Assembly (NCBI GenBank): GCA_030725745.1
Contig: JANRFH010000057.1
Location: 7,037-71,036, forward strand
Reading direction: 5' to 3'
DNA: 64,000 bases
Origin: Akkermansiaceae bacterium
Lineage (GTDB): Bacteria > Verrucomicrobiota > Verrucomicrobiia > Verrucomicrobiales > Akkermansiaceae
The notes below the pieces were generated by a model. The model was not told the origin of the DNA. It did no database searches and saw nothing but the letters and a program-made list of their open reading frames with translations. Both the position numbers and the translations under genes were made by a program. Shown one piece after another: positions 1 to 64,000 of this stretch (position 1 is its first letter; each line of letters begins with the position of its first letter).

Positions 1-1163
1 AGTTTAGAAACAAAGCGCTCCATCCGATTCATCGCCGTCCGCAGATCATCCATCCCCGTCGCATAGCAGCAACGCAGGAAGCCCTCTCCGCTGGGGCCGA
101 AAGCACCGCCCGGCACCGCCGCGACACTCTCCGCTTCTAGCAGACCCATCGCAAAATCCTTCGATGAAAGCCCTGTGCTCCTAATATCCGGGAAGACATA
201 GAAAGCACCGCCCGGAGTATGGCACTCCAGCCCGATCTCATTGAGCCGTTTCACTAGGAAATCCCGGCGCAGGTGATAGCTTTCCTTCATTTCCTGCACG
301 CGCGGTGCACCGTTTTCAAGCGCCTCAATCGCCGCATTCTGGCTCATGATCGGCGCGCAGAGCATTGAGTATTGGTGAATTTTCATCATCGCCTCGATGA
401 TCGGCTGCGGCGCACAGGCATAGCCCAAGCGGAAACCCGTCATCGCAAAAGCCTTGGAAAATCCGTGCATCAGGATCGTGCGCTCCTTCATCCCCGGCAG
501 CGAGGCGATGGATACGTGCTTGATCCCGTCATACCGCAGCTCGCAGTAAATCTCATCCGCCATCACGATCAGGTCATGCTTGATCGCGAGCTTTGCAATC
601 CCCTCCAGATCCTCTTGCGAGGCCACGGCTCCTGTCGGATTCGTCGGGAAATTCAACATCAGGACACGACTCTTCGGCGTGATCGCCTTCTCTAGAGCCT
701 CAGGTTTGAGAGAAAAGCCATCCTCCTTCGTCGTCTCCACCGGCACCGCCACGCCATGCGCCATGACAATGCTCGGCGAGTAGGAAACGTAGCACGGCTC
801 GTGGTAAATCACTTCGTCACCAGGATTGAGAAGCGCGCGCAGCGCGATGTCGATCGCTTCCGAGACTCCCACCGTCACCAGAACTTCGCTGGCAGGATCG
901 TAATCGATCTCAAACAGACCGCTCACGTATTTGGAAATCGATTTCCGCAGGCTCAGTAGCCCGAGGTTCGCCGTATAAGTCGTCTGCCCCCTTTCAAGAG
1001 AATAAATCGCCGCCTCGCGGATGTGCCACGGCGTCACGAAATCTGGCTCGCCCACGCCCAGCGAAATCACATCGTCCCTCCCGATCACAAGATCGAAGAA
1101 ATCCCGGATCCCAGATCTCGGTATCGATGCCACATGGCGTGCTATTTTCCCTGAATAATCCAT
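1..1163 (-). CDS. Class I PLP-dependent aminotransferase (C-terminus beyond window edge)
   Basis: Transfers an amino group from an amino acid to a 2-oxo acid using pyridoxal phosphate; cytoplasmic. Seen: an N-terminal LGVGEPDF segment, a NFPTNPTGA motif, an ADEIY motif and the cofactor-lysine region HGFSKAFAMTGFRLGYA with the lysine near residue 237, all in family order. The ATG at 1163 opens a protein of at least 387 residues and the frame is still open at base 1, so only the extreme C-terminus is missing. It is divergent from the kinase at 1296. The fold is that of aspartate/aromatic/LL-diaminopimelate aminotransferases; substrate cannot be told from sequence alone. Confidence 0.88.
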   Translation of the reverse strand, partial: MDYSGKIARHVASIPRSGIRDFFDLVIGRDDVISLGVGEPDFVTPWHIREAAIYSLERGQTTYTANLGLLSLRKSISKYVSGLFEIDYDPASEVLVTVGVSEAIDIALRALLNPGDEVIYHEPCYVSYSPSIVMAHGVAVPVETTKEDGFSLKPEALEKAITPKSRVLMLNFPTNPTGAVASQEDLEGIAKLAIKHDLIVMADEIYCELRYDGIKHVSIASLPGMKERTILMHGFSKAFAMTGFRLGYACAPQPIIEAMMKIHQYSMLCAPIMSQNAAIEALENGAPRVQEMKESYHLRRDFLVKRLNEIGLECHTPGGAFYVFPDIRSTGLSSKDFAMGLLEAESVAAVPGGAFGPSGEGFLRCCYATGMDDLRTAMNRMERFVSK

Positions 1164-1295
1164 AAATTCGCCGCCCGGAAGCGGACGCGAATGAAATCCC
1201 CCATCTTCCCCAACGTCAATAACGGAGAGCCGCGTCTACGACCGACTTCTTTCCACTTCCATAATCACAAAAACCCATATTAACCTCAGCCGCCC

Positions 1296-2249
1296 ATGTC
1301 CACCGAAGCCATACTCTCCACCGCACGGCAATACCTTGAGGTCGATCCAACGACCCCGATCACCCTCATTCCTATTAAAAAAGGAGCCTCCGGTCGAACT
1401 ATAGCCCGTGTGAAAACTCCCGTTCACGAAGATTTCATCGGCATCCACTGGACAGACGAACGCGACGACAACGAACAGTTCGTCCCCATTGCGGAGTTCC
1501 TCAAAAAAGCACGCTTCAACGTCCCTAAAATACTTTACGACCGCTCGCAGCACAGCGTCGCCCTAATCGAAGACCTCGGCGATACCGATCTACTTTCCCT
1601 AAAAGACACTCCATTCAAGAAACGCCTCCCCCTCTACCGCTCCGCCCTCGAGCAAGTGGATCGCCTCTTTTATGCACGCGTCCCGAAGGATCTCGAACTC
1701 ATGCCTCCCTTCGATGCCGATCTCTACCGCTGGGAGCAGAAATATTTCTTCGACTACTTCATCGAGGATTTCCTCAAGGAAAGCCCAGTCGCCCTAGAGA
1801 AAAACGAAGCATTCACCGATATGGCGGAAGGTCTCGGTGCCTCACACAAACACCTCGTTCACAGAGATTTCCAGTCTCAGAACCTCCTCATCAAGGACGA
1901 CAAACTTTACATGATAGACTTCCAAGGCCTCCGCCGCGGTCGCCAAGAGTATGATCTCGCATCGCTTATTTTCGACCCCTACATGGATCACTCCGCCGAC
2001 GAGAGAGAGCAACTCCTCGATCTCTGGGAGGACATCTCCGACGAACGTCCGGAAACCTCCCTCTTTCACAAATGTGCCTCCCAGCGCCTCATGCAGGCAC
2101 TCGGAGCATTCGGAAACATCATCGAAAACCGCAACGACGAATGGTATCGCCAACACATCCCCGTCGCCGTGAAATCACTCCTAGAAGTGACAAAGGACAC
2201 CGAAATCGGCGAAGCCCTCGCCCCCATATTAGAAAAACATTACTCCTAA
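1296..2249 (+). CDS. Aminoglycoside-phosphotransferase-fold sugar kinase (AmgK-like)
   Basis: ATP-dependent small-molecule kinase of the APH/choline kinase superfamily. Seen: an N-terminal glycine-rich segment (GASGRTIARVK), the catalytic loop HRDFQSQNLL near residue 190, the metal-binding MIDFQG near residue 206 and the following YDLASL stretch. The DFQ plus YDLASL pattern resembles AmgK, the N-acetylmuramate/N-acetylglucosamine anomeric kinase of peptidoglycan recycling, more than antibiotic-resistance enzymes. The usual partner murU is not adjacent, so the substrate is inference. Length (317 residues) fits the family. It stands alone, divergent from the aminotransferase and convergent with the GNAT gene. 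Confidence 0.75.
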   Translation: MSTEAILSTARQYLEVDPTTPITLIPIKKGASGRTIARVKTPVHEDFIGIHWTDERDDNEQFVPIAEFLKKARFNVPKILYDRSQHSVALIEDLGDTDLLSLKDTPFKKRLPLYRSALEQVDRLFYARVPKDLELMPPFDADLYRWEQKYFFDYFIEDFLKESPVALEKNEAFTDMAEGLGASHKHLVHRDFQSQNLLIKDDKLYMIDFQGLRRGRQEYDLASLIFDPYMDHSADEREQLLDLWEDISDERPETSLFHKCASQRLMQALGAFGNIIENRNDEWYRQHIPVAVKSLLEVTKDTEIGEALAPILEKHYS

Positions 2250-2262
2250 CTCGAATCACTAC

Positions 2263-2298
2263 CTTCTTCCTTGGAAGTTGAATTTTGAGATTTAAAGC
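2263..2298. repeat. AT-rich leader-type repeat, copy A
   Basis: Contains CTTCTTCCTTGGAAGTTGAA followed by TTTTGAGATTTAAAG. The first half matches the copy at 4729-4767 almost base for base. This copy lies between convergent genes and overlaps the stop codon of the acetyltransferase, so here it cannot be a translation leader. Confidence 0.5.
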
Positions 2299-2807
2299 AA
2301 GCAGCGCATCGGGATCATGTTCGAGTAATCGAATCCCTGCTTCTTAAAGAATTCCTGACTCTCCGCGCTAATTCTATCCGTCAGCAGCGTGATGCGCAGG
2401 AAGCCCTTCTGTTTCGCAAACTCGATCACGTGATCAACCAACATCGTGCCAAAACCTTGCCCACGGTGATTTGGATGAATCACTACGTCTTCCATCAGGA
2501 TCACGAATCCACCCCGTGCCGTTGAAATCGTGAACAAGGTGTTCACCATCCCGAAAATCCGGTCATCGTTCCTCACCACCGCGATCCTCCCCCGGCTCGG
2601 TTGCTCAAGAATCAATCTCAGCCCTCGCTCCTGCACCTCCTTGTCCGGCGTAAAATCCCCATCTGACATGGAAAAAAGATCCATCACCAGCTCCGTGAGA
2701 GCAGGCAAATCATCCAGAGTCGCCATCTCTACTCTCAGTCCACTTCCAGCCTGATTTTCCCCCTCATGCAGCAAATCCTCAGATGTCGTCGCTAAATCCA
2801 TTGCCAT
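2292..2807 (-). CDS. GNAT-family N-acetyltransferase
   Basis: Acetyl-CoA-dependent acetyltransferase; acceptor unknown. Seen: the acetyl-CoA-binding motif A as NHRGQGFGTMLV, preceded by a beta strand with LMEDVVIHP, and a C-terminal end with FFKKQGF as in GNAT proteins. I chose the ATG at 2807 (MAMDLATT) over the upstream ATG at 2849, because the longer form adds a hydrophobic and basic stretch not expected in this family. The product is about 171 residues. It runs divergently from the siroheme reductase at 2983. Its stop codon lies inside an AT-rich repeat shared with other intergenic sites. Confidence 0.8.
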   Translation of the reverse strand: MAMDLATTSEDLLHEGENQAGSGLRVEMATLDDLPALTELVMDLFSMSDGDFTPDKEVQERGLRLILEQPSRGRIAVVRNDDRIFGMVNTLFTISTARGGFVILMEDVVIHPNHRGQGFGTMLVDHVIEFAKQKGFLRITLLTDRISAESQEFFKKQGFDYSNMIPMRCLL

Positions 2808-2982
2808 GAGCTTGCGGCCATACCGTAGGAAAAATACAGGACAAATCACAAAAAAAATCTACCTCATCACCCCCCATGACTCCGCCTCATGGAGTAGATT
2901 GAAACCATTCCTTCCATGTTCCACAGGATATCTTCCCATGGCATCCCCTATGCTATTTGCAGGAAGAATCCTACCCAAAACC

Positions 2983-4710
2983 ATGGTCGATCTGAATACC
3001 TCCGCCTTCACCAAAGAACAGAAAACCTACCTAGACGGCTTTGTATCGGGAATTCTGCAAGGCCGCCAAATCCCCTACCTCGGCCAAGACGGAGCCGGAC
3101 GTTTCACCGGAGATCCCGAAGAAGCGATCGAAACTGTCCACGGCACCCCAGTCGACGAACTCTGCCGTGAGGAAACCATCAAATACGAGCAAAACGGCCT
3201 CGATTGCTTCCCGACCATGCTCGAAAACGCCGAGAAAAACGTTTTCCCAGACGCCGACAACGTCTTCCGCTACAAATTCCACGGCCTTTTCTACGTCGCC
3301 CCCGCCCAAGATTCCTTCATGATCCGCTGCCGCATCGCCGGCGGAGCGCTCACCACCACCCAGTTCCGCGGCCTCTCCCGCATGGCGGAAAAATACGGCC
3401 CCGGCCACACCGACCTCACCACGCGCAACAACGTTCAGATCCGCGAAATCGCCCCCAAGGACTGCCCAAACATCCTCGATGACCTAGCAGACATCGGCCT
3501 CACCAGCCAAGGCTCCGGCGCCGACAACATCCGCAACGTCACCGCCACACCCACCACCGGCTTCGATCCCGACGAACTCCTCGACGTCCTTCCCTACGCC
3601 CGAGCGATGCACTATTACATCCTGCGGAACCGCGATCTCTACGGCCTCCCCCGCAAATTCAACATAGCCTTCGATTCCGGCGGTCGCATTTCCGCCTGCG
3701 CAGATACCAATGACATCGCCTTCTACGCCGTCCGCAGCCAGAGCGGTGAAATCGGCTTCCGCATGCAGCTCTGCGGCATCACCGGGCACCAACAGTTCGC
3801 CACCGATGCAGGCATTTTCCTCACCCCATCCCAAGCCATCCCTGTAGCCGCTGCCATCCTCCGCGTCTTCATCGAAAACGGAAATCGCACCAACCGCAAA
3901 AAATCCCGACTCAAATACCTCGTCGATGAATGGGGCATCCCAAAGCTCCTCCAGGAAACAGAAAGAAAACTCACCTTCCCCATCACCTTCACTCCCGTCT
4001 CAAGCTGCGAAGTCCCCACTCCAAAGGTAAAACACGGCCACCTCGGCATTCACAACCAATCCGACGGCCTCAACTACGTCGGAGTCCTCGTCCCTGTCGG
4101 TCGCCTCACCTGCCTCCAGATGGATCAGCTCTCAGACATTGCCGATAAATACGGGCGCGGTGAAGTCCGCCTCACCGTCTGGCAAAACCTCATTATCCCT
4201 GGCATTTCAGCTGAAAAACTCGAAGCCGCCACCGCTGCCATCATCGCCACAGGCCTCGACTACCGCCCCTCCGCCATACGCGGTGGCATCATCGCCTGCA
4301 CCGGCTCACGTGGCTGCAAATACGCCGCCGCTGACACCAAAGGCAATGCCATCGACCTCGGAAAATTCCTCTCTGAAAAATTCGATCTCGACCACCCCAT
4401 CAACCTCCACGTCACCGGCTGCAACCACTCCTGTGCCCAGCACTACATCGGAGACATCGGCCTCATGGGAGTCCCCGTGAAAAACGCCGCTGGCGAAACC
4501 GTCGATGGCTACAACATCGTCCTAGGCGGCGGAGTCGATGACACCCAAGCCATCGCCCGCGAAGTCTGGAAATCCATCCCCTTCACCGAAATCCCCGCCC
4601 TACTCGACAAGCTCCTCACCCACTACCTAGCCACCCGTGAGCCTGACGAAACCTTCGTTAGCTTCAGCAACCGCCAGCCCCTCGAGGATCTTGTAGCCCT
4701 CAACTCCTGA
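2983..4710 (+). CDS. nirA: NirA-type ferredoxin-nitrite reductase (siroheme/4Fe-4S)
   Basis: Six-electron reduction of nitrite to ammonium (or, less likely, sulfite to sulfide) on a coupled siroheme-[4Fe-4S] centre; cytoplasmic. Seen: a first half with TTRNNVQIREI, GADNIRNVTATPTTGFDPDEL and LPRKFNIAF, and a second half with the cluster cysteines in TGSRGCKYA and TGCNHSCAQHYIGDIGLMG (Cys-x3-Cys). The nitrite-reductase type is favoured by the GADNIRN...GFDPDEL block. The chosen ATG at 2983 (MVDLNTSAF) drops an atypical upstream extension; length is then 575 residues. The next gene, 57 bp downstream, encodes an electron-transfer protein, suggesting a two-gene unit. Confidence 0.87.
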   Translation: MVDLNTSAFTKEQKTYLDGFVSGILQGRQIPYLGQDGAGRFTGDPEEAIETVHGTPVDELCREETIKYEQNGLDCFPTMLENAEKNVFPDADNVFRYKFHGLFYVAPAQDSFMIRCRIAGGALTTTQFRGLSRMAEKYGPGHTDLTTRNNVQIREIAPKDCPNILDDLADIGLTSQGSGADNIRNVTATPTTGFDPDELLDVLPYARAMHYYILRNRDLYGLPRKFNIAFDSGGRISACADTNDIAFYAVRSQSGEIGFRMQLCGITGHQQFATDAGIFLTPSQAIPVAAAILRVFIENGNRTNRKKSRLKYLVDEWGIPKLLQETERKLTFPITFTPVSSCEVPTPKVKHGHLGIHNQSDGLNYVGVLVPVGRLTCLQMDQLSDIADKYGRGEVRLTVWQNLIIPGISAEKLEAATAAIIATGLDYRPSAIRGGIIACTGSRGCKYAAADTKGNAIDLGKFLSEKFDLDHPINLHVTGCNHSCAQHYIGDIGLMGVPVKNAAGETVDGYNIVLGGGVDDTQAIAREVWKSIPFTEIPALLDKLLTHYLATREPDETFVSFSNRQPLEDLVALNS

Positions 4711-4728
4711 GCGGCATCTCGTGCGCAG

Positions 4729-4767
4729 CTTCTTCCTTGAGAGTTGAAATTTGAAAGTTGAAATTTA
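4729..4767. repeat. AT-rich leader repeat, copy B, abutting a GTG start
   Basis: CTTCTTCCTTGAGAGTTGAA continues as ATTTGAAAGTTGAAATTTA and touches the GTG start at 4768 without any Shine-Dalgarno. It shares its first half with copy A at 2263 and the general GTTTAAA/AAATTT theme with copies at 33218, 38635 and 60371. Confidence 0.55.
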
Positions 4768-6300
4768 GTGAGAAACCTCATCGACGAGCTACTGGAACAG
4801 CAATCCACCCTCCAAACCCCCGTCGCGAAGTTTTCAGAAAAACACCACAGCGAGCCGGATCTCGAGCCCCACTACCGCTCCCTCATCCCCCTGTCAAAAC
4901 CCGGCCCAGGCGAGCAATACGCATTCGAAGTCTCCCTAGACCGCTGCACCAGTTGCAAAGCCTGCGTCTCCGCCTGCTCCTCACTCAACGGCCTCGATGA
5001 AGGCGAAACCTGGCGCGATGTCGGCACCCTCCTTGGCGGCTCGGATGAGAAAAAATACCAGCAGACCATCACCACCGCCTGCCACCACTGTGAAGACCCC
5101 GGCTGCATGAATGGCTGCCCAGTCGGAGCCTATGAAAAAGACGCAGACACCGGCCTCGTCCGCCACCTCGATGACCAATGCATTGGCTGCTCCTACTGCA
5201 TCCTGAAGTGCCCCTACGACGTCCCGAAATACTCCAAATCCCGTGGCATCGTGCGCAAGTGCGACATGTGCCACCAACGCCTCGCCGAAGGTGAAGCCCC
5301 CGCCTGCGTCCAGGCCTGCCCCACCGAGGCCATCCGCATCGTAAAACATAAAACCATCGGCAACCGCGACTCCGCCGAAATCTCACTCTTCAAATCCCGC
5401 ATCTTCGGAGAAACCTCCGGCATCCCAGACTCACGCATCACCCTACCCACCACTCGCTACATCGGCCGCGAAACACCACCCGCTGTCCACGCCGCAGACC
5501 GCGATACCCTGCACGCACAGCACGCTCACTGGCCGCTCGTCTTCATGCTAGCCCTTACCCAAGCAGGCCTAGGCCTCTGTGGCGGCGGATTGTATCCGCC
5601 CAGCCAAGCATCACTCCCCCTCTTCATTGTTGGAGCCGCACTTTTCAATCTCGGCATGATCGCCGCCACCCTCCACCTCGGCCAGCCGCTCAAAGCCTGG
5701 CGCTTTTTCCTCGGCCTAAAAACATCATGGCTCTCCCGCGAAATCCTCGCCTTCTCCATGGTCGCTCCCCTGCCCCTCGCTCTCATCGCTCTTCGTTTGA
5801 CACCAGATTTCCCCTTCAAAGATCTAGCCACCACCATCACCCTCCTCTCCGTCATCCCCGCCTCCCTCGGAGCCATCTTCACCAGCGTGATGATCTACCA
5901 AGACACCCACCGCGCCTCATGGCGTTTAGGCCTCACCATCCCGCGCTTCTTCGGCACCTTCTTTTCCTTCCTCACCCTCGGCCTCTGCATCGCAGATCCG
6001 TCCTCGTCCCACATCATCCTCTTCGCCCTCGTCATCTTCGGGAAAATGATACCCGAACTATTCGTCCTCAGTGATGCGAAGGATAAGAACTTTTCCGCAG
6101 ATCAGCACTCCGCCCGCCTACAGCTCGGCCCGCTACGCCTCATCACCATCCTGCGCTTCGCACTAGTCCCACTAGCACTCATAGCACTAATCATCACCCC
6201 ATGGGCAGCCCTCGGAATACTCCTCGTATCCGAAGTCCTAGAGCGTCAGCTATTTTTCCAATCCTGCTACGCGCCGAAAATGCCCGGACACTTCGGCTAA
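4768..6300 (+). CDS. Fused DmsB-like ferredoxin and DmsC-like membrane anchor
   Basis: Electron-transfer protein expected to link a membrane quinol pool to a reductase. Seen: residues ~50-210 carry four cysteine clusters of the DmsB type (RCTSCKACVSACSS, CHHCEDPGCMNGCP, CIGCSYCILKCP, CDMCHQRL...CVQACP). From about residue 245 to the end there are around eight hydrophobic segments resembling DmsC. Separate B and C subunits are usual; here they are one 510-residue chain. GTG at 4768 is the only reasonable start. No molybdopterin catalytic subunit lies beside it; the partner on the same strand is the NirA-type reductase, which is the likely, but unproven, electron acceptor. Confidence 0.85.
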   Translation: MRNLIDELLEQQSTLQTPVAKFSEKHHSEPDLEPHYRSLIPLSKPGPGEQYAFEVSLDRCTSCKACVSACSSLNGLDEGETWRDVGTLLGGSDEKKYQQTITTACHHCEDPGCMNGCPVGAYEKDADTGLVRHLDDQCIGCSYCILKCPYDVPKYSKSRGIVRKCDMCHQRLAEGEAPACVQACPTEAIRIVKHKTIGNRDSAEISLFKSRIFGETSGIPDSRITLPTTRYIGRETPPAVHAADRDTLHAQHAHWPLVFMLALTQAGLGLCGGGLYPPSQASLPLFIVGAALFNLGMIAATLHLGQPLKAWRFFLGLKTSWLSREILAFSMVAPLPLALIALRLTPDFPFKDLATTITLLSVIPASLGAIFTSVMIYQDTHRASWRLGLTIPRFFGTFFSFLTLGLCIADPSSSHIILFALVIFGKMIPELFVLSDAKDKNFSADQHSARLQLGPLRLITILRFALVPLALIALIITPWAALGILLVSEVLERQLFFQSCYAPKMPGHFG

Positions 6301-6310
6301 AATGAAAATA

Positions 6311-6332
6311 GCCGCGATTGAAAAATCGCGGC
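6311..6332 (-). terminator. Perfect hairpin terminator behind the 83-residue gene
   Basis: GCCGCGATT and AATCGCGGC form a perfect 9-bp stem around a GAAA loop. Read on the minus strand it is followed by TATTTTCATTTT, fitting an intrinsic terminator for the small gene at 6355-6606. It lies 10 bases after the stop of the plus-strand gene and may also protect that 3' end. Confidence 0.7.
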
Positions 6333-6354
6333 CAGTTCGACAAACAGCTCAAAC

Positions 6355-6606
6355 TCAGGCCATCGCCATTTCTTTCTTTGCAGCAACTTCCGCAGCCTCT
6401 GCCGCCAGTTCTTTCTCGAACTCGATTTCCTCCTGTGTCATCCCGGCAAGTCTTGCCTCTTCAATCGCAGCAATCTCAGCAGCCTCATTTTCCGCCTGCT
6501 TTGCAATAAGCTGCTCTTCCTTAGCTGCTTCGCGAGCAATTCGCTTATCCATTTTCTTTTGCTCCCGCTCGCGGCGTTTGTGGTCTTTGCTTGGTGTGAA
6601 GGCCAT
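6355..6606 (-). CDS. Small charged, helical hypothetical protein
   Basis: I do not recognise the family. The 83-residue product starts MAFTPSKDHKRREREQKKMD, a strongly basic segment, and continues with an alanine/glutamate-rich stretch that looks like one long helix or coiled coil. No cysteines, signal peptide or membrane segment. It is probably a real gene: codon use matches neighbours, it has its own terminator hairpin at 6311-6332, and it occupies a gap between two plus-strand genes. The basic-then-acidic layout could suit nucleic-acid or protein binding, but that is speculation. Confidence 0.6.
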   Translation of the reverse strand: MAFTPSKDHKRREREQKKMDKRIAREAAKEEQLIAKQAENEAAEIAAIEEARLAGMTQEEIEFEKELAAEAAEVAAKKEMAMA

Positions 6607-6793
6607 AAGTCAATCAGTAGTTAGATTTTGCGGGCTCATCTTTCTGTCATTGGACAGAAGCGGCAACCGCTGCCCCGCCGCGATACCTGCCAATCGCCTT
6701 CAGAAGCAATAAAATTCGAGACCTACCCCCATATTGGTGAAAGACGGCAATAGAGTTTCGGATTTTCCGAACTTCCCCTAAGCTGACCTTTGC

Positions 6794-7477
6794 ATGCCGC
6801 CTCTTCACATTCTATTTCAAGACGCGTTCCTTGTCGCCATCAACAAGCCCGCCGGAATGATCGTGCATCCCGGACGCGACAAAGAGGATCCCGAAGACAT
6901 CGCCATCCTGCGCCTTCGCGACCTGCTCGGTCGCAGGGTGTATCCCGTCCACCGGCTTGATCGACCCACCTCCGGCGTCCAGCTCTTCGCTCTCGACAAG
7001 CAAACCGCCAGCCTCACCCAACAAGCCTTTGCCCGCAGGGAAGTATTCAAAACCTACCACGCTATCATCTCTGGGTGCACACCTCCGCAATGGACTTGTG
7101 AAACCCCTCTAAAAACCAACCCCGAAGACGAGCCCCTCTCTGCAGAAACCTCCTTCGAGCGCATCGCCGTCACATCACCAGGCGATTTCCCCAACCACGC
7201 AGAACTCATCCTTTCCCTTCTCAAAGCCTCCCCTCTCACCGGGCGTTTCCACCAGATCCGTCGTCACCTGCTGGAGGCCGGTTTCCCCATCGTCGGCGAC
7301 TTCCGCTACGCCGGCATCGAGCGCAGTTTCGAACTCGGTGAAATCCTCGGCACCGGCACCCGCATGCTGCTCCAGTCAAAAAACCTCAAGCTCACACATC
7401 CGCATACCAACGAACCATTGGAAATCATCGCCCCTACCGACCCTGAATTTCGCAAATGCTTTCCCGACCTGAGCTAG
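6794..7477 (+). CDS. RNA pseudouridine synthase, TruC/RluA type
   Basis: Isomerises specific uridines in RNA to pseudouridine. Seen: the catalytic motif VHRLDRPTSGV near residue 55, where the aspartate is the nucleophile, and KTYHAIISG and GRFHQIRRHL further on, all in RluA-family order. HRLDRPTSG is the form typical of TruC (tRNA position 65) rather than HRLDKxTSG of RluA/C/D. There is no N-terminal S4 domain. Length (227 residues) is at the short end for TruC. Target RNA remains inference. It stands alone, convergent with the helicase gene 12 bp away. Confidence 0.85.
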   Translation: MPPLHILFQDAFLVAINKPAGMIVHPGRDKEDPEDIAILRLRDLLGRRVYPVHRLDRPTSGVQLFALDKQTASLTQQAFARREVFKTYHAIISGCTPPQWTCETPLKTNPEDEPLSAETSFERIAVTSPGDFPNHAELILSLLKASPLTGRFHQIRRHLLEAGFPIVGDFRYAGIERSFELGEILGTGTRMLLQSKNLKLTHPHTNEPLEIIAPTDPEFRKCFPDLS

Positions 7478-7489
7478 CGCTCGAGCCAT

Positions 7490-8719
7490 CTACAAACGCT
7501 TTTTCTTCGCCTCGGCTTCGCGGAGTTTATCCTTTTTGCTCTTCCGCCTTCCTTTGACTCCTCCCGTGCCTGGAGATGGCGGCGGTGCAGATTCGGTAGG
7601 TTCAAAGCCAAGGATTTCTTCCCTCACAATGTTCGATCCATTGCGTTTCTCAATAAGCAAGAAATGCGCTTGGGATTCCGCAGCTACAAAACTGACCGCA
7701 ACACCGGCCTCCCCCGCTCTTCCGGTGCGCCCGATGCGATGCGTGTAGTCCACAGCGGAGCGTGGTAAATCGTAATTCACCACCACCGGCAACTGCGCGA
7801 TGTCCAACCCGCGCGCAGCTAGATCAGTCGCGACAAGCACCTTGATGTGCGATTTCTTAAAATCCTCCAGCACCTCATTGCGCGCACCCTGGCTGAGTTC
7901 GCCATGAAACGCCTTCGCACGTATGCCGTTTCTCCGGAGTTTATCGACCACGTGGTCGGCGCTGTATTGAGTGGCTACAAAAACCAGCACGCGTTTCCAC
8001 TTCTCCGTAGCGATCAGATGCCGCAGCAGTGGAGTGCGCTTGTCTGTATCCACACGTATCGCCCGCTGAAGAATATCCGGAGCATCAGTCGTCTCGATCT
8101 CGATGCGTGTGGGATCGTGCAGAATTTCCCCGGCCATCGCTTCAATCGCCGGAGGAAAAGTAGCGGAAAACAAAAGGCTCTGACGCCGCTTTGGAAGCAG
8201 CGAAAGGATGCGTCCCAGTTCATCAGCAAAGCCCAGATCGAGCATACGGTCGGCCTCATCCAGCACCAACGCCCTGACATCCGAGAGCTTCACAGCATTG
8301 TGATCCACCAAATCCAGCAATCGTCCCGGAGTCGCAACGATGAAATCCGCACCACCACGCAAAGCCATCATCTGAGGATTGATCGAGACACCACCCACCG
8401 CACTGACCACCTTGATCCTCTCCGGCAGATTCGTAGAAAACTCCTGCACCACCTCCCGCACCTGCGCCGCCAGCTCACGTGTCGGCACCAAGATCAAAGT
8501 ATGAACCCGCCTTGGCTTTTCATGACGCGCCTCGCTCCAGCGCTGCAAGAGCGGTAGCACGAACGCCATAGTTTTGCCTGAACCAGTCTTCGCCGTCGCA
8601 AGCAAATCTCCCCCCGCCAGCACGACGGGAATCCCCGCCGACTGCACTGCGGTAGGTGAATCATACTTGCTGGCTACGGAAACCAATTGAGCCGACAGGC
8701 CGAAAGCGGAAAAAGGCAT
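7490..8719 (-). CDS. DEAD-box ATP-dependent RNA helicase (RhlE-like)
   Basis: Unwinds or remodels RNA using ATP, typically in ribosome assembly or mRNA decay. Seen in order: Walker A ATAKTGSGKT (residues 41-50), PTRELA, TPGR, DEAD, SAT, then the C-terminal helicase motifs ending HRIGRTGRAG. The C-terminal tail is short and basic (GRRKSKKDKLREAEAKKKRL), as in RhlE-type helicases with an RNA-binding tail. At 409 residues it is close to a minimal core plus tail. It is transcribed toward the pseudouridine synthase gene and codirectional with the gene at 8770. Confidence 0.93.
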   Translation of the reverse strand: MPFSAFGLSAQLVSVASKYDSPTAVQSAGIPVVLAGGDLLATAKTGSGKTMAFVLPLLQRWSEARHEKPRRVHTLILVPTRELAAQVREVVQEFSTNLPERIKVVSAVGGVSINPQMMALRGGADFIVATPGRLLDLVDHNAVKLSDVRALVLDEADRMLDLGFADELGRILSLLPKRRQSLLFSATFPPAIEAMAGEILHDPTRIEIETTDAPDILQRAIRVDTDKRTPLLRHLIATEKWKRVLVFVATQYSADHVVDKLRRNGIRAKAFHGELSQGARNEVLEDFKKSHIKVLVATDLAARGLDIAQLPVVVNYDLPRSAVDYTHRIGRTGRAGEAGVAVSFVAAESQAHFLLIEKRNGSNIVREEILGFEPTESAPPPSPGTGGVKGRRKSKKDKLREAEAKKKRL

Positions 8720-8769
8720 GCTTGGTTTCTATTCACGATTCTAGCGTCCCGCAACTGCTCACCACGCGT

Positions 8770-9480
8770 TTAATTTTTCCTCCTCGCCAGATAGATGCAG
8801 TGCCTCGCCCGCTTCGCCTTCTCATGATGCTTCGCAGCGAACTCCTCCACCAGAAACCCAGCCTTGAGCAGGCATTTCTTAAACTTCGGCGCCGGCTCTG
8901 AAAGCCAGTAGGCGACTCGACCGTTCGGCGTCACCACATCTCGGATCTTCGCCAAGAAGCCCGGAGAATACAGCCGCGCGTTTCCATCTGTGATCAGGTC
9001 GTCAGGCGTATTGTCGATATCCAACAGCAGCGCGTCATAACTCCCCTTGCCCTTGCTAGAGATGATATCAAACAGATCCCCCTGTGTGATCTTCGTCCGT
9101 GGATCTTCCAACAACGGCCCATTGTGTTCGACAAGAAACGTCCAGTTCCACTCGATCAGCGGCGGCATCAGCTCAGCTACCTCCACCGTCGCCGGACTAC
9201 CAATCAGTTCCAGCGTCCGTTTCAGAGTAAACCCAAGCCCTAACCCGCCGATCAAAACCCGCGGATTCGCTGGCCGATTCGCCTTGCCCTCGCACAAATC
9301 CGCACACCCAATTTCCGCGAGCATCTCTTCAGAAAAGGTCAGCGCCGTGCTCATCAGCTCATAGCCATTATACTTTAGGTAAAATTTCCCATCATGCTTG
9401 TGCAGGGAGAAAACCGTACCGTCTGACATCGTCGACTCACTGAGCTTTACATAGGGCTTCATCGACATGGAGTGAGCCAA
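8770..9480 (-). CDS. Spermidine-synthase-like methyltransferase-fold protein
   Basis: Rossmann-fold protein of the spermidine synthase/SAM-methyltransferase type. Seen: the nucleotide-binding loop LIGGLGLGFTL near residues 76-86, VEVAELMPPLIEW as the second strand with its acidic residue, and YDALLLDIDNTP as the following motif. The polyamine-synthase catalytic residues are not obvious to me, so it may be one of the SpeE-like proteins of unknown substrate. Length 236 residues. The start at 9480 has in-frame alternatives a few codons in (MSMKPYV). It lies 50 bp upstream of the helicase gene on the same strand. Confidence 0.7.
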   Translation of the reverse strand: MAHSMSMKPYVKLSESTMSDGTVFSLHKHDGKFYLKYNGYELMSTALTFSEEMLAEIGCADLCEGKANRPANPRVLIGGLGLGFTLKRTLELIGSPATVEVAELMPPLIEWNWTFLVEHNGPLLEDPRTKITQGDLFDIISSKGKGSYDALLLDIDNTPDDLITDGNARLYSPGFLAKIRDVVTPNGRVAYWLSEPAPKFKKCLLKAGFLVEEFAAKHHEKAKRARHCIYLARRKN

Positions 9481-9613
9481 TACTCATTATTGAGCAAGCC
9501 AAGATGGCTACGCCTCCCATTTGATGAAGAATTACAACCCTTCATGTAGCTTCTAATACTGAATTGGATTGCAGAGATATCCCCCCATCAAGCTATGCTC
9601 ACATGAGTGAAAT

Positions 9614-11143
9614 ATGACTCAGGAAAGCAGCAATAACGAGAATCCAGCTAAAGAAGTAATACCGGTTTATTCTTCACTCGGATTCCGGATCCCCACAGAT
9701 GCAAATGCCTTAGGAAGATTACTGGAAGTAACTGCCACGCTTTCAGAGTCCTACCCCGCAAGAGTAGGAGAAGCGATGCTGTATTCTCAAGATTATTGCC
9801 GGATTTGGCAAAACTTCGGATTAGACGGCGCACTTCCAGTATTGGAGTGCAATCCCACTCCTGGAATGACTGCCTACACTCAGAAAAGCCCAGCCGATGC
9901 TCTGATATTCGCTTGGGTCTTAGATCCAACAGACCAAGAAAATTCGGAACCATTTCCAGTTCTTTTTTCCAATCCGCATCATTTGATCGATGGATGTGGA
10001 GAGATCGAAGGCCTGCTTCCTCTAGCACTGACAATGTTGGCGGATTCTTGTATGCTATTCTCATCCGGAGAAGAGCTCACTGCCGATGCTAGAGTCATCG
10101 ACTGGCCGGCATACGCTTTCGCAGCGATCGGGATCTATGATGAAAACGGAAATATTGCAGAGAAACCATCAACCACGGCCTTCCTCACTGGAAAAATCAT
10201 TCTCGCAGTCAAAACAACCAACGAGCTAACCGCTATAAACTTCTGGATGCTTCGTGTCAGAACTCAACACGGAGAACTCTTCGTTTGCCTACCCAGCGAA
10301 GCAATTAGAGAAGACCCTACGGGAAAATTTATAGCTGTCGGCGGTCGTATAAGCGGGAGCTTTCCTGATCTATTGCCAGAGCGATTAACTGAAGATCAGC
10401 AGCTACAAGAAACAGAATCGAAGTTCGATAATGAAGAGGTTGAGAATAAAATCAGGGAGCTAACGCTCGCCTTCACACAGACCCCTGAGTTCGATTTGGT
10501 GTTCAATGAGATTCACACCAGCAACCTACAAATTGGGCTAGTGAAGGGAATCGGACTCTTCAACAAGGACTTTCGTACCGCTGGAAAAAATTTGGCAGCG
10601 ACTAGGCAACTTGCCACTCCACAATTGCGTGAGAGATATCTCCATGCGATTGCCAACGCTCCGATTGTCTTTGCCAATATCGTGATGGCCAATACCGAGG
10701 CTGTAGAAAACGGGAGAGGCTCAGCTGCACTGGTTGTCCTATCATGGGGTGAGAAGTCCATGGAAGTCATGGGAAATGCTCGTTCCACTCTTGCAAGGGT
10801 TCATTTCGACATCCCTGAAAACGAAGCGGAACAAGAACTCGCAAATCTCATCGAAGATGAAGAATATCAGTTCGGAAGACGTCGGCCATTGCCTCACTGG
10901 CTGGTTGGCGACAATGAAGCATATGCAGCGGATCTCTGGATCACTGGTGCCGCTCTGGATCACGAACGCTTGCGATTAGAAATGATCGTATGCTTCGCCG
11001 AAGAGAACCCGAACGGACTCACTTTCGCAATTCCAGGAAAACTGATCCAGCAGGCGCTCGACATGTGCAGCAAGACCAACGGCCCACCGCCACTGCCTAG
11101 TTCTGCATCGTACGCTCAACCACCACCACTCCCGGGTAGCTAA
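9614..11143 (+). CDS. Orphan hypothetical protein with C-terminal PPPLP motifs
   Basis: Family not recognised. The 509-residue product has no signal peptide or membrane segment. The middle (around residues 195-250) is rich in short beta strands, including a GKFIAVGGRISGSF stretch that looks like a small barrel domain. The C-terminus ends in proline-rich PPPLPSS and PPPLPGS, a pattern known to bind GYF/SH3-type domains. Base composition is clearly AT-richer and codon choice looser than in the flanking genes, which suggests transfer. Seven bases after its stop begins the tail of a destroyed vapC (11150-11206), so the gene probably arrived by an event that removed a toxin gene. Confidence 0.7.
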   Translation: MTQESSNNENPAKEVIPVYSSLGFRIPTDANALGRLLEVTATLSESYPARVGEAMLYSQDYCRIWQNFGLDGALPVLECNPTPGMTAYTQKSPADALIFAWVLDPTDQENSEPFPVLFSNPHHLIDGCGEIEGLLPLALTMLADSCMLFSSGEELTADARVIDWPAYAFAAIGIYDENGNIAEKPSTTAFLTGKIILAVKTTNELTAINFWMLRVRTQHGELFVCLPSEAIREDPTGKFIAVGGRISGSFPDLLPERLTEDQQLQETESKFDNEEVENKIRELTLAFTQTPEFDLVFNEIHTSNLQIGLVKGIGLFNKDFRTAGKNLAATRQLATPQLRERYLHAIANAPIVFANIVMANTEAVENGRGSAALVVLSWGEKSMEVMGNARSTLARVHFDIPENEAEQELANLIEDEEYQFGRRRPLPHWLVGDNEAYAADLWITGAALDHERLRLEMIVCFAEENPNGLTFAIPGKLIQQALDMCSKTNGPPPLPSSASYAQPPPLPGS

Positions 11144-11149
11144 GTTAAC

Positions 11150-11206
11150 AGCAATACTTCCGACTTTGAAAACACCGGCATCAAAACGCTGAATCCGTTT
11201 CCCTAA
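11150..11206 (+). pseudogene. Remnant of a VapC (PIN) toxin gene, last 18 codons
   Basis: The reading frame SNTSDFENTGIKTLNPFP ends at TAA 11204-11206. It matches residue for residue, apart from a few changes, the C-terminal end of the intact VapC at 13924-14337 (NTADFEKSGIKTLNPFL). The bases after the stop (CCTAG) are also shared with that locus. Nothing upstream of the remnant continues the PIN domain, because the gene at 9614-11143 takes its place. Confidence 0.75.
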
Positions 11207-11298
11207 AAAACCTAGACGCGGGTAGCGGATAAAGAGAACCCAGAAGCCTCATTCTTGCCCCTTGTGAGGCACCGTAAGTGACCATAGGATTTGGGCGA

Positions 11299-12504
11299 AT
11301 GAATCCTTATTTTGAAAAGCTCGGGCGCACCGTCGCGACACGGTGGCAGGAACAGAACTTCTCGCTCGCAGCGTTTCCGGAGCTTGCCCTCACCGCCCTC
11401 AATGAATCGCCACCGTGTGAGAACGTCGATCTCGATGAGATGATTGCCGAGTTTCTCAGCAACGACGAACAACCCTTTCAAAGCCAGTCCGGGTTCGGTC
11501 AGCCCGAGTTGGTCGCCTTTAATCACCACCGTTTTTATATCCAGATTCTCTTTTGGCTGGAGGGAACCACCGAGATCCATCAACACGAATTTTCGGGCGC
11601 GTTTCATGTCATGCGGGGATCCAGCATTCATTCCGAGTATGACTTTGATGAAGCCCAAGCAGTTACTCCACATCTACGGATAGGCGATCTACGGATGAAG
11701 CACATCGAGCTACTAGAAACCGGGCGCACCATCCCCATCACCTCTGGCCGGGATTGCATCCACTCCCTTTTCCACCTCGATACCCCCTCCGTCACCGTGG
11801 TGATCCGCACCCATCACGACCCCGGCACTGGCCCGCAATACAACTACCTACCACCTCACATCGCCATCGACCCACTTCACGCGGATCCTCTCACCCTGCG
11901 CCGCCAGCAACTCCTCGATGTACTGGAAACTCTCGATGATCCCGATTACGCGAAATTCGTGGGCGAAATGGTGGAGAATCTCGATTTCGAACGCGGCTTC
12001 AACATCCTTCGCTACGCGATGCCCCGTCTTCAGAATCTCGACGAATGGGAATCGGTGCTCACGATTTTTCAAAACCGACATGGTGAACTCGCAGAAGGAA
12101 TCCCCGACACATTGGCCGAATGCCTCCGTCGCGAAACCCTCACCGGCATGCGCTTCCATATCAGCGATCCTGATCATCGCTTTTTCCTCGCACTGCTCAT
12201 GAACGTCCCGACTCGCAAGGACATCTTCGCTTTCATCGCCAACCGGGTTCCCGACCAATCACCAACCGAGACAGTCCTTGGATGGGCGGAAGAACTGATT
12301 GAGCCGGGCGATTTCGGAATCTCACTTCTGGACGCCACCTTTCCTGAAACGCTCGACGTGCCTATGGAAGAGCAGTCCAACCTACTCATCGCCGCTCTTG
12401 CACAAGCCCTGAAAGAGGACTGGGAAAGCAAAGAATCAACCACGGAAAATTCCGCGATTCAAACCGCCTTGGTCGACTCCTGCCTACGCCCCCTGTTTTT
12501 GTAA
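11299..12504 (+). CDS. Hypothetical protein with a cupin-like metal-binding core
   Basis: Family not recognised. The N-terminal half contains EIHQHEFSGAFHVMRGSS followed by a spaced IHSLFH, an arrangement of His-x-His and later His that resembles the metal site of cupins or cysteine-dioxygenase-like proteins. The C-terminal half is helical with no motif I know. About 401 residues, no signal peptide. I chose ATG 11299 because AGGAT lies 7 bases before it; a GTG at 11278 would give 408 residues. It follows the VapC remnant and precedes the glucokinase gene by 170 bp. A metal-dependent enzyme or sensor is inference. Confidence 0.6.
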   Translation: MNPYFEKLGRTVATRWQEQNFSLAAFPELALTALNESPPCENVDLDEMIAEFLSNDEQPFQSQSGFGQPELVAFNHHRFYIQILFWLEGTTEIHQHEFSGAFHVMRGSSIHSEYDFDEAQAVTPHLRIGDLRMKHIELLETGRTIPITSGRDCIHSLFHLDTPSVTVVIRTHHDPGTGPQYNYLPPHIAIDPLHADPLTLRRQQLLDVLETLDDPDYAKFVGEMVENLDFERGFNILRYAMPRLQNLDEWESVLTIFQNRHGELAEGIPDTLAECLRRETLTGMRFHISDPDHRFFLALLMNVPTRKDIFAFIANRVPDQSPTETVLGWAEELIEPGDFGISLLDATFPETLDVPMEEQSNLLIAALAQALKEDWESKESTTENSAIQTALVDSCLRPLFL

Positions 12505-12673
12505 ACACTGACTTAAAGATCCGATCTAGCGTTGGAGCTGAATACGATGCTGGCAGCCAATGATTTTTCTCTCCTAAATATCCTGTTAACGACACATACA
12601 GCCCAACTCCATCAGTTTTCTTGTCCATGCCCTGCCACCGATAAAAGCATCCAGCCCTGCCACCTATCAAACC

Positions 12674-13393
12674 ATGCAAAACGAAATCCCCACCCCCAAC
12701 ACACTCGCCATCGACATCGGCGGCTCCGGCCTCAAGGCAGCCGTACTCGATGCCGAAGGCGAAATGATCACCGACCGCGTCCGCATCGACACCCCGACCG
12801 GTGCCGCGCCCGGAGCCATCGTCGAGCTACTGGCCGAACTCGTAAAGGATCTGCCGGATTACGGACGGGTCGGCGTCGGATTCCCGGGCATGGTGCGCGA
12901 AGGCATAGTCCGCAGCGCACCCAACCTCGGCAACGATGGCTGGAGCGGCTTCCCGCTCGCCGCTGCGCTCCAGGAGGCGCTCGGCAAACCGGTGCGCATC
13001 GCCAACGACGCCGACGTGCAAGGCCTTGCCGTCATCACTGGCAAAGGCCTAGAGATGGTGATCACCTTGGGCACCGGCTTCGGCACCGGCCTCTACGACA
13101 ACGGACGCATGGCTCCGCATCTCGAAATCGCACACCAACCCTTCCGCAAGGGCGAAACCTACGACCAGCAACTCGGCAACGCAGGGCGCAAGGAGGCCGG
13201 TAACGACAAGTGGCAGAAGAACGTGCTTCGTGCTATCGACAAAATGCGCAACCTCACCGGCTTCGACCACATGTTCATCGGCGGCGGCAACAGCAAAAAA
13301 CTGCAAGGGAAACTGCCCGAGGACGTGACAATCGTCGATAACTCAGCAGGCATCCGTGGCGCCGTCTACCTGTGGCGCGACGAAGCTGGTTAA
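12674..13393 (+). CDS. ppgK: ROK-family kinase, probable polyphosphate glucokinase
   Basis: Phosphorylates glucose, probably using polyphosphate and/or ATP; cytoplasmic. Seen: the phosphate-1 loop IDIGGSGLKAAVLD at residues ~14, GVGFPGMVREG, the sugar-binding IANDADVQGLA and the phosphate-2 loop LGTGFGTGLYDNG. The segment after this loop, ending HQPFRKGETYDQQLG, resembles polyphosphate glucokinases rather than ROK repressors, and there is no N-terminal helix-turn-helix. Length 239 residues fits. It stands alone, followed by a 297-bp gap with an inverted repeat. Confidence 0.75.
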   Translation: MQNEIPTPNTLAIDIGGSGLKAAVLDAEGEMITDRVRIDTPTGAAPGAIVELLAELVKDLPDYGRVGVGFPGMVREGIVRSAPNLGNDGWSGFPLAAALQEALGKPVRIANDADVQGLAVITGKGLEMVITLGTGFGTGLYDNGRMAPHLEIAHQPFRKGETYDQQLGNAGRKEAGNDKWQKNVLRAIDKMRNLTGFDHMFIGGGNSKKLQGKLPEDVTIVDNSAGIRGAVYLWRDEAG

Positions 13394-13482
13394 GGAGTTT
13401 ATCCGCCTATCTCTGACTGGCAAAGCACATGTCGCGCTAACATGGAAATCAAGCTAGGGATAAATATCTCTTCTGAAGAATC

Positions 13483-13616
13483 TTTAACCACAGATTGCTC
13501 AGATGAACGCAGATGGAAGAAAAAGGGGTGGAAAACCGAAGGTAAATTTGCCAACCCGAACCGGGTGCAAGTCCAATCCTCTTTATCTGCGTTCATCTGT
13601 GTAATCTGTGGTTAAA
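13483..13616. repeat. Inverted repeat, TTTAACCACAGATT family
   Basis: Two 32-bp arms at 13483-13514 and 13585-13616 are complementary at about 30 of 32 positions, around a 70-bp centre. The arms begin TTTAACCACAGATT and include CAGATGAACGCAGAT. A related but different element lies at 33091-33183. The whole 13394-13690 gap otherwise holds only the vapBC promoter. Confidence 0.75.
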
Positions 13617-13656
13617 AAATTTCCAATGTCGGTGCCTTGGTCATTAAAATCACAGC

Positions 13657-13686
13657 TTGCAAAAAACCTCCGATGTAAGATAATCC
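13657..13686 (+). promoter_or_regulatory. Sigma-70-like promoter of vapBC
   Basis: TTGCAA at 13657-13662 and TAATCC at 13681-13686 are spaced by 18 bp. The GTG start of the antitoxin at 13691 is only 5 bases past the -10, so transcription would begin at or within the start codon, predicting a leaderless mRNA. Confidence 0.5.
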
Positions 13687-13690
13687 TACC

Positions 13691-13927
13691 GTGACTACCA
13701 TTTTATCACAAAAAGGCCAGATCGTCCTGCCGGGAGTCATTCGAGATCAACTCCAACTTCAGCCCGGGGATGATTTCGAAGTGACCGTGGAGGACGAGGA
13801 TACCATCACCCTCAGACGCATCGCACATCCCGCGAACCGTGGCTTGGTGGATCTTCTGCTTGCCTGTCCGGCTTCATTTGAGATCACCGACCGGGAAAAG
13901 GACGACACCGCCCCCCTCACGTTTTGA
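13691..13927 (+). CDS. vapB: AbrB/MazE-type antitoxin (VapB)
   Basis: DNA-binding antitoxin that neutralises the VapC encoded directly downstream and normally autorepresses the operon. Seen: the swapped-hairpin AbrB start MTTILSQKGQIVLPGVIRDQ, then LQPGDDFEV and an EDTITLRR strand; the last 30 residues are the expected toxin-wrapping tail. 78 residues, GTG start. It overlaps the toxin gene by the four bases TTGA, the usual translational coupling of such pairs. Confidence 0.88.
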   Translation: MTTILSQKGQIVLPGVIRDQLQLQPGDDFEVTVEDEDTITLRRIAHPANRGLVDLLLACPASFEITDREKDDTAPLTF

Positions 13928-14337
13928 ACTACCTCGTCGATACCAACGTTTTCAGCGAACAGGCAAAACCCAAGCCAGATGCGAAAGTCATCGAATGGCT
14001 CCGCCAGCACGAAAGCCAACTCTACGTCAGCACCATCACCATAGCTGAAATCCGCCGGGGAATCGAACGCCTGCCAGACGGCAAACGCAAAACCCAGCTC
14101 CGCACATGGCTACAATCCCTCTGTGATTGCATGCAGGGTCGTATTCTCGGCTTCAACACCAGCACCGCCCACGTCTGGGGACAGCTCAAAGCGAAATGGG
14201 AAAAAACAGGTGTGACCATCCCCTCCCTAGACAGCCAGATCGCCGCCACCGCCAGCCGCCACTCGCTCGTCATCGTCACGAGAAACACTGCGGACTTTGA
14301 AAAGAGCGGAATCAAGACATTGAATCCGTTTCTCTAA
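13924..14337 (+). CDS. vapC: PIN-domain ribonuclease toxin (VapC)
   Basis: Mg-dependent endoribonuclease, toxin of the VapBC pair. Seen: acidic active-site residues in place: D6 in YLVDTN, E42 in ITIAEIRRG, D103 in IPSLDSQIAA and D124 in NTADFE, so it looks intact. 137 residues, typical of the FitB-like group. It starts with TTG overlapping the antitoxin stop. The C-terminal 18 residues have a near copy 3 kb upstream at 11150-11206, showing that a second related toxin once lay there. Confidence 0.88.
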   Translation: MNYLVDTNVFSEQAKPKPDAKVIEWLRQHESQLYVSTITIAEIRRGIERLPDGKRKTQLRTWLQSLCDCMQGRILGFNTSTAHVWGQLKAKWEKTGVTIPSLDSQIAATASRHSLVIVTRNTADFEKSGIKTLNPFL

Positions 14338-14365
14338 ATACCTAGTAAATCGAAGATAACCACAT

Positions 14366-15280
14366 TTACTTTTCGTCGTTAGATTCTTCTATTCTCCAGT
14401 CCTTCAACAAATCACGAGCCTGATCGCTTCCCAATTCAACGGCACGAGCAAGTAACGAAAATGCAGATTTCGGATCACGCTCGCATCCGAGACCATTGAA
14501 GCGCATGACAGCAAGATTGATGATTCCACCAACATCGTTCTCATGGGCGGACTGCTGGAATAGACCGAGAGCCTTGTCGTAGTTTTGAGCAACGCCTTCA
14601 CCCTTGAGATACATATACCCAAGATTGGAAGCGGCTCGTGGAGATCCCGCATCCAGGCTCTTCTGAAACAGTTCAGCTACTTTGTTCATGTCCTTCTGAA
14701 CAAAGATTCCATGTTGGTAGGCGAAACCAAGGTCTGTCAGGCATGCCGCATAATTACGTTCCGCACCAAATTGTAACCACTCGATGCTTTTGGGCAAATC
14801 TGGCTCGCCGAGTTCATTACTTCGGTAAAGATCAGCTAAGGTGTATGCGGCCTTCTCGTTACCTAGCTTCGCAGCCTTCTCCAGAAGCTCGATCGCCTTC
14901 GTAAGGTCTTTGTCCAACCCAGCCAAGCCGTAGCGATAAAGGTGCGCCAGATTATTCAATCCTTGGTGGGCACCGGCTGCGGCGGATTCCTCGTAAAGCC
15001 GCCGTGCTTTCTGTAGATCCATCTCACAACCCCAACCATTGAAGCAGAGGAAGCCAAGCCCTGCCTTCGACGGCGCGTGTCCCATCGCCACTCCTTGTGA
15101 CAGCAAATCAAAGGCGGTCCGATAGTCCTGATCTAAAATCGCTTCGGAACCTTTCATAAAAACCGCGTCCGCACCGACTTCTTCAACCGCAGCATCTTTG
15201 GAGCCGGGAGGCGACGCCATCAACTGAGTGCCGAAAAGAAAACCCGTCAATACTAGCACGATTTTCCACACAGAATTCAT
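14366..15280 (-). CDS. Exported Sel1-repeat protein
   Basis: Helical-repeat scaffold, probably periplasmic. The ATG at 15280 gives a signal peptide (MNSVWKIVLVLTGFLFGTQL then MASPP), so I prefer it over the longer open frame from 15409. After this come about six Sel1 repeats with the usual AxxxLGxxY/GxGxxxDxxKA spacing, for example GFLCFNGWGCEMDLQKARRL and NLGYMYLKGEGVAQNYDKAL. 304 residues. Sel1 proteins mediate protein-protein contacts; the partner is unknown. It lies downstream of the DUF5615 toxin-like gene on the same strand, with 28 bp between. Confidence 0.85.
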   Translation of the reverse strand: MNSVWKIVLVLTGFLFGTQLMASPPGSKDAAVEEVGADAVFMKGSEAILDQDYRTAFDLLSQGVAMGHAPSKAGLGFLCFNGWGCEMDLQKARRLYEESAAAGAHQGLNNLAHLYRYGLAGLDKDLTKAIELLEKAAKLGNEKAAYTLADLYRSNELGEPDLPKSIEWLQFGAERNYAACLTDLGFAYQHGIFVQKDMNKVAELFQKSLDAGSPRAASNLGYMYLKGEGVAQNYDKALGLFQQSAHENDVGGIINLAVMRFNGLGCERDPKSAFSLLARAVELGSDQARDLLKDWRIEESNDEK

Positions 15281-15308
15281 TCTTACTGTAAGTTCTTTCA
15301 GGTATCGG

Positions 15309-15632
15309 CTAAGAGGATGGAATCTCCAGTTGCAGATATTCGCCTGCATTAATGGAAGCGACAGCTTCGATGACTGCCGACTCCGCGTTAAGGATTCTGC
15401 GAAGGTCATTGGTGGAAAGTTCCAGAATAGCTATGCTTCGTCCTTCCAGATTCTGCTGATAACGGAGATTCTGATCGGAGGTGATGAAGAGTTCGAATTC
15501 GTTTTCCGCGAGTTCCAATAGGTCTCCGTTGGTAACCCCACTCCAGCCGCATTTATAAGGGTTGGAACATTCATGATCCACAAGCATCTTGCGCATCGGC
15601 CAAGGAACGCATTCATCCAACAGGATTTTCAT
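15309..15632 (-). CDS. DUF5615 PIN-like toxin
   Basis: Putative RNase toxin with a PIN-like fold (DUF5615). Seen: start MKILLDECVPWPMRKML with the family's LLDE signature, then FELFITSDQNLRYQQNL, matching the conserved TxDxxL region, and a C-terminal helix. ATG 15632 was chosen over an upstream open frame because it starts exactly with the family signature. It overlaps the stop of the DUF433 gene by ATGA. About 107 residues. The DUF433/DUF5615 pairing is a known toxin-antitoxin type; activity has not been inferred beyond that. Confidence 0.82.
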   Translation of the reverse strand: MKILLDECVPWPMRKMLVDHECSNPYKCGWSGVTNGDLLELAENEFELFITSDQNLRYQQNLEGRSIAILELSTNDLRRILNAESAVIEAVASINAGEYLQLEIPSS

Positions 15633-15841
15633 GCGGGTGCCAGAAACGCCTCTTCCGAACGCATCAAGACGGTGTGAGCCATCTTGTGCGTGACGGACGG
15701 GAAGCACTCCAGAAACTCATCCAGAGTGTAGTTTCGCTCCAGATACTCGAATAGCGTCCTCACCGGAACACGGGTATTTTTGAATACGGGTGTTCCTCCG
15801 AGAATGTTGGGATCGATGGTTACGAGATCGGACGAATTCAT
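15629..15841 (-). CDS. DUF433 antitoxin-like protein
   Basis: Small helix-turn-helix protein expected to neutralise the adjacent DUF5615 product. Seen: the DUF433 core ITIDPNILGGTPVF-type motif (here VTIDPNILGGTPVF), RVPVRTLFEYLE and YTLDEFLECFPSV. 70 residues, complete. The start lies 17 bp after the stop codon of a duplicated thiC tail on the same strand, so no separate promoter region exists; the pair may depend on transcription from upstream. Confidence 0.85.
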   Translation of the reverse strand: MNSSDLVTIDPNILGGTPVFKNTRVPVRTLFEYLERNYTLDEFLECFPSVTHKMAHTVLMRSEEAFLAPA

Positions 15842-15858
15842 GATGTTTTGCCGTTCAA

Positions 15859-16005
15859 CTACGCGTTAATATAAACTTCCGCACCTTTCTCGGCAAATTC
15901 TTTCGATTTCTCCTCCATCCCCTTCTCCAGGGCTTCCTCTTCGGAAAGGCCTTGGGCGGCGGCGTATTGGCGGACGTCTTCGGAGATTTTCATCGAGCAG
16001 AAGTG
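15859..16005 (-). pseudogene. Duplicated 3' end of thiC
   Basis: This stretch encodes the last 48 residues of ThiC (from [11 protein letters not shown] to the stop) without the rest of the gene. Bases 15905-16005 are identical over 101 bp to 16777-16877 in the intact thiC; the outermost ~45 bases, coding for the final residues, have diverged ([10 protein letters not shown] here, [10 protein letters not shown] in thiC). Both copies are on the same strand, 871 bp apart. The fragment begins after the first two cysteines of the iron-sulfur motif and cannot act alone. Confidence 0.9.
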
Positions 16006-16087
16006 GTCGCCCCGGCTCTTGTTAATGTTGAACTCATAGCGTAATTCAGGGTGATCCGGTTCGTTTGTTGAAGCGTCCGATGAAGAT

Positions 16088-16294
16088 TCACTTCGACTGC
16101 TGCGCCACTGCCTGCTGGAACAGGGAATCCACGGTTTCGTTGGCAAAGAGTGCGTCACGATCCTTGACGTAGTCGCCTTTGCCGATCTGCCAGATGGAAA
16201 GCAGTCTGGCGACCTTGTGGGGAGAAAGGTGCTGACTCAGGATCGCGAAGGCTTCCTCTTTGAGCTCTTGTTCTGTTTCGATGGTGGCACTCAT
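16088..16294 (-). CDS. Putative antitoxin paired with the broken PIN gene
   Basis: A 68-residue protein without membrane segments, starting [20 protein letters not shown]. The [19 protein letters not shown] and [10 protein letters not shown] segments resemble small proteins that accompany PIN toxins; I recognise the pattern but not a named family. Its ATG overlaps the PIN stop as ATGA, showing that the two formed one operon. The toxin gene carries an in-frame stop while this gene is open, so it may now be an orphan antitoxin. Confidence 0.6.
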
Positions 16295-16728
16295 GATTCT
16301 TGTTGGAAGTATTCAACCACAAAGTCGGCAGGATTCAAGATATTGAGAGAGCCGGTGTAGCGCTTGCGAAAACGGTCATCGCAGGTCAGCAGGTGAGTGC
16401 AAGCTGCGAATTCCGCGGCGGCGGCGTGCAAAGCATCAATGGGTTTCACCCCAATCGCTTCCAAATCGCCCGCTCTTTGTCTGATCTCTGGTGCCAGTTC
16501 GACTTTTTGGGATGCGAGTTTGAGGCATTGTTATACCCAAAGACGGCGAGTCTCCTGTGAGTTTCGCGAGTTCTCAAGGTCATGGATGGAAGACCGGATC
16601 ATTTCAAGTTGGCCGATTTCGACGAGATCCAGGATCACACACAAGGCATGGGTTTCCAACCAGATGCGAGGCTGGGTTTGATCGTCGAAAGTGCGGCAGA
16701 GCGTGCAGATGTCCGGGTAAATCCTCAT
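16291..16728 (-). pseudogene. PIN-domain toxin gene interrupted by an in-frame stop
   Basis: The frame starts at ATG 16728, two bases after the thiC stop. After 65 codons it meets TAA (16531-16533), then continues in the same frame for 79 codons to TGA at 16291. The two halves join as one PIN protein: MRIYPDICTLCRTFDDQTQP at the start and IGVKPIDALHAAAAEFA, LLTCDDRF and LNILNP at the end. The family normally starts MKIYLDxC; the aspartate is kept but neighbours differ. A single TTA-to-TAA change would explain the break. Readthrough or a sequencing error cannot be excluded. Confidence 0.8.
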
Positions 16729-16730
16729 AT

Positions 16731-18746
<2,016 letters not shown>

Positions 18747-18795
18747 TCACGGATCGGAAAGCCTTCGGAAAACAAGAAAGCGATATGCTCTCCCG

Positions 18796-18884
18796 ACTCC
18801 CTCCGGCGGCATGACCCGCTTCAGGTTCGAAGGGTTTTTTCCGCGCGCCGGAAAGTCTCAGCCTCCCGTTCGGAAAGCCCCCCT
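18796..18884 (-). promoter_or_regulatory. TPP riboswitch (THI element) upstream of thiC
   Basis: Read on the minus strand the segment has the two conserved TPP-aptamer elements: CTGAGA in the first arm, and ACCCTTCGAACCTGA in the second, closed by GGGGGG near the 5' end and GGAGGGAGT at the 3' end. It ends about 80 bases before the thiC start. A CGTGA...TCACG hairpin lies between it and the start and could be part of the expression platform. Confidence 0.9.
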
Positions 18885-18948
18885 GTCGTGCTGTAAATCC
18901 TCAGCCCCAACAACGAGCGTGTCAAGGAGCCAGACGAAATGCAGCAGA

Positions 18949-19287
18949 TCAATATTTCTCCTTGAGCCACTTTTCGTGCCCCCAGAGTCCCCAGACAACA
19001 CCCGCAAGCCCGAAAGTGAGCAGGATGGGAGGAAGCCCCAGCAAAAGTGCATTGCCCAATGGCCCTATCGCATGGAGGAAATCCATATCCACAAAATGAG
19101 GAGCCAGCAGAATGTAAACCCTGGCAGCTAGCAGCGCGACAGCACCATAACCCATCATTGAACCACCCCAAGATTTGCTTTTCGCCCCTAACCTAAGAGC
19201 GGCCAAAGCAAGGACACCTAGCCCGAACACGCCAAAAACATCAAAAATCAGTCCGTTTGTGACAATGGATTCAAGCAACAGGCTCAT
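18949..19287 (-). CDS. Small membrane protein of unknown function
   Basis: Family not recognised. 112 residues with about three hydrophobic segments (around residues 10-32, 44-62 and 75-98), a histidine in LLAPHFVDMDF and a charged C-terminus EKWLKEKY. It overlaps the 3' end of the upstream membrane protein gene by 17 bp, so the two are translated as a pair. About 65 bp downstream lies the TPP riboswitch of thiC. Confidence 0.6.
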   Translation of the reverse strand: MSLLLESIVTNGLIFDVFGVFGLGVLALAALRLGAKSKSWGGSMMGYGAVALLAARVYILLAPHFVDMDFLHAIGPLGNALLLGLPPILLTFGLAGVVWGLWGHEKWLKEKY

Positions 19288-19675
19288 GAGAAGGAAGTGG
19301 TTCGATTTTAGAAATTTTGAAAACAGCAGGCATACGCAGCAGACCCGAGTGAAGTCCTACACCCAGACCGAAAAGCAACCAACCGACGTTCATCACGACT
19401 AGCTTCACTGCGTGCCAGCCCATGGCAGCTGCAGGATTATGGAGATGGAGGCTCGGATGAAATTTCTCAATCTTCCCAGCCTCATACATGGGTACAAGGA
19501 TCGCGTAGCCGAGACAGAGGAGAAACGCACCGCCGAATGTGAGTCTAGCCGACCAGCCGTGTGTTTCACGGGCGATACGCCATGCTACCACCATCAGGAA
19601 AACCCCCATCACGATCATGAAAACCGGGCGAACTGCTTCGATGGATGCAAGGTTTAAAAACATGGCGTTAGACAT
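19271..19675 (-). CDS. Small membrane protein of unknown function
   Basis: Family not recognised. 134 residues with about four hydrophobic segments, among them FMIVMGVFLMVVAW and LTFGGAFLLCLGYAILVP; the loop FHPSLHLHNPAAAMGWH is histidine-rich. It is the first gene of a two-gene unit with the overlapping gene at 18949-19287. The upstream 205 bp to lysS is strongly AT-rich and divergent, so it probably carries promoters for both sides. Confidence 0.6.
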   Translation of the reverse strand: MSNAMFLNLASIEAVRPVFMIVMGVFLMVVAWRIARETHGWSARLTFGGAFLLCLGYAILVPMYEAGKIEKFHPSLHLHNPAAAMGWHAVKLVVMNVGWLLFGLGVGLHSGLLRMPAVFKISKIEPLPSHEPVA

Positions 19676-19880
19676 AACTAACAGTCATAAAACATATCAT
19701 AAGTCACTGAACCAGAACTATTACAACGTATTAACAAACTATGAATATAACCAAAAATACCACGTATTTTGATAACCCTGACCTCCTTGATACTTAAGAA
19801 AAATTGGATATCAGTGGATTCCTCTCTTGCGCCATGATGTGCTTGCAGCCGCCCTGTCCCTCCTTTACTGCACTCCTCAC

Positions 19881-21356
19881 ATGAGCGACGCCAGCACCCA
19901 GCCCCAGTCAACCGAAGCCGAATTGATCGCCGTCCGCCGCGAGAAACTCGCACGCCTACGCGAACTCGGCGTGGATCCCTTTGGCGCACGGTTCGAGACC
20001 ACCACCTCTCCTGCCGAGCTTTACGCGGATTTCACAGACGAAAAGCAAGTCACCACCGCAGGCCGCATCATCGCCCTCCGCGACATGGGAAAATCCTGCT
20101 TCTTCAGCATCGGCGATGCTCACGGAGCGATCCAAGGCTACATCAGTATTAAGAACCTTGATGAAACCCAAGCCGCCATCTGGAAGTGCCTCGACCGCGG
20201 CGACTGGATCGGTGTCTCGGGAGAAACCTTCACCACCCGCACCGGAGAGCCAACGATCAAAGTCGAGTCCTTCACCGTGCTCTCAAAATCCCTGCGCCCG
20301 ATGCCGGACAAGTTCCACGGCCTTTCCGACCGGGAAACGAAATACCGCAAGCGCCACCTTGACCTCATCGGTAATCCAGAGAGCGCCACCCTTTTCATCA
20401 CGCGCTCCAAGATGATTGCGGAAATCCGCAACTTCCTCCACGAGCGCGGTTTCCTCGAGGTAGAAACACCCATGCTCCAGTCCGTCGCCGGTGGAGCTGC
20501 GGCTCGTCCCTTCGAGACTCATCACAACGCCCTCGGCATGCCACTCACTCTGCGCATCGCCCCGGAGCTTTTCCTCAAAAGACTCCTCGTAGGTGGTTTC
20601 ACCAAAGTCTTCGAGCTCAACCGCAACTTCCGCAACGAAGGCATCTCTCGCCGCCACAACCCCGAGTTCACCATGCTCGAAGCCTACTGGGCGTTCTCCG
20701 ATTTCGAAGAAATGGCGAACATGGTCGAGGAAATGACCTGCCACCTCGCCGAGAAATTCTGCGGTGGCCTCCAGATCGAGCATAAGAACGAGGAAGGCGA
20801 AGTCATCCGCACCATCAATCTCCAGCGCCCATGGAAACGTGCCAATTACCATGACCTCATCAAAGGCGTGGCCGGTGACGATTTCTTTGACATCACACCC
20901 GAAGCCCGCGTCGCAAAATGCCAGGAACTCGGCATCCAGCTCTCAGAGAGCATGGAAGATTACGAAGTCATTCAGCAGGTCTTTGAGAAAAAAGTCGAGG
21001 AACACACCTTCGATCCCTGCTTCGTCACCCGCGTCGCCAGCGAGCTAGTCCCGCTCGCGAAAGTCACCCCAGGCGGCAAGACCGTCGAGGTCTACGAACT
21101 CATCATCAACGGCCAGGAAATCTCCCCCGGCTACTCCGAGCTCAATGACCCCGACGTTCAGAAGGAACGCCTCGAGCACCAAGCCGGCGGCGAAGAGGAA
21201 CAAAAGGTCGATTACGATTTCATCGAGACCCTAGAGCACGGCATGCCTCCCGCAGGTGGTATTGGCATCGGCATCGACCGCCTCGTCATGATGCTCACCG
21301 GCGCCCCGACAATCCGCGATGTGGTGCTTTTCCCGCTTCTGAAGAAGAAGGATTAA
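19881..21356 (+). CDS. lysS: Lysyl-tRNA synthetase, class II
   Basis: Charges tRNA-Lys with lysine. Seen: the N-terminal anticodon-binding OB fold (RIIALRDMGKSCFFSIGD), class II motif 2 as FRNEGISRRHNPEFTMLEAY and motif 3 as GIGIGIDRLVMMLTG. ATG 19881 (MSDASTQ) was chosen over an upstream open frame because it matches the usual short N-terminus; this gives 491 residues. A REP element begins one base after the stop codon. Confidence 0.97.
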   Translation: MSDASTQPQSTEAELIAVRREKLARLRELGVDPFGARFETTTSPAELYADFTDEKQVTTAGRIIALRDMGKSCFFSIGDAHGAIQGYISIKNLDETQAAIWKCLDRGDWIGVSGETFTTRTGEPTIKVESFTVLSKSLRPMPDKFHGLSDRETKYRKRHLDLIGNPESATLFITRSKMIAEIRNFLHERGFLEVETPMLQSVAGGAAARPFETHHNALGMPLTLRIAPELFLKRLLVGGFTKVFELNRNFRNEGISRRHNPEFTMLEAYWAFSDFEEMANMVEEMTCHLAEKFCGGLQIEHKNEEGEVIRTINLQRPWKRANYHDLIKGVAGDDFFDITPEARVAKCQELGIQLSESMEDYEVIQQVFEKKVEEHTFDPCFVTRVASELVPLAKVTPGGKTVEVYELIINGQEISPGYSELNDPDVQKERLEHQAGGEEEQKVDYDFIETLEHGMPPAGGIGIGIDRLVMMLTGAPTIRDVVLFPLLKKKD

Positions 21357-21434
21357 GGAGAAGCGACACTCCTGTCGCTCATATCTGCAACCGCCATCAA
21401 GCAAGCTAGGGGACAAAAGTGTCCCCACTCCTTA
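21357..21434. repeat. REP element, left copy
   Basis: Two short hairpins in tandem: GCGACA-CTCC-TGTCGC (21363-21378) and GGGGACA-AAAG-TGTCCCC (21409-21426), ending CTCCTTAC. The same two-hairpin unit recurs in the same orientation at 22066-22143, on the other side of the transposase gene. The terminal TTA supplies the stop codon of that gene. Confidence 0.85.
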
Positions 21435-22028
21435 CTTGATTGCTTGCGCCCTCTCACTCTCCCAGAGCGCAAACTCCCCTGCCCTCAATTTCGCGGGATT
21501 CTTCCGAATATACCTCACCGCATTCGCAAAATGCCTTGAGTCCCGAATCATCGTATCCCGGTAATTCTTCTGCCAAATACTCCCCTTTCCGATCCGTCGC
21601 GCAGACACCCCCTTCCAAGTCTTCATCAGCTTCTCCAGCGGCCACATCGGCGAAAATAGCAGATGCACATGATTCGGCATAATCACCCACGCCTCATGCC
21701 GCACCCGAGTCCCCTCATCACGCATCAGCGTCTCCACCAGCACATCCCTGCACTCCGGCTCCTTCAACAAACAAGCGCCCTCACCTGCATCCAGCCAGTC
21801 CTCCAGCTTTTTCGTAAACCGCTGGTGATACTCCTTCTCTACCTCCTCCGTCCATGGCTCCGGATTCCACCCCAACCAGTTTTTTCGCTCCTCAGCCCAA
21901 ATCCTCAACTTCACCTTCGGCATCGCATCCGCCAGCCGGAAAGTCACGAACTGCATCACCTCCCCCTGCTGCCAATGCGGCAGCTTGCCCCCGTGTTTCT
22001 CGATCTCCTTGCTGCCGTCTAGAAACAT
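21432..22028 (-). CDS. REP-associated tyrosine transposase (RAYT, Y1 family)
   Basis: Single-strand DNA endonuclease/transposase of the IS200-like HUH superfamily that is thought to mobilise REP sequences. Seen: the histidine pair in MPNHVHLLF (H120 and H122 of 198), candidate catalytic tyrosines at Y156 (WQKNYRDTMI) and Y173 (AVRYIRKNP), and the family sequence HFANAVRYIRKNPAKL. It looks intact. It sits exactly between two direct REP copies, which identifies it as a RAYT rather than an IS200 element. Such genes are usually single-copy and vertically kept. Confidence 0.92.
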   Translation of the reverse strand: MFLDGSKEIEKHGGKLPHWQQGEVMQFVTFRLADAMPKVKLRIWAEERKNWLGWNPEPWTEEVEKEYHQRFTKKLEDWLDAGEGACLLKEPECRDVLVETLMRDEGTRVRHEAWVIMPNHVHLLFSPMWPLEKLMKTWKGVSARRIGKGSIWQKNYRDTMIRDSRHFANAVRYIRKNPAKLRAGEFALWESERAQAIK

Positions 22029-22065
22029 CCGGATCAGCCTACAGGACGCGAGTTTCCTGTCCAGT

Positions 22066-22143
22066 GGAGCATCGACACTCCTGTCGATTTATCTGCAACT
22101 GGATTCCGGGGTTGCTGGGGGACATGAGTGTCCCCGCTCCTTA
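22066..22143. repeat. REP element, right copy
   Basis: Hairpins ATCGACA-CTCC-TGTCGAT (22071-22088) and GGGGACA-TGAG-TGTCCCC (22118-22135), then GCTCCTTAC. Stems show compensatory changes relative to the left copy while the CTCC loop is kept. The terminal TTA is the stop codon of the ThuA-like gene. Confidence 0.85.
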
Positions 22144-22950
22144 CTTTCCATATCCTTCAGCAATCACGCCCTCATCATCCATTTTCCCGCAAGCCCAGAG
22201 GATGCCACGGGTGACGAGGTCGAGGTAGCGGGCGTCTTCCACGGTCTCGTTGAAATGCCCGAGCGTGGTATTAAAGACACGCGTGCCGTTGTAGTCGTTT
22301 GTCCAGACAACAACCGCCGTCTCCTTGCCCTGCTTTCCGGAAGCCAAGGTGTGTGCCGTATCGAGAACCTTCACGTTGTTGTAGAGTTCCTCGTTGCCCG
22401 TCTTCCAGTCTTCGGAATGCATCGTGACGGGATGCTCCTTGTCTGTGAATACGACAGAGATAGGTTTCTTGGGGCCATGACCTGTGGATTGTATTCCGAT
22501 GTATTCAAACCACTGGGATGTCGGCGTGCCGAGTTCTTCTAGAGGTTTCTTGAAGTCACCGATGCGATAAGAGTGCATCGCACAATGGAGATTCACACCC
22601 GGCATGCCGGCCTTGTGAGGTGCCAAAACACCTTTAACTGTAACATCTTCAGAAATGCCTGCCGCACATTCGTCGTGGATGACTACATCATAACCTTCCG
22701 CATACTCCGGCAGGCCATAGATCGGGAGATCCGGCTTGATCGTGCTGTCATCCGTGTGGATCTGATCGACGATGATGTTCGCCCGGCTCTCGATACCTTT
22801 TTTCAAAATGTCTTTCTGCGCCGCATAGTCATGGCAGCAACCGCCGGTGATCAGGAGCGCTTTGAGCGGCTTGGTTTCTTCCGCGTGCAAAGGAAGAACG
22901 AAGGCGAAGCCGGCCACGATGGTAGCCAGTGTGGATATGTTTTTTTTCAT
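22141..22950 (-). CDS. Exported ThuA-like domain protein
   Basis: Periplasmic protein of the ThuA (trehalose utilisation-like, glutamine-amidotransferase-fold) family; function unproven. ATG 22950 opens with a signal peptide (MKKNISTLATIVAGFAFVLP then LHAEE). Seen: ALLITGGCCHDYAAQKD near the start, GYDVVIHDE, a VNLHCAMHSYR segment and the terminal NTTLGHFNETVEDARYLDLV typical of ThuA. 269 residues. It follows the cytochrome-dehydrogenase gene 43 bp downstream on the same strand. In Planctomycetes and Verrucomicrobia such proteins often sit beside PVC-type dehydrogenases, as here. Confidence 0.85.
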   Translation of the reverse strand: MKKNISTLATIVAGFAFVLPLHAEETKPLKALLITGGCCHDYAAQKDILKKGIESRANIIVDQIHTDDSTIKPDLPIYGLPEYAEGYDVVIHDECAAGISEDVTVKGVLAPHKAGMPGVNLHCAMHSYRIGDFKKPLEELGTPTSQWFEYIGIQSTGHGPKKPISVVFTDKEHPVTMHSEDWKTGNEELYNNVKVLDTAHTLASGKQGKETAVVVWTNDYNGTRVFNTTLGHFNETVEDARYLDLVTRGILWACGKMDDEGVIAEGYGK

Positions 22951-22993
22951 GATATTAATAAGAGTGGTAATTCGCTTTTTCAAAAATGAGGGA

Positions 22994-25900
22994 TCAACCT
23001 CCAATCTCAGAAAGGGAATTGAGGTATTCGATGAGGTCTACAAAATCTTCACTGCCAAGAGAATCTCCAAGCCCAGCAGGCATCATCGATTGGGGTAGAT
23101 GGTTTTCCGCATCAACATCTTCACGTTTCAGTTCTGAGACATTGCCTCCGATGTCGCGGAGTTGGATGACGCCATCCTCTTCATTTGTAACGAAGCCCAT
23201 TGCGGTGGTGCCGTCCTTCATCGTGAACAAAACGGTTTGGAAGCCCTGGGCGACGACCGCGTTTGGATCGGTGATGGATTCGATTAAATAATCTCTAGTG
23301 AATTTAGAACCCGCCGAGCCGAGGTAGGGTCCCTTCTGCACCGCCTTGATATCGACCGCATGGCAGGCGATGCATCCTTGCGCGACGAAGAGACGTTTGC
23401 CGTTCTCCGGATCGCCTTTAGCAGACATTGTCATCTCCATGACTTCAGCCTTCGTCATCTCGCCGATCTTTTTTCCTGTGTCACCTGTGGCTGCAGCGGC
23501 GTCTCTGGCTGCGGCTGCGGCTGTAATGGTGCGCTTGTTATCGCTGTCTAGTCCAGCGGCGATCTGCTGATCAAAGCCCGAGATCTTCATGTCCGCGATG
23601 GCGAGGAAGAGCCCCACTTCCAAAGGGTTTTCGGAAAGCAAATTTTCCACATCCAGCTTATTCTTATCCTTCACCAATGGACTCGTGAATACCGTAAGCA
23701 GTGCTTTCCACGCGATCATGCTTTCCGTCTCAGATCCGTTTTTGGCGATCTTGTTGAGAATTTTCGCTTCGGTGAAGCGGGGGGTATCGTTCACGAAATC
23801 GGAGACATGGCTTTGAGCTTCCGGTTGCTCTTGCTCGATCCATACGGCGAGCGTTTTCACTTGGGCGGGAACGGCTTTCACCGCATTAGCCCGGCTGATC
23901 GCACGATAAGCCAGCAGACGTTGTTCCCATGTCCGCTCAGGATCTGCGGCAGCATCCACTAGCAGTGTTAGAGTGGAATCATCCGGATCGAGTTCGGAAA
24001 GGGCGATCATCAGCGGATCCAGTCCATCGAGCTTCATCTTGCTGACTGCGATGCGATTCTTCGCGAGCAAGGATATGAAAGCACTCCTGCGGTTTTCTGA
24101 GATTTTCGGAAAATACCGAACTATGGCATCACTGATTTTTTGGGTTCCTTCCCATTCGGTGGGTTGGAAGTAGGGGCCGCGGTCATCCGGCCGCGTGTGC
24201 CACCATTCTTCTAGATCCCACTCAGCTTCCTTGAAGTGAAGTCTCGCAAGCACTGCAAAGATATCAACGATGAGCTGCTGATCCTCCGCGCCGGCAAGCT
24301 GTGAGATTAATCCATCTACTGCGATTCCAGTATGCATTTCTTGGAGGGCACGCAGGGCGACTCCCCTTTCGTGTGGATTCTTCACGGAGGCCAGACATGC
24401 CTCATCCGCACCTAACGATACAAGTGCTTTGACCGCCACGTGAGGGACGATACGTCGCTCTGTTTCCTTAACTTCACCTGGATTGAGATCTGCGTCAGCC
24501 ATCGAAGCCAGAATCGCCGGAGCAGCATCCTTCGCCCCAAGTCTTGCTAAGCCATTCAGTGCCTGCACCCGCACTCTGGGGTTTATATCGTTCAAGCATT
24601 TCACAAAAAGCTCCACTGGCACTCCCTCCATCTCAGACATCCTATCAGCCATCGCACGAAGCGCATACTCGCGCAGAGCTTCGTCTCCCACGAGTTCTGT
24701 GAGATACTTCGTAGAGCCGGTTCCGTAGATCTGCTTGAAGGTGAAAATTGCCGCCACACGCTTAAACAAATCCGCCCCGGAATCTTTCGAAATTGCAAAA
24801 AGCCTATCAGCGAATACTGCCTTCTCTCCCCTCGCCACCATCTCCCGTTGAGCCTCCAAGCGCATTACCGCACTGTCGCTGGCAATCAACTCCACCAGCG
24901 CTGCATCATTCAATTCTTTCAGATTAGGAAACTCCGTTTTTTTCCAATCCGGTGGCAACACCTGCTGGATCATGCCGATTTTTTGTGACTTATCGTAATT
25001 GAATCTCCCGTTCCTCCAATCTGCAAGATAGAGCCGCGAAGAGCCGTCCACATCGATGTCGATGGCACGTGGTAATTTATGGAACACTTCTTGGCCGATC
25101 TCATACGTCGCCTCCATCGGCTTCATCGGATGCAGATAGATATTTCCAGTCGTCCAGTCTGCGGTAAAAATTGCGTTGCGATATTCTTTGGGAAAACCCG
25201 GTTCGTTTAGCGCCAGCGCCCCAGTTCCCGAGCCTCCGCCGAAGTCCTTGAGCGGCGTGACGATCTCATCCGCGAAGTTCTGATACAGGCGCGGGTAGCC
25301 GTGATCACCCATCGGCACGAAATGGTGGAAGCGCGTGTTCCAGCCTTTCCCGTCGTTCGTGTTGTCGCGGGAAAACATGTCCATCGTAGGCGTGATCGCG
25401 ATGTCACAGATATTGCGCACATAAAGCGAGTATGGCTCCATCTCCGATCCATCTGGACGCACCCTCACCACTCCGCCGCCCCACAGGGTGTAAGTTTTCC
25501 CATCCGCGCCCACCGCCTCAGGCATTCCGAAATCACCCACTGCAACGTAGAGCCAGCCATCAATGCCCATACGCACGCCATTCGTCGTGTGGTCAGCACC
25601 TCGCGGGTGCTCGATGCCCCATCCGAAGCCTTTGACGAGCACCTTGTGCTCATCGGCGACACCATCACCCGTCGTATCGCGAAATGCACTGAGATAGGGC
25701 GGATGAATTAGATAAAGCGTGTCCCCCACGAAGTCTCCTCCGCGTGGACTCGAAACTTTTGGCACAAAATCCAGAAACTCGTCCGCCTTGCCGTCACCGT
25801 CGCTATCTGATGCCCGAATAACTTTTCCAAATTCAGGATTATGCCCGATCGAGCCGTTTGGATCCGAGGAAATGTAGACATCCCCGCTTGCCGCCGCCGA

Positions 25901-26050
25901 AATGGCACTCGGATAGTCCATCTGGGGAGGAGCCGCGTATTCCGTGATAGTCCAGCCCTCTGGAAGAGCATTCAGAGAAATACAGGAACTGATCAAGCAG
26001 GACGAAACACCGGTAAAAACGCTCAGAGGTCGGCTGGGGAATTTTTTCAT
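22994..26050 (-). CDS. PVC-type dehydrogenase with HEAT repeats and cytochrome c domain
   Basis: Large exported redox protein. The ATG at 26050 gives a lipoprotein-like signal (SVFTGVSSCLISSC). Residues ~30-370 form a beta-propeller related to sugar/sorbosone dehydrogenases (GWTITEYAAPPQMDYP, GVRMGIDGWLYVAVGDFG). The middle is helical HEAT-like repeats (CLNDINPRVRVQALNGLARL). Near residue 893 of 1018 lies the heme-binding CIACH, within a domain ending MMPAGLGDSLGSEDFVDLIEYL, as in the heme-binding domain found in Planctomycetes and Verrucomicrobia. Probably oxidises a carbohydrate-derived substrate in the periplasm and passes electrons to its heme; the substrate is unknown. Confidence 0.88.
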   Translation of the reverse strand: MKKFPSRPLSVFTGVSSCLISSCISLNALPEGWTITEYAAPPQMDYPSAISAAASGDVYISSDPNGSIGHNPEFGKVIRASDSDGDGKADEFLDFVPKVSSPRGGDFVGDTLYLIHPPYLSAFRDTTGDGVADEHKVLVKGFGWGIEHPRGADHTTNGVRMGIDGWLYVAVGDFGMPEAVGADGKTYTLWGGGVVRVRPDGSEMEPYSLYVRNICDIAITPTMDMFSRDNTNDGKGWNTRFHHFVPMGDHGYPRLYQNFADEIVTPLKDFGGGSGTGALALNEPGFPKEYRNAIFTADWTTGNIYLHPMKPMEATYEIGQEVFHKLPRAIDIDVDGSSRLYLADWRNGRFNYDKSQKIGMIQQVLPPDWKKTEFPNLKELNDAALVELIASDSAVMRLEAQREMVARGEKAVFADRLFAISKDSGADLFKRVAAIFTFKQIYGTGSTKYLTELVGDEALREYALRAMADRMSEMEGVPVELFVKCLNDINPRVRVQALNGLARLGAKDAAPAILASMADADLNPGEVKETERRIVPHVAVKALVSLGADEACLASVKNPHERGVALRALQEMHTGIAVDGLISQLAGAEDQQLIVDIFAVLARLHFKEAEWDLEEWWHTRPDDRGPYFQPTEWEGTQKISDAIVRYFPKISENRRSAFISLLAKNRIAVSKMKLDGLDPLMIALSELDPDDSTLTLLVDAAADPERTWEQRLLAYRAISRANAVKAVPAQVKTLAVWIEQEQPEAQSHVSDFVNDTPRFTEAKILNKIAKNGSETESMIAWKALLTVFTSPLVKDKNKLDVENLLSENPLEVGLFLAIADMKISGFDQQIAAGLDSDNKRTITAAAAARDAAAATGDTGKKIGEMTKAEVMEMTMSAKGDPENGKRLFVAQGCIACHAVDIKAVQKGPYLGSAGSKFTRDYLIESITDPNAVVAQGFQTVLFTMKDGTTAMGFVTNEEDGVIQLRDIGGNVSELKREDVDAENHLPQSMMPAGLGDSLGSEDFVDLIEYLNSLSEIGG

Positions 26051-26176
26051 CAAAAAAGTTTTCGGGTATTGGACAGCTCTCTGGATGGAGAACATTCGCT
26101 AATTAGTAACAACCGAAAACATAAATTCTATCGGAAAAAGGATCATTTCTAGGGTTTTCTTCATCCCAATCCGCTC

Positions 26177-27646
26177 TTAGTCCCCAAGAAGCCCCTTGAT
26201 GATCCCACTGGCATCATCGATCACCTTCTCTCCTTCCTTGATGATCTTTTCCCCTCTTTCGATGACCTCCTCCGGGTTATCTCCGAGCACAGATTTTGTA
26301 ATTTCCACCACCTTGTCGGCTCCCTCGGGCAGCCCCTCCAAAATGCGGAAGCCTGCTGCAATGATAAGCCGTTCTGAGAGGTCTTCCTCGGGATCATCCA
26401 GAGTGCCGGTGATATGAACAGAAGTCCACAGCATGCCCCGCTCACCAGGCTTGAACACATGCGTTTCTGCTCCCGGTAGATTCGCTAGTAATCCAGGAAC
26501 AACACCAAGTCGCAACCTTCCGTCGATGGTATCGCCGCGCACTGTCACATCACCTTCCAACCTCAGCAGACCGTCGCTCGCTACTACCAGATTAGTCAGG
26601 TAAGTCACACGATCCGAGTAACGCCAGTCCGTGTGCGCCTCGCTGAGCGGGATCGTCCTGAAACGCCGCGTATCAGCATAAGCCGCAAGTATGTCTAAGA
26701 CAGGCATCGCCGTTAGAACACCATTGCTCAGGGTGAGATTGCCGCTTGCTGCAAACTCACCGGAGAGATTGTTCACCGAAAACACGGCTTCGACATCGCC
26801 TTGCAGCTTGCGAGCCCATGTTTCGTCTAGGATTTCGTCACACTTCAAACCCTTGGCTTGCCCCTCGAAGGAATAGATCTCGCTCTCAGCACTCCACTCC
26901 CCGGCACCCGTGATACGCCCCTCGCTCCATGCGGAAACCTCCGCCTCAGTAATGAAAACATCGCCATCACCATAACGTCCGTTGAGCGTCTCGATTGCCA
27001 ATGGCGGCAACCACCCTACCGAAGTTTTTAGATCCCCTCCATCCACGGAGATCTTATAGGACTTCTTACCACTAGCAGGCTCAAGCAACACCCTCATACC
27101 AGTCGCCGCCACCGGCCCCTCCTTCGTCATCGCCATTAGCGAGAAGTCGGAAATCTCCAGTGACTCCATCTCTACATCCTTCGGAACCCAGCCCTTTTCA
27201 TGGGCTTTTCGTTCCTCATCTCCCGCGACATCTTTCTCTTCTAATTCCTCTTCCGTTTCGCCAGTAAAATCCAGACCGACTTCCAGCTTGTGGATACGAG
27301 TGGCCTTTATTTCCCATACCCCACGACTGACTCCGCCGAAGCCGATCTCCGTAGCGATCCTTTCCGCATGGATGAATGAAACCAGTTCCTCACCTTCCGC
27401 ATCGACCCCCTCAGTCTGCACCGCCAGCCCATCCCACCGGAAGGGACCGAAAACTGCTTCGACATTCGCCGCATCACCCAGCTCGGCGGCAAGAAATTTC
27501 CGGAAAGCCTCGCTATGCAAATAAGAGCGCAGCCACATGTATCCGCCTGCTAGTGCCACTACCAAAACGATCGCAAATATCGCCATCATCTTCGGCAAAG
27601 GGGAACTTTTTCCGGCCGCTTTACGCTTTCTTGCACGTCTGCTCAT
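26177..27646 (-). CDS. AsmA-like membrane-anchored protein
   Basis: The ATG at 27646 starts a basic N-terminus (MSRRARKRKAAGKS) followed by one transmembrane helix (MMAIFAIVLVVALAGGYMWL). The rest is a long beta-rich domain of ~440 residues with repeated 'LRLEGDVTVRGDTIDGRLRL'-like strands, as in AsmA/YhdP-type proteins. The end, KVVEITKSVLGDNPEEVIER, is helical. AsmA-like proteins bridge the periplasm and affect outer-membrane lipid traffic; that role is family-based inference. 489 residues. It lies upstream of the dehydrogenase gene with 126 bp between. Confidence 0.65.
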   Translation of the reverse strand: MSRRARKRKAAGKSSPLPKMMAIFAIVLVVALAGGYMWLRSYLHSEAFRKFLAAELGDAANVEAVFGPFRWDGLAVQTEGVDAEGEELVSFIHAERIATEIGFGGVSRGVWEIKATRIHKLEVGLDFTGETEEELEEKDVAGDEERKAHEKGWVPKDVEMESLEISDFSLMAMTKEGPVAATGMRVLLEPASGKKSYKISVDGGDLKTSVGWLPPLAIETLNGRYGDGDVFITEAEVSAWSEGRITGAGEWSAESEIYSFEGQAKGLKCDEILDETWARKLQGDVEAVFSVNNLSGEFAASGNLTLSNGVLTAMPVLDILAAYADTRRFRTIPLSEAHTDWRYSDRVTYLTNLVVASDGLLRLEGDVTVRGDTIDGRLRLGVVPGLLANLPGAETHVFKPGERGMLWTSVHITGTLDDPEEDLSERLIIAAGFRILEGLPEGADKVVEITKSVLGDNPEEVIERGEKIIKEGEKVIDDASGIIKGLLGD

Positions 27647-27745
27647 TGCAGAAAGGCTAGCCCGACCTCCGCCGAGCGCAAGACTTCGCAAAATCTAGGG
27701 TATTCGTGGATAGACATCCCCATGGAACCACGCTAGACCCCCGCC

Positions 27746-28192
27746 ATGCCCTCCGCATCACCATTTTCCGAACGTAAGGACAAATCCCAGATCGAGGAAT
27801 CCGCCGATTTCGCCCCCAAATTCGATGCCGACGGACTCATACCCACCATGGCGATCGATGCCACCACCAAGGAACCACTCATGCTCGCCTACATGAACGT
27901 CGAGTCCCTCAAGCTCACCCTTGAGCTTGGCGAGGCGGTCTACTGGTCACGCTCGCGTTCGGAAATCTGGCACAAGGGCAAAACATCCGGCCACATCCAG
28001 AAAGTCGTCGAAATCCGCACCGATTGCGATCAGGACGCGCTCGTGGTCGTCGTCGAGCAAATCGGGGCAGGAGCCTGCCACACCGGGCGGAATTCCTGCT
28101 TCTACCGCAAGGTCATACCCGGCTCCCCCGCCGCATTGGAATTCACCCAGAGCGACCTTTCGTTCGATCCGGATGCGGTCTATAAGAAGTAA
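27746..28192 (+). CDS. hisI: Phosphoribosyl-AMP cyclohydrolase
   Basis: Opens the purine ring of phosphoribosyl-AMP in histidine synthesis; zinc enzyme, cytoplasmic. Seen: [33 protein letters not shown], the metal-binding DCDQDALVV and [13 protein letters not shown] motifs. 148 residues, a stand-alone HisI without a fused HisE. The first ~25 residues ([13 protein letters not shown]) are extra to the core. No other his gene is near, so the pathway is dispersed. Confidence 0.96.
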
Positions 28193-28344
28193 ATTCTGTC
28201 AGATTTTCAATTTTTCAGCGTTTCAGCATTTATTCCACCATTTTCCCTTGCAAAAAGGGAGCGCATCCCCTAGCCATCTCGCCCCGCGCGTCCGGTTAAT
28301 CTTCCGCACCGCACCACCAACACCTTTCCGCAACTAACACCGCC

Positions 28345-28689
28345 ATGGACATCATCAAGAAAATCGAACAAGAGCAGCTCAAGGAAGACATTGTCGCCCC
28401 GAACGTAGGTGACACCGTCAAAGTCCATTGCCGCGTTGTCGAAGGTGGCAAAGAGCGCATCCAGATCTTCGCAGGTCTTGTCATCGCAAAAGGCGGCAGC
28501 GGCATCAACGCAGCGTTCACCGTTCGGAAAATTTCCTATGGTGAAGGCGTCGAGCGTGTTTTCCCACTCCACACACCGCGTATCGCACAAATCGAAGTAA
28601 CGAACAAAGGCAAAGTCCGTCGCGCGAAGCTTCACTACCTCCGCGACCGCGTCGGCAAGCGCGCCCTCCTCGTCAAGAGCGCAGACTAA
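28345..28689 (+). CDS. rplS: Ribosomal protein bL19
   Basis: Large-subunit protein at the 30S-50S interface. Seen: [48 protein letters not shown] and the C-terminal [15 protein letters not shown], all diagnostic. 114 residues. Unusually for bacteria it is not in the rpsP-rimM-trmD-rplS operon; it stands alone behind hisI with its own terminator at 28714-28750. Confidence 0.98.
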
Positions 28690-28713
28690 TTTCGGTAAAA
28701 CGATCATTTCTCG

Positions 28714-28750
28714 AAAACCTCGCCCGCTCTACGCAGGCGGGGTTTTTCTT
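28714..28750 (+). terminator. Intrinsic terminator of rplS
   Basis: AAAACCTCGCCCGC pairs with GCAGGCGGGGTTTT across a TCTAC loop, with two G-T pairs, then TCTTTG. Begins 25 bases after the rplS stop. Confidence 0.8.
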
Positions 28751-28795
28751 TGTTTCAATCCGCCAAACCCCGTCTAAGTTTCCGCCAACCACCTG

Positions 28796-29716
28796 ATGCG
28801 AATCTCACCCCTCATCGTCCTCCCGCTTTGCCTCCTCACCATTGCCTTCATCTGGTGGACGTCTACACGTGAAATGGATTTCATCACACCCCCTTCGGAA
28901 GCCCGCCTCGAGGAGATCCGGGAAGAGGCCATCGCCTCCATTCCTGTGACACAGAACCAAGACGATGCCATCGCCATCAAAGTGCCGATCCCGAACGACG
29001 ACATCACGATCATTGATCCAATCGAATCCACAGAACCCGTAGACCTAGGCGACCTCACCACCCCCCCTGTTCTCGATACCTACTCCGACCGCGCTCCAGA
29101 AGGCGCAGGAAAACTCCTCGCCCTAGCCACAGCCTTGGAGAAAAACGGCACCTTCCAGCGCGCCCTACTCGCTAATGAACGCGTGCTCGACCTAGCGCAA
29201 TCCAACCCCAACCAAATACAAGCTGCGGTATCAAACATCCAGCGCATCCGCCCCACCCTGACACGCTGGAACCGCGATTCTGAAACTGGCCTCCCCGTCA
29301 CCATCCACATCGGTACTGGGGAAAAATTCGCCGATGTCCTTCCTGAAATCCTCGGCCAGATCACCGCAGACCTCGAAAACGCCTCCTCCGGCCTCCTCAC
29401 TTTCGACAATAAACTCAATATCGGCCGCTCCATCCAGGACACCGATGCCCCCACCCCCGTAGCAGTCTGGATCACCGGCGGAGGAGAGGGTGAAATTTCA
29501 ACCGACGTCCTTTCATTCACCTCAGATGACCCCCAATCACTCAACAACGACCTCCTAAAAACCGTCTTCAATCTCATCCGGGGTCACCTCCAGAAATCCG
29601 CTTCCTACAATCCAGCACCGGAAGCCATCGACGATCCGCTCTCAGCTCTCAATTCCCACATCACCCGCCTCCTCTGGCAGGAATTCGGGACTGTCATGAA
29701 CCCAGAGCAGCCCTAA
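28796..29716 (+). CDS. Hypothetical membrane-anchored protein
   Basis: Family not recognised. One N-terminal hydrophobic segment (RISPLIVLPLCLLTIAFIWW) anchors or exports it. A proline/aspartate-rich linker follows to about residue 100, then a helical part (LLALATALEKNGTFQRALLA) that may be a single TPR-like unit, then a mixed domain with VTIHIGTGEKFADVLPEI. 306 residues. It lies 29 bp upstream of a membrane hydrolase gene on the same strand, probably one transcript. Codon use is like its neighbours. Confidence 0.6.
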   Translation: MRISPLIVLPLCLLTIAFIWWTSTREMDFITPPSEARLEEIREEAIASIPVTQNQDDAIAIKVPIPNDDITIIDPIESTEPVDLGDLTTPPVLDTYSDRAPEGAGKLLALATALEKNGTFQRALLANERVLDLAQSNPNQIQAAVSNIQRIRPTLTRWNRDSETGLPVTIHIGTGEKFADVLPEILGQITADLENASSGLLTFDNKLNIGRSIQDTDAPTPVAVWITGGGEGEISTDVLSFTSDDPQSLNNDLLKTVFNLIRGHLQKSASYNPAPEAIDDPLSALNSHITRLLWQEFGTVMNPEQP

Positions 29717-29745
29717 TCCTGCTCTACCGTTTCAGCTTCCACCCC

Positions 29746-30852
29746 ATGGATTCCATCACACAAGCAGTCCTTGGAGCCGCCGTAGGAGAAGCCATCCTCG
29801 GAAAAAAAATCGGCAACCGCGCCATGATCTGGGGACTACTTTTCGGCACCCTGCCTGATCTCGACATCATCGCAAATCCATTGCTCGACACCGCAGAGCG
29901 CCTAGAGTTCCACCGCGGAGCCAGCCATTCCCTGCTGGTAATGGTCATCGCCTCCATTCTCCTCGCAAAACCTCTCTCGAAACTTTGGAAACGAGAAAAA
30001 GTCACCCCCACCCGTGCTGGTGCCTTTGTATTCCTCGTATGGTCTACCCACGTCCTCATCGACTGTTTCACCGTCTACGGCACCTCTGTCCTCTGGCCTT
30101 TTTCCGATACACGCATCGCCTTCAATAACCTCTTCATCATCGACCCCCTCTACACCCTCCCCCTCATCGTCACGCTTATCTGGCTCGCCTTTTATCGCAC
30201 CAAGAAACAGCAGCAAAAACGCACACGCCTCTTAAAATGGGGACTCGGCCTCAGCACAGCATACGTCGCCATCACCTTCGGGCTAAAATCCCTAGTATCA
30301 GCCGCCTTCGATGCAGACCTCGCCCGCCGAAACATCAATTACGAGCGCCGCATAGAGGCTCCCACCCCTCTAAACACCCTACTTTGGCGCTCCGTAGTTG
30401 ATCGTGGCGATGAAATGTGGGTCGGCTACCGCTCCGTCTTCGAGCTATCATCCACCCCCGTCCGCTGGACCGTTTACCCCAAAGAAAGCGAAAGTATCGC
30501 CCCATACCAGGAAGAGCGCGAAATCAAAACCCTCATATGGTTCTCGCGTGGCTGGTGGATCGCACGCCCACATGCAAAAGGCGTATGGCTCGCCGATATG
30601 CGCTTCGGTGAATCACGCACCTACGATGCAAAACCCGATGCCGTCGACTCCCGTTTCATGTTCTCGTGGTCTTTTATCCCCGATGCCGAGCGGGATCGCC
30701 TCAGAAGCAGCACACGCCCCAACATTGATGCAAAGGACACCCTTCGCCGCCTAGGCCTCCGCATCGTCGGAAACACCGAGCAATGGGAGGCAAGCCCCCG
30801 CCTCGCAGGAGTCCCCGGCACTCTCCCGGAGTTTCTCCGTGTCGTAGAATGA
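29746..30852 (+). CDS. YdjM-family membrane-bound metal-dependent hydrolase
   Basis: Integral membrane protein with a predicted metal site, of the YdjM/DUF457 type. Seen: the N-terminal signature MDSITQAVLGAAVGEAILGK, LFGTLPDLDIIANPL with aspartates, and FHRGASHSLLV, where the His/Asp residues bind metal. At least four hydrophobic segments precede residue ~190, and the C-terminal half is soluble. 368 residues. The physiological substrate is unknown for the family. The upstream gene 28796 is probably cotranscribed. Confidence 0.83.
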   Translation: MDSITQAVLGAAVGEAILGKKIGNRAMIWGLLFGTLPDLDIIANPLLDTAERLEFHRGASHSLLVMVIASILLAKPLSKLWKREKVTPTRAGAFVFLVWSTHVLIDCFTVYGTSVLWPFSDTRIAFNNLFIIDPLYTLPLIVTLIWLAFYRTKKQQQKRTRLLKWGLGLSTAYVAITFGLKSLVSAAFDADLARRNINYERRIEAPTPLNTLLWRSVVDRGDEMWVGYRSVFELSSTPVRWTVYPKESESIAPYQEEREIKTLIWFSRGWWIARPHAKGVWLADMRFGESRTYDAKPDAVDSRFMFSWSFIPDAERDRLRSSTRPNIDAKDTLRRLGLRIVGNTEQWEASPRLAGVPGTLPEFLRVVE

Positions 30853-31030
30853 CCGCACTATTGAAAATCCTTGGAGAAAACCCGGAAAATGCTTGCCCTT
30901 TTCCCGCCAAACCCGTAAATCCGCGCCCCCTTTCAGCCACCTCACAACAACGGAGCCCCAGGGGAAACCAAGTGGCAGGACTCCAAAATCGCCCGTTCTG
31001 ATTTAAGACGGGACAAAGAAAATACATATC

Positions 31031-31714
31031 ATGGTCAACGAACTCATCTCCGCAATGGTGGACGCAGGCGTCCACTACGGTCACCAAACGAAAAAGTGGA
31101 ACCCACGCATGAAGCCCTTCCTCATGAAGGACAAAGGCGGAATCTACATCATCAACCTCGAAAAAACCGTCCAGCAGCTCGACAAAGCAGCGGACTTCCT
31201 TGCAGACCTCGTCTCCAAGAACAAACAAATCCTTTTCGTCGGCTGCAAACGCCAAGCACAAGACGCCATCCGCGAGGCTGCTGAAGCCACCGGGCAACAC
31301 TACGTCAATCACCGTTGGCTCGGCGGCATGCTCACCAACGCCACCACCGTCCGCAAATCCGTGGAACGCCTCCGCTACCTCGAAAACATCGAGAAACAGC
31401 CAGAATTCAAGGCAATGTCCAAAAAGGAACTCTCCGCCCTCGGTCGTGAGCGTGAAAAACTCCTGCGCAACCTTCGCGGTGTCCGCAACCTTGAGAACAA
31501 GCCCGATGCTATCGTCATCGTCGACTCCGCTCGCGAGACCATCGCCGTTGCAGAAGCTCATCGCCTCAACATCCCTATCGTCGCCATCGTCGATACCAAC
31601 GCAGACCCAGCAAAAGTCCAATACCCGATCCCGGGCAACGACGACGCCATCCGCTCCATCCGCATCATCCTCCAGAACCTGGTCGATGGCATGGTCGCAG
31701 CAGGCAAAAAGTAA
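31031..31714 (+). CDS. rpsB: Ribosomal protein uS2
   Basis: Small-subunit protein needed for late 30S assembly. Seen: AGVHYGHQTKKWNPRMKPF (here from VDAGVHYGHQ), IYIINLEKTV, HRWLGGMLTN and PIVAIVDTNADP, which are family landmarks. 227 residues, without the longer C-terminal tail of some bacteria. It is followed after 48 bp by tsf, the standard rpsB-tsf pair. A 178-bp leader precedes it. Confidence 0.98.
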   Translation: MVNELISAMVDAGVHYGHQTKKWNPRMKPFLMKDKGGIYIINLEKTVQQLDKAADFLADLVSKNKQILFVGCKRQAQDAIREAAEATGQHYVNHRWLGGMLTNATTVRKSVERLRYLENIEKQPEFKAMSKKELSALGREREKLLRNLRGVRNLENKPDAIVIVDSARETIAVAEAHRLNIPIVAIVDTNADPAKVQYPIPGNDDAIRSIRIILQNLVDGMVAAGKK

Positions 31715-31762
31715 TTTCCTGAAAACTGAACACTTCTAACTAGCAAACTTTTCTACGAAAGA

Positions 31763-32629
31763 ATGATCACCGCATCAATCGTCAAAGAACTCCGCGACAA
31801 GACCAACGCCGGCATGATGGACTGCAAAAAAGTCCTCACCGAAACCAACGGCGACATCGAAGCCTCCATCAAGCTCCTCCGCGAGCGTGGTATCATGAAG
31901 GCCGGTAAGAAATCCGACCGCGCCGCCACCGAAGGCATCATTTCTGCACGCGTCAGCGACGCCGCAAACTCCGGCATCTTGTTTGAAGTCAACTGCGAGA
32001 CCGACTTCGTCTCTCGCAACGACAACTTCCAAGCCTTCGTAACCGAAATCGGCGACAAACTCGCCACATCCGACGCAAAAGACCACGCAGCAGCACTCGC
32101 CATTCCTCATGGCGAAAGCAGCCTCGAAGACTTTGTGAAAGAGAAAGTCCTAGCACTCGGTGAAAACATCCAGCTCCGCAAATACGAGCGTTTCGATGCT
32201 GCCCCGGGCGGAGTCGTCACCTCCTACATCCACCTCGGTGGCAAAGTAGGAGTCCTCCTAGAAGTCGGCACCACCAAGCCTGAGACCGCTTCATCCGCTT
32301 CCTTTCAAGAGCTTAACAAAGACCTCACCCTTCACATCGCCGCTTCCGCGCCGAAAGGACTTTCCCGCGACGATATCCCTCAGGACATCGTCGATGCAGA
32401 AAAGGATATCTTCCGCGTTCGCCTCCTCGAACAAGGCAAGCCGGAGAACATCATCGAGAACATCCTCAAAGGCCAACTCGCCAAATTCTTCGCCGAATCC
32501 TGCTTCCTGGAGCAAGGCTTCGTGAAAGACCCAGATATCACCGTGAACCAACTCCTTGAAAACAAGGGCAAAGAACTCGGAGACACCCTCACAGTCACTC
32601 GCTTCGTCCGCTTCGGACTCGGTGAGTAA
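31763..32629 (+). CDS. tsf: Elongation factor Ts
   Basis: Nucleotide exchange factor that regenerates EF-Tu-GTP. Seen: the N-terminal UBA-like region VKELRDKTNAGMMDCKKVL, then the core signature FEVNCETDFVSRNDNFQAF and HIAASAPKGL in the second half. 288 residues, full length. It is second in the rpsB-tsf operon. The end of the protein, TVNQLLENKGKELGDTLTV, matches the family's C-terminal helix. Confidence 0.98.
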   Translation: MITASIVKELRDKTNAGMMDCKKVLTETNGDIEASIKLLRERGIMKAGKKSDRAATEGIISARVSDAANSGILFEVNCETDFVSRNDNFQAFVTEIGDKLATSDAKDHAAALAIPHGESSLEDFVKEKVLALGENIQLRKYERFDAAPGGVVTSYIHLGGKVGVLLEVGTTKPETASSASFQELNKDLTLHIAASAPKGLSRDDIPQDIVDAEKDIFRVRLLEQGKPENIIENILKGQLAKFFAESCFLEQGFVKDPDITVNQLLENKGKELGDTLTVTRFVRFGLGE

Positions 32630-32733
32630 ATCCTAACAGCGCGTGGTTTACGGCTTGACTCGGCAACGATCCCAGCCCATACCCCGCGCCCCAAAACATT
32701 ATTAAAGATCTCAAACCAAACGAAGACAACAGC

Positions 32734-32973
32734 ATGCGTGGAGTGAACGTCAAAAAAGGAGAGCCCGTCGATCGCGCTCTCAAACGCCTCAAGACCAAAC
32801 TTGATTCCGAAGGAATCCTTGAGGAAATGCGCCGCCGCCGTGCATTCGAAACCCCTACCGAACGCAAGCAACGCAAGCTCCGCACCGCTTCCAAGCGTAA
32901 CAAAGTCAGGTGGCGTTTCAGCATGGGTGCAGCCCCAGCCGATATCGAAACTGTCGATCTCACCAACGGGTAA
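32734..32973 (+). CDS. rpsU: Ribosomal protein bS21
   Basis: Small basic 30S protein. Seen: VNVKKGEPVDRALKRLKTKL, the family start, then EEMRRRRAFETPTERKQRK and a basic middle. 79 residues, a little longer than the usual ~70 because of an acidic tail (GAAPADIETVDLTNG). It sits 104 bp after tsf and has its own terminator at 33013-33044. Confidence 0.95.
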   Translation: MRGVNVKKGEPVDRALKRLKTKLDSEGILEEMRRRRAFETPTERKQRKLRTASKRNKVRWRFSMGAAPADIETVDLTNG

Positions 32974-33012
32974 TGGAGCGCTGGCTTTAGCCGGCATCTT
33001 CCAACCATTCAC

Positions 33013-33044
33013 AAAAAGCGGGCGCCGAAAGGCCCCGCTTTTTT
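33013..33044 (+). terminator. Intrinsic terminator of rpsU
   Basis: AAAAAGCGGG pairs with CCCGCTTTTT around a GC-rich loop, followed by TTCG. It is 40 bases past the rpsU stop. Confidence 0.85.
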
Positions 33045-33090
33045 CGTGCGTAGCTGCCGCGTCCCGCAGTGAGTCCAAAACCCAAACAAT

Positions 33091-33183
33091 TAAACCACAG
33101 AGACTCAGAGAACACAGAGTCGCCGATCCCAACTCCATAACTCCGCATCAGTCCTCTTTGCTCTCTGTGTCTCCGTGGTAAAT
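33091..33183. repeat. Inverted repeat, TAAACCACAGAG family
   Basis: The left arm TAAACCACAGAGACTCAGAG extends to 33119 and pairs imperfectly (about 80%) with the right arm from CTCTTTG at 33154 to GGTAAAT at 33183. The arms resemble but are not the same as the 13483-13616 element. The gap 32974-33256 holds the rpsU terminator, this repeat and the leader copy C. Confidence 0.7.
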
Positions 33184-33217
33184 AACTCTCATACTCAGCG
33201 ATCATCACCACCCGATT

Positions 33218-33250
33218 CCCTTGTAGTTTAGAGTTTAAAATTTAAAGTTT
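33218..33250. repeat. AT-rich leader repeat, copy C
   Basis: GTTTAGAGTTTAAAATTTAA continues as AGTTT and ends 6 bases before the ATG at 33257. Over 25 bases it differs at one position from copy E directly before argG (60371-60402). Confidence 0.65.
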
Positions 33251-33256
33251 CCGCAA

Positions 33257-35953
33257 ATGCGCCGCATCTTCCTCGGATACACCTCCCCCTTCTTACCTTC
33301 CCTCGTATCCCACCTTCTCCAGGATCGCGAATCCCTCGCGGACACCCTCATCATCGTCCCCACCTCGCAGAGCGGCCGCATCCTCCGCGAATCTCTCGCC
33401 GCCGCCGCCGGTGCCATCCTTTCTCCCACCGTCGCCACCCCCGGCTCCCTCCTCCACCTCGAAGATCCATCCATCGCCCCACCATGGTTGGAAAAAATCG
33501 CATGGATAGAAATCCTCGAAGAAATCGAGGCTGAGGAATGGGGTGCCTACCCCGACCTTTTCCCCACCCCACCCGATACCGGCGGAAAATCCTCAGACTG
33601 GGCCATCGCCTTCGCCTTAGAAATGGTCTCACTCCGCTCCAAGCTACAAGATCACCGCCACAACTTCTTCTCCGCCTCAAAATTCCTCGCCAATACCCCT
33701 GAAGCAGGACGTTGGGAAAACCTCTCCCGCCTCGAAACCCTCGCCGAAAGAAAACTCGGCTCCTGGACATTCACCTCACGTTCCACCGCCCTGCGCGAAA
33801 ATTTCTCCCTGCCCACAAACTTCACCGAAATCATCCTCGCCGGCATCACCGAAATGCCGCCTTGCCTCGCCGAAGCCCTCGCAAACCACTCTGGCGAAGT
33901 CACCTGCATCATCGCCGCTCCAGATTCTGAAACCGCTAACTTCTCCGACCTCGGCATCCCTCTGGAAACTTGGGCGGCACGCGAACTCACCCTCCCCGCC
34001 AGCGTCTCACTCGCTGCCGATCCCGGCTCCCAAGCAGAAATCGCCCTCTCAGCCATCGCCGCCACATCCGCACCGTCTTCCGAAATCGCCCTCGGCTGCG
34101 CCGATGAAGGAGCCTCCGAAGCCCTCGCCTCCACCCTCACCCGCAACGGCTGGATCGCCTTCGACCCCGCCGCAGCAATGCCTCTGCCCTCCCTTCCCCG
34201 CTGGCTCGCGGCATGGCGCGAATGGCTCAGCGAGCCTACCTCACGCAACCTATCCGCCCTCCTCTGCCTCCCCGAGTCCGCTAATTTCATCCCCGGCGAC
34301 CGCGCACAGACCCTTCTCACCATCAACCAACTCCGCGACAAACACCCCACCTCAGATCCACAAGCACTCCTAGATTTCAGTAAATCCAAGCCAGAAGCCC
34401 ACCAATCCATTTCCTCACTCCTCACCCATCGCACCCAATTTCTCGCCGCCGATTTCTCAGCCGCAATCACATCCCACCTTTCCACCCTCCGCACCTCAGC
34501 AGATAACACCACCGCCGCTATCTCAGATTTCCTCGCCGCTGCCGATCCCATTTTCCGCAAAGTCACCCGCAGCCACACCTTCTGGCTCCGCATTCTCCTC
34601 TCTGAAATCCCATCCCCTCCAGCTCAACCACCCGCCGACCGTGTCATCGACATCCAAGGCTGGCTCGAGCTCCTCTACGAGCCCGGCGAGCACCTCGTCA
34701 TCTGCGGCATGAACGAAACTTTCGTCCCCGCACGCTCCGGCGGCGAACCATGGCTCTCCGAGTCCATACGCAGCGCTCTCTCCCTCAACACCGACTCCAA
34801 CCGCCACGCCCGCGATGCCTACCTACTCCACGCCATGCTGGAAATGCGCAGAGAAAACGGCTCCGCCCACCTCATCTGCACCAAGACGACCACCGGAAAT
34901 CAATCCCTCCTCCCCTCACGCCTCCTCCTCCAAGTGCCCCGCGCCGACCTCGTCCCCGCCGTAAAAAACCTTTTCCGCCACACCGAGCCACCCGAGGCAA
35001 ACCTCATCTGGGAACGCGATTGGAAATGGCAAACCCCAGCCTCCCCACCGCGTGAGCGCATCGGCGTCACCTCGCTACGCGACTACCTCGCCTGCCCATT
35101 CCGCTATTACCTCAAAAATCTCGCCCACATGCGCACCCCAGAGCCAGAGCGCCGCGAAATGAACGCCCGCGACTTCGGCTCCATTACCCACCTCGTCCTC
35201 GAACTCTGGGGCAAAGACCCCGAAGCCCGCCTCCTTACCGACCCCGAACGCCTCGCCCTCTGGCTCCACGAAAAGCTCGATCAGATCATCCTCCAGCGTT
35301 TCGGAAAAAATCCACCACTCGCCCTCCGCATCCAGACCGCATCCATCCGCCAGCGCCTAGCATGGTTCGCAGAGGAGCAATGCATCGTCGCCTCCGATGG
35401 CTGGGAACTCCTCCACACCGAGCGAAAAATCGCCATCCCCACCGGCGATCTCGTCATCAACGGCATGATCGACCGCATCGACCGTCACCGCGACACCGGC
35501 CAAATCCGCGTTATCGACTACAAAACCGGCGACGTCAAAAACGTCGAGTCCGAACACCGCACTAAAATCACTGCCGCCACCAACATTCCTGCCCACATCA
35601 CACCAGACAGTGCCCCAATCCAGCCCGGCACTGACGCAAAAGGAAAACCCGCCACCTTCCTCTGGAAAAACCTCCAACTCCCCCTCTACGCCCTCGCCGA
35701 GGAGCTAGAATCTGGCTCCGAAATCCCCGTCCCTTGCTACATCCACCTCGGTAAAACCCGCTCAAATGTCGGCTTCAGCACCTGGGAAACCTTCACCCGC
35801 GACGACATGAACTCAGCCCACTCCTGTGCCGATTGGATCGCCTCCCGCATCGCTTCCCAGACCTTCTGGCCCCCTTCGGAAAAGGTCACCTACGACGATT
35901 TCGCCTACCTTTCCCAAGGTCGCCCCCTCGAAGAAGCCTTCACAGCCCCCTAA
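33257..35953 (+). CDS. AddB-like PD-(D/E)XK nuclease
   Basis: Recombination-repair exonuclease-like protein. The N-terminal ~550 residues resemble the inactivated helicase body of AddB/RexB (IIVPTSQSGRILRESLA, with no Walker A lysine motif visible). The C-terminal 300 residues form a RecB-type nuclease: YLACPFRYYLKNL, FGSITHLVLE with its histidine, GMIDRIDRH with the metal aspartate and VIDYKTGD with the catalytic Asp-x-Lys. The cysteine cluster that closes the AddB iron-sulfur site near the C-terminus is missing. 898 residues. No AddA lies beside it, so the partner is elsewhere or it works alone. Confidence 0.8.
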   Translation: MRRIFLGYTSPFLPSLVSHLLQDRESLADTLIIVPTSQSGRILRESLAAAAGAILSPTVATPGSLLHLEDPSIAPPWLEKIAWIEILEEIEAEEWGAYPDLFPTPPDTGGKSSDWAIAFALEMVSLRSKLQDHRHNFFSASKFLANTPEAGRWENLSRLETLAERKLGSWTFTSRSTALRENFSLPTNFTEIILAGITEMPPCLAEALANHSGEVTCIIAAPDSETANFSDLGIPLETWAARELTLPASVSLAADPGSQAEIALSAIAATSAPSSEIALGCADEGASEALASTLTRNGWIAFDPAAAMPLPSLPRWLAAWREWLSEPTSRNLSALLCLPESANFIPGDRAQTLLTINQLRDKHPTSDPQALLDFSKSKPEAHQSISSLLTHRTQFLAADFSAAITSHLSTLRTSADNTTAAISDFLAAADPIFRKVTRSHTFWLRILLSEIPSPPAQPPADRVIDIQGWLELLYEPGEHLVICGMNETFVPARSGGEPWLSESIRSALSLNTDSNRHARDAYLLHAMLEMRRENGSAHLICTKTTTGNQSLLPSRLLLQVPRADLVPAVKNLFRHTEPPEANLIWERDWKWQTPASPPRERIGVTSLRDYLACPFRYYLKNLAHMRTPEPERREMNARDFGSITHLVLELWGKDPEARLLTDPERLALWLHEKLDQIILQRFGKNPPLALRIQTASIRQRLAWFAEEQCIVASDGWELLHTERKIAIPTGDLVINGMIDRIDRHRDTGQIRVIDYKTGDVKNVESEHRTKITAATNIPAHITPDSAPIQPGTDAKGKPATFLWKNLQLPLYALAEELESGSEIPVPCYIHLGKTRSNVGFSTWETFTRDDMNSAHSCADWIASRIASQTFWPPSEKVTYDDFAYLSQGRPLEEAFTAP

Positions 35954-36350
35954 TTTCTAGGAAAACGCACGGATCTTTCCGCGCGCACCGTGATAATCCT
36001 TGTAAATCAGGTCTCTCAACCTACGTTTCCGCCCGAGCAGGAGTCCCTTAATCTCCGATGTCCGCATCCAGCACCCATTTTCTCCAAACATTCGCATTTC
36101 CCATGGGAAATCGGATCTTTCGGGTCTGCCAGGAAATCCGGGACTCCCTCGCTCACGGACGGCGGCGCAAATCGCCGGCACCCGGCCCACCCGAGACCCT
36201 TTCCGCAACAGTTGCGGGGGCTCGACCCAGCACCAAAAAGCTGGCGGCCGGAAGCCACACCGATTGCGCGCAGGTTCGTTCCTGCATAGCCGGGGATTCA
36301 ATAAACCCGCCGCGCCGGACCGTCCGCAACACCAAGACACATCCGAAAAA
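35954..36350. other. 397-bp gap with several palindromes before the RRM gene
   Basis: No gene is assigned with confidence. The stretch carries the perfect palindrome TTTCCCATGGGAAA (36097-36110), the hairpin CCGCAAC-A-GTTGCGG (36203-36217) and GCAGG-TTCGTT-CCTGC (36270-36285). On the minus strand a small open frame of 36 codons (36067 down to 35957) is basic and protein-like, but has no ribosome-binding site or known relative. The gap could be a structured 5' leader of the RRM gene at 36351 or an unrecognised small RNA. Confidence 0.4.
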
Positions 36351-37322
36351 ATGTCAGATGAAACACAGAACTCCCGCAATTCGGGAGACAGCAATCGCCG
36401 CCGCTCACGCGGAGGGCAGAACCGTAGTAACAGCAACAACAACAATTCCGAACGCAGGAGATCCAATGGCCGCCAATCAGGCGGTGGCAGGCGTGACGGT
36501 CGCAAACGCGAAGGCGGAGCCAAACAAGGCTCCGACTCCGGCAAACCCCAGCGCCGTCCAATGCCAAAACCCATCGAACTCTCCTGGTGGCAGAAGCTGC
36601 TCAAAACCGTCGGTCTCTACAAGGAACCTGTCCGCCCGCCGCGCCCCGAGCGCCGTCCGGACGCAACCGAGCCGAAGAAAACTCGCGAACCTCGCCGCAA
36701 CAAGACACGCGACGTGCGTAACGAGAATTCCGAGGAGTCATCCGGAGAAGAACCCCGCCGTGGCAAACGCCGTGAGCGTGGCGACCGCGACAGAAACCGC
36801 CCCCGTGGTGGTGACCCATCGACCGTCGAGAACCGCCGCGTTTACGTAGGTAATCTCTCCTACGACACCACCGAAAGCGACCTCGAAGAACTCTTCAAGG
36901 GCGTCGGAGCAGTTCGTCATGTTGAGATCGTTTACAATCGCAGCACGCACCGCTCCAAAGGCTACGGCTTCATCGAGATGATCGATGTGGACGAAGCCAA
37001 GCGCACTGTCGAAGTCCTGCATGATCAGTTCTTCATGGGTCGCCAACTCACCGTATCCGGAGCCAAGTCCAAGGATCACGAAGATGCGGAAAAGGAAGAG
37101 CCAGTCAACGAGGTTCAGAACAACACCATCCCACCACTCGCTCCAATTAATCCGAACAAGGAGGAAGTCCTCGATCTCATCGACGAAACTCCGAAGGATA
37201 GCCCGACAGAGGAAGCCGTGGTTGCGATCTCCGCAGAGGAAACTCACGCAGAAATCCCTACCGAGGAATTTTCCCCGGAAGCGGACGCACCTGAAGAAGT
37301 GAAGAATGAGGCCAACGCTTAA
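36351..37322 (+). CDS. RRM RNA-binding protein with basic N-terminal and acidic C-terminal tails
   Basis: RNA-binding protein. Seen: one RRM at about residues 160-240 with RNP2 RVYVGNLSY and RNP1 SKGYGFIEM. Before it lies ~150 residues rich in Arg, Ser, Asn and Gly (RRRSRGGQNRSNSNNNNSER), and after it an acidic tail rich in Glu, Pro and Thr. ATG 36351 (MSDETQN) was chosen; an upstream in-frame ATG adds 29 atypical residues. 323 residues, far longer than the usual ~80-150-residue bacterial RRM proteins. The tails suggest disorder and possible condensate formation, which is inference. A bidirectional hairpin follows. Confidence 0.83.
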   Translation: MSDETQNSRNSGDSNRRRSRGGQNRSNSNNNNSERRRSNGRQSGGGRRDGRKREGGAKQGSDSGKPQRRPMPKPIELSWWQKLLKTVGLYKEPVRPPRPERRPDATEPKKTREPRRNKTRDVRNENSEESSGEEPRRGKRRERGDRDRNRPRGGDPSTVENRRVYVGNLSYDTTESDLEELFKGVGAVRHVEIVYNRSTHRSKGYGFIEMIDVDEAKRTVEVLHDQFFMGRQLTVSGAKSKDHEDAEKEEPVNEVQNNTIPPLAPINPNKEEVLDLIDETPKDSPTEEAVVAISAEETHAEIPTEEFSPEADAPEEVKNEANA

Positions 37323-37350
37323 TCCTCGCTATCGATAAATCACATCACCA

Positions 37351-37385
37351 AAAGAGGCTCTCCATACCGGGGAGCCTCTTTTTTT
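37351..37385. terminator. Shared terminator between the convergent RRM and apaG genes
   Basis: AAAGAGGCTC pairs with GAGCCTCTTT around a CATACCGG-type loop, followed by TTTTT on the plus strand and AAAA before it, giving T-runs on both strands. It lies between two convergent stop codons. Confidence 0.85.
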
Positions 37386-37391
37386 GGAAAG

Positions 37392-37778
37392 CTAAGCCCA
37401 ACCCGGGATCTTAAGATTGAACTCAGGGATCCTCGTGAAAACGAATTCTCCAGTTCCAGTTTCAGCGAAAAATGCGCCCGATACCTTCGAAGCCCTACCC
37501 ACCACATGATAGCTGTTGTAAGAGAAATGCTCTCCCGCCGCAATCTCAGGCTGCTGTCCCACCACACCATCGCCCTCCACCACAGTCGTCTCACCACCAT
37601 CCTCCACTACCACCCACTTCCGCCCCCGTATCGTCACAGGCACCGGTGAGTCATTGAAGATCGATATGAAATAAACGAAGGGGTGTGGCCTATCCGCCGG
37701 AGCATCAAGACTCGGCATATAGATGACATCATCGACTTTCACCCGCAGGCCGGTAAATTCCTTGATGTCTTTGGGCAT
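37392..37778 (-). CDS. apaG: ApaG-domain protein
   Basis: Small fibronectin-III-like protein; in other bacteria linked to Co/Mg resistance and diadenosine metabolism, exact role unclear. Seen: ISIFNDSPVPVTIRGRKWVV, VVGQQPEIAAGEHFSYNSYH and a terminal FFTRIPEF-like strand (VFTRIPEF), which match ApaG. ATG 37778 (MPKDIKEF) gives 128 residues, the usual size; a longer frame would run into thiD. It is divergent from thiD with 41 bp between starts. Confidence 0.9.
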   Translation of the reverse strand: MPKDIKEFTGLRVKVDDVIYMPSLDAPADRPHPFVYFISIFNDSPVPVTIRGRKWVVVEDGGETTVVEGDGVVGQQPEIAAGEHFSYNSYHVVGRASKVSGAFFAETGTGEFVFTRIPEFNLKIPGWA

Positions 37779-37819
37779 GAGCAAAGGATTGAAAGCACAG
37801 CAAAAAGAATCAAGTAACA

Positions 37820-38641
37820 ATGAGCGATCATAGCAACATGCAACCCGCCCCCATCATGACCATTGCCGGATCAGATTGTTCCGCTGGCGCCGGCCTGCAA
37901 GCGGATCTCAAGACCTTCCAGCACTTCGGCCTACACGGACTCACCGCCGTCACCTGCATCGTCTCGGAGACGGCAAACATCGTCCGCAGAGTCGATCCTG
38001 TGGATCCAAGTATGATGGAAGACCAGATTCGCCTGATGCTCGATGCCTTCCCCCTCACCGTAGTGAAAACAGGTATGCTCGGCTCGGCAGAACACGTCCG
38101 CCGCGTCGCCACTATTTTCCGAGACCATCCCAATATTCTTCTCGTGGTCGATCCAGTGATGATCGCCTCCACAGGTGCCAGCCTACTGGAACCCGATGCG
38201 GTACAAACCTACAAAACGGATCTCCTGCCCCTCGCCCATCTCATCACGCCGAACCTCCCCGAAGCCTCCGCGCTTCTCGGAGAGAACATCTCAACGCTTT
38301 CGGAAATGGAAGCCGCCGCTATGGCACTCTCCACCTCCTTCGGCTGTGCCACTCTGCTCAAAGGCGGTCACCTCGACCTCACCGAATGCACCGACCTCCT
38401 CTGGGAAAACGAAAAAATGCACCGTTTCAACTCTCCCCGCCTCAACGTGAAAGCCTCACACGGTACCGGCTGCACCCTTGCAGCCGCCGTCGCCTCAGGT
38501 CTCGCCCTCGGCAACCCCCTACCCGAGTCCGTCAAAATGGCAAAGAACTACCTCAATCACTCACTCGCTACCTCCTACACCTTCACCAGTCCCAACGGCG
38601 AAGCCATCCACGCCCTCAACCAAGGCACAATTAAGGTTTAG
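37820..38641 (+). CDS. thiD: Hydroxymethylpyrimidine (phosphate) kinase ThiD
   Basis: Phosphorylates HMP and HMP-phosphate, giving the pyrophosphate used in thiamine synthesis; acts after ThiC. Seen: MTIAGSDCSAGAGLQADLKTF start region, VVDPVMIASTGASLL, LITPNLPEASALLG and the catalytic-loop GTGCTLAAAVASGLALG. 273 residues, no fused ThiE. No TPP riboswitch is visible before it, unlike thiC. Copy D of the AT-rich leader covers its last codons and the gap to coaD. Confidence 0.95.
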   Translation: MSDHSNMQPAPIMTIAGSDCSAGAGLQADLKTFQHFGLHGLTAVTCIVSETANIVRRVDPVDPSMMEDQIRLMLDAFPLTVVKTGMLGSAEHVRRVATIFRDHPNILLVVDPVMIASTGASLLEPDAVQTYKTDLLPLAHLITPNLPEASALLGENISTLSEMEAAAMALSTSFGCATLLKGGHLDLTECTDLLWENEKMHRFNSPRLNVKASHGTGCTLAAAVASGLALGNPLPESVKMAKNYLNHSLATSYTFTSPNGEAIHALNQGTIKV

Positions 38642-38672
38642 AATTTCAAATTTAATGCTTAGGATTTGAAAC
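38635..38672. repeat. AT-rich leader repeat, copy D
   Basis: GGTTTAGAATTTCAAATTTA continues as ATGCTTAGGATTTGAAA and ends just before the coaD ATG at 38674. It shares GTTTAGA and AAATTTA with copies C and E, with more divergence. Confidence 0.5.
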
Positions 38673-38673
38673 C

Positions 38674-39159
38674 ATGCGCATCGCAGTCTACGCCGGTTCC
38701 TTCGATCCCCCGACCAACGGCCATCTATGGATGATCGAACGCGGTCTGGAAATGTTCGACCGCCTCATTGTTGCCATAGGTAGCAACCCAATCAAATCCT
38801 ACTCCTACTCGGTCGAGGAACGTTTGGAAATGCTCCGCGCCTCCGCCCCCAAAAGCGAACGCCTTGAGATCGCCCACTTTGATAACCGCTACCTCGTCGA
38901 CTACGCCGAAAAAAAAGGAGCCATCTACATCCTGCGCGGTATCCGCTCCCCCAACGACTACGAATACGAGCGCGTCATGCGCCATATCAATGCGGACATG
39001 GCTCCAGAGATCACCACAGTCTTCCTCATGCCCCCACGCGATATCGCCGAGCTCTCCTCCAGCATGATCAAGTCCCTCACCGGCCCCGAAGGCTGGGAGG
39101 AAACCGTAAAACGCTACGTCCCCCCTCAGGTCTTCGAAGTCTTAAAAAAGGGCAGTTGA
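38674..39159 (+). CDS. coaD: Phosphopantetheine adenylyltransferase
   Basis: Penultimate step of coenzyme A synthesis: joins AMP to 4'-phosphopantetheine. Seen: the nucleotidyltransferase signature [12 protein letters not shown] at residues 5-16, [25 protein letters not shown] and the C-terminal ISSSMIKSL-type motif (LSSSMIKSL). 161 residues, normal. Its start codon directly follows an AT-rich leader copy. Convergent with trxB; 6 bp separate the stops. Confidence 0.96.
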
Positions 39160-39165
39160 AGCGGC

Positions 39166-40092
39166 TCACTCGTGATCAGCGAGATACCTCTCAGCCTCAA
39201 GCGCAGCTGCACAACCCTGTCCTGCCGCCGTGATCGCCTGGCGGTAGTAGTGATCCGCCACATCGCCCGCTGCGAATAGCCCAGGAGTCTTCGTCGAAGT
39301 CCGTCCCGGAGTTTGGAGAATGTATCCATTCTCATCTAGATCCACCAAGCCGCTTACGAAGCTGCTGTTTGGCACGTGACCAATTGCTACAAAAACACAT
39401 TCGACTTCCAGCTCACTCTCAGAGCCATCCACCAGATTCTTCAGCTTCACCGCGCGCATTTCACCCTTCTCGTTTGTGAGATACTCAGATACGCCGCTGT
39501 TCCAAACCGGTTCGATCTTCGGATTTTCCAAAGCACGATCCGCCATGATCTTCGAAGCACGTAGCTCATCACGGCGATGGATCAAATAAACCTTGCTGGC
39601 GAAACGAGTCAGGAAGCCCGCTTCTTCGCAGGCACTATCACCGCCACCGATGACCGCCACCGGCACATCACGATAGAAAGCACCATCACAGGTAGCGCAT
39701 GAAGTCAGACCGCGCCCGATCAATTCTTTTTCGTTAGGCAGCCCTAAGTGACGCGGTGCTGCGCCGGTCGCGATGATCACCGTCTTCGATTCAAGTGTCT
39801 CTTCGCCGATCTTCACCTTGAAAGTCCCGTCAGATTCCTTGGTGATCGATTCCACCGTCGCATACTGGATGCGTGCACCGAATTTTTCCGCCTGCTTCTG
39901 CATGTTCATCATCATGTCTGGCCCCATGATCCCCTCAGGAAATCCTGGGAAATTCTCCACTTCCGTAGTGGTCGTAAGCTGACCGCCAGGCTGTGTGCCA
40001 GAAATCAGCAAAGGGGTGAGATTCGCGCGTGCAGTGTAAATAGCCGCCGTGTAGCCAGCGCAACCTGTTCCAATAATAATGACTTCTTCCAT
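39166..40092 (-). CDS. trxB: Thioredoxin reductase
   Basis: NADPH-dependent flavoenzyme that reduces thioredoxin. Seen: the FAD-binding loop [16 protein letters not shown] near the N-terminus, [17 protein letters not shown], the redox-active CATC in [12 protein letters not shown], the NADPH loop [12 protein letters not shown] and the C-terminal [19 protein letters not shown]. 308 residues, full length. The first loop is GTGCAG rather than the common GSGPAG, with a cysteine where proline is usual. It ends against coaD and is divergent from the gene at 40292 with a 199-bp AT-rich gap. Confidence 0.97.
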
Positions 40093-40291
40093 GATATTTT
40101 TTGTTCCGGGGAATTTCTGGCGAATTATTCCGGTCGCCCATCATGGGAGTCAACCCCGGTCTGCAAAATCGAACAATCTCATGATAGGAACTCTCCCGAT
40201 GCGTCGTAAAATTTAAACGTAATTACTCAATAATACTTAACTAATAAGCTGGCATAGCCGCTGCTGAACCATCACCACACCCACCTACACC

Positions 40292-40633
40292 ATGAAAACA
40301 ACCACGAACAACAAAGGTTATCCGGATCTATTCTCGCGCCCTACATCACACATTTTCGGAGGCAATTGGGATACCATCGCTGTCGCACGACTTATCCGAG
40401 AAAACTCCGAATTAGGAAAGTCACCTGCCTTCCTTTATCTCGGAAGGAAAGAATCAGAACTCCTACGCCAACATCTTGCAGCAGCTTTCGGTGAAGAATC
40501 TGTTACTACACTCCACGACACCTACTACATGGGACTCGAAGTCGTCATCGTCGATGCAGAACAATACATCTGCACTGGTGGCAGCAAGGTGTCTCTCACC
40601 CTCCAGGCTCCGGATTTCCGCTACGCCTCATAG
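40292..40633 (+). CDS. Small hypothetical protein
   Basis: Family not recognised. 113 residues, soluble, no signal peptide. The middle carries SPAFLYLGRKESELLRQHL and TYYMGLEVVIVDAEQYICTG, which look like a compact alpha/beta domain; nothing catalytic is evident. It is a single gene with a 40-bp AT-rich leader and a long hairpin after it (40656-40700). Codon use fits the host. The tight size and clean flanks make a real gene likely. Confidence 0.6.
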   Translation: MKTTTNNKGYPDLFSRPTSHIFGGNWDTIAVARLIRENSELGKSPAFLYLGRKESELLRQHLAAAFGEESVTTLHDTYYMGLEVVIVDAEQYICTGGSKVSLTLQAPDFRYAS

Positions 40634-40655
40634 GTTTCCATTTTAAATTTCATTA

Positions 40656-40700
40656 TCGACCCGGGATTGTTGCATTATAGATGCGACAGCCCCGGGTCGA
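40656..40700 (+). terminator. Long hairpin after the small hypothetical gene
   Basis: TCGACCCGGG pairs with CCCGGGTCGA, and inside it TGTTGCAT pairs with ATGCGACA around TATA, a nearly continuous stem of about 18 bp. The following TTTGCTTT is a poor T-run, so it may act as a terminator or as an RNA-stabilising stem. Confidence 0.6.
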
Positions 40701-40732
40701 TTTGCTTTGGAACTAATACCCTAAGCTCTAAA

Positions 40733-40770
40733 AAAAAACACCCGCTCCACGAATGGAACGGATGTTTTTG
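40733..40770 (-). terminator. Intrinsic terminator of the glycine-rich RRM gene
   Basis: Read on the minus strand, AAAAACATCCGTTCCA pairs with TGGAGCGGGTGTTTTT around TTCG, followed by a run of eight T. It lies just past the stop at 40793. Confidence 0.8.
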
Positions 40771-40792
40771 GAAAGGTTGTTCTTGGTATTGA

Positions 40793-41236
40793 TCAGCCCC
40801 AGTCGTCACGACCGCCGCCGCCGCCGCCACCTTTGTAGCCGCCACCGCCACCTTTGTAGCCGCCACCGCCGCCACCGCCACGACGATCACCGCCGCCGCC
40901 TTTGTAGCCGCCGCCACCGCCGCCACGACGATCACCGCCGTAACCACCGCCGCCGCCACCACCGCCACTGCGGAAGCCGCCACCGGAACCTGGTTCCTTG
41001 GGCTCAGATGCATTGACCCGGAGCGCGCGGCCCTGGAAATCCTGTCCATCGAGTGCTTCGATGGCTGTGTTCAGCTGGCTCTGGTCACCAAGGGTGACGA
41101 AAGCAAAACCTTTAGAGCGTCCGGTCTCGCGATCAGTGATGATCTTGACCCGATCTACGGCTCCATATGCGGCGAAAAGATCAGTAACGTCCTCTTCGGT
41201 GGCTGTGTAGGGCAGGTTGCCCACATAAATATCCAT
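40793..41236 (-). CDS. Glycine-rich RRM RNA-binding protein
   Basis: Single-stranded RNA-binding protein, resembling cyanobacterial Rbp and plant cold-inducible glycine-rich proteins. Seen: RRM at residues 1-80 with RNP2 IYVGNLPY and RNP1 KGFAFVTL, then a tail of Gly, Arg, Tyr and Lys with repeated GGGYKGGGG and GGDRRGGGG units. 147 residues. A consensus promoter (41349-41377) and a leader of about 105 bases precede it, as in cold-induced mRNAs; regulation by cold is inference. The repetitive tail may vary between strains by slippage. Confidence 0.92.
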   Translation of the reverse strand: MDIYVGNLPYTATEEDVTDLFAAYGAVDRVKIITDRETGRSKGFAFVTLGDQSQLNTAIEALDGQDFQGRALRVNASEPKEPGSGGGFRSGGGGGGGGYGGDRRGGGGGGYKGGGGDRRGGGGGGGYKGGGGGYKGGGGGGGRDDWG

Positions 41237-41348
41237 TTTTTCTTATTCTTATAAACTGCACCATGACTGTGAAACGTTTCCCGAGACCATGGTACAAAGA
41301 CCGGACAAAACGCGCCAGCACTCAACTAAATGACGAACTGACAGATGC

Positions 41349-41377
41349 GAATTATGCAAAGTTTCCAGCTTTGGCAA
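41349..41377 (-). promoter_or_regulatory. Strong sigma-70 promoter of the glycine-rich RRM gene
   Basis: On the minus strand TTGCCA and TAATTC are spaced by exactly 17 bases. The predicted start of transcription is about 105 bases upstream of the ATG at 41236. Confidence 0.7.
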
Positions 41378-41390
41378 GTTCCGATTTTAA

Positions 41391-42506
41391 TTAGAAGAAT
41401 CTATAGAGACAGTCGGCGACATCAGAGAACTCAGACATTTCACCACAATTAAAATTTTTCGCGCCTAAAACGAGGCAAGGAACTTGTTCCCGCGTATGGT
41501 CAGTACCGGTGTGATAGGGGTCATTCCCATGGTCAGCGGTGATGATCACGAGATCCTCTTCACCTACTGTGGGCAAAAAATTACCAAGCCAGACATCAAA
41601 CTCCCTCAGGCATTGCGCATAACCTTCTGGATCCCTGCGGTGACCGTAGAGAGAATCGAAATCCACTAGATTCGCGAAAATAACATGATCTCCCGATTGT
41701 CTCTTGTTCCATAATTGCGAAATCACCGCCATTCCATCGGCATTGCTCTTCGTCGAGTGTGATCTAGTAATTCCCTTTCCTGCAAAAATATCAGAAATTT
41801 TGCCAACACCGATCACATCGACACCTTTTGCGATGAGCCGATCCAGAACCGTCTCCCCCGGCGTAAGCGAATAGTCATGGCGGTTCGGAGTCCTCTGAAA
41901 GCCATTGCTTTCATCACCGGTGAAAGGCCTCGCGATTACCCGCCCTACTTTCATTCCTGACTGATCAAGTAATTCGCGTGCGGTCTTACAAACTTCATAC
42001 AGCCTTTCTAGGCCGAAGGATTCTTCGTGCGCCGCTATCTGCAGGACACTGTCTGCACTTGTGTAGAGGATCGCGTGGCCTGTCCTGAGATGTTCGCCTC
42101 CCAGCTCGCGTAGAATATCGGTACCAGATGCGATTTTGTTCCCGATGAAACGAGTTCCCGATGCATTTTCAAGTGATACCAGAAAGTCAGCAGGAAACTC
42201 ACTGCAGGTAAAAAAAGCCTCTTCAATAGGGCACCCCATGAGTTCCCAATGTCCGGTGGTCGTATCTTTCCCGGCGGAGTGTTCCGTCAACCTGAATGCG
42301 GAAACTCGGTCTGAACTCACCTTTTCTCCAGCAAGATCAATAATCGAGGCGAGCCCGATTGATTCGAGGTTCGGAAGGCGGAAACCTGTAATCCCTTCAT
42401 ACAGGTGCCCAATCGTGTCGGTTCCAGCATCACCATAGGCTTCTGCATCTGGCGCACCTCCGCAGCCGACCGAGTCCAAAACTACTACTAACGCCCTCTT
42501 ACTCAT
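41391..42506 (-). CDS. deoB: Phosphopentomutase
   Basis: Converts deoxyribose/ribose 1-phosphate to the 5-phosphate in nucleoside salvage; alkaline-phosphatase superfamily with two Mn ions. Seen: VVLDSVGCGGAPDAEAYGDA with the first metal aspartate and DTIGH, GKDTTTGHWELMG with the phosphate-carrying threonine, and the C-terminal metal motif TADHGNDPYHTGTDHTRE. ATG 42506 (MSKRALVV) gives 371 residues, the usual size. It is downstream of the pilus-like operon, but a strong terminator (42548-42578) separates them. Confidence 0.95.
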   Translation of the reverse strand: MSKRALVVVLDSVGCGGAPDAEAYGDAGTDTIGHLYEGITGFRLPNLESIGLASIIDLAGEKVSSDRVSAFRLTEHSAGKDTTTGHWELMGCPIEEAFFTCSEFPADFLVSLENASGTRFIGNKIASGTDILRELGGEHLRTGHAILYTSADSVLQIAAHEESFGLERLYEVCKTARELLDQSGMKVGRVIARPFTGDESNGFQRTPNRHDYSLTPGETVLDRLIAKGVDVIGVGKISDIFAGKGITRSHSTKSNADGMAVISQLWNKRQSGDHVIFANLVDFDSLYGHRRDPEGYAQCLREFDVWLGNFLPTVGEEDLVIITADHGNDPYHTGTDHTREQVPCLVLGAKNFNCGEMSEFSDVADCLYRFF

Positions 42507-42547
42507 TGAAGTAAAAGTCCCACATCCTTGCCACCAGTCCAAGAAAA

Positions 42548-42578
42548 AGAGCCGGGAGAATCAACTCCCGGCTCTTGT
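42548..42578 (-). terminator. Terminator of the pilus-like operon
   Basis: AGAGCCGGGAG and CTCCCGGCTCT form a perfect 11-bp stem with the 6-base loop AATCAA; on the minus strand it is followed by TTTTTCTT. It lies 16 bases after the secretin stop. Confidence 0.9.
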
Positions 42579-42593
42579 AGATAATTTTTCGAA

Positions 42594-45185
42594 TCAGTTG
42601 CTAGGCAACTCCTCAAGAGGAGGAAGAAGCGGCGTATCGAAATCGGAAACCGGAATCGTTTCAGTGGTAGCACCACCACGGAGCGGACGACCTGTTGCAT
42701 CGATGATCTGCGGAGTCACGAAGATGATCAGGTTGCTCTTGATACGATTCTCGCCTTTGCTTTGGAAAAGGCGTCCGATGATCGGGATATCCCCGAGGAT
42801 AGGCACCTTGTCCTCAACGTCTTGCACGTCTTCACGCATCAAGCCGCCTACGGCAACGGTGTATCCATCATAGATGGTAAGCGCGGTGTTGACGCTGCGC
42901 TTGGAGAAGACAGGCATCTCGATACGGTTCTCGGTGATGACCGCATTGACGGCATTTCCGAAGATGTCGGTCGATGGTGACTGGATCGGGCTACCGTAGT
43001 TGATGAAGCCTTCGAATTCCACGATTTCCGGGAGGAAACGGAGGTCGATGACGAAATCGTTATCACCAATGGTAGGCTCGATTTCAAGCGTGACACCGGT
43101 GTTCTTCGTTTCGAAGGCGGTAGGTGTAGCTGGCGTAACAGGGAAGCTAGAGCCGCCGGTTGTCAGTCCGGTGCTAATGCCGCCAGTTGCTCCCACGCTG
43201 TTCGGCAGTTCAGGGGGTTCGTATTCGGTTGGGTAGATGAATTCACGGATGACCTCAATAGTCGCCTTCTGGCCGGAACGAGCGGTGACGGAAGGAGCCG
43301 TCATCAGATCGGTTCCTTTTTTCTGAGCGAGTCCGCGCATGATCATCTGGACTTGGCCGTCGGAAAACAGACCCGTAAGACCAAGTATACCTGGAGCTAC
43401 GTTTGCAGTCTGTGCAGTGCGGTTAGGGTTATTGAGGAGAGCGTCAATGCTGTTGCTATTGATGCCATTGTCGCCGCTCCGAAGACCTGCCGTGACGATG
43501 TTGCTGACACTGTCAGTTCCAGCAGGAATACCTGGAATGCTAGTTCCGTTGATAGGACTGACGAAATCGCCTCCGGTACGGGTTGAACCGTTGCCGATCG
43601 TTCCACCTGATCCGAAGAGTGTATTCTTGGAAAGACCGAACGGGGTGACGATCCAGTCGAAACCTAGCTCATCATTATTCTCCTGCGAGATTTCAACGAA
43701 CTTGGTGGTGATCTTCACCTGTTTTGGCTCCTTGCCAATGAGTGCATCCACAAGCTGCTCAAGTTTATCGAGTTCGGAAGGAGTATTGGTTACGATAAGG
43801 CTACCAGACGCACTCAACGTGGCCGAGCTACCTTCATTAAAGGCAATGCCCGCCTGCTTAAGCGAATCGATGATGGGAGGCCGCGCCGTAAGCGTGCTAG
43901 CAGCGCTACCAGATGTTTCGGCAAAGGGATCGGTTTCTCCGCCACCAGTTGTCCCACCTCCTCCGAGGCTGGCTTGGAAGTCTGGCGGAACGCGGAATGT
44001 GCGGGTGAAGAGGTCTTCGCCTGTTTCTGTCTGAGGAACGAGGGTGACTGCAAAGTCATCGACCTTGTAACGAAGCTTAGTCTTGTCGCCGATGTATTTG
44101 AGAGCGACAGCAAGCGGAACGTTGCGAAGTCTCAGTTCATCAATGCGCAGGGCACCTGGATCATTACCACCGAGAAGACCACCGCCACTCGCAGCGGCAT
44201 CGAGGCCTCCGTCTCCCACAGTGCTGCTGCGAGGACGGCGAATGACGAAGTTGACTCCCTTTTTAGCAGGATCCAACTCGAGAGTATCCAATTCTGATGC
44301 ACGGAGGCGAAGGAAATCAATCGCTTCTTCGACAGTCGTGTCTTCGAAATCGATGCTTGGGATGATGATCCTACGTAGTTTTTCGGTGATGTATGCCACA
44401 CCATCGGATGGACCAGTTGAGCCACGTGATGTTGGATCGAAGTTAGGGACGTCTGCAGGAACGGAAAGCTCCCATGCTGCATCCACTTGGCTGAGAAGTG
44501 TGGAACGTGTGTGATCGTAAGCAGCGCGATAGTAATCAGACTTCGCGTTTGCTACTTTTTCCATACCGCGGCGAGCAGCGGAGTTGTATGGGTCGATGCG
44601 AAGCACTGACTCATAATTGCTGAGTGCAGCGTCGTATTTCCCGAGGTCGAAGTTGCCCTGTGCAGTGTAAAGCAAGCGGCGGACTTCATCTACATTCTTC
44701 GCGTGATCGTAGTTGAGAGCCGGGTTGGTGCGGATCGGATCGTCAAGATAGCCGAGTTCTGCCTTAGCTGCGAAATTCTGTGGATCGACGTCCGGTGCAA
44801 GCACGTTGTCGAGGAGGGTTCTTGCTTCGTCGTATTTGCCGAGCTTGCGGAAGTTTTGTGAAAGGGCGACGCTCGCATCACTGAGGTGCTGAGTGTAGCT
44901 AGCGCGACGATCCGCAAGCACCGGGCCTTCTGGCAAGATGCTGAGTGCTCCGCGGAACTTGTCTACCGATGTCTGGTAATCAGCCTTCGCATATGCTTCG
45001 CGACCTTCGCTAAAAAGCGTATCCGCCTCAACGACTGCCTGTTGGCGGCGGATCATTTCCCTCTGAGCAAGGCCGGAATATTCCTGAGCTACTGCGGTGG
45101 TGGGAATGCTGAATGGCATGGTGGCGGCAAGTGCCATCAATACGGTGGCGGTGCGGCTTGTCTGCGAAGGTTGAGTTTTTTGCAT
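42594..45185 (-). CDS. Secretin (Amuc_1098/PilQ-like) with N-terminal TPR
   Basis: Outer-membrane multimeric channel of type IV pilus or type II secretion type. From ATG 45185 there is a signal peptide ending near PTTAVAQ. Residues ~40-220 contain TPR-like helices (NYESVLRIDPYNSAARRGM), then an N-domain (VPLAVALKYIGDKTKLRYKV), a low-complexity Gly/Ser/Thr linker and the secretin core. The core ends with GGLMREDVQDVEDKVPILGD and IPIIGRLFQSK, the classic secretin signature. An ATG at 45251 would add 22 basic residues before the signal peptide. Last gene of the five-gene operon. Confidence 0.9.
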   Translation of the reverse strand: MQKTQPSQTSRTATVLMALAATMPFSIPTTAVAQEYSGLAQREMIRRQQAVVEADTLFSEGREAYAKADYQTSVDKFRGALSILPEGPVLADRRASYTQHLSDASVALSQNFRKLGKYDEARTLLDNVLAPDVDPQNFAAKAELGYLDDPIRTNPALNYDHAKNVDEVRRLLYTAQGNFDLGKYDAALSNYESVLRIDPYNSAARRGMEKVANAKSDYYRAAYDHTRSTLLSQVDAAWELSVPADVPNFDPTSRGSTGPSDGVAYITEKLRRIIIPSIDFEDTTVEEAIDFLRLRASELDTLELDPAKKGVNFVIRRPRSSTVGDGGLDAAASGGGLLGGNDPGALRIDELRLRNVPLAVALKYIGDKTKLRYKVDDFAVTLVPQTETGEDLFTRTFRVPPDFQASLGGGGTTGGGETDPFAETSGSAASTLTARPPIIDSLKQAGIAFNEGSSATLSASGSLIVTNTPSELDKLEQLVDALIGKEPKQVKITTKFVEISQENNDELGFDWIVTPFGLSKNTLFGSGGTIGNGSTRTGGDFVSPINGTSIPGIPAGTDSVSNIVTAGLRSGDNGINSNSIDALLNNPNRTAQTANVAPGILGLTGLFSDGQVQMIMRGLAQKKGTDLMTAPSVTARSGQKATIEVIREFIYPTEYEPPELPNSVGATGGISTGLTTGGSSFPVTPATPTAFETKNTGVTLEIEPTIGDNDFVIDLRFLPEIVEFEGFINYGSPIQSPSTDIFGNAVNAVITENRIEMPVFSKRSVNTALTIYDGYTVAVGGLMREDVQDVEDKVPILGDIPIIGRLFQSKGENRIKSNLIIFVTPQIIDATGRPLRGGATTETIPVSDFDTPLLPPLEELPSN

Positions 45186-45269
45186 AAGAACGTGTGGTTT
45201 TTGGACGGAAAACAAGGATTTGGAAAGAGGTTTTTTGCTGTAACTTGACATTTTAGGTTATTGAGAGGG

Positions 45270-46319
45270 TCAGGGGCCAACTGCTCCTTTGGCTATATTG
45301 AAGCTGGTTTTTTCACCATCTGGTGAAGTTACCTCAACAGTTATGGACTCTGGAGTGACTTTGGTGAGTTTGAAATTCTTCTCCTTGGCCTTTGGTGGCA
45401 GGGCGAATTCGGTATTTTCCTCGATCTTGATTTCCTCACCATTCATGCCCAAAGCTTCGAGGCTGAGGATGGCTGTCCGATCGTATTGGGAAAACTTTGC
45501 AGCATCGCCTTTCCTGAAGCCACCAGGGATCTTATAAATGGTTCCCTTTTTGTTCGGCTTTTGGTCTTCCACACTGACTTCGTTAAATTTGACCTTAGCG
45601 TTGATCTTTTCATCCATGACCTCGCGCTCTTCGTAGCCAAGGTATTTGAAACGATTTTTCATCGGCTCCTCTGCGAAAAGCATCTCTTCGGGTTTAGCTG
45701 GAGCGCCTGCTGTCACCCTATTTCTTCGACCCTCAGTATCGGAGTAATCGAAGGTATAATCTGCTCCCGCAGCAAATCCGGGACGCAATACCCATTGCAG
45801 AGTTTCGTCGCCGATGTAGCTGAGTTTGGTAATCAATGGAGGATATTCCTCACCGTTCATTGGATCAGTTTTTGCGTCGAACTCCTCACGATTGGTGAAG
45901 CCGTCTTCATCCGCATCACGCTGAGGAGAGTCGCCGAAGCCGGGGTCAACACGGTTGTCGATCCACCATTGGTTCGGTATCGGGTCGTGAACCGGGGGCT
46001 CAGCGGGATTACCTAGATCCACCGGATTTGAGGGGTCGTTCTTATTGACAAAAAGCGCGACACCCGTGAACAGATCGACGGGACGCCCCTTATCTTCTCC
46101 CCTCACCCATTCGCGCTGTAGCTGAAATGAAGCTTTCGCGGTGGAAACGGCATCACCATTCGGCACGGATGTATCATTGGAGCCACCTCCTTTGGGTATT
46201 TCGCTGAAGGTTTCCTCGACGGAACCGAGCTTGCTCCAGCCAGCAAATGCAAGGCCGATTGCAGCCACTGCACCAACACCGACGGCAGCCTTTTCGTAAT
46301 TTTCTGAGAACCAGGACAT
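45270..46319 (-). CDS. Amuc_1099-like membrane-anchored protein
   Basis: Component of a pilus-like assembly by position; biochemical role unknown. One N-terminal transmembrane helix (YEKAAVGVGAVAAIGLAFAG) is followed by a periplasmic part. Residues ~133-150 contain DADEDGFTNREEFDAKTDP, an EF-hand/thrombospondin-3-like calcium-binding motif. The C-terminal part is beta-rich (LTKVTPESITVEVTSPDGE). 349 residues. It lies between the secretin and the Amuc_1100-like gene, and its place suggests a PilP-like link between inner membrane and secretin, which is inference. Confidence 0.7.
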   Translation of the reverse strand: MSWFSENYEKAAVGVGAVAAIGLAFAGWSKLGSVEETFSEIPKGGGSNDTSVPNGDAVSTAKASFQLQREWVRGEDKGRPVDLFTGVALFVNKNDPSNPVDLGNPAEPPVHDPIPNQWWIDNRVDPGFGDSPQRDADEDGFTNREEFDAKTDPMNGEEYPPLITKLSYIGDETLQWVLRPGFAAGADYTFDYSDTEGRRNRVTAGAPAKPEEMLFAEEPMKNRFKYLGYEEREVMDEKINAKVKFNEVSVEDQKPNKKGTIYKIPGGFRKGDAAKFSQYDRTAILSLEALGMNGEEIKIEENTEFALPPKAKEKNFKLTKVTPESITVEVTSPDGEKTSFNIAKGAVGP

Positions 46320-46338
46320 GAGTTAAAGCGTTAAAAGA

Positions 46339-47343
46339 TCAGGGTTTAGGAAGTTCTTTGGAAGGAAGAAACATGACGAGATCAAAGCGAACCAAGACGA
46401 TGAGTTCTTCGTTTCCGAGCACCTGGGCGAGGATCCTTGAAGAATCGGCCTCAGGAGCGGCTGGCGTTTCCGGCTCAGCAGGTGCTTCCTCTGGCTCAGC
46501 AGCCGGTTCTTCCGCTAAGCCTTCTTCACCTGGTAGGGTGAAGACGCCGCCGAAAGGGTTATCATCTGCTGTAGTGGCAGGAGCAGTATCTGCAACGGAT
46601 TCGAAGCGGGCATCGCTGATACGAGGCGGTGTATCACGCTCATTCTTAATCTCCACACAGCGGACGACGAAATAGTTATCACCAGTTGTTTTCCCCAGAG
46701 AACTGAGGAACTCACGGACTGAGCCTTCAGAGCCTTTAAATGTGATCTCAAAGCCGAACTCGCGAGCGACATCGTCTTTACCCGGTGCATATGCTCCGCC
46801 GTTTTCTTCAGGCACGGATTCACGGTAGATGCGGATTAGCTTGCTAGGACGTGCTTTCGCCAGCTCCTGCATGGCGCGCGTCATGGCCTCGACTTGATAG
46901 AGCAATACTCCGGTGGCGTTGGAATTTGCAAGTTGCCCCCGGTATTGTTCAAATCCGAGGAAGTAACCTTCGGGAAGCTCGCATCCTGCCGTTTTCAGTT
47001 CGTCTGCCGTTTTCTCTGCCGCCGATTTCAGCTTTCCAGTGAAATCTTGGACGGAAATATTTGTAAGCTCGCTAGGACGGTATGTATCGAACAGCGAACG
47101 GAGTTCGCCGATTTTCCCCACATATTCCGTGAGCTCTTTGTGTTTACCTGCGAGATTCTCATCGCTCGGGTAAGGCTTGAGACTTTCGGCTTTGCTAACA
47201 GCCTGATAGGAGTTCTCAAATTCGTCCTGCGCATTATCGTAGCGAGAGGCACCTCTAGATGCCAAGAAATACAACGCAGCACAGAGCACGAGTGTGCCTC
47301 CTGCTAGGGCGGCGACGAAAGGGTTACTTTTGATCCAATTCAT
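46339..47343 (-). CDS. Amuc_1100-family protein (PilO-like)
   Basis: Relative of Akkermansia Amuc_1100, the abundant membrane protein reported to signal through TLR2. Matching landmarks from memory: LGFEQYR (LGFQVYS there), PSKLIRIYR (LSKFIKVYR), EITFKGSEGSV (EIAFQGDRESV), VEIKNER (IRIRNER) and a C-terminal NEELIVLVRFDLVMF. One N-terminal membrane helix, then a helical region, then a ferredoxin-like alpha/beta part as in PilO. A Glu/Pro/Ala-rich linker lies at about residues 275-310. 334 residues, third in the operon. Immune activity in this organism is not implied. Confidence 0.87.
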   Translation of the reverse strand: MNWIKSNPFVAALAGGTLVLCAALYFLASRGASRYDNAQDEFENSYQAVSKAESLKPYPSDENLAGKHKELTEYVGKIGELRSLFDTYRPSELTNISVQDFTGKLKSAAEKTADELKTAGCELPEGYFLGFEQYRGQLANSNATGVLLYQVEAMTRAMQELAKARPSKLIRIYRESVPEENGGAYAPGKDDVAREFGFEITFKGSEGSVREFLSSLGKTTGDNYFVVRCVEIKNERDTPPRISDARFESVADTAPATTADDNPFGGVFTLPGEEGLAEEPAAEPEEAPAEPETPAAPEADSSRILAQVLGNEELIVLVRFDLVMFLPSKELPKP

Positions 47344-47373
47344 AAATTGCTTAATATCGGTGTTATCGCCGGA

Positions 47374-49224
47374 TCATTTGACCTGCAAGGGACGGGCTAG
47401 GGGCAGAGTGAGTTCAAACGGGAAGGCAAGGTCGCCTTCTTCACCAACGGCGCTGGGGACGAGGATCTGCTCATCTGCTAGGACAACGTCTTTATTATTC
47501 TTATCTTTAACAGTGAAAACGAAGGCTGTGCTGTTTTCTCTCAATCTTTTCAAGAGATCTGAAACAGCATTCTGACTGCGGGGATTTTCACGCCAAAAAC
47601 CACGGATGAGGATAGCGTTTGCTGTCAGTTTGGGTTGAGCTTGTGGCCTATTATTACCTTTTGAATTCCCCTGTTGAGGCGGAGCGGGTGGCCCTGTAAT
47701 AGCGCTACCTGAGAAGGAATCTCCGGTGAAGGCCTGATCTACCACCTTGTTGAATTTTCTGGAGGAAGCAGGGCTATCATTGTCAGCGACAGGGCTGAAA
47801 TCATAGAGTGGTGACATTTCCGTCATCCACACAGCATCACTGGCAAAAGCTCCACGTAATTCGCCGAGCAGATCGAACCAGAGTGCGTGATCCGTCTCGA
47901 TACCCGTATATTGAGAAGCTACGGCGGAGAGTTCCGCTTCTTTTTTGAGCAATGCGCGGATATCAAGTTCGAAAGGGACGAGCACCTCTTTTGTTTCTCC
48001 CATCGTGCGGGCCCTGTCTTCCGCCTTGTTTGCTGCGGAGTTCTGAAGGAAAGCCCATGTGCCGAAGCCGAATACAAGTAGAGCGGCAGCCGCAATGAGG
48101 AAAGGCTTGCGGCGATCCGATGCGCGAGCGATCTCGACAGCGGAAGGCACAAGATCGATGTTGATTGTAGATTTGCCGTTGCCACGTAGGCCGAGGCCAA
48201 TGAGCTCGCCCATGGTGTGGGCATCCTGCTGGATAACTTGAGTATCGACACCCTTGCCGATAGAAACGTGCGCTAGCGGATTGAAATATTCCACCGGGAG
48301 ATTGAGCTTTTCTGCAATAAACTCAAGGGTGTAGGGCAGATTGGCACCTCCACCGGCGAGAAGGATTCTCTTCGGAGCGCTTCCACCGTGCTGGCTGCGG
48401 TAATAATTCGTTGTCCTGGCGATTTCTGCTGGAAGTCGTGTAAGAGCATCGCGGATGACCATGGCGAGAGCGGCGACAGCTTCGTCCATAGTTTCAGTGT
48501 GCCCGCCACCGAGAGCGACGAGGCCGTTGGCGATCTTTTGCTGCTCGGCTTCTTGGAAAGTGATACCATATTCCTTGGCAATGGCGGCGGTGGCAGTAGC
48601 TCCGCCGATGGCGACACTGCGTGTGAAGAACCGACTGCCCTCAACGTAGATCAAGTTGCTGGTCTTTGCACCGACATCGATGATCAGAGTAGGCTCATCA
48701 GGCACTCCGTAGGAATCACGGTAAGCATTGAAGAGTGCCATTGGCGCAACATCTACTTCGATAGTGGCATGTCCCGCCTCGTTGACGGTGTCGTTGGTTT
48801 CTTCAAGTGCATCGCCCTTGATTGCAACGATAACGACCTCTTTTTCGGCAGAGCCTTCGATCATTTCGTAATCCCACGCCACCTCATTGATGGGGAAAGG
48901 AACATGTTGCTGTGCCTCGAAGGTCACCAACTGCTCAATGTTGTCGTCCTGAATAGGAGGGAGTTTGACGAAACGGATGAAAGCCGCCTGACCCGAAATT
49001 GCGTATCGCAGCTTCGATTTTGGAACCTTGAGTTTCGCTCCGAGATCCTCGATGGAAGCCCTGATCTGAGCCTCGCGGGAGGCTTCAAAGGTGGGATCCG
49101 CGACAATCGTGTCGGTTTCGTATCCCTTCAGGATGAGACCGCCGCTTTTCGAGGTTTCGAAAACGGCCATGCCTATGCGCTGGGAGCCTATGTTGAGTGC
49201 GACGGTGGTATGGGTATCAGCCAT
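47374..49224 (-). CDS. pilM: PilM-like ATPase fused to a PilN-like domain
   Basis: Cytoplasmic actin-like protein that anchors the pilus alignment complex. Residues 1-350 are PilM: start VALNIGSQRIGMAVFE, FVKLPPIQDDNIEQLVTFEA, the phosphate-binding IIDVGAKTSNLIYVEG and LLAGGGANLPYTLEF. About residues 375-405 form a membrane helix (RRKPFLIAAAALLVFGFGTW). The remaining ~200 residues look like PilN (helix then alpha/beta, with AILIRGFW). Usual PilM is ~350 residues, so this 616-residue protein joins PilM and PilN. Second gene of the operon; corresponds to Amuc_1101. Confidence 0.88.
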   Translation of the reverse strand: MADTHTTVALNIGSQRIGMAVFETSKSGGLILKGYETDTIVADPTFEASREAQIRASIEDLGAKLKVPKSKLRYAISGQAAFIRFVKLPPIQDDNIEQLVTFEAQQHVPFPINEVAWDYEMIEGSAEKEVVIVAIKGDALEETNDTVNEAGHATIEVDVAPMALFNAYRDSYGVPDEPTLIIDVGAKTSNLIYVEGSRFFTRSVAIGGATATAAIAKEYGITFQEAEQQKIANGLVALGGGHTETMDEAVAALAMVIRDALTRLPAEIARTTNYYRSQHGGSAPKRILLAGGGANLPYTLEFIAEKLNLPVEYFNPLAHVSIGKGVDTQVIQQDAHTMGELIGLGLRGNGKSTINIDLVPSAVEIARASDRRKPFLIAAAALLVFGFGTWAFLQNSAANKAEDRARTMGETKEVLVPFELDIRALLKKEAELSAVASQYTGIETDHALWFDLLGELRGAFASDAVWMTEMSPLYDFSPVADNDSPASSRKFNKVVDQAFTGDSFSGSAITGPPAPPQQGNSKGNNRPQAQPKLTANAILIRGFWRENPRSQNAVSDLLKRLRENSTAFVFTVKDKNNKDVVLADEQILVPSAVGEEGDLAFPFELTLPLARPLQVK

Positions 49225-49288
49225 GATGTGTGATCAATCGGTAAAATTTTTCGGGAAAACCCCAGGAGAGAGAAGCTTTTGCAGAGGA

Positions 49289-49915
49289 TCAGCGGCGTTC
49301 GACTTGGATCTCTGCATAACGATCCCACCAGTGGTTTGCGAAGGGTGTCTCCATTTTATTGAGAAGAGGCACCGAGTCGTTACGGGAAATTTTATCCGAA
49401 GATGCGTTCCACCAGCCATCAGCAAATTTCGTCGTGCCCTTTGCTTGCAGCTGTCCGTTAACCAAAACTTCATAGCCAACAGCCTCTACGGCACCCTTAC
49501 CTCCACGGTCAGATCCGGTGAGACGCTTCAGTGAGGCAGGCGAAAGATAAACAGAGACGAAAATCTCTTCCTTGAGAGGGATGTTCACATGAGTGACGTC
49601 TTTTGTCAGAAGATGCATCGTGCCAGGCTTTTCTGTATTTTTCACAGCGATATACCATTTCACCAAGATGCTGTCGGCCGTTTGCGAATTTGGCTCAGGC
49701 GACATCTGCACGGTCAGAGGCATTTCGATTTCCAGCCAATCCTTCGGCTTGAAAGATTTTTGTTTCCCTCCGCTGTATTCAGGAGATTGGAGATCATCGA
49801 ATGTCGGCTCCTCGGCCTCGACCTTGTAGGCTTGAGCTGCGGCGAAGTCATTGGCCATCAAGCTGATGGCAACACAGGCGATGGCGGAAAAAAGAGAAAT
49901 TTTGTGGGTTCGCAT
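49289..49915 (-). CDS. Exported Amuc_1102-like protein
   Basis: First gene of the pilus-like operon. A signal peptide (SLFSAIACVAISLMANDFAA then AQAYKVE) precedes a single compact beta-rich domain with LEIEMPLTVQM, ILVKWYIAVKN and YEVLVNGQLQAKG, consistent with an Ig-like fold. Its C-terminus is basic and aromatic (HWWDRYAEIQVERR). 208 residues. The position and size correspond to Amuc_1102 of Akkermansia; function unknown. Confidence 0.75.
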   Translation of the reverse strand: MRTHKISLFSAIACVAISLMANDFAAAQAYKVEAEEPTFDDLQSPEYSGGKQKSFKPKDWLEIEMPLTVQMSPEPNSQTADSILVKWYIAVKNTEKPGTMHLLTKDVTHVNIPLKEEIFVSVYLSPASLKRLTGSDRGGKGAVEAVGYEVLVNGQLQAKGTTKFADGWWNASSDKISRNDSVPLLNKMETPFANHWWDRYAEIQVERR

Positions 49916-50023
49916 ACGTTTCGGGTTTCAATGGAAACTAAGGAATCAGATTACCTGTTGACCAGATAAAAGGATGGAAGATTGAATTTTACGCAAGAAA
50001 TGCAGAATGCCATCCGTGTAGGG

Positions 50024-50052
50024 TTGACAAGCCATTGACGGAAGCCTGTAGA
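50024..50052 (+). promoter_or_regulatory. Possible promoter of aroD-aroE
   Basis: A consensus TTGACA at 50024-50029 is 17 bp from TGTAGA (50047-50052), a weak -10. It leaves a short leader before the ATG at 50071. The pilus-like operon starts divergently 156 bp away. Confidence 0.4.
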
Positions 50053-50070
50053 CGGCGCTTCATACTGCCT

Positions 50071-50784
50071 ATGCCGAAAGCGCCTTTTTCATTTCCCAAC
50101 AGCAGCCCCCTTGTAGTGGGAAGCATCGGCGATGCAGATACCCTAGCAGCCGCCACCCCCGAATCTCTTGCCAAGGAATGCGATATTGCAGAGATCAGAC
50201 TGGATCTTCTGCACCGCGAATTTTTCACAAGCGGCGCGGCGCTATGGCAGCACCTGCTTCCATTTCCTCTTTTGTTCACCGCACGCTGCCATTCCGAGGG
50301 CTCTCCCTTCGACCTCGATTTGGAAACGCGTATCCGCATGCTCACCACAGCACTGCCGGATGCCAGCCTGATCGATATCGAGGCGATGAGCGCCTCTGCA
50401 ATGGGTGAATTGGTTAGAGAGATCATTTCGAAAGATATCCCTTGGGTCGCCTCTTACCATGATTTCCTCCGCCTACCTTCACGCATGAAACTCGATACCC
50501 ACGCAGAGATCGCACGAGAAGCCGGAGCCACCGCATTCAAGGCAGCCGCGCGCATGCAGACACCTGCAGACATTACCGAACTCGCCTCCTTTCAGATGAG
50601 TGATGTGGGTATCCCACTAGCCACGATGGGTATGGGGGATCTTGCTCCGGTTTCGCGCCTGCTTTGCGCACAGGTAGGCAGCGTCCTAAACTACGGATAT
50701 ATAGGCGAAAAGGAAACTGCCCCAGGCCAATGGTCAGCCTCGCGCCTCCGAGAATGTATCCGCTCGCTGAAACCCATCCGCTGA
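50071..50784 (+). CDS. aroD: Type I 3-dehydroquinate dehydratase
   Basis: Third step of the shikimate pathway, via a Schiff base. Seen: E41 in AEIRLDLL, H130 in VASYHDFLR and the Schiff-base lysine K157 in GATAFKAAARM; the end (LNYGYIGEKETAPGQWSA) also fits. ATG 50071 (MPKAPFSF) gives 237 residues, normal for the family; an upstream TTG would add 12. aroE follows after one base, so the two are translationally coupled and give consecutive pathway steps. Confidence 0.95.
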   Translation: MPKAPFSFPNSSPLVVGSIGDADTLAAATPESLAKECDIAEIRLDLLHREFFTSGAALWQHLLPFPLLFTARCHSEGSPFDLDLETRIRMLTTALPDASLIDIEAMSASAMGELVREIISKDIPWVASYHDFLRLPSRMKLDTHAEIAREAGATAFKAAARMQTPADITELASFQMSDVGIPLATMGMGDLAPVSRLLCAQVGSVLNYGYIGEKETAPGQWSASRLRECIRSLKPIR

Positions 50785-50785
50785 A

Positions 50786-51673
50786 ATGCATCACGTCTAT
50801 ACCCTAGAAAACCTGGAAGAAGCGACGAGCTGTGGAAAACCCGCACGACTCGCCGTGATCGGAAATCCCATTTCCCATTCATCGTCCCCCCAGCTCCACC
50901 AACCGGCACTCGATGCCTTCGGAAAAGAAGCCCGCTACATCCGCCTGCTAGTCGAGCCGGGAATGGTCGCAGAAGCCTTCGCAAAGATGACGCAGCTCGG
51001 CTTCATCGGATGCAACGTGACAGTCCCCCACAAGATCGAGGCAATGGAAGCCTGCGGAGAGGTATCCGAACAGGCACGACAAATAGGAGCGGTCAACACC
51101 GTGGTTTTCTCAGAAAATGAAATTCACGGATACAATACCGACGGGCCCGGATTCATGCAGGCGGTCTCGGATGATTTCGGGATCGCATTGGGGGAAAATC
51201 ATACGCTAATCCTCGGAGCAGGCGGCGGCGCGGGGCAGGCGATAGCCACTCAATGCGCTCTCTTAAAACCCGTACAACTCACCTTGATCAACCGTAGCTT
51301 AGACAAAATCACCGATCTAGCCGAGCGCCTCCGTGACATATCTCCTGAGACAGAAATCACCACACTCGCCTTCGGCGATCCCGGACTCATCGCTGCATGC
51401 CATTCCGCTGATCTACTTGTCCAGACAACCTCACTCGGCCTGAAACAGGACGATCCGGAGGTAATCCCTTCCGAGTGCTTCCAGTCCCACCACTGTGTCT
51501 ACGATACGATCTACCAACCTCCGGAAACGCATTTCCTGAAAGCAGCTAGAAATTACGGATGCAAAACCGGCAATGGCCTCAGCATGCTCATCCACCAAGG
51601 AGCCATCGCTTTTCAACATTGGTTTCCAGAAACCGATCCGCTGTCACTGATGAAAGCCGCCATGAAAGGATAA
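50786..51673 (+). CDS. aroE: Shikimate dehydrogenase
   Basis: NADPH-dependent reduction of 3-dehydroshikimate. Seen: LAVIGNPISHSSSPQLHQPA with the substrate-binding serines, the catalytic lysine in NVTVPHK (K83), the aspartate in YNTDGPGF and the NADP loop LGAGGGAGQA. 295 residues, slightly long because of an N-terminal 20-residue extension. It starts one base after the aroD stop. Confidence 0.96.
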   Translation: MHHVYTLENLEEATSCGKPARLAVIGNPISHSSSPQLHQPALDAFGKEARYIRLLVEPGMVAEAFAKMTQLGFIGCNVTVPHKIEAMEACGEVSEQARQIGAVNTVVFSENEIHGYNTDGPGFMQAVSDDFGIALGENHTLILGAGGGAGQAIATQCALLKPVQLTLINRSLDKITDLAERLRDISPETEITTLAFGDPGLIAACHSADLLVQTTSLGLKQDDPEVIPSECFQSHHCVYDTIYQPPETHFLKAARNYGCKTGNGLSMLIHQGAIAFQHWFPETDPLSLMKAAMKG

Positions 51674-51688
51674 AGCGGATTTCAGAAG

Positions 51689-52852
51689 TCACTCGCCGAA
51701 GATATCGTAGCGCAGTTTTTCGAGGTCGTATCCCCGGTTACTACTAGACATCCAGTGGCATGCCATCACCTCCTCGAGGTGAAACTTAAATTCATCGCCA
51801 ATTGCCTCGCGCCTGATCTTAACCCTCACCCGCACGAGCCCATCCGGTTCCATCGGCTTCTCTTTCGCACCGAACAATGCCTTGCCTTCCGCTTGGGCGG
51901 CAAATGCTGCCCCGAGTAAAAGTCCCGCATCGCTGCGACGCTCCATCACAAACTCTGGAGAAGGCTCACCTACTTCCGATGGTTTCCCAAATACCGGAGC
52001 CATCAGGACTATCGCCGTGCGACCGCCCGCCTGTTGTTCCACATCCCCGTCCAGCAGCCTCCGGGCAAGGAGGCGAAACTCCCCCTCTTCCGGCCCTTCT
52101 CCAGCCAGGAATAGAGTCCATGGATATTCGCTGTATCTGGCGAAATGCTCCCAATCGAGCTTCCACGTGCCGGTATCGTTCCGGAAAACTGCATCGAACA
52201 CGGCACCGTCCGTCTCTTCCCAGCGCGTGCTAATCATCCGCTCGTTTCCAACCGTGAGCGGCTCTTGAGCGATCCGGCCGAGCTTCGTTGCGTCCGCTTT
52301 TTCAAGCGGATTCATTGCGTAGAAAGTGGCCATTTTGCCGGCATTAGAAATAGGGTCGAATACGAACTGATTACGAATCTCAGGAGTCCCTCCGAGAATG
52401 AATCCGGCGAGTGAGCGGTGGCAATCCGGCAGAGCCTCATTCAACAACGCGATCTTCTGATCCGCCAGTGTACCCTCAGCCATACTCCGGTGCGCCTCTT
52501 CTCGGTTTTCCTTTTCCTGATGAAGGCGAATGAAATGAACCCGTATCCATACCGCCATCGCCATGATAAAAATCCAGACCACGATGAACCGCATCATCAT
52601 GTTTTTCGGAGTTTTCTTGTGGATGCTACGCTTCTGAACATCTTCCTGAAATTCCTCGCCAGCATCTGAGGATTCGTTTGTATCCTGCTCCAGCTCTGGA
52701 GGTGCCCATACCCCAGTGCCAGGTAGCCTCTCGCACGCGTCGCAGACACGTTCTTCGGAAAAACCTGGAGGGGATTCGAATAACGAACCGCATTTCCCGC
52801 AATGAAACCAAGCTAGTGATGTGGTGGAATCATTCATCGCCGTGTCATTCAT
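51689..52852 (-). CDS. Hypothetical single-pass protein with N-terminal zinc ribbon
   Basis: Family not recognised. The N-terminus has two CxxC pairs (FHCGKCGSLF and RVCDACERL), a zinc-ribbon arrangement, then an acidic stretch, one transmembrane helix (FIVVWIFIMAMAVWI) near residue 90 and a ~290-residue outer domain with TWKLDWEHFARYSEYPW. ATG 52852 overlaps the upstream stop by eight bases. 387 residues. The gene upstream (52845-54269) has the same layout of cytosolic N-part, single helix and external domain with a WKxxxxY segment, so the pair may be paralogues. Confidence 0.65.
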   Translation of the reverse strand: MNDTAMNDSTTSLAWFHCGKCGSLFESPPGFSEERVCDACERLPGTGVWAPPELEQDTNESSDAGEEFQEDVQKRSIHKKTPKNMMMRFIVVWIFIMAMAVWIRVHFIRLHQEKENREEAHRSMAEGTLADQKIALLNEALPDCHRSLAGFILGGTPEIRNQFVFDPISNAGKMATFYAMNPLEKADATKLGRIAQEPLTVGNERMISTRWEETDGAVFDAVFRNDTGTWKLDWEHFARYSEYPWTLFLAGEGPEEGEFRLLARRLLDGDVEQQAGGRTAIVLMAPVFGKPSEVGEPSPEFVMERRSDAGLLLGAAFAAQAEGKALFGAKEKPMEPDGLVRVRVKIRREAIGDEFKFHLEEVMACHWMSSSNRGYDLEKLRYDIFGE

Positions 52853-54269
52853 CAATCCACCCCATGCGCACCAAATCTCTAATTTCCCACTGGTTCGGCA
52901 ATGACTCATCATTACCCGCCTCGATCGTCAATATGACTTGCACTACGCCGGCTGCCTCACCTGTGATTTCACTCGTCGCAAACTCCTTGGAAAACCGAGC
53001 GGCAACTTCGCTTTCCCGCCCTGCGTAAACCCAAATACTGTTGTCTCCTGAGGGCGAAACTAGCCGATAGGACACCCAGGCGGATTCAGGATAGGAAAAG
53101 GTATGAAAATCCGACGTGGATAAATACCCGCGTATTTCGCTACCGTCTCCCTTACCTCCCTTTAGCTCTTCAAAAGTTGTTGTGCTGTAGCCAACGGTTG
53201 CCTTCCAGTCCATCGAAAGGTCTTCGCCATTTATTCTGTAAATGGCTTTGAAGGAATCGTATTCGGGAGTTTTTCCTTCAAGTATCCCATACTTGATGCC
53301 ATCACGATTGAGCGCGCTCCATAGTGAGGATTCATCAGGCACCCAGCTCTCTGGGTAACCCAATGGCTTCCAATTCTGGCCGATCAGAGGAAGAATAATA
53401 TCCTCGTTATAAAGCAAACCCTTCAATTCAGAGAGTTCAGTAGCCTTTGCGTAAGCACCATAAATTTCCACGGCGCGGTTCCGACTTTTGTTGAGCTTTT
53501 CGAATTCCGCGATCTCCTCTTCTTCGGAAATGATATCTTCCTTAACCTTGATTTTGCTGAAGTAGGATTGATTACTTTTACGCTCCTCTTCTCCCTGCTG
53601 TGAAAGGCTCAACAAGACAAACGTGACAACGAGCGCCATCGCTCCCAGCCCGGAAAAAACGATCCATTTAAAATTCCCGGTCTTAACCTTCGATCCCCAC
53701 CCTCCAGCTTCGGCGTCTTTTGACCACCTCCTACCACCGCCTGCCAGACGTGGACGCTTCAGTCCTTCCTTGGACATCTTGGAGGGATCCGGCCTTGGAA
53801 AGGATGGTGTTTCGCCGCTTCCGATTTCCTTTACGTGAAAACGCTTTGTATCCTGCGAGGGAAGCACAATACGCTCTTCCTGGCGGACGGGCATATTCCC
53901 CATTACCTCCGGCTTAGTTTTCACTTCTTTCTTTCGCGTAACGGTGTCCTTGGGTGCAGCCATCGGCTTAACGGATTTTTTCCGCTGAGGACGCTTTATC
54001 GGAATCGATGGCAGGCTCTTTTTTGGCTCATCCGTAGAATCACTAGTTCCGTCTTCGCCATCGTTTTTCAAATCTCCAATCCGCAGTTCTGGCTCCGCGT
54101 GATTGGTCGATAAAATCTTGCCATCATTCATTTCAGAGACACCACGGTGGGCTCGCTTCGGAGGAAGGCTACGTTTCGAAACCTCGCTAGACTTATCCAA
54201 ATCATCCCAATCGTCATCCTCAGATACAGGAGGGACGTGGTTATTGGGATCGTGGAAATCTGAATTCAT
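52845..54269 (-). CDS. Hypothetical single-pass membrane protein
   Basis: Family not recognised. The first ~205 residues are hydrophilic, with many Lys, Asp, Ser and Pro and no obvious domain, probably disordered. A transmembrane helix (WIVFSGLGAMALVVTFVLLS) follows near residue 210, then a periplasmic part with a helical start (EEIAEFEKLNKSRNRAVE) and a mixed domain containing LSMDWKATVGYSTTTFEEL. ATG 54269 (MNSDFHD) was preferred to the longer frame at 54302. 474 residues. It overlaps the similar gene at 51689-52852. Confidence 0.6.
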   Translation of the reverse strand: MNSDFHDPNNHVPPVSEDDDWDDLDKSSEVSKRSLPPKRAHRGVSEMNDGKILSTNHAEPELRIGDLKNDGEDGTSDSTDEPKKSLPSIPIKRPQRKKSVKPMAAPKDTVTRKKEVKTKPEVMGNMPVRQEERIVLPSQDTKRFHVKEIGSGETPSFPRPDPSKMSKEGLKRPRLAGGGRRWSKDAEAGGWGSKVKTGNFKWIVFSGLGAMALVVTFVLLSLSQQGEEERKSNQSYFSKIKVKEDIISEEEEIAEFEKLNKSRNRAVEIYGAYAKATELSELKGLLYNEDIILPLIGQNWKPLGYPESWVPDESSLWSALNRDGIKYGILEGKTPEYDSFKAIYRINGEDLSMDWKATVGYSTTTFEELKGGKGDGSEIRGYLSTSDFHTFSYPESAWVSYRLVSPSGDNSIWVYAGRESEVAARFSKEFATSEITGEAAGVVQVILTIEAGNDESLPNQWEIRDLVRMGWIDE

Positions 54270-54298
54270 GAATAATTTACGCCAAACATGTCGGCGCT

Positions 54299-54805
54299 TC
54301 AATAGCCTGAAGCAAGTCTTGAAACAAGGCTTTGCCCGGCTCTCTCGAAAGCATCCGGTAGTGCATTTTGCCGGGCAGTCTGGAGATTTGAATCCACGAA
54401 GAAACTACTACTGCCTTTGCTCGATCCGCTGGCTAAGATCTTGGTAGGATCCCTAGCATCACGAAGCACCCAATCGAAAACAACCTCATTGGTGAGTTCC
54501 TCTGCCAGCAACGAATCGAGTCGGGAACTACGCAATGTTAAATACTCGATACTCTTGAGCTCGCCTTCCAGAACGGCATCCGCCTGATCAGATCCAGCAA
54601 TGCGGTAAGTGCCGTCCTGCACGAAGGCATCCGCCACTGCGGATGTAGCAAGCGCTTCAGCACGTGGATGCTGGGTGCCGTTTGCGAACATCGGAACTGA
54701 AATCGACTTCACATTCGCAAGCGATGGCGGCTTGGCAGCCCCAAGCTGATAGCCAGTGCATGACACAAGAAACAAAGAGGAGATGGCAGCAAAAAGGATT
54801 TTCAT
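54299..54805 (-). CDS. LptE-like outer-membrane lipoprotein
   Basis: Probably the lipoprotein plug of the LptD LPS-export channel. ATG 54805 gives the lipoprotein signal MKILFAAISSLFLVSC with Cys16 followed by TGYQLG, the usual LptE start. A following strand ISVPMFANGTQHPRAE and YRIAGSDQADAVLEGEL match the family; a helix with NALPDAFERAGQSLVSRL ends it. 168 residues, normal. It lies 23 bp behind a BamD-like lipoprotein gene; both serve outer-membrane assembly. Confidence 0.82.
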   Translation of the reverse strand: MKILFAAISSLFLVSCTGYQLGAAKPPSLANVKSISVPMFANGTQHPRAEALATSAVADAFVQDGTYRIAGSDQADAVLEGELKSIEYLTLRSSRLDSLLAEELTNEVVFDWVLRDARDPTKILASGSSKGSSSFFVDSNLQTARQNALPDAFERAGQSLVSRLASGY

Positions 54806-54828
54806 AGGCGTTGCATCGTAGGTTCGGC

Positions 54829-55764
54829 TCACTCACCAAGCTCACGAAGACGAGCTTTCGCCTTGTCATAGATAGCTCCAGATTTTGCCCGTTTCGCGAC
54901 ATCACGGTAATAGACTTTAGCAGACTCGTTTTGGCCAGACTTGTAGTAGAATTCCGCAATATCGAGAGAGCGCTCAAGCTCACGTCCGTTTACGTTTTTC
55001 GAAAGCTGGCGTGCCTCGGCATTCTTCGCATGTCCTGGATATTGAATGAGGTAGTCGTTGAACGCCTCATCCGCCAGATCAAGCGTTGCCTGATTGCGGT
55101 TCCCGCTATCCGCCTCTTCCATAAGGATGACACCCACACGGAACAAAGCATCCGCTGAATACTTGCTCTCGGGCTGATCCCTCACGAGCTTGCGGTAAGC
55201 ATCAATTGCCTTTTTCGGATCTTTATCGTTCTGATAGAGTTCGCCGATCGTAAACTGAGCTTTCGCAGCTGTTTCGGAACGCGGGGCATTGTCGCGCACT
55301 TGACCGAGCATTTCGACCACCTTGTCGGAGGAAAGCCTGCGCTTGAGGCCGAGTATCGAGGACTTCACCTCCCCGTCTGCAGCGCCTTGTGCCATTTTTG
55401 TCTGACGATCTAGTGCCTTGGCATAAAGCCCGCTGCCCTGATAGCGAACCATGAACTGCTGATAAGCCTCAAAGGCGTCGAGAATTTCGCCTTTCTGCTC
55501 AAGCAACTCCGCCTGCCTGAAGCGCGCCTGACCTGCCGATGGCGCGAATGCATATCTGTCTGCAACCTTTTCGTAGAGTTTGATCGCCTTGGATTGCTTG
55601 CCTGCATCGTCCGCAGATTTTGCCTCGGCATAGAGCGCCTCGCCCTTTGCTATGGATTCCTGATTCTTGGATGCTAGGCCGATCAAATCATCGTTGTTCC
55701 CACAGGAAACCATCAACACCACACCAGCAGTCACAGCCATCGCCATGTGAAAACACTTCGTCAT
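54829..55764 (-). CDS. BamD-like TPR lipoprotein
   Basis: TPR lipoprotein of the outer-membrane assembly (BamD/YbgF/YfiO) type. ATG 55764 opens a signal with lipobox LMVSC, Cys21. After that come TPR-like helices: AIKLYEKVADRYAFAPSAGQ, EAYQQFMVRYQGSGLYAKAL, AIDAYRKLVRDQPESKYSAD and FNDYLIQYPGHAKNAEARQL. 311 residues. It precedes the LptE-like gene by 23 bp and follows proC by ~103 bp on the same strand. Whether it is the true BamD or a relative cannot be settled here. Confidence 0.78.
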   Translation of the reverse strand: MTKCFHMAMAVTAGVVLMVSCGNNDDLIGLASKNQESIAKGEALYAEAKSADDAGKQSKAIKLYEKVADRYAFAPSAGQARFRQAELLEQKGEILDAFEAYQQFMVRYQGSGLYAKALDRQTKMAQGAADGEVKSSILGLKRRLSSDKVVEMLGQVRDNAPRSETAAKAQFTIGELYQNDKDPKKAIDAYRKLVRDQPESKYSADALFRVGVILMEEADSGNRNQATLDLADEAFNDYLIQYPGHAKNAEARQLSKNVNGRELERSLDIAEFYYKSGQNESAKVYYRDVAKRAKSGAIYDKAKARLRELGE

Positions 55765-55867
55765 GCCGTGAAACATAGAAAGTTTAGCAGACCGTGAAAG
55801 CGGAAATTGCACGAGTTATACATCCTTACCCGCTTAAACGGGAAAAATGTACCTCTTGCCCACCATT

Positions 55868-56671
55868 TCAGCCTCTACCGAGCTCCTCTGCCCTGTCCGT
55901 TGCTGCGGATACCGCTGAAATGAAAGCCGAGCGGACTTTCTTCTCCTCTAGCACGGAAAGCCCGGCAATTGTCGTCCCACCCGGAGAGGTCACCATGTCT
56001 TTCAACACCGCCGGATGCTCTCCGGTTTGCAGCACCATTTCGGCCGCACCGCTGACCGTCTGGGCGGCAAGCTTCAGCGCATCAGCACGCGGTAAACCTG
56101 CGCGAACACCACCATCCGCCAGTGCCTCGATGACAAGATATACATACGCAGGGCCGCTGCCGGATAATCCCGTAACAGCATCCATGAGTTTCTCCGGCAC
56201 CTGCACGGCTAGCCCTACGGAAGACAGCAACGCTCGGACAACTTCAGCATCCCCATCCGCGCAGCGCGAGCCTAGGCAGAACGCCGCGGCACCTTTTCCA
56301 ATCAATGCTGGCGTGTTCGGCATGGTGCGCACCACTCGCATACCGCCGGGAGCATGCTTCTCAAGATTTTCCAGAGTCACACCAGCCGCAATCGAAACTA
56401 GTAACTTGCCAGCACCACCATCCCCGGAAATGTGCGACATAGCCACGAAGGCATCCTGTGGTTTTGTGCAAAGGAGAATGACATCGGAAGCCTCGATAAG
56501 CTCGGAGATTTCCCCATTCACAGTCGCTCCGGTTACTTTTTGAAAATGCTCTCTAGCTGCGGCAATCACATCAGTCCCCATCACATCCTCCGCTTTCACC
56601 ACACCCGCCTTTATCGCACCTGACACCAGTGCCGTGCCCATTTTCCCACATCCAATAACTCCTAGCTTCAT
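55868..56671 (-). CDS. proC: Pyrroline-5-carboxylate reductase
   Basis: Last step of proline synthesis, NAD(P)H-dependent. Seen: the Rossmann loop GVIGCGKMGTALVSG, LLCTKPQD, VVRTMPNTPALIGKG, the family signature SGSGPAYVYLVIEALADGGV and SPGGTTIAGLSVLE. 267 residues, full length. It is divergent from the TPR gene at 56753 and precedes the BamD-like gene. Confidence 0.97.
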   Translation of the reverse strand: MKLGVIGCGKMGTALVSGAIKAGVVKAEDVMGTDVIAAAREHFQKVTGATVNGEISELIEASDVILLCTKPQDAFVAMSHISGDGGAGKLLVSIAAGVTLENLEKHAPGGMRVVRTMPNTPALIGKGAAAFCLGSRCADGDAEVVRALLSSVGLAVQVPEKLMDAVTGLSGSGPAYVYLVIEALADGGVRAGLPRADALKLAAQTVSGAAEMVLQTGEHPAVLKDMVTSPGGTTIAGLSVLEEKKVRSAFISAVSAATDRAEELGRG

Positions 56672-56752
56672 GCAGGGAGGCTAGGACAAGCCCCGGATAC
56701 AGGCGAGCGTCATTTTCCTTGGAAAAGCCCCACCCTGTTGCATCGTCCCAGC

Positions 56753-58369
56753 ATGCCGAAACTCGCAGCCTTTCTCCTCCTCATCGCCGGATGTATCCAT
56801 GCTTTCTCAGCGGAAATGCCGGAAATCGAAGCCTGCATACCAAAGTCTGTCTCCGATCTCAAGGAACCCACCCCGCGTCCCTTCCCCAATGCGCTCTCAA
56901 CGGCAGTAACCGCTGCCACCGAAAAGGCGCAACTCTACACCATCCAAGGCCTCAACCACCTTCACGGAGGATGGGAATTCGAGGCCATGCGCCATTTCGC
57001 CGTCGCCATTAAGGAAGATCCCCGCTGCCTCATGGCTCACTGGGGCATGGTCATGAGCATGCTTACACCTTCCATCGAGACCGATGCCTACCGCCTTGCC
57101 ACAACCCAGCGCATGCTCGAACTCATCAACGAGGGAGAAGGCACCGATCTGGAACGAGGCTACGCCTACGGCCTGCTGAAATACATGGAAGAAGGCCCTG
57201 CCGGTGCTGCCACAGCATTCAGACAGGTGGCCGAAAAATTTCCCAACGAAATGCAGGCACAAATTTTCGCCGCACTTTTCGAACGCTCCGGCTACGACGA
57301 TCTTGCCCAAATCAAACCCGACCAAGAAGCCGCTGAAAACAGACTGCTCAAGCTCATCGAAGCAAATCCGGGAAATGCCGTTCCGCTAAATGCACTCGTT
57401 CTCATCCGTGCAGAAGCAGCAGATCTACGACCTTACCTCCACCTCGCGCGCGAACTTTGCGAGCTCAGCCCCGACTACCCCCCTTACCAACACCTTCTCG
57501 GCCATTACGAATGGCGCTGCGGCGAACACTCCAAGGCGGCCTCCGCATTTGGACGCGCTGCGACACTCTACTCCATCTGGATGAAAAACAACGAGGCGTC
57601 CCCTGCCGATTGCGGCGAATGGGTTCGCGCGGAGTGCTACCGCATCGTCTCCCTTACCTCCAAGGGTGATTTTGACAACGCCATCGCATCCGCAGAAAAA
57701 ATTGCCACCACCAGCGTTAATCCCGCCCGCCCCTCCGCACCGGGAACAAGAAAACTTCTCTGGGATGCAAAAACCCTGCCCGCTAGGGTTTTCATGGCAC
57801 GCAACCTCCCTGGGGATACCGCGAAAGCACTCGCCTCCCTCCAATCACCTGAGGATGCCGAGCCTTTCCGTGAAAAATCCCTCTCCTACTGGTGGGTCGA
57901 CGGTCTTCGAATCACACTCAACGCAAGGAGCCTCATCGAGTCGGGCGAATTAGCCAAAGCAGCTGAAAGCGCCGGCGCACTCTCCTACCATGGCGAGGCC
58001 ATGCTGAAGAAACGTTCCGCCGCATTCAACATCGGCGAGCAATCCGAATGGATGAATGGTTTCCGATCTCTCGAAGTCCTCGCCGCAGAGCTGCGCGGAA
58101 GGCTCGCCCTTGCAGGCCCCGAGGACGGCAGGGGCTCGGCATTCAACTGGTTCCGCGCCGCCGCAGATCGGCAGAAACCCGCCACCATGCTAAATCCTCC
58201 CTCATTACTCACACCCATGGCCATGCGCCTTGGTGACTACTATCTGGCCTCTGGTAAGCCGAGCGATGCCGTGGATGCCTATGAAGAAGCACTCGAAGAT
58301 TTTCCCAATAATCAGGTGACCCTTGATAAACTCAGGGACGCAAAAAAAGTCGTAGCGGAGAGTAAGTGA
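56753..58369 (+). CDS. Exported TPR protein
   Basis: Function unknown. ATG 56753 (MPKLAAFLLLIAGCIHAFSA) gives a signal peptide. The mature ~520 residues are helical repeats: GLNHLHGGWEFEAMRHFAVA, then YAYGLLKYMEEGPAGAATAF, LLGHYEWRCGEHSKAASAFG and at the end YYLASGKPSDAVDAYEEALE. The first TPR-like block (FEAMRHFAVAIKEDPRCLMA HW type) is common in exported Verrucomicrobia/Planctomycetes proteins. 538 residues. It is a single gene divergent from proC and convergent with another TPR gene. Confidence 0.8.
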   Translation: MPKLAAFLLLIAGCIHAFSAEMPEIEACIPKSVSDLKEPTPRPFPNALSTAVTAATEKAQLYTIQGLNHLHGGWEFEAMRHFAVAIKEDPRCLMAHWGMVMSMLTPSIETDAYRLATTQRMLELINEGEGTDLERGYAYGLLKYMEEGPAGAATAFRQVAEKFPNEMQAQIFAALFERSGYDDLAQIKPDQEAAENRLLKLIEANPGNAVPLNALVLIRAEAADLRPYLHLARELCELSPDYPPYQHLLGHYEWRCGEHSKAASAFGRAATLYSIWMKNNEASPADCGEWVRAECYRIVSLTSKGDFDNAIASAEKIATTSVNPARPSAPGTRKLLWDAKTLPARVFMARNLPGDTAKALASLQSPEDAEPFREKSLSYWWVDGLRITLNARSLIESGELAKAAESAGALSYHGEAMLKKRSAAFNIGEQSEWMNGFRSLEVLAAELRGRLALAGPEDGRGSAFNWFRAAADRQKPATMLNPPSLLTPMAMRLGDYYLASGKPSDAVDAYEEALEDFPNNQVTLDKLRDAKKVVAESK

Positions 58370-58402
58370 CGAAGCGTTGATGAGAATGGCCAGGAGTAAA
58401 AC

Positions 58403-59293
58403 TCACTCTTTACCCAAAAGCTCTTTCACACGCCCGGTGATCACTTCAGCTAAGCCACCCTCGCCTTCCTCTTCGAGAAAATCGCAGTAGTTAGAGACCA
58501 CTGCCTCTAGATCATCGGAATACTCCTGACCGAGCGATTCGAATCCTGCGAGCGCCTTCTCAAAGTGCCTTCTCGCCCACGTCCTGTCGCCAGTCTTAAG
58601 CAACGCCAACGCGAGATTATTATGCGACTGCGCCGTGTCCGGATGGTTCTCTCCAAAAATCTCACGCCGCGTCTCAAGCGCCATCATGTGCATCTCACGC
58701 GCCTGATCCAAATAACCAGCCGCAAGATAAACCGCTCCTAGGTTATTACAGACCGAGGCCGTTTCCTCATTTTTCTGCCCCACCTGCGCCATCATGATCT
58801 CGAGAGACTTGAGGAAATGATCCTCTGCAGTATCCAGATCACCAGATGCCTTTGCGATGAAACCAAGATTGTTCGTCATCCCGGCCACATCCATTAGCAG
58901 AGGCGGCTCATGTTTCTCAAAAAATTCAACAGCCGCCTCCCAAGCGATGATGACCATGTCCGGCCTGTCCAACCCATCGTAGGCCGCTCCAAGCAACGCA
59001 TGGATCCTGCCAAGCTGGGCGATTCTGTCCGGACGATTGTCCAGCTGATCGATGGCCTGCTTTGCGTCATCCAGCGCGGATTCGTATTCACCGGCCTCAA
59101 GCATCAACCCACAGCGCGTCTCCAGTGCGGTCGCGAAAGCATCGATCGTATCTAAATCTGGCCCCAGAGATTGCTGACATTTTTCGACGGCTGCATTTGC
59201 TGCATGCATCGCCTCGGCATGATTGCCTTCCGTCCGGAGGCTCTCGACACGATCTTGCATGATCTGGATGAAATTTGCGGTGGGTGTGTCCAT
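58403..59293 (-). CDS. Kinesin-light-chain-type TPR protein
   Basis: Cytoplasmic tetratricopeptide protein, 296 residues, no signal. Consecutive TPRs with the kinesin-light-chain flavour are visible: NLGFIAKASGDLDTAEDHFL, NLGAVYLAAGYLDQAREMHM with LETRREIFGENHPDTAQSHN, and NLALALLKTGDRTWARRHFE. It is a protein-interaction scaffold; partners are unknown. It lies downstream of recO on the same strand with about 63 bp between. Confidence 0.82.
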   Translation of the reverse strand: MDTPTANFIQIMQDRVESLRTEGNHAEAMHAANAAVEKCQQSLGPDLDTIDAFATALETRCGLMLEAGEYESALDDAKQAIDQLDNRPDRIAQLGRIHALLGAAYDGLDRPDMVIIAWEAAVEFFEKHEPPLLMDVAGMTNNLGFIAKASGDLDTAEDHFLKSLEIMMAQVGQKNEETASVCNNLGAVYLAAGYLDQAREMHMMALETRREIFGENHPDTAQSHNNLALALLKTGDRTWARRHFEKALAGFESLGQEYSDDLEAVVSNYCDFLEEEGEGGLAEVITGRVKELLGKE

Positions 59294-59356
59294 GGGTGTG
59301 GTGGGGGGGTGTAGAGAGAGACTAATCCCCCGTTTTTCCCTTTGACGAGTCGGAAA

Positions 59357-59896
59357 TCAGCCCGTTTTCCCCAACCTCTCCAACAGAGCACGCCGCGTAT
59401 CCGGAAACTTTCCTAGATGATCAAGCAAAGCGGCCTCATTTCCACCCCTCTGCCCGGAAATCCCCAGAACCTCCGCCAGCCGCCTCTCGAAGTGATGCAT
59501 CACCTTCAGATCCGCCACACCTTCATCAAGGTGATCCAGCGCCCTCGACAAAAGATCATGCAGCGCCTCATCCGCTTGCTCGCGCTCCACCGCAGCCTCC
59601 GCAAGTTGGCAGAAATAACCCGCCATCAAGGTCGTCGCATAATCACGCCTAAGCCCCTGCCTCCAACGATTGATCGAAACTTCACGCAGATGATGCAACT
59701 CCCCCTTCCGCGCCCTTGCCACCCCGATTTCTCCTGAAAAAAACAGATCCAGCTTCCCCGCAAACGCACTCTTCGGCCTCAGCGCACCCTTTGCTACCGT
59801 CTTCAGCAAACCCTCGTCTGCCGTGAACCAATGCACGATCAAGCTCGTGTCCGTTAGCCGTGTCGTGCGTATCAGGATGGCTTCTGTGGAGAACAC
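59357..59896 (-). CDS. recO: DNA repair protein RecO
   Basis: Loads RecA with RecF/RecR and anneals single strands. Seen: the N-terminal OB-fold start VFSTEAILIRTTRLTDTSLI, LLKTVAKGALRPKS and GKLDLFFSGEI, then the helical C-terminal part. The GTG at 59896 places the start exactly at the family's EAIxLRT region; the longer TTG-started frame would overlap the divergent gene at 59966. 179 residues, shorter than the usual ~230-250, and the zinc-binding cysteines of some RecO proteins are absent. Confidence 0.85.
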   Translation of the reverse strand: MFSTEAILIRTTRLTDTSLIVHWFTADEGLLKTVAKGALRPKSAFAGKLDLFFSGEIGVARARKGELHHLREVSINRWRQGLRRDYATTLMAGYFCQLAEAAVEREQADEALHDLLSRALDHLDEGVADLKVMHHFERRLAEVLGISGQRGGNEAALLDHLGKFPDTRRALLERLGKTG

Positions 59897-59965
59897 AACG
59901 GAGAAAGGTATTTGGGATTTGGCTTGATACACCCGTTTTAGTGCCGTAGCCACTTTCCAGCAACC

Positions 59966-60235
59966 ATGGGACAGCAATCAAACAAAATCGTCAAACGCCG
60001 CCGCCGTGCGGATTATCTGAAGCGTAAGCAGGAACAAGCCAAGCTCGGCGCAATCCTTCCGAAAACCGTCAAGAAAGCCCCTGCAAAGGAAGCTCCTGCG
60101 GATGAAAAACCAGCAGCAAAGAAGGCTCCGGCCAAGAAAGCCGCCAAAAAAGCCCCTGCAAAGAAGGCTGCAAAGAAAGCACCGGCCAAGAAAGCCGCAA
60201 AGAAAGAAGCTCCGGAGTCAACCTCCGAGGATTGA
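59966..60235 (+). CDS. Histone-H1-like Lys/Ala-rich protein
   Basis: Small basic nucleic-acid-binding protein. Residues 1-30 (MGQQSNKIVKRRRRADYLKR) are a basic arginine-rich head. From residue ~38 on there are repeats of KKAPAK and AAKKAPAKK, as in AlgP and bacterial H1-like proteins, ending in a short acidic tail. 89 residues. It probably binds DNA or RNA unspecifically; specific role unknown. The repeat number is likely to vary. It is divergent from recO and has a terminator at 60261-60296. Confidence 0.8.
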   Translation: MGQQSNKIVKRRRRADYLKRKQEQAKLGAILPKTVKKAPAKEAPADEKPAAKKAPAKKAAKKAPAKKAAKKAPAKKAAKKEAPESTSED

Positions 60236-60260
60236 TCTTTCCGCATCAAACCAATCTCAC

Positions 60261-60296
60261 AAAGCCGGCTCCCTCATACGGAGACCGGCTTTTTTT
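60261..60296 (+). terminator. Terminator of the H1-like gene
   Basis: AAAGCCGGCTCC pairs with GGAGACCGGCTTT (one bulged base) around CTCATAC, followed by TTTTTT. Confidence 0.85.
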
Positions 60297-60370
60297 CCGC
60301 CCTTATCCATCAATTTCCACTTCCCTCCCCCCGCACCTCATCTAGTCTCCGCCCCGCACCAAGCCTCTTC

Positions 60371-60402
60371 CATTGAGGTTTAAAGTTTAAAATTTAAAGT
60401 TT
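60371..60402. repeat. AT-rich leader repeat, copy E
   Basis: GTTTAAAGTTTAAAATTTAA continues as AGTTT and touches the ATG of argG. It matches copy C (33218-33250) at 24 of 25 positions. No Shine-Dalgarno is present before this ATG. Confidence 0.65.
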
Positions 60403-61683
60403 ATGAAAATCGTCGTCGCATACTCTGGAGGCCTTGATACCTCCGTCCTCCTCCTCTGGCTTAAGGAAAAATACAACGCAGAGATCATCGCCTACTGCTC
60501 CGATTGCGGACAGGGCGACGAGCTCGACGGCCTCGAAGCCAAAGCCCTCTCCACCGGCGCGTCCAAGTGCTACATCGACGACCAGAAGGAAGAATTCGCC
60601 CGCGACTACATCTTCCCGATGTTCCAAGCAAACGCCGTTTACGAAGGCCGCTACCTCCTCGGCACCTCCATCGCCCGCCCTTGCATCACCAAGGGCATGA
60701 TCGACGTCGCACTCAAGGAAGGTGCTGATGCCATCGCCCACGGAGCCACCGGAAAAGGCAACGACCAAGTCCGCTTCGAACTCTCCGCCGCAGCCCTCGC
60801 TCCCAGCATCAAATGCATCGCCCCATGGCGCGACGCAGAATTCCGCAAACAGTTCCCCGGTCGTAAGGAAATGATCGAATACGCCGAGGCGCACAACATC
60901 CCGGTCAAGGCTTCCATGAAAAAGCCTTACTCGATGGATCGCAACCTCCTCCACATCTCCTTCGAAGCCGGTGCGCTCGAGGACACTTGGTATGACGCCA
61001 CCGGCGAGGCAGACCGCGACATGTATGTCCTCTCCGTCTCACCCGAAGAAGCTCCCGACAAGCCACAGATGCTCCAAGTCCTTTTCGAAAAGGGCAACAT
61101 CATCGGCCTCCAGACCGAAGGCCTCGCGGAAACCATCGCCAAGCTCGGCGACTTCGAAGTCCTCGGTGAAAAGGACGGCTACACCCTCCTCACCCCCTAC
61201 GGCATCATGCGCGTCCTCAACGCCCTCGGCGGCGCACATGGCATCGGTCGCATCGACATCGTCGAGAACCGCTTCGTCGGCATGAAATCCCGCGGCATCT
61301 ACGAGACACCCGGTGGCACCATCCTGCTCGCCGCCCACCGCGATCTCGAGACCCTCGTCATCGACCGCGAGCTCCAACAAACCCGCGACACCCTCATCCC
61401 AAAATACGCCCAGCTCGTATACAACGGCTTCTGGTTCGCCCCCGAGCGCGAAGCCATCCAAGCCCTCGTCACCGAGTCCCAGAAAAAAGTATCCGGCGAA
61501 GTCCGCCTGAAACTCTACAAAGGCAACGTCATGCAAGCCGGCCGCCGCAGCCCACATTCCATGTACGACGAACACGTCGCCACCATGGAAGGCGGCCAAG
61601 AGGAAGCCTACAACCAAGACGACGCTACCGGCTTCATCGCCCTCAACGCCCTCCGCCTCAAGGCCAACGCCAAGCAAAAATAG
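60403..61683 (+). CDS. argG: Argininosuccinate synthase
   Basis: Joins citrulline and aspartate in arginine synthesis using ATP. Seen: the P-loop-like [15 protein letters not shown] at residues 6-20, [29 protein letters not shown] and [17 protein letters not shown]. 426 residues, full length. Other arg genes are not adjacent. The translation start has the AT-rich leader instead of a ribosome-binding site. Confidence 0.97.
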
Positions 61684-61695
61684 GGATATTCCCTC

Positions 61696-61953
61696 ATGGG
61701 TCCCGACCTAAAAGACAAGCGCTGGATCATTTTCAAAGGTTTCCTCTTTGCTTTCCTAGCGCTTCTTTCAGGTGGTCTTCAGATCATTGCCGATCTCCCC
61801 CGGTGGCAGGAAACCCTCCTGCTGCTCATCTGCGTCTGGGCATCTTGTCGCTTTTACTACTTCCTCTTCCACGTCCTCCACGCCTACGTCGATCCTAAGC
61901 TCCCCAGTGCAGGAATCCTCGACCTGGTTTCCAGACTTTTCAGAAAGAGGTAG
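61696..61953 (+). CDS. Small two-helix membrane protein
   Basis: Family not recognised. 85 residues with two hydrophobic segments (FLFAFLALLSGGLQIIADL and TLLLLICVWASCRFYYFLF) and a basic C-terminus. It lies 12 bp after argG and 3 bp before the DUF817 gene, so it is probably cotranscribed with both and works with the DUF817 protein. Confidence 0.65.
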   Translation: MGPDLKDKRWIIFKGFLFAFLALLSGGLQIIADLPRWQETLLLLICVWASCRFYYFLFHVLHAYVDPKLPSAGILDLVSRLFRKR

Positions 61954-61956
61954 TTC

Positions 61957-62811
61957 ATGATCTTCATAGAAAAAGCCCTACTTCCCCTATCTCGTAGCCA
62001 TCCGAGACTTCACGAGTTCTTATGGTTTGGGCTGAAGCAGGCGTGGGCTTGCATCTTCGGAGCGCTGCTCTTGCTAGGCATTCTCGGCACCCGTCTTTGG
62101 TATCCGGATGTCCCGCTTGCCCGCTATGACTTCTTGGTGATCTATGCAGTCGCCATCCAGCTCGCGTTGCTTCTGCTGAAGCTGGAGTCTTGGCGCGAAA
62201 TCGGGGTCATCTTCCTCTTCCACTTGATGGCCACAGGCATGGAGCTTTTCAAAACCTCCACCGAGATCGGCTCTTGGTCTTACCCGGAAGACTCATTTCT
62301 CCGCATCGGTGCCGTACCCCTTTTCACCGGCTTCATGTATTCATCCGTCGGCTCCTACATGGCTCGTGCGTGGCGCGGATTCCATTTCTCCTTCACCGGA
62401 TTTCCGCCGCTTTGGGTCGCAGGGATCATTGCAGTGCTCGCTTACGCGAACTTTTTCACCCACCACTACATACCGGATATCCGCTGGCCACTCATCATGG
62501 CTGGAGTATTTTTCTTCAGGAATACTCTCGTTCATTTTCAGCCAAAAAACTTCGCCCTGAAAATGCCACTGCTACTTGGATTCGGCCTCGTCGCACTATT
62601 TATCTACTTCGCCGAAAACCTCGGCACCATCGCCCGTGCATGGCAGTACCCCGGTCAGGAAAACGAATGGAAACCTGTCCATTTCTCGAAATTTTCCGCA
62701 TGGTATCTCCTCATGCAACTGTCCTTTATTCTCATCTACTCCCTCCGTATGTTAGAGGCAAAACTAGGTGTCCAGGGCCCGGAGAAAATCATCCCAGGGA
62801 AATCCATCTGA
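61957..62811 (+). CDS. DUF817 integral membrane protein
   Basis: Multi-pass membrane protein of unknown function (DUF817). Seen: the family segments HEFLWFGLKQAWACIFGALL, RYDFLVIYAVAIQLALLLLK, MATGMELFKTSTEIGSWSYP and VPLFTGFMYSSVGSYMARAW; about eight membrane helices. 284 residues, normal. It follows a two-helix protein gene by 3 bp and argG beyond that. The conserved histidine, glutamate and tyrosine residues facing helices hint at a transporter or enzyme, but no function is established. Confidence 0.88.
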   Translation: MIFIEKALLPLSRSHPRLHEFLWFGLKQAWACIFGALLLLGILGTRLWYPDVPLARYDFLVIYAVAIQLALLLLKLESWREIGVIFLFHLMATGMELFKTSTEIGSWSYPEDSFLRIGAVPLFTGFMYSSVGSYMARAWRGFHFSFTGFPPLWVAGIIAVLAYANFFTHHYIPDIRWPLIMAGVFFFRNTLVHFQPKNFALKMPLLLGFGLVALFIYFAENLGTIARAWQYPGQENEWKPVHFSKFSAWYLLMQLSFILIYSLRMLEAKLGVQGPEKIIPGKSI

Positions 62812-62817
62812 GATAGC

Positions 62818-63378
62818 TCAATCAAGTGCACGAATGCGGATGTTGCGAAACTCGACCTTACCGTCGTTTTTCTGCAAGCCTATGATGCCAGTTTTCAACG
62901 GTGTCTCGTCTTGGTAGTCCACCGTCATCTCGCCATCCAGCCAGACTTTCACATGGCCGTCCTTCACGATGATGCGGTATTTCCTCCACTCCGCCTTTTC
63001 GCCGGCACCCTCGAAGAGCTTCCGTTTGACGATGCTCCCTGTGGGAAAGGGGTTCGATGGCGGTGCGATATTCACCTCGTAGCATTCTTTGCTTTCATCG
63101 GCGACAGTGGGCTTCGTCTCGATGAAAATCCCGCTGTTGGTGCCGATTTGCGCACGGAAATCGAGCTCAAGTTCGTAGGATTCTAGAGCAGTCTCCATGG
63201 TCAACAAGCCGACTGCGCCTTCATCCACTACGATTGCACCATCCTCCACGCGCCAGTTCGCCTCATTCTGTTGAGTCCACCCCTCTAGGGTTTTTCCATT
63301 GAAGAGCACTTTCCAGTCCTCCTCTGCGGCGAGCAAAGAAAGGGATGACAACAACAACGCAAAAATCAGATTTTTCAT
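62818..63378 (-). CDS. Exported DUF1080 (3-keto-disaccharide hydrolase-like) protein
   Basis: Periplasmic concanavalin-like jelly-roll protein. A signal peptide (MKNLIFALLLSSLSLLAAEE) precedes the family start DWKVLFNGKTLEGWTQ. Then come YELELDFRAQIGTNSGIFIE and the end strand YQDETPLKTGIIGLQKNDGK with VEFRNIRIR. 186 residues, close to the typical single domain. In PVC bacteria such proteins often act on sugars beside dehydrogenases like the one at 22994; here it is alone. The enzymatic reaction (3-keto-glucoside cleavage) is family-based. Confidence 0.88.
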   Translation of the reverse strand: MKNLIFALLLSSLSLLAAEEDWKVLFNGKTLEGWTQQNEANWRVEDGAIVVDEGAVGLLTMETALESYELELDFRAQIGTNSGIFIETKPTVADESKECYEVNIAPPSNPFPTGSIVKRKLFEGAGEKAEWRKYRIIVKDGHVKVWLDGEMTVDYQDETPLKTGIIGLQKNDGKVEFRNIRIRALD

Positions 63379-63435
63379 AAGAGTCTTATCAACTAGCTAC
63401 TCTTAACCCACCTGTCACGTTCCCCTTTCTCGGGA

Positions 63436-64000
63436 TCAATGCCTGAAATGCCTGTGTCCGGTGAAGACCATCGCCATACCCGCAGCATCCGCAGCGGCGA
63501 TGACTTCCTCATCGCGCATCGAGCCGCCCGGCTGGATACAGGCAGTGGCGCCGGCATCGATGGCAGATTGCAGACCGTCGGCGAACGGGAACATCGCATC
63601 TGAGGCAACGATGCTACCCTTGAGATCGAGACCTGCTTCCTTCGCCTTCCAGATGGCAATCCGTGAGGAATCCACCCGGCTCATCTGGCCTGCTCCGATG
63701 CCCAAAGTGCGATCCGCCTGAGCGTAGACGATGGCGTTCGACTTCACGTTCTTCACGATCCTCCAGCCGAAACGCATCGCACGGAGTTCCTCCTCCGTCG
63801 GCGGGCGTTTCGTCACGACCTTGTTTTCCAGATCATCGAGACCCAGCGCGGTGTGGTCGCGATCCATGACCATCAAGCCGCCCGGACTGGAGCGAATGAC
63901 CGCTGCCTTCTGCGCAACGAGATAGCCGTCGTTCATTTTCATGAGGCGTAGGTTCTTCTTCTTCTGGAGAAGCGCCCTCGCATCTGCCTCAAACTCTGGA
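63436..64000 (-). CDS. purH: Bifunctional purine biosynthesis protein PurH, C-terminal part
   Basis: AICAR formyltransferase/IMP cyclohydrolase; the last two steps of IMP synthesis. The 188 visible residues are the end of the transformylase domain: [71 protein letters not shown] and the final [19 protein letters not shown] with [10 protein letters not shown]. The frame is open through base 64000, so the N-terminal part lies outside the window. Confidence 0.93.

Follow-up and report, generated by a model that had tools for sequence, protein, structure and literature searches.

Amuc_1100 of Akkermansia muciniphila is well known as a TLR2-active protein and a probiotic candidate, and Amuc_1102 is called pilin-like in the literature. 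The operon that encodes both, Amuc_1098-1102 or MUL2, has been described as a locus for mucin utilisation, with a proposed part in attachment and uptake (PMC13174399). That MUL2 is syntenic in Akkermansiaceae and also occurs frequently in other Verrucomicrobiales has already been published (Wilkie 2026, PMC13174399), and the Amuc_1098 secretin has been located in the outer membrane (PMC4960237).

The locus described here lies in a 64,000-nucleotide stretch of DNA (the window) from an Akkermansiaceae bacterium with a 3.42 Mb genome in 57 contigs, in which family searches were run genome-wide. It is the known MUL2 operon of Akkermansia in the ordinary form that Verrucomicrobiales have throughout the order. 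Its products probably make up two parts of a type IV pilus machine, the alignment subcomplex and the channel in the outer membrane; they would be a diverged pilMNOPQ set whose motors and pilin are encoded elsewhere in the genome. What our analysis adds is a putative assignment of PilN and PilP, a candidate motor proposed from co-occurrence, and doubt as to whether Amuc_1102 is a pilin.

An operon with the content and order of MUL2

Open reading frame calling in the window gives five minus-strand genes, which run from position 49915 down to 42594 in the order Amuc_1102-, 1101-, 1100-, 1099- and 1098-like. All five match the A. muciniphila operon in kind and order, as the preliminary description had held. 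The intergenic gaps are, from first to last, 64, 30, 19 and 18 bp. The secretin may instead start at an internal ATG (45185); the last gap would then be 84 bp, which accounts for the earlier range of 19-85 bp. The strong terminator reported after the secretin is present immediately past the stop codon (42547..42576, minus strand), as a 12-pair stem with eight GC pairs and a T tail.

The genome used for comparison, from Akkermansia, is 2,664,102 bp long, and over 287 residues its Amuc_1100 does not differ from the crystallised protein. Identities to the counterparts in this genome, calculated over the aligned parts only, are 42, 39, 26, 30 and 46% for genes 1 to 5.

Upstream of the operon and divergent from it lie aroD (50035-50784, plus strand; PF01487, E 2.7e-31) and aroE (50786-51673, plus strand; PF08501, E 1.5e-24), which are kept neighbours and not part of the machine. 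The window thus carries the same 3-dehydroquinate dehydratase gene that is named among the neighbours of MUL2 (PMC13174399), and aroD adjoins the operon in most Akkermansiaceae loci outside Akkermansia. The hofMNOPQ genes of Escherichia coli adjoin aroK-aroB; pilus alignment and shikimate genes are neighbours in two distant phyla. On the other side of the operon, an ORF at 40793-41236 resembles a gene for a small RNA-binding protein of the RRM type, with a long tail that is repetitive and rich in glycine.

The operon is widely distributed in the order. The PilM-N protein encoded by gene 2 is present in 112 of 114 Verrucomicrobiales genomes (31/32 genera), and the Amuc_1100-like gene was detected in 98 of the 114 (30/32 genera); with these counts and the published synteny (PMC13174399), an extension of the family to another genus, as suggested earlier for the Amuc_1100-like member, brings nothing new. 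A scan of genome_contigs returned at least 566 relatives, and the five-gene order on one strand was found in all 56 complete loci among the matches listed, as well as in 40/40 fetched loci from five families. Ten small genomes of the genus Akkermansia seemed to lack the operon when queried with Amuc_1100. Nine of them contain a PilM-N match, and their apparent lack is explained by the divergence of the Amuc_1100 query; in the tenth (G110), neither the Amuc_1100 nor the PilM-N query matched.

Gene 2 joins PilM to a putative PilN

Gene 2 (Amuc_1101-like, MUL2B; 47374..49224, minus strand; 616 aa) begins with a PilM domain (48178..49224, minus strand), in which residues 11-348 match PilM_2 (PF11104, E 5.9e-33). 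This is the sole PF11104 match in the genome. The last 270 residues (47374..48177, minus strand) contain an IDLVP motif, a transmembrane segment at residues 373-394, a long helix and a ferredoxin-like domain. A family profile of this C-terminal part matches PilN of the Myxococcus xanthus pilus model 3jc8 (E 1.4e-4), the sole match below 0.2. The top matches of its predicted fold are the periplasmic domains of XcpY/GspL (Z 7.3) and PilO (Z 7.2); a Z of about 7 is supportive, if middling when taken alone. The Pfam PilN model went unmatched in a Pfam scan of this PilN-like family, including the window member, and comparison with E. coli HofN was weak (E 0.006). The profile match, with the fold in line, points to PilN as the identity of the C-terminal part. 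The fusion is kept in 115 of 117 relatives.

Genes 3 to 5 and the proposed path to the outer membrane

Gene 3 (Amuc_1100-like; 46339..47343, minus strand; 334 aa) occupies the PilO position. It matches the solved Amuc_1100 structures (6kny/6lad, E 1.7e-14; family profile, E 3.7e-47) and has a single N-terminal transmembrane segment at residues 6-30. The Amuc_1100 family profile found no PilO chain, and comparison with E. coli HofO gave no signal. We therefore infer the equivalence of Amuc_1100-like proteins and PilO from position and general fold only. At about 26% identity to Amuc_1100, immune activity of the gene 3 product cannot be inferred.

Gene 4 (Amuc_1099-like; 45270..46319, minus strand; 349 aa) also has an N-terminal transmembrane segment. 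The best match of its model (pLDDT 88.8) is the PilP chain 3jc8_Pa (Z 8.7, rmsd 2.1, 72 residues aligned), and the next row scores 6.0. No sequence-level match to PilP was found, comparison with E. coli HofP gave no signal, and no Foldseek match by itself reached an E below 0.001, either for this model or for that of the gene 2 C-terminal part. On the strength of the modelled fold, gene 4 probably encodes a PilP-like periplasmic subunit. It also carries a calcium-loop-like motif, DxDxDGFxNxEE (45882..45917, minus strand), which occurs in 92 of 105 relatives and is missing in Akkermansia loci; residues D135, D137, D139 and E146 are invariant in A3.

Gene 5 (Amuc_1098-like; 42594..45251, minus strand; 885 aa) encodes a PilQ secretin (PF00263, E 5.2e-32) with N-terminal TPR matches. 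Elsewhere the genome encodes another secretin of the Amuc_1098 type (L037:7566-10022; C57, about 226 kb), which shares 43% identity with that of the window. Its gene adjoins one for a 518-aa protein without a Pfam match (L037:5985-7541), and the two stand together in two further genomes that were examined, one of them from the genus Akkermansia, each with only one PilM.

Gene 1 lacks the signal of a type IV pilin

The family profile of gene 1 (Amuc_1102-like, MUL2A; 49289..49915, minus strand; 208 aa) matches the Amuc_1102 structure 7DSZ (E 4.4e-52). A type IV pilin would be expected to combine a class III prepilin signal with an N-terminal hydrophobic helix, and gene 1 was rejected as a pilin by this test: the class III motif was found in 0 of 119 relatives, as against 6/6 genomes for the PilC-linked pilin that served as control. 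A crude search detected a signal-peptidase-I-like signal in 109 of the 119, and the window member has one as well. Judged by its signal, gene 1 most likely encodes a periplasmic accessory subunit rather than a pilin, and the protein encoded beside PilC is the likely pilin.

Motors and pilin are encoded on other contigs

The preliminary description had placed the operon outside a recognised pilus cluster and listed no PilA, PilB or PilT. For the window this holds: it contains no match to PF00437 (PilB/PilT), PF00482 (PilC) or PF07963 (prepilin). It fails for the genome, in which motors, pilin and prepilin peptidase lie on other contigs, the same layout as in Akkermansia. The search for pilB, pilC and pilin beyond the window found two tandem PilB genes followed by PilC and a pilin (PilB1-PilB2-PilC-pilin) on C9, another PilB-PilC on C41, and a pair of PilT genes on each of C36 and C51. 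There is also a partial match to a prepilin peptidase (E 3.8e-7), again away from the contig of the window. An orphan operon without motors is thereby ruled out.

The PilC-linked pilin is GspG-like, with a T2SSG match, and has the class III motif in 6/6 genomes. Its linkage with PilB1, PilB2 and PilC recurs in five other genomes, with ATPases that are 60-85% identical. The tandem PilB paralogues (L008:7378-10853), which precede PilC here and in five other genomes, are 42% identical to each other, so extension may be driven by a mixed ATPase made of both.

On C47 the genome also contains a T2SS-like locus apart from the operon, which has GspK, pseudopilins and a secretin of its own; over 377 aa, the window secretin shares 24% identity with the T2SS-type secretin, and it is this other locus, not the operon, that has pseudopilins linked to it. 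In 17/17 genomes, unpaired PilB proteins of full length (>425 bits) are as numerous as T2SS-type secretins (>139 bits), with cut-offs set after inspection of the table and in genomes that are few and related. In the two genomes checked, no more than 10 kb separates the unpaired PilB from the T2SS-type secretin. In the genus Akkermansia, six complete genomes each contain two secretins, a single PilC, one tandem pair of PilB and one pair of PilT; no third PilB or T2SS-type secretin was found in them, so the tandem PilB/PilC set is the only motor available there. Since the third PilB tracks the T2SS, the tandem PilB-PilC set would, by elimination and co-occurrence, serve the window operon.

A probable dispersed type IV pilus

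These results sharpen the earlier reading of an alignment complex with a secretin into a diverged pilMNOPQ, in which PilM, PilN and the secretin are recognised by sequence and PilP by its model. In such a machine, the PilM domain would lie in the cytoplasm, and the fused PilN tail would span the inner membrane. The periplasmic bridge to the secretin with its TPRs would be formed by the homologues of Amuc_1100 (PilO-like) and Amuc_1099 (PilP-like). The tandem PilB ATPases and PilC would extend the GspG-like pilin encoded beside PilC, and the PilT pair would retract the filament. The filament would probably attach the cell to surfaces rich in polysaccharide, the role put forward for MUL2.

The earlier suggestion of surface protein export corresponds to a secretion machine like that of type II, in which the GspG-like protein encoded beside PilC would be a pseudopilin. 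Such a machine would account for the GspL architecture of the PilM-PilN fusion, for the match of the gene 2 C-terminal model to the periplasmic domains of XcpY and EpsL, and for the T2SSG match of the PilC-linked pilin. However, the families matched are PilM_2, PilN and PilP rather than those of the T2SS, Akkermansia keeps a PilT pair alongside the operon, and export is ruled out as the main reading by the distinct T2SS-like locus, which has GspK, pseudopilins and a secretin of its own, and by a third PilB that follows the T2SS-type secretin in number; we regard such a machine as unlikely. A static trans-envelope scaffold or glycan-uptake port that needs no filament would suit the reported mucin utilisation, attachment and uptake of MUL2 (PMC13174399) and a gene 1 that is not a pilin by its signal, but it is very improbable given that the Akkermansia genomes examined keep motors, platform protein and pilin with no other T4P or T2SS set left to use them.

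The dispersed type IV pilus thus remains the probable reading, and the operon, rather than an orphan envelope machine, would represent its alignment half across Verrucomicrobiales. A fuller statement, to which we give an even chance, is that MUL2 is a complete pilMNOPQ in rewired form: PilM and PilN make a single protein order-wide, the PilP-like subunit usually carries the calcium-loop motif, Amuc_1102 is a periplasmic accessory and not the pilin, Amuc_1100 is PilO, and the motor consists of tandem PilB paralogues. These statements were not found in the literature searched, which did not include the paper that describes MUL1/MUL2 in A. muciniphila. If the assignments are true, Amuc_1100 works as a PilO in the inner membrane and its immune activity is a by-product of that role, and work on the Akkermansia pilin should turn from Amuc_1102 to the protein encoded next to PilC.

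Comparison with known systems

The closest system is MUL2 of A. muciniphila, which has the same five genes in the same order and on one strand, every protein homologous, and motor genes likewise dispersed. The window operon differs from it in sequence (26-46% identity), in the aroD/aroE flanks and in the intact DxDxDG loop of gene 4, which Akkermansia lacks. With type IVa pilMNOPQ and E. coli hofMNOPQ it shares the order M-N-O-P-Q with the secretin last. Shikimate-pathway genes adjoin both the E. coli and the window operon, in the latter as the upstream, divergent aroD/aroE. Unlike type IVa pilMNOPQ, the window operon has PilM and PilN fused, an extra first gene, and N, O and P components too diverged for Pfam. 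As in Pseudomonas, whose pilMNOPQ motors are encoded elsewhere, the operon stands apart from its motors. With the GspL-GspM-GspC-GspD set of the T2SS it shares a GspL-like gene 2, in which an actin-like domain is fused to a transmembrane segment and a ferredoxin-like domain; its sequence and fold matches are nevertheless to PilM, PilN and PilP, and the T2SS-like locus of this genome is a separate one.
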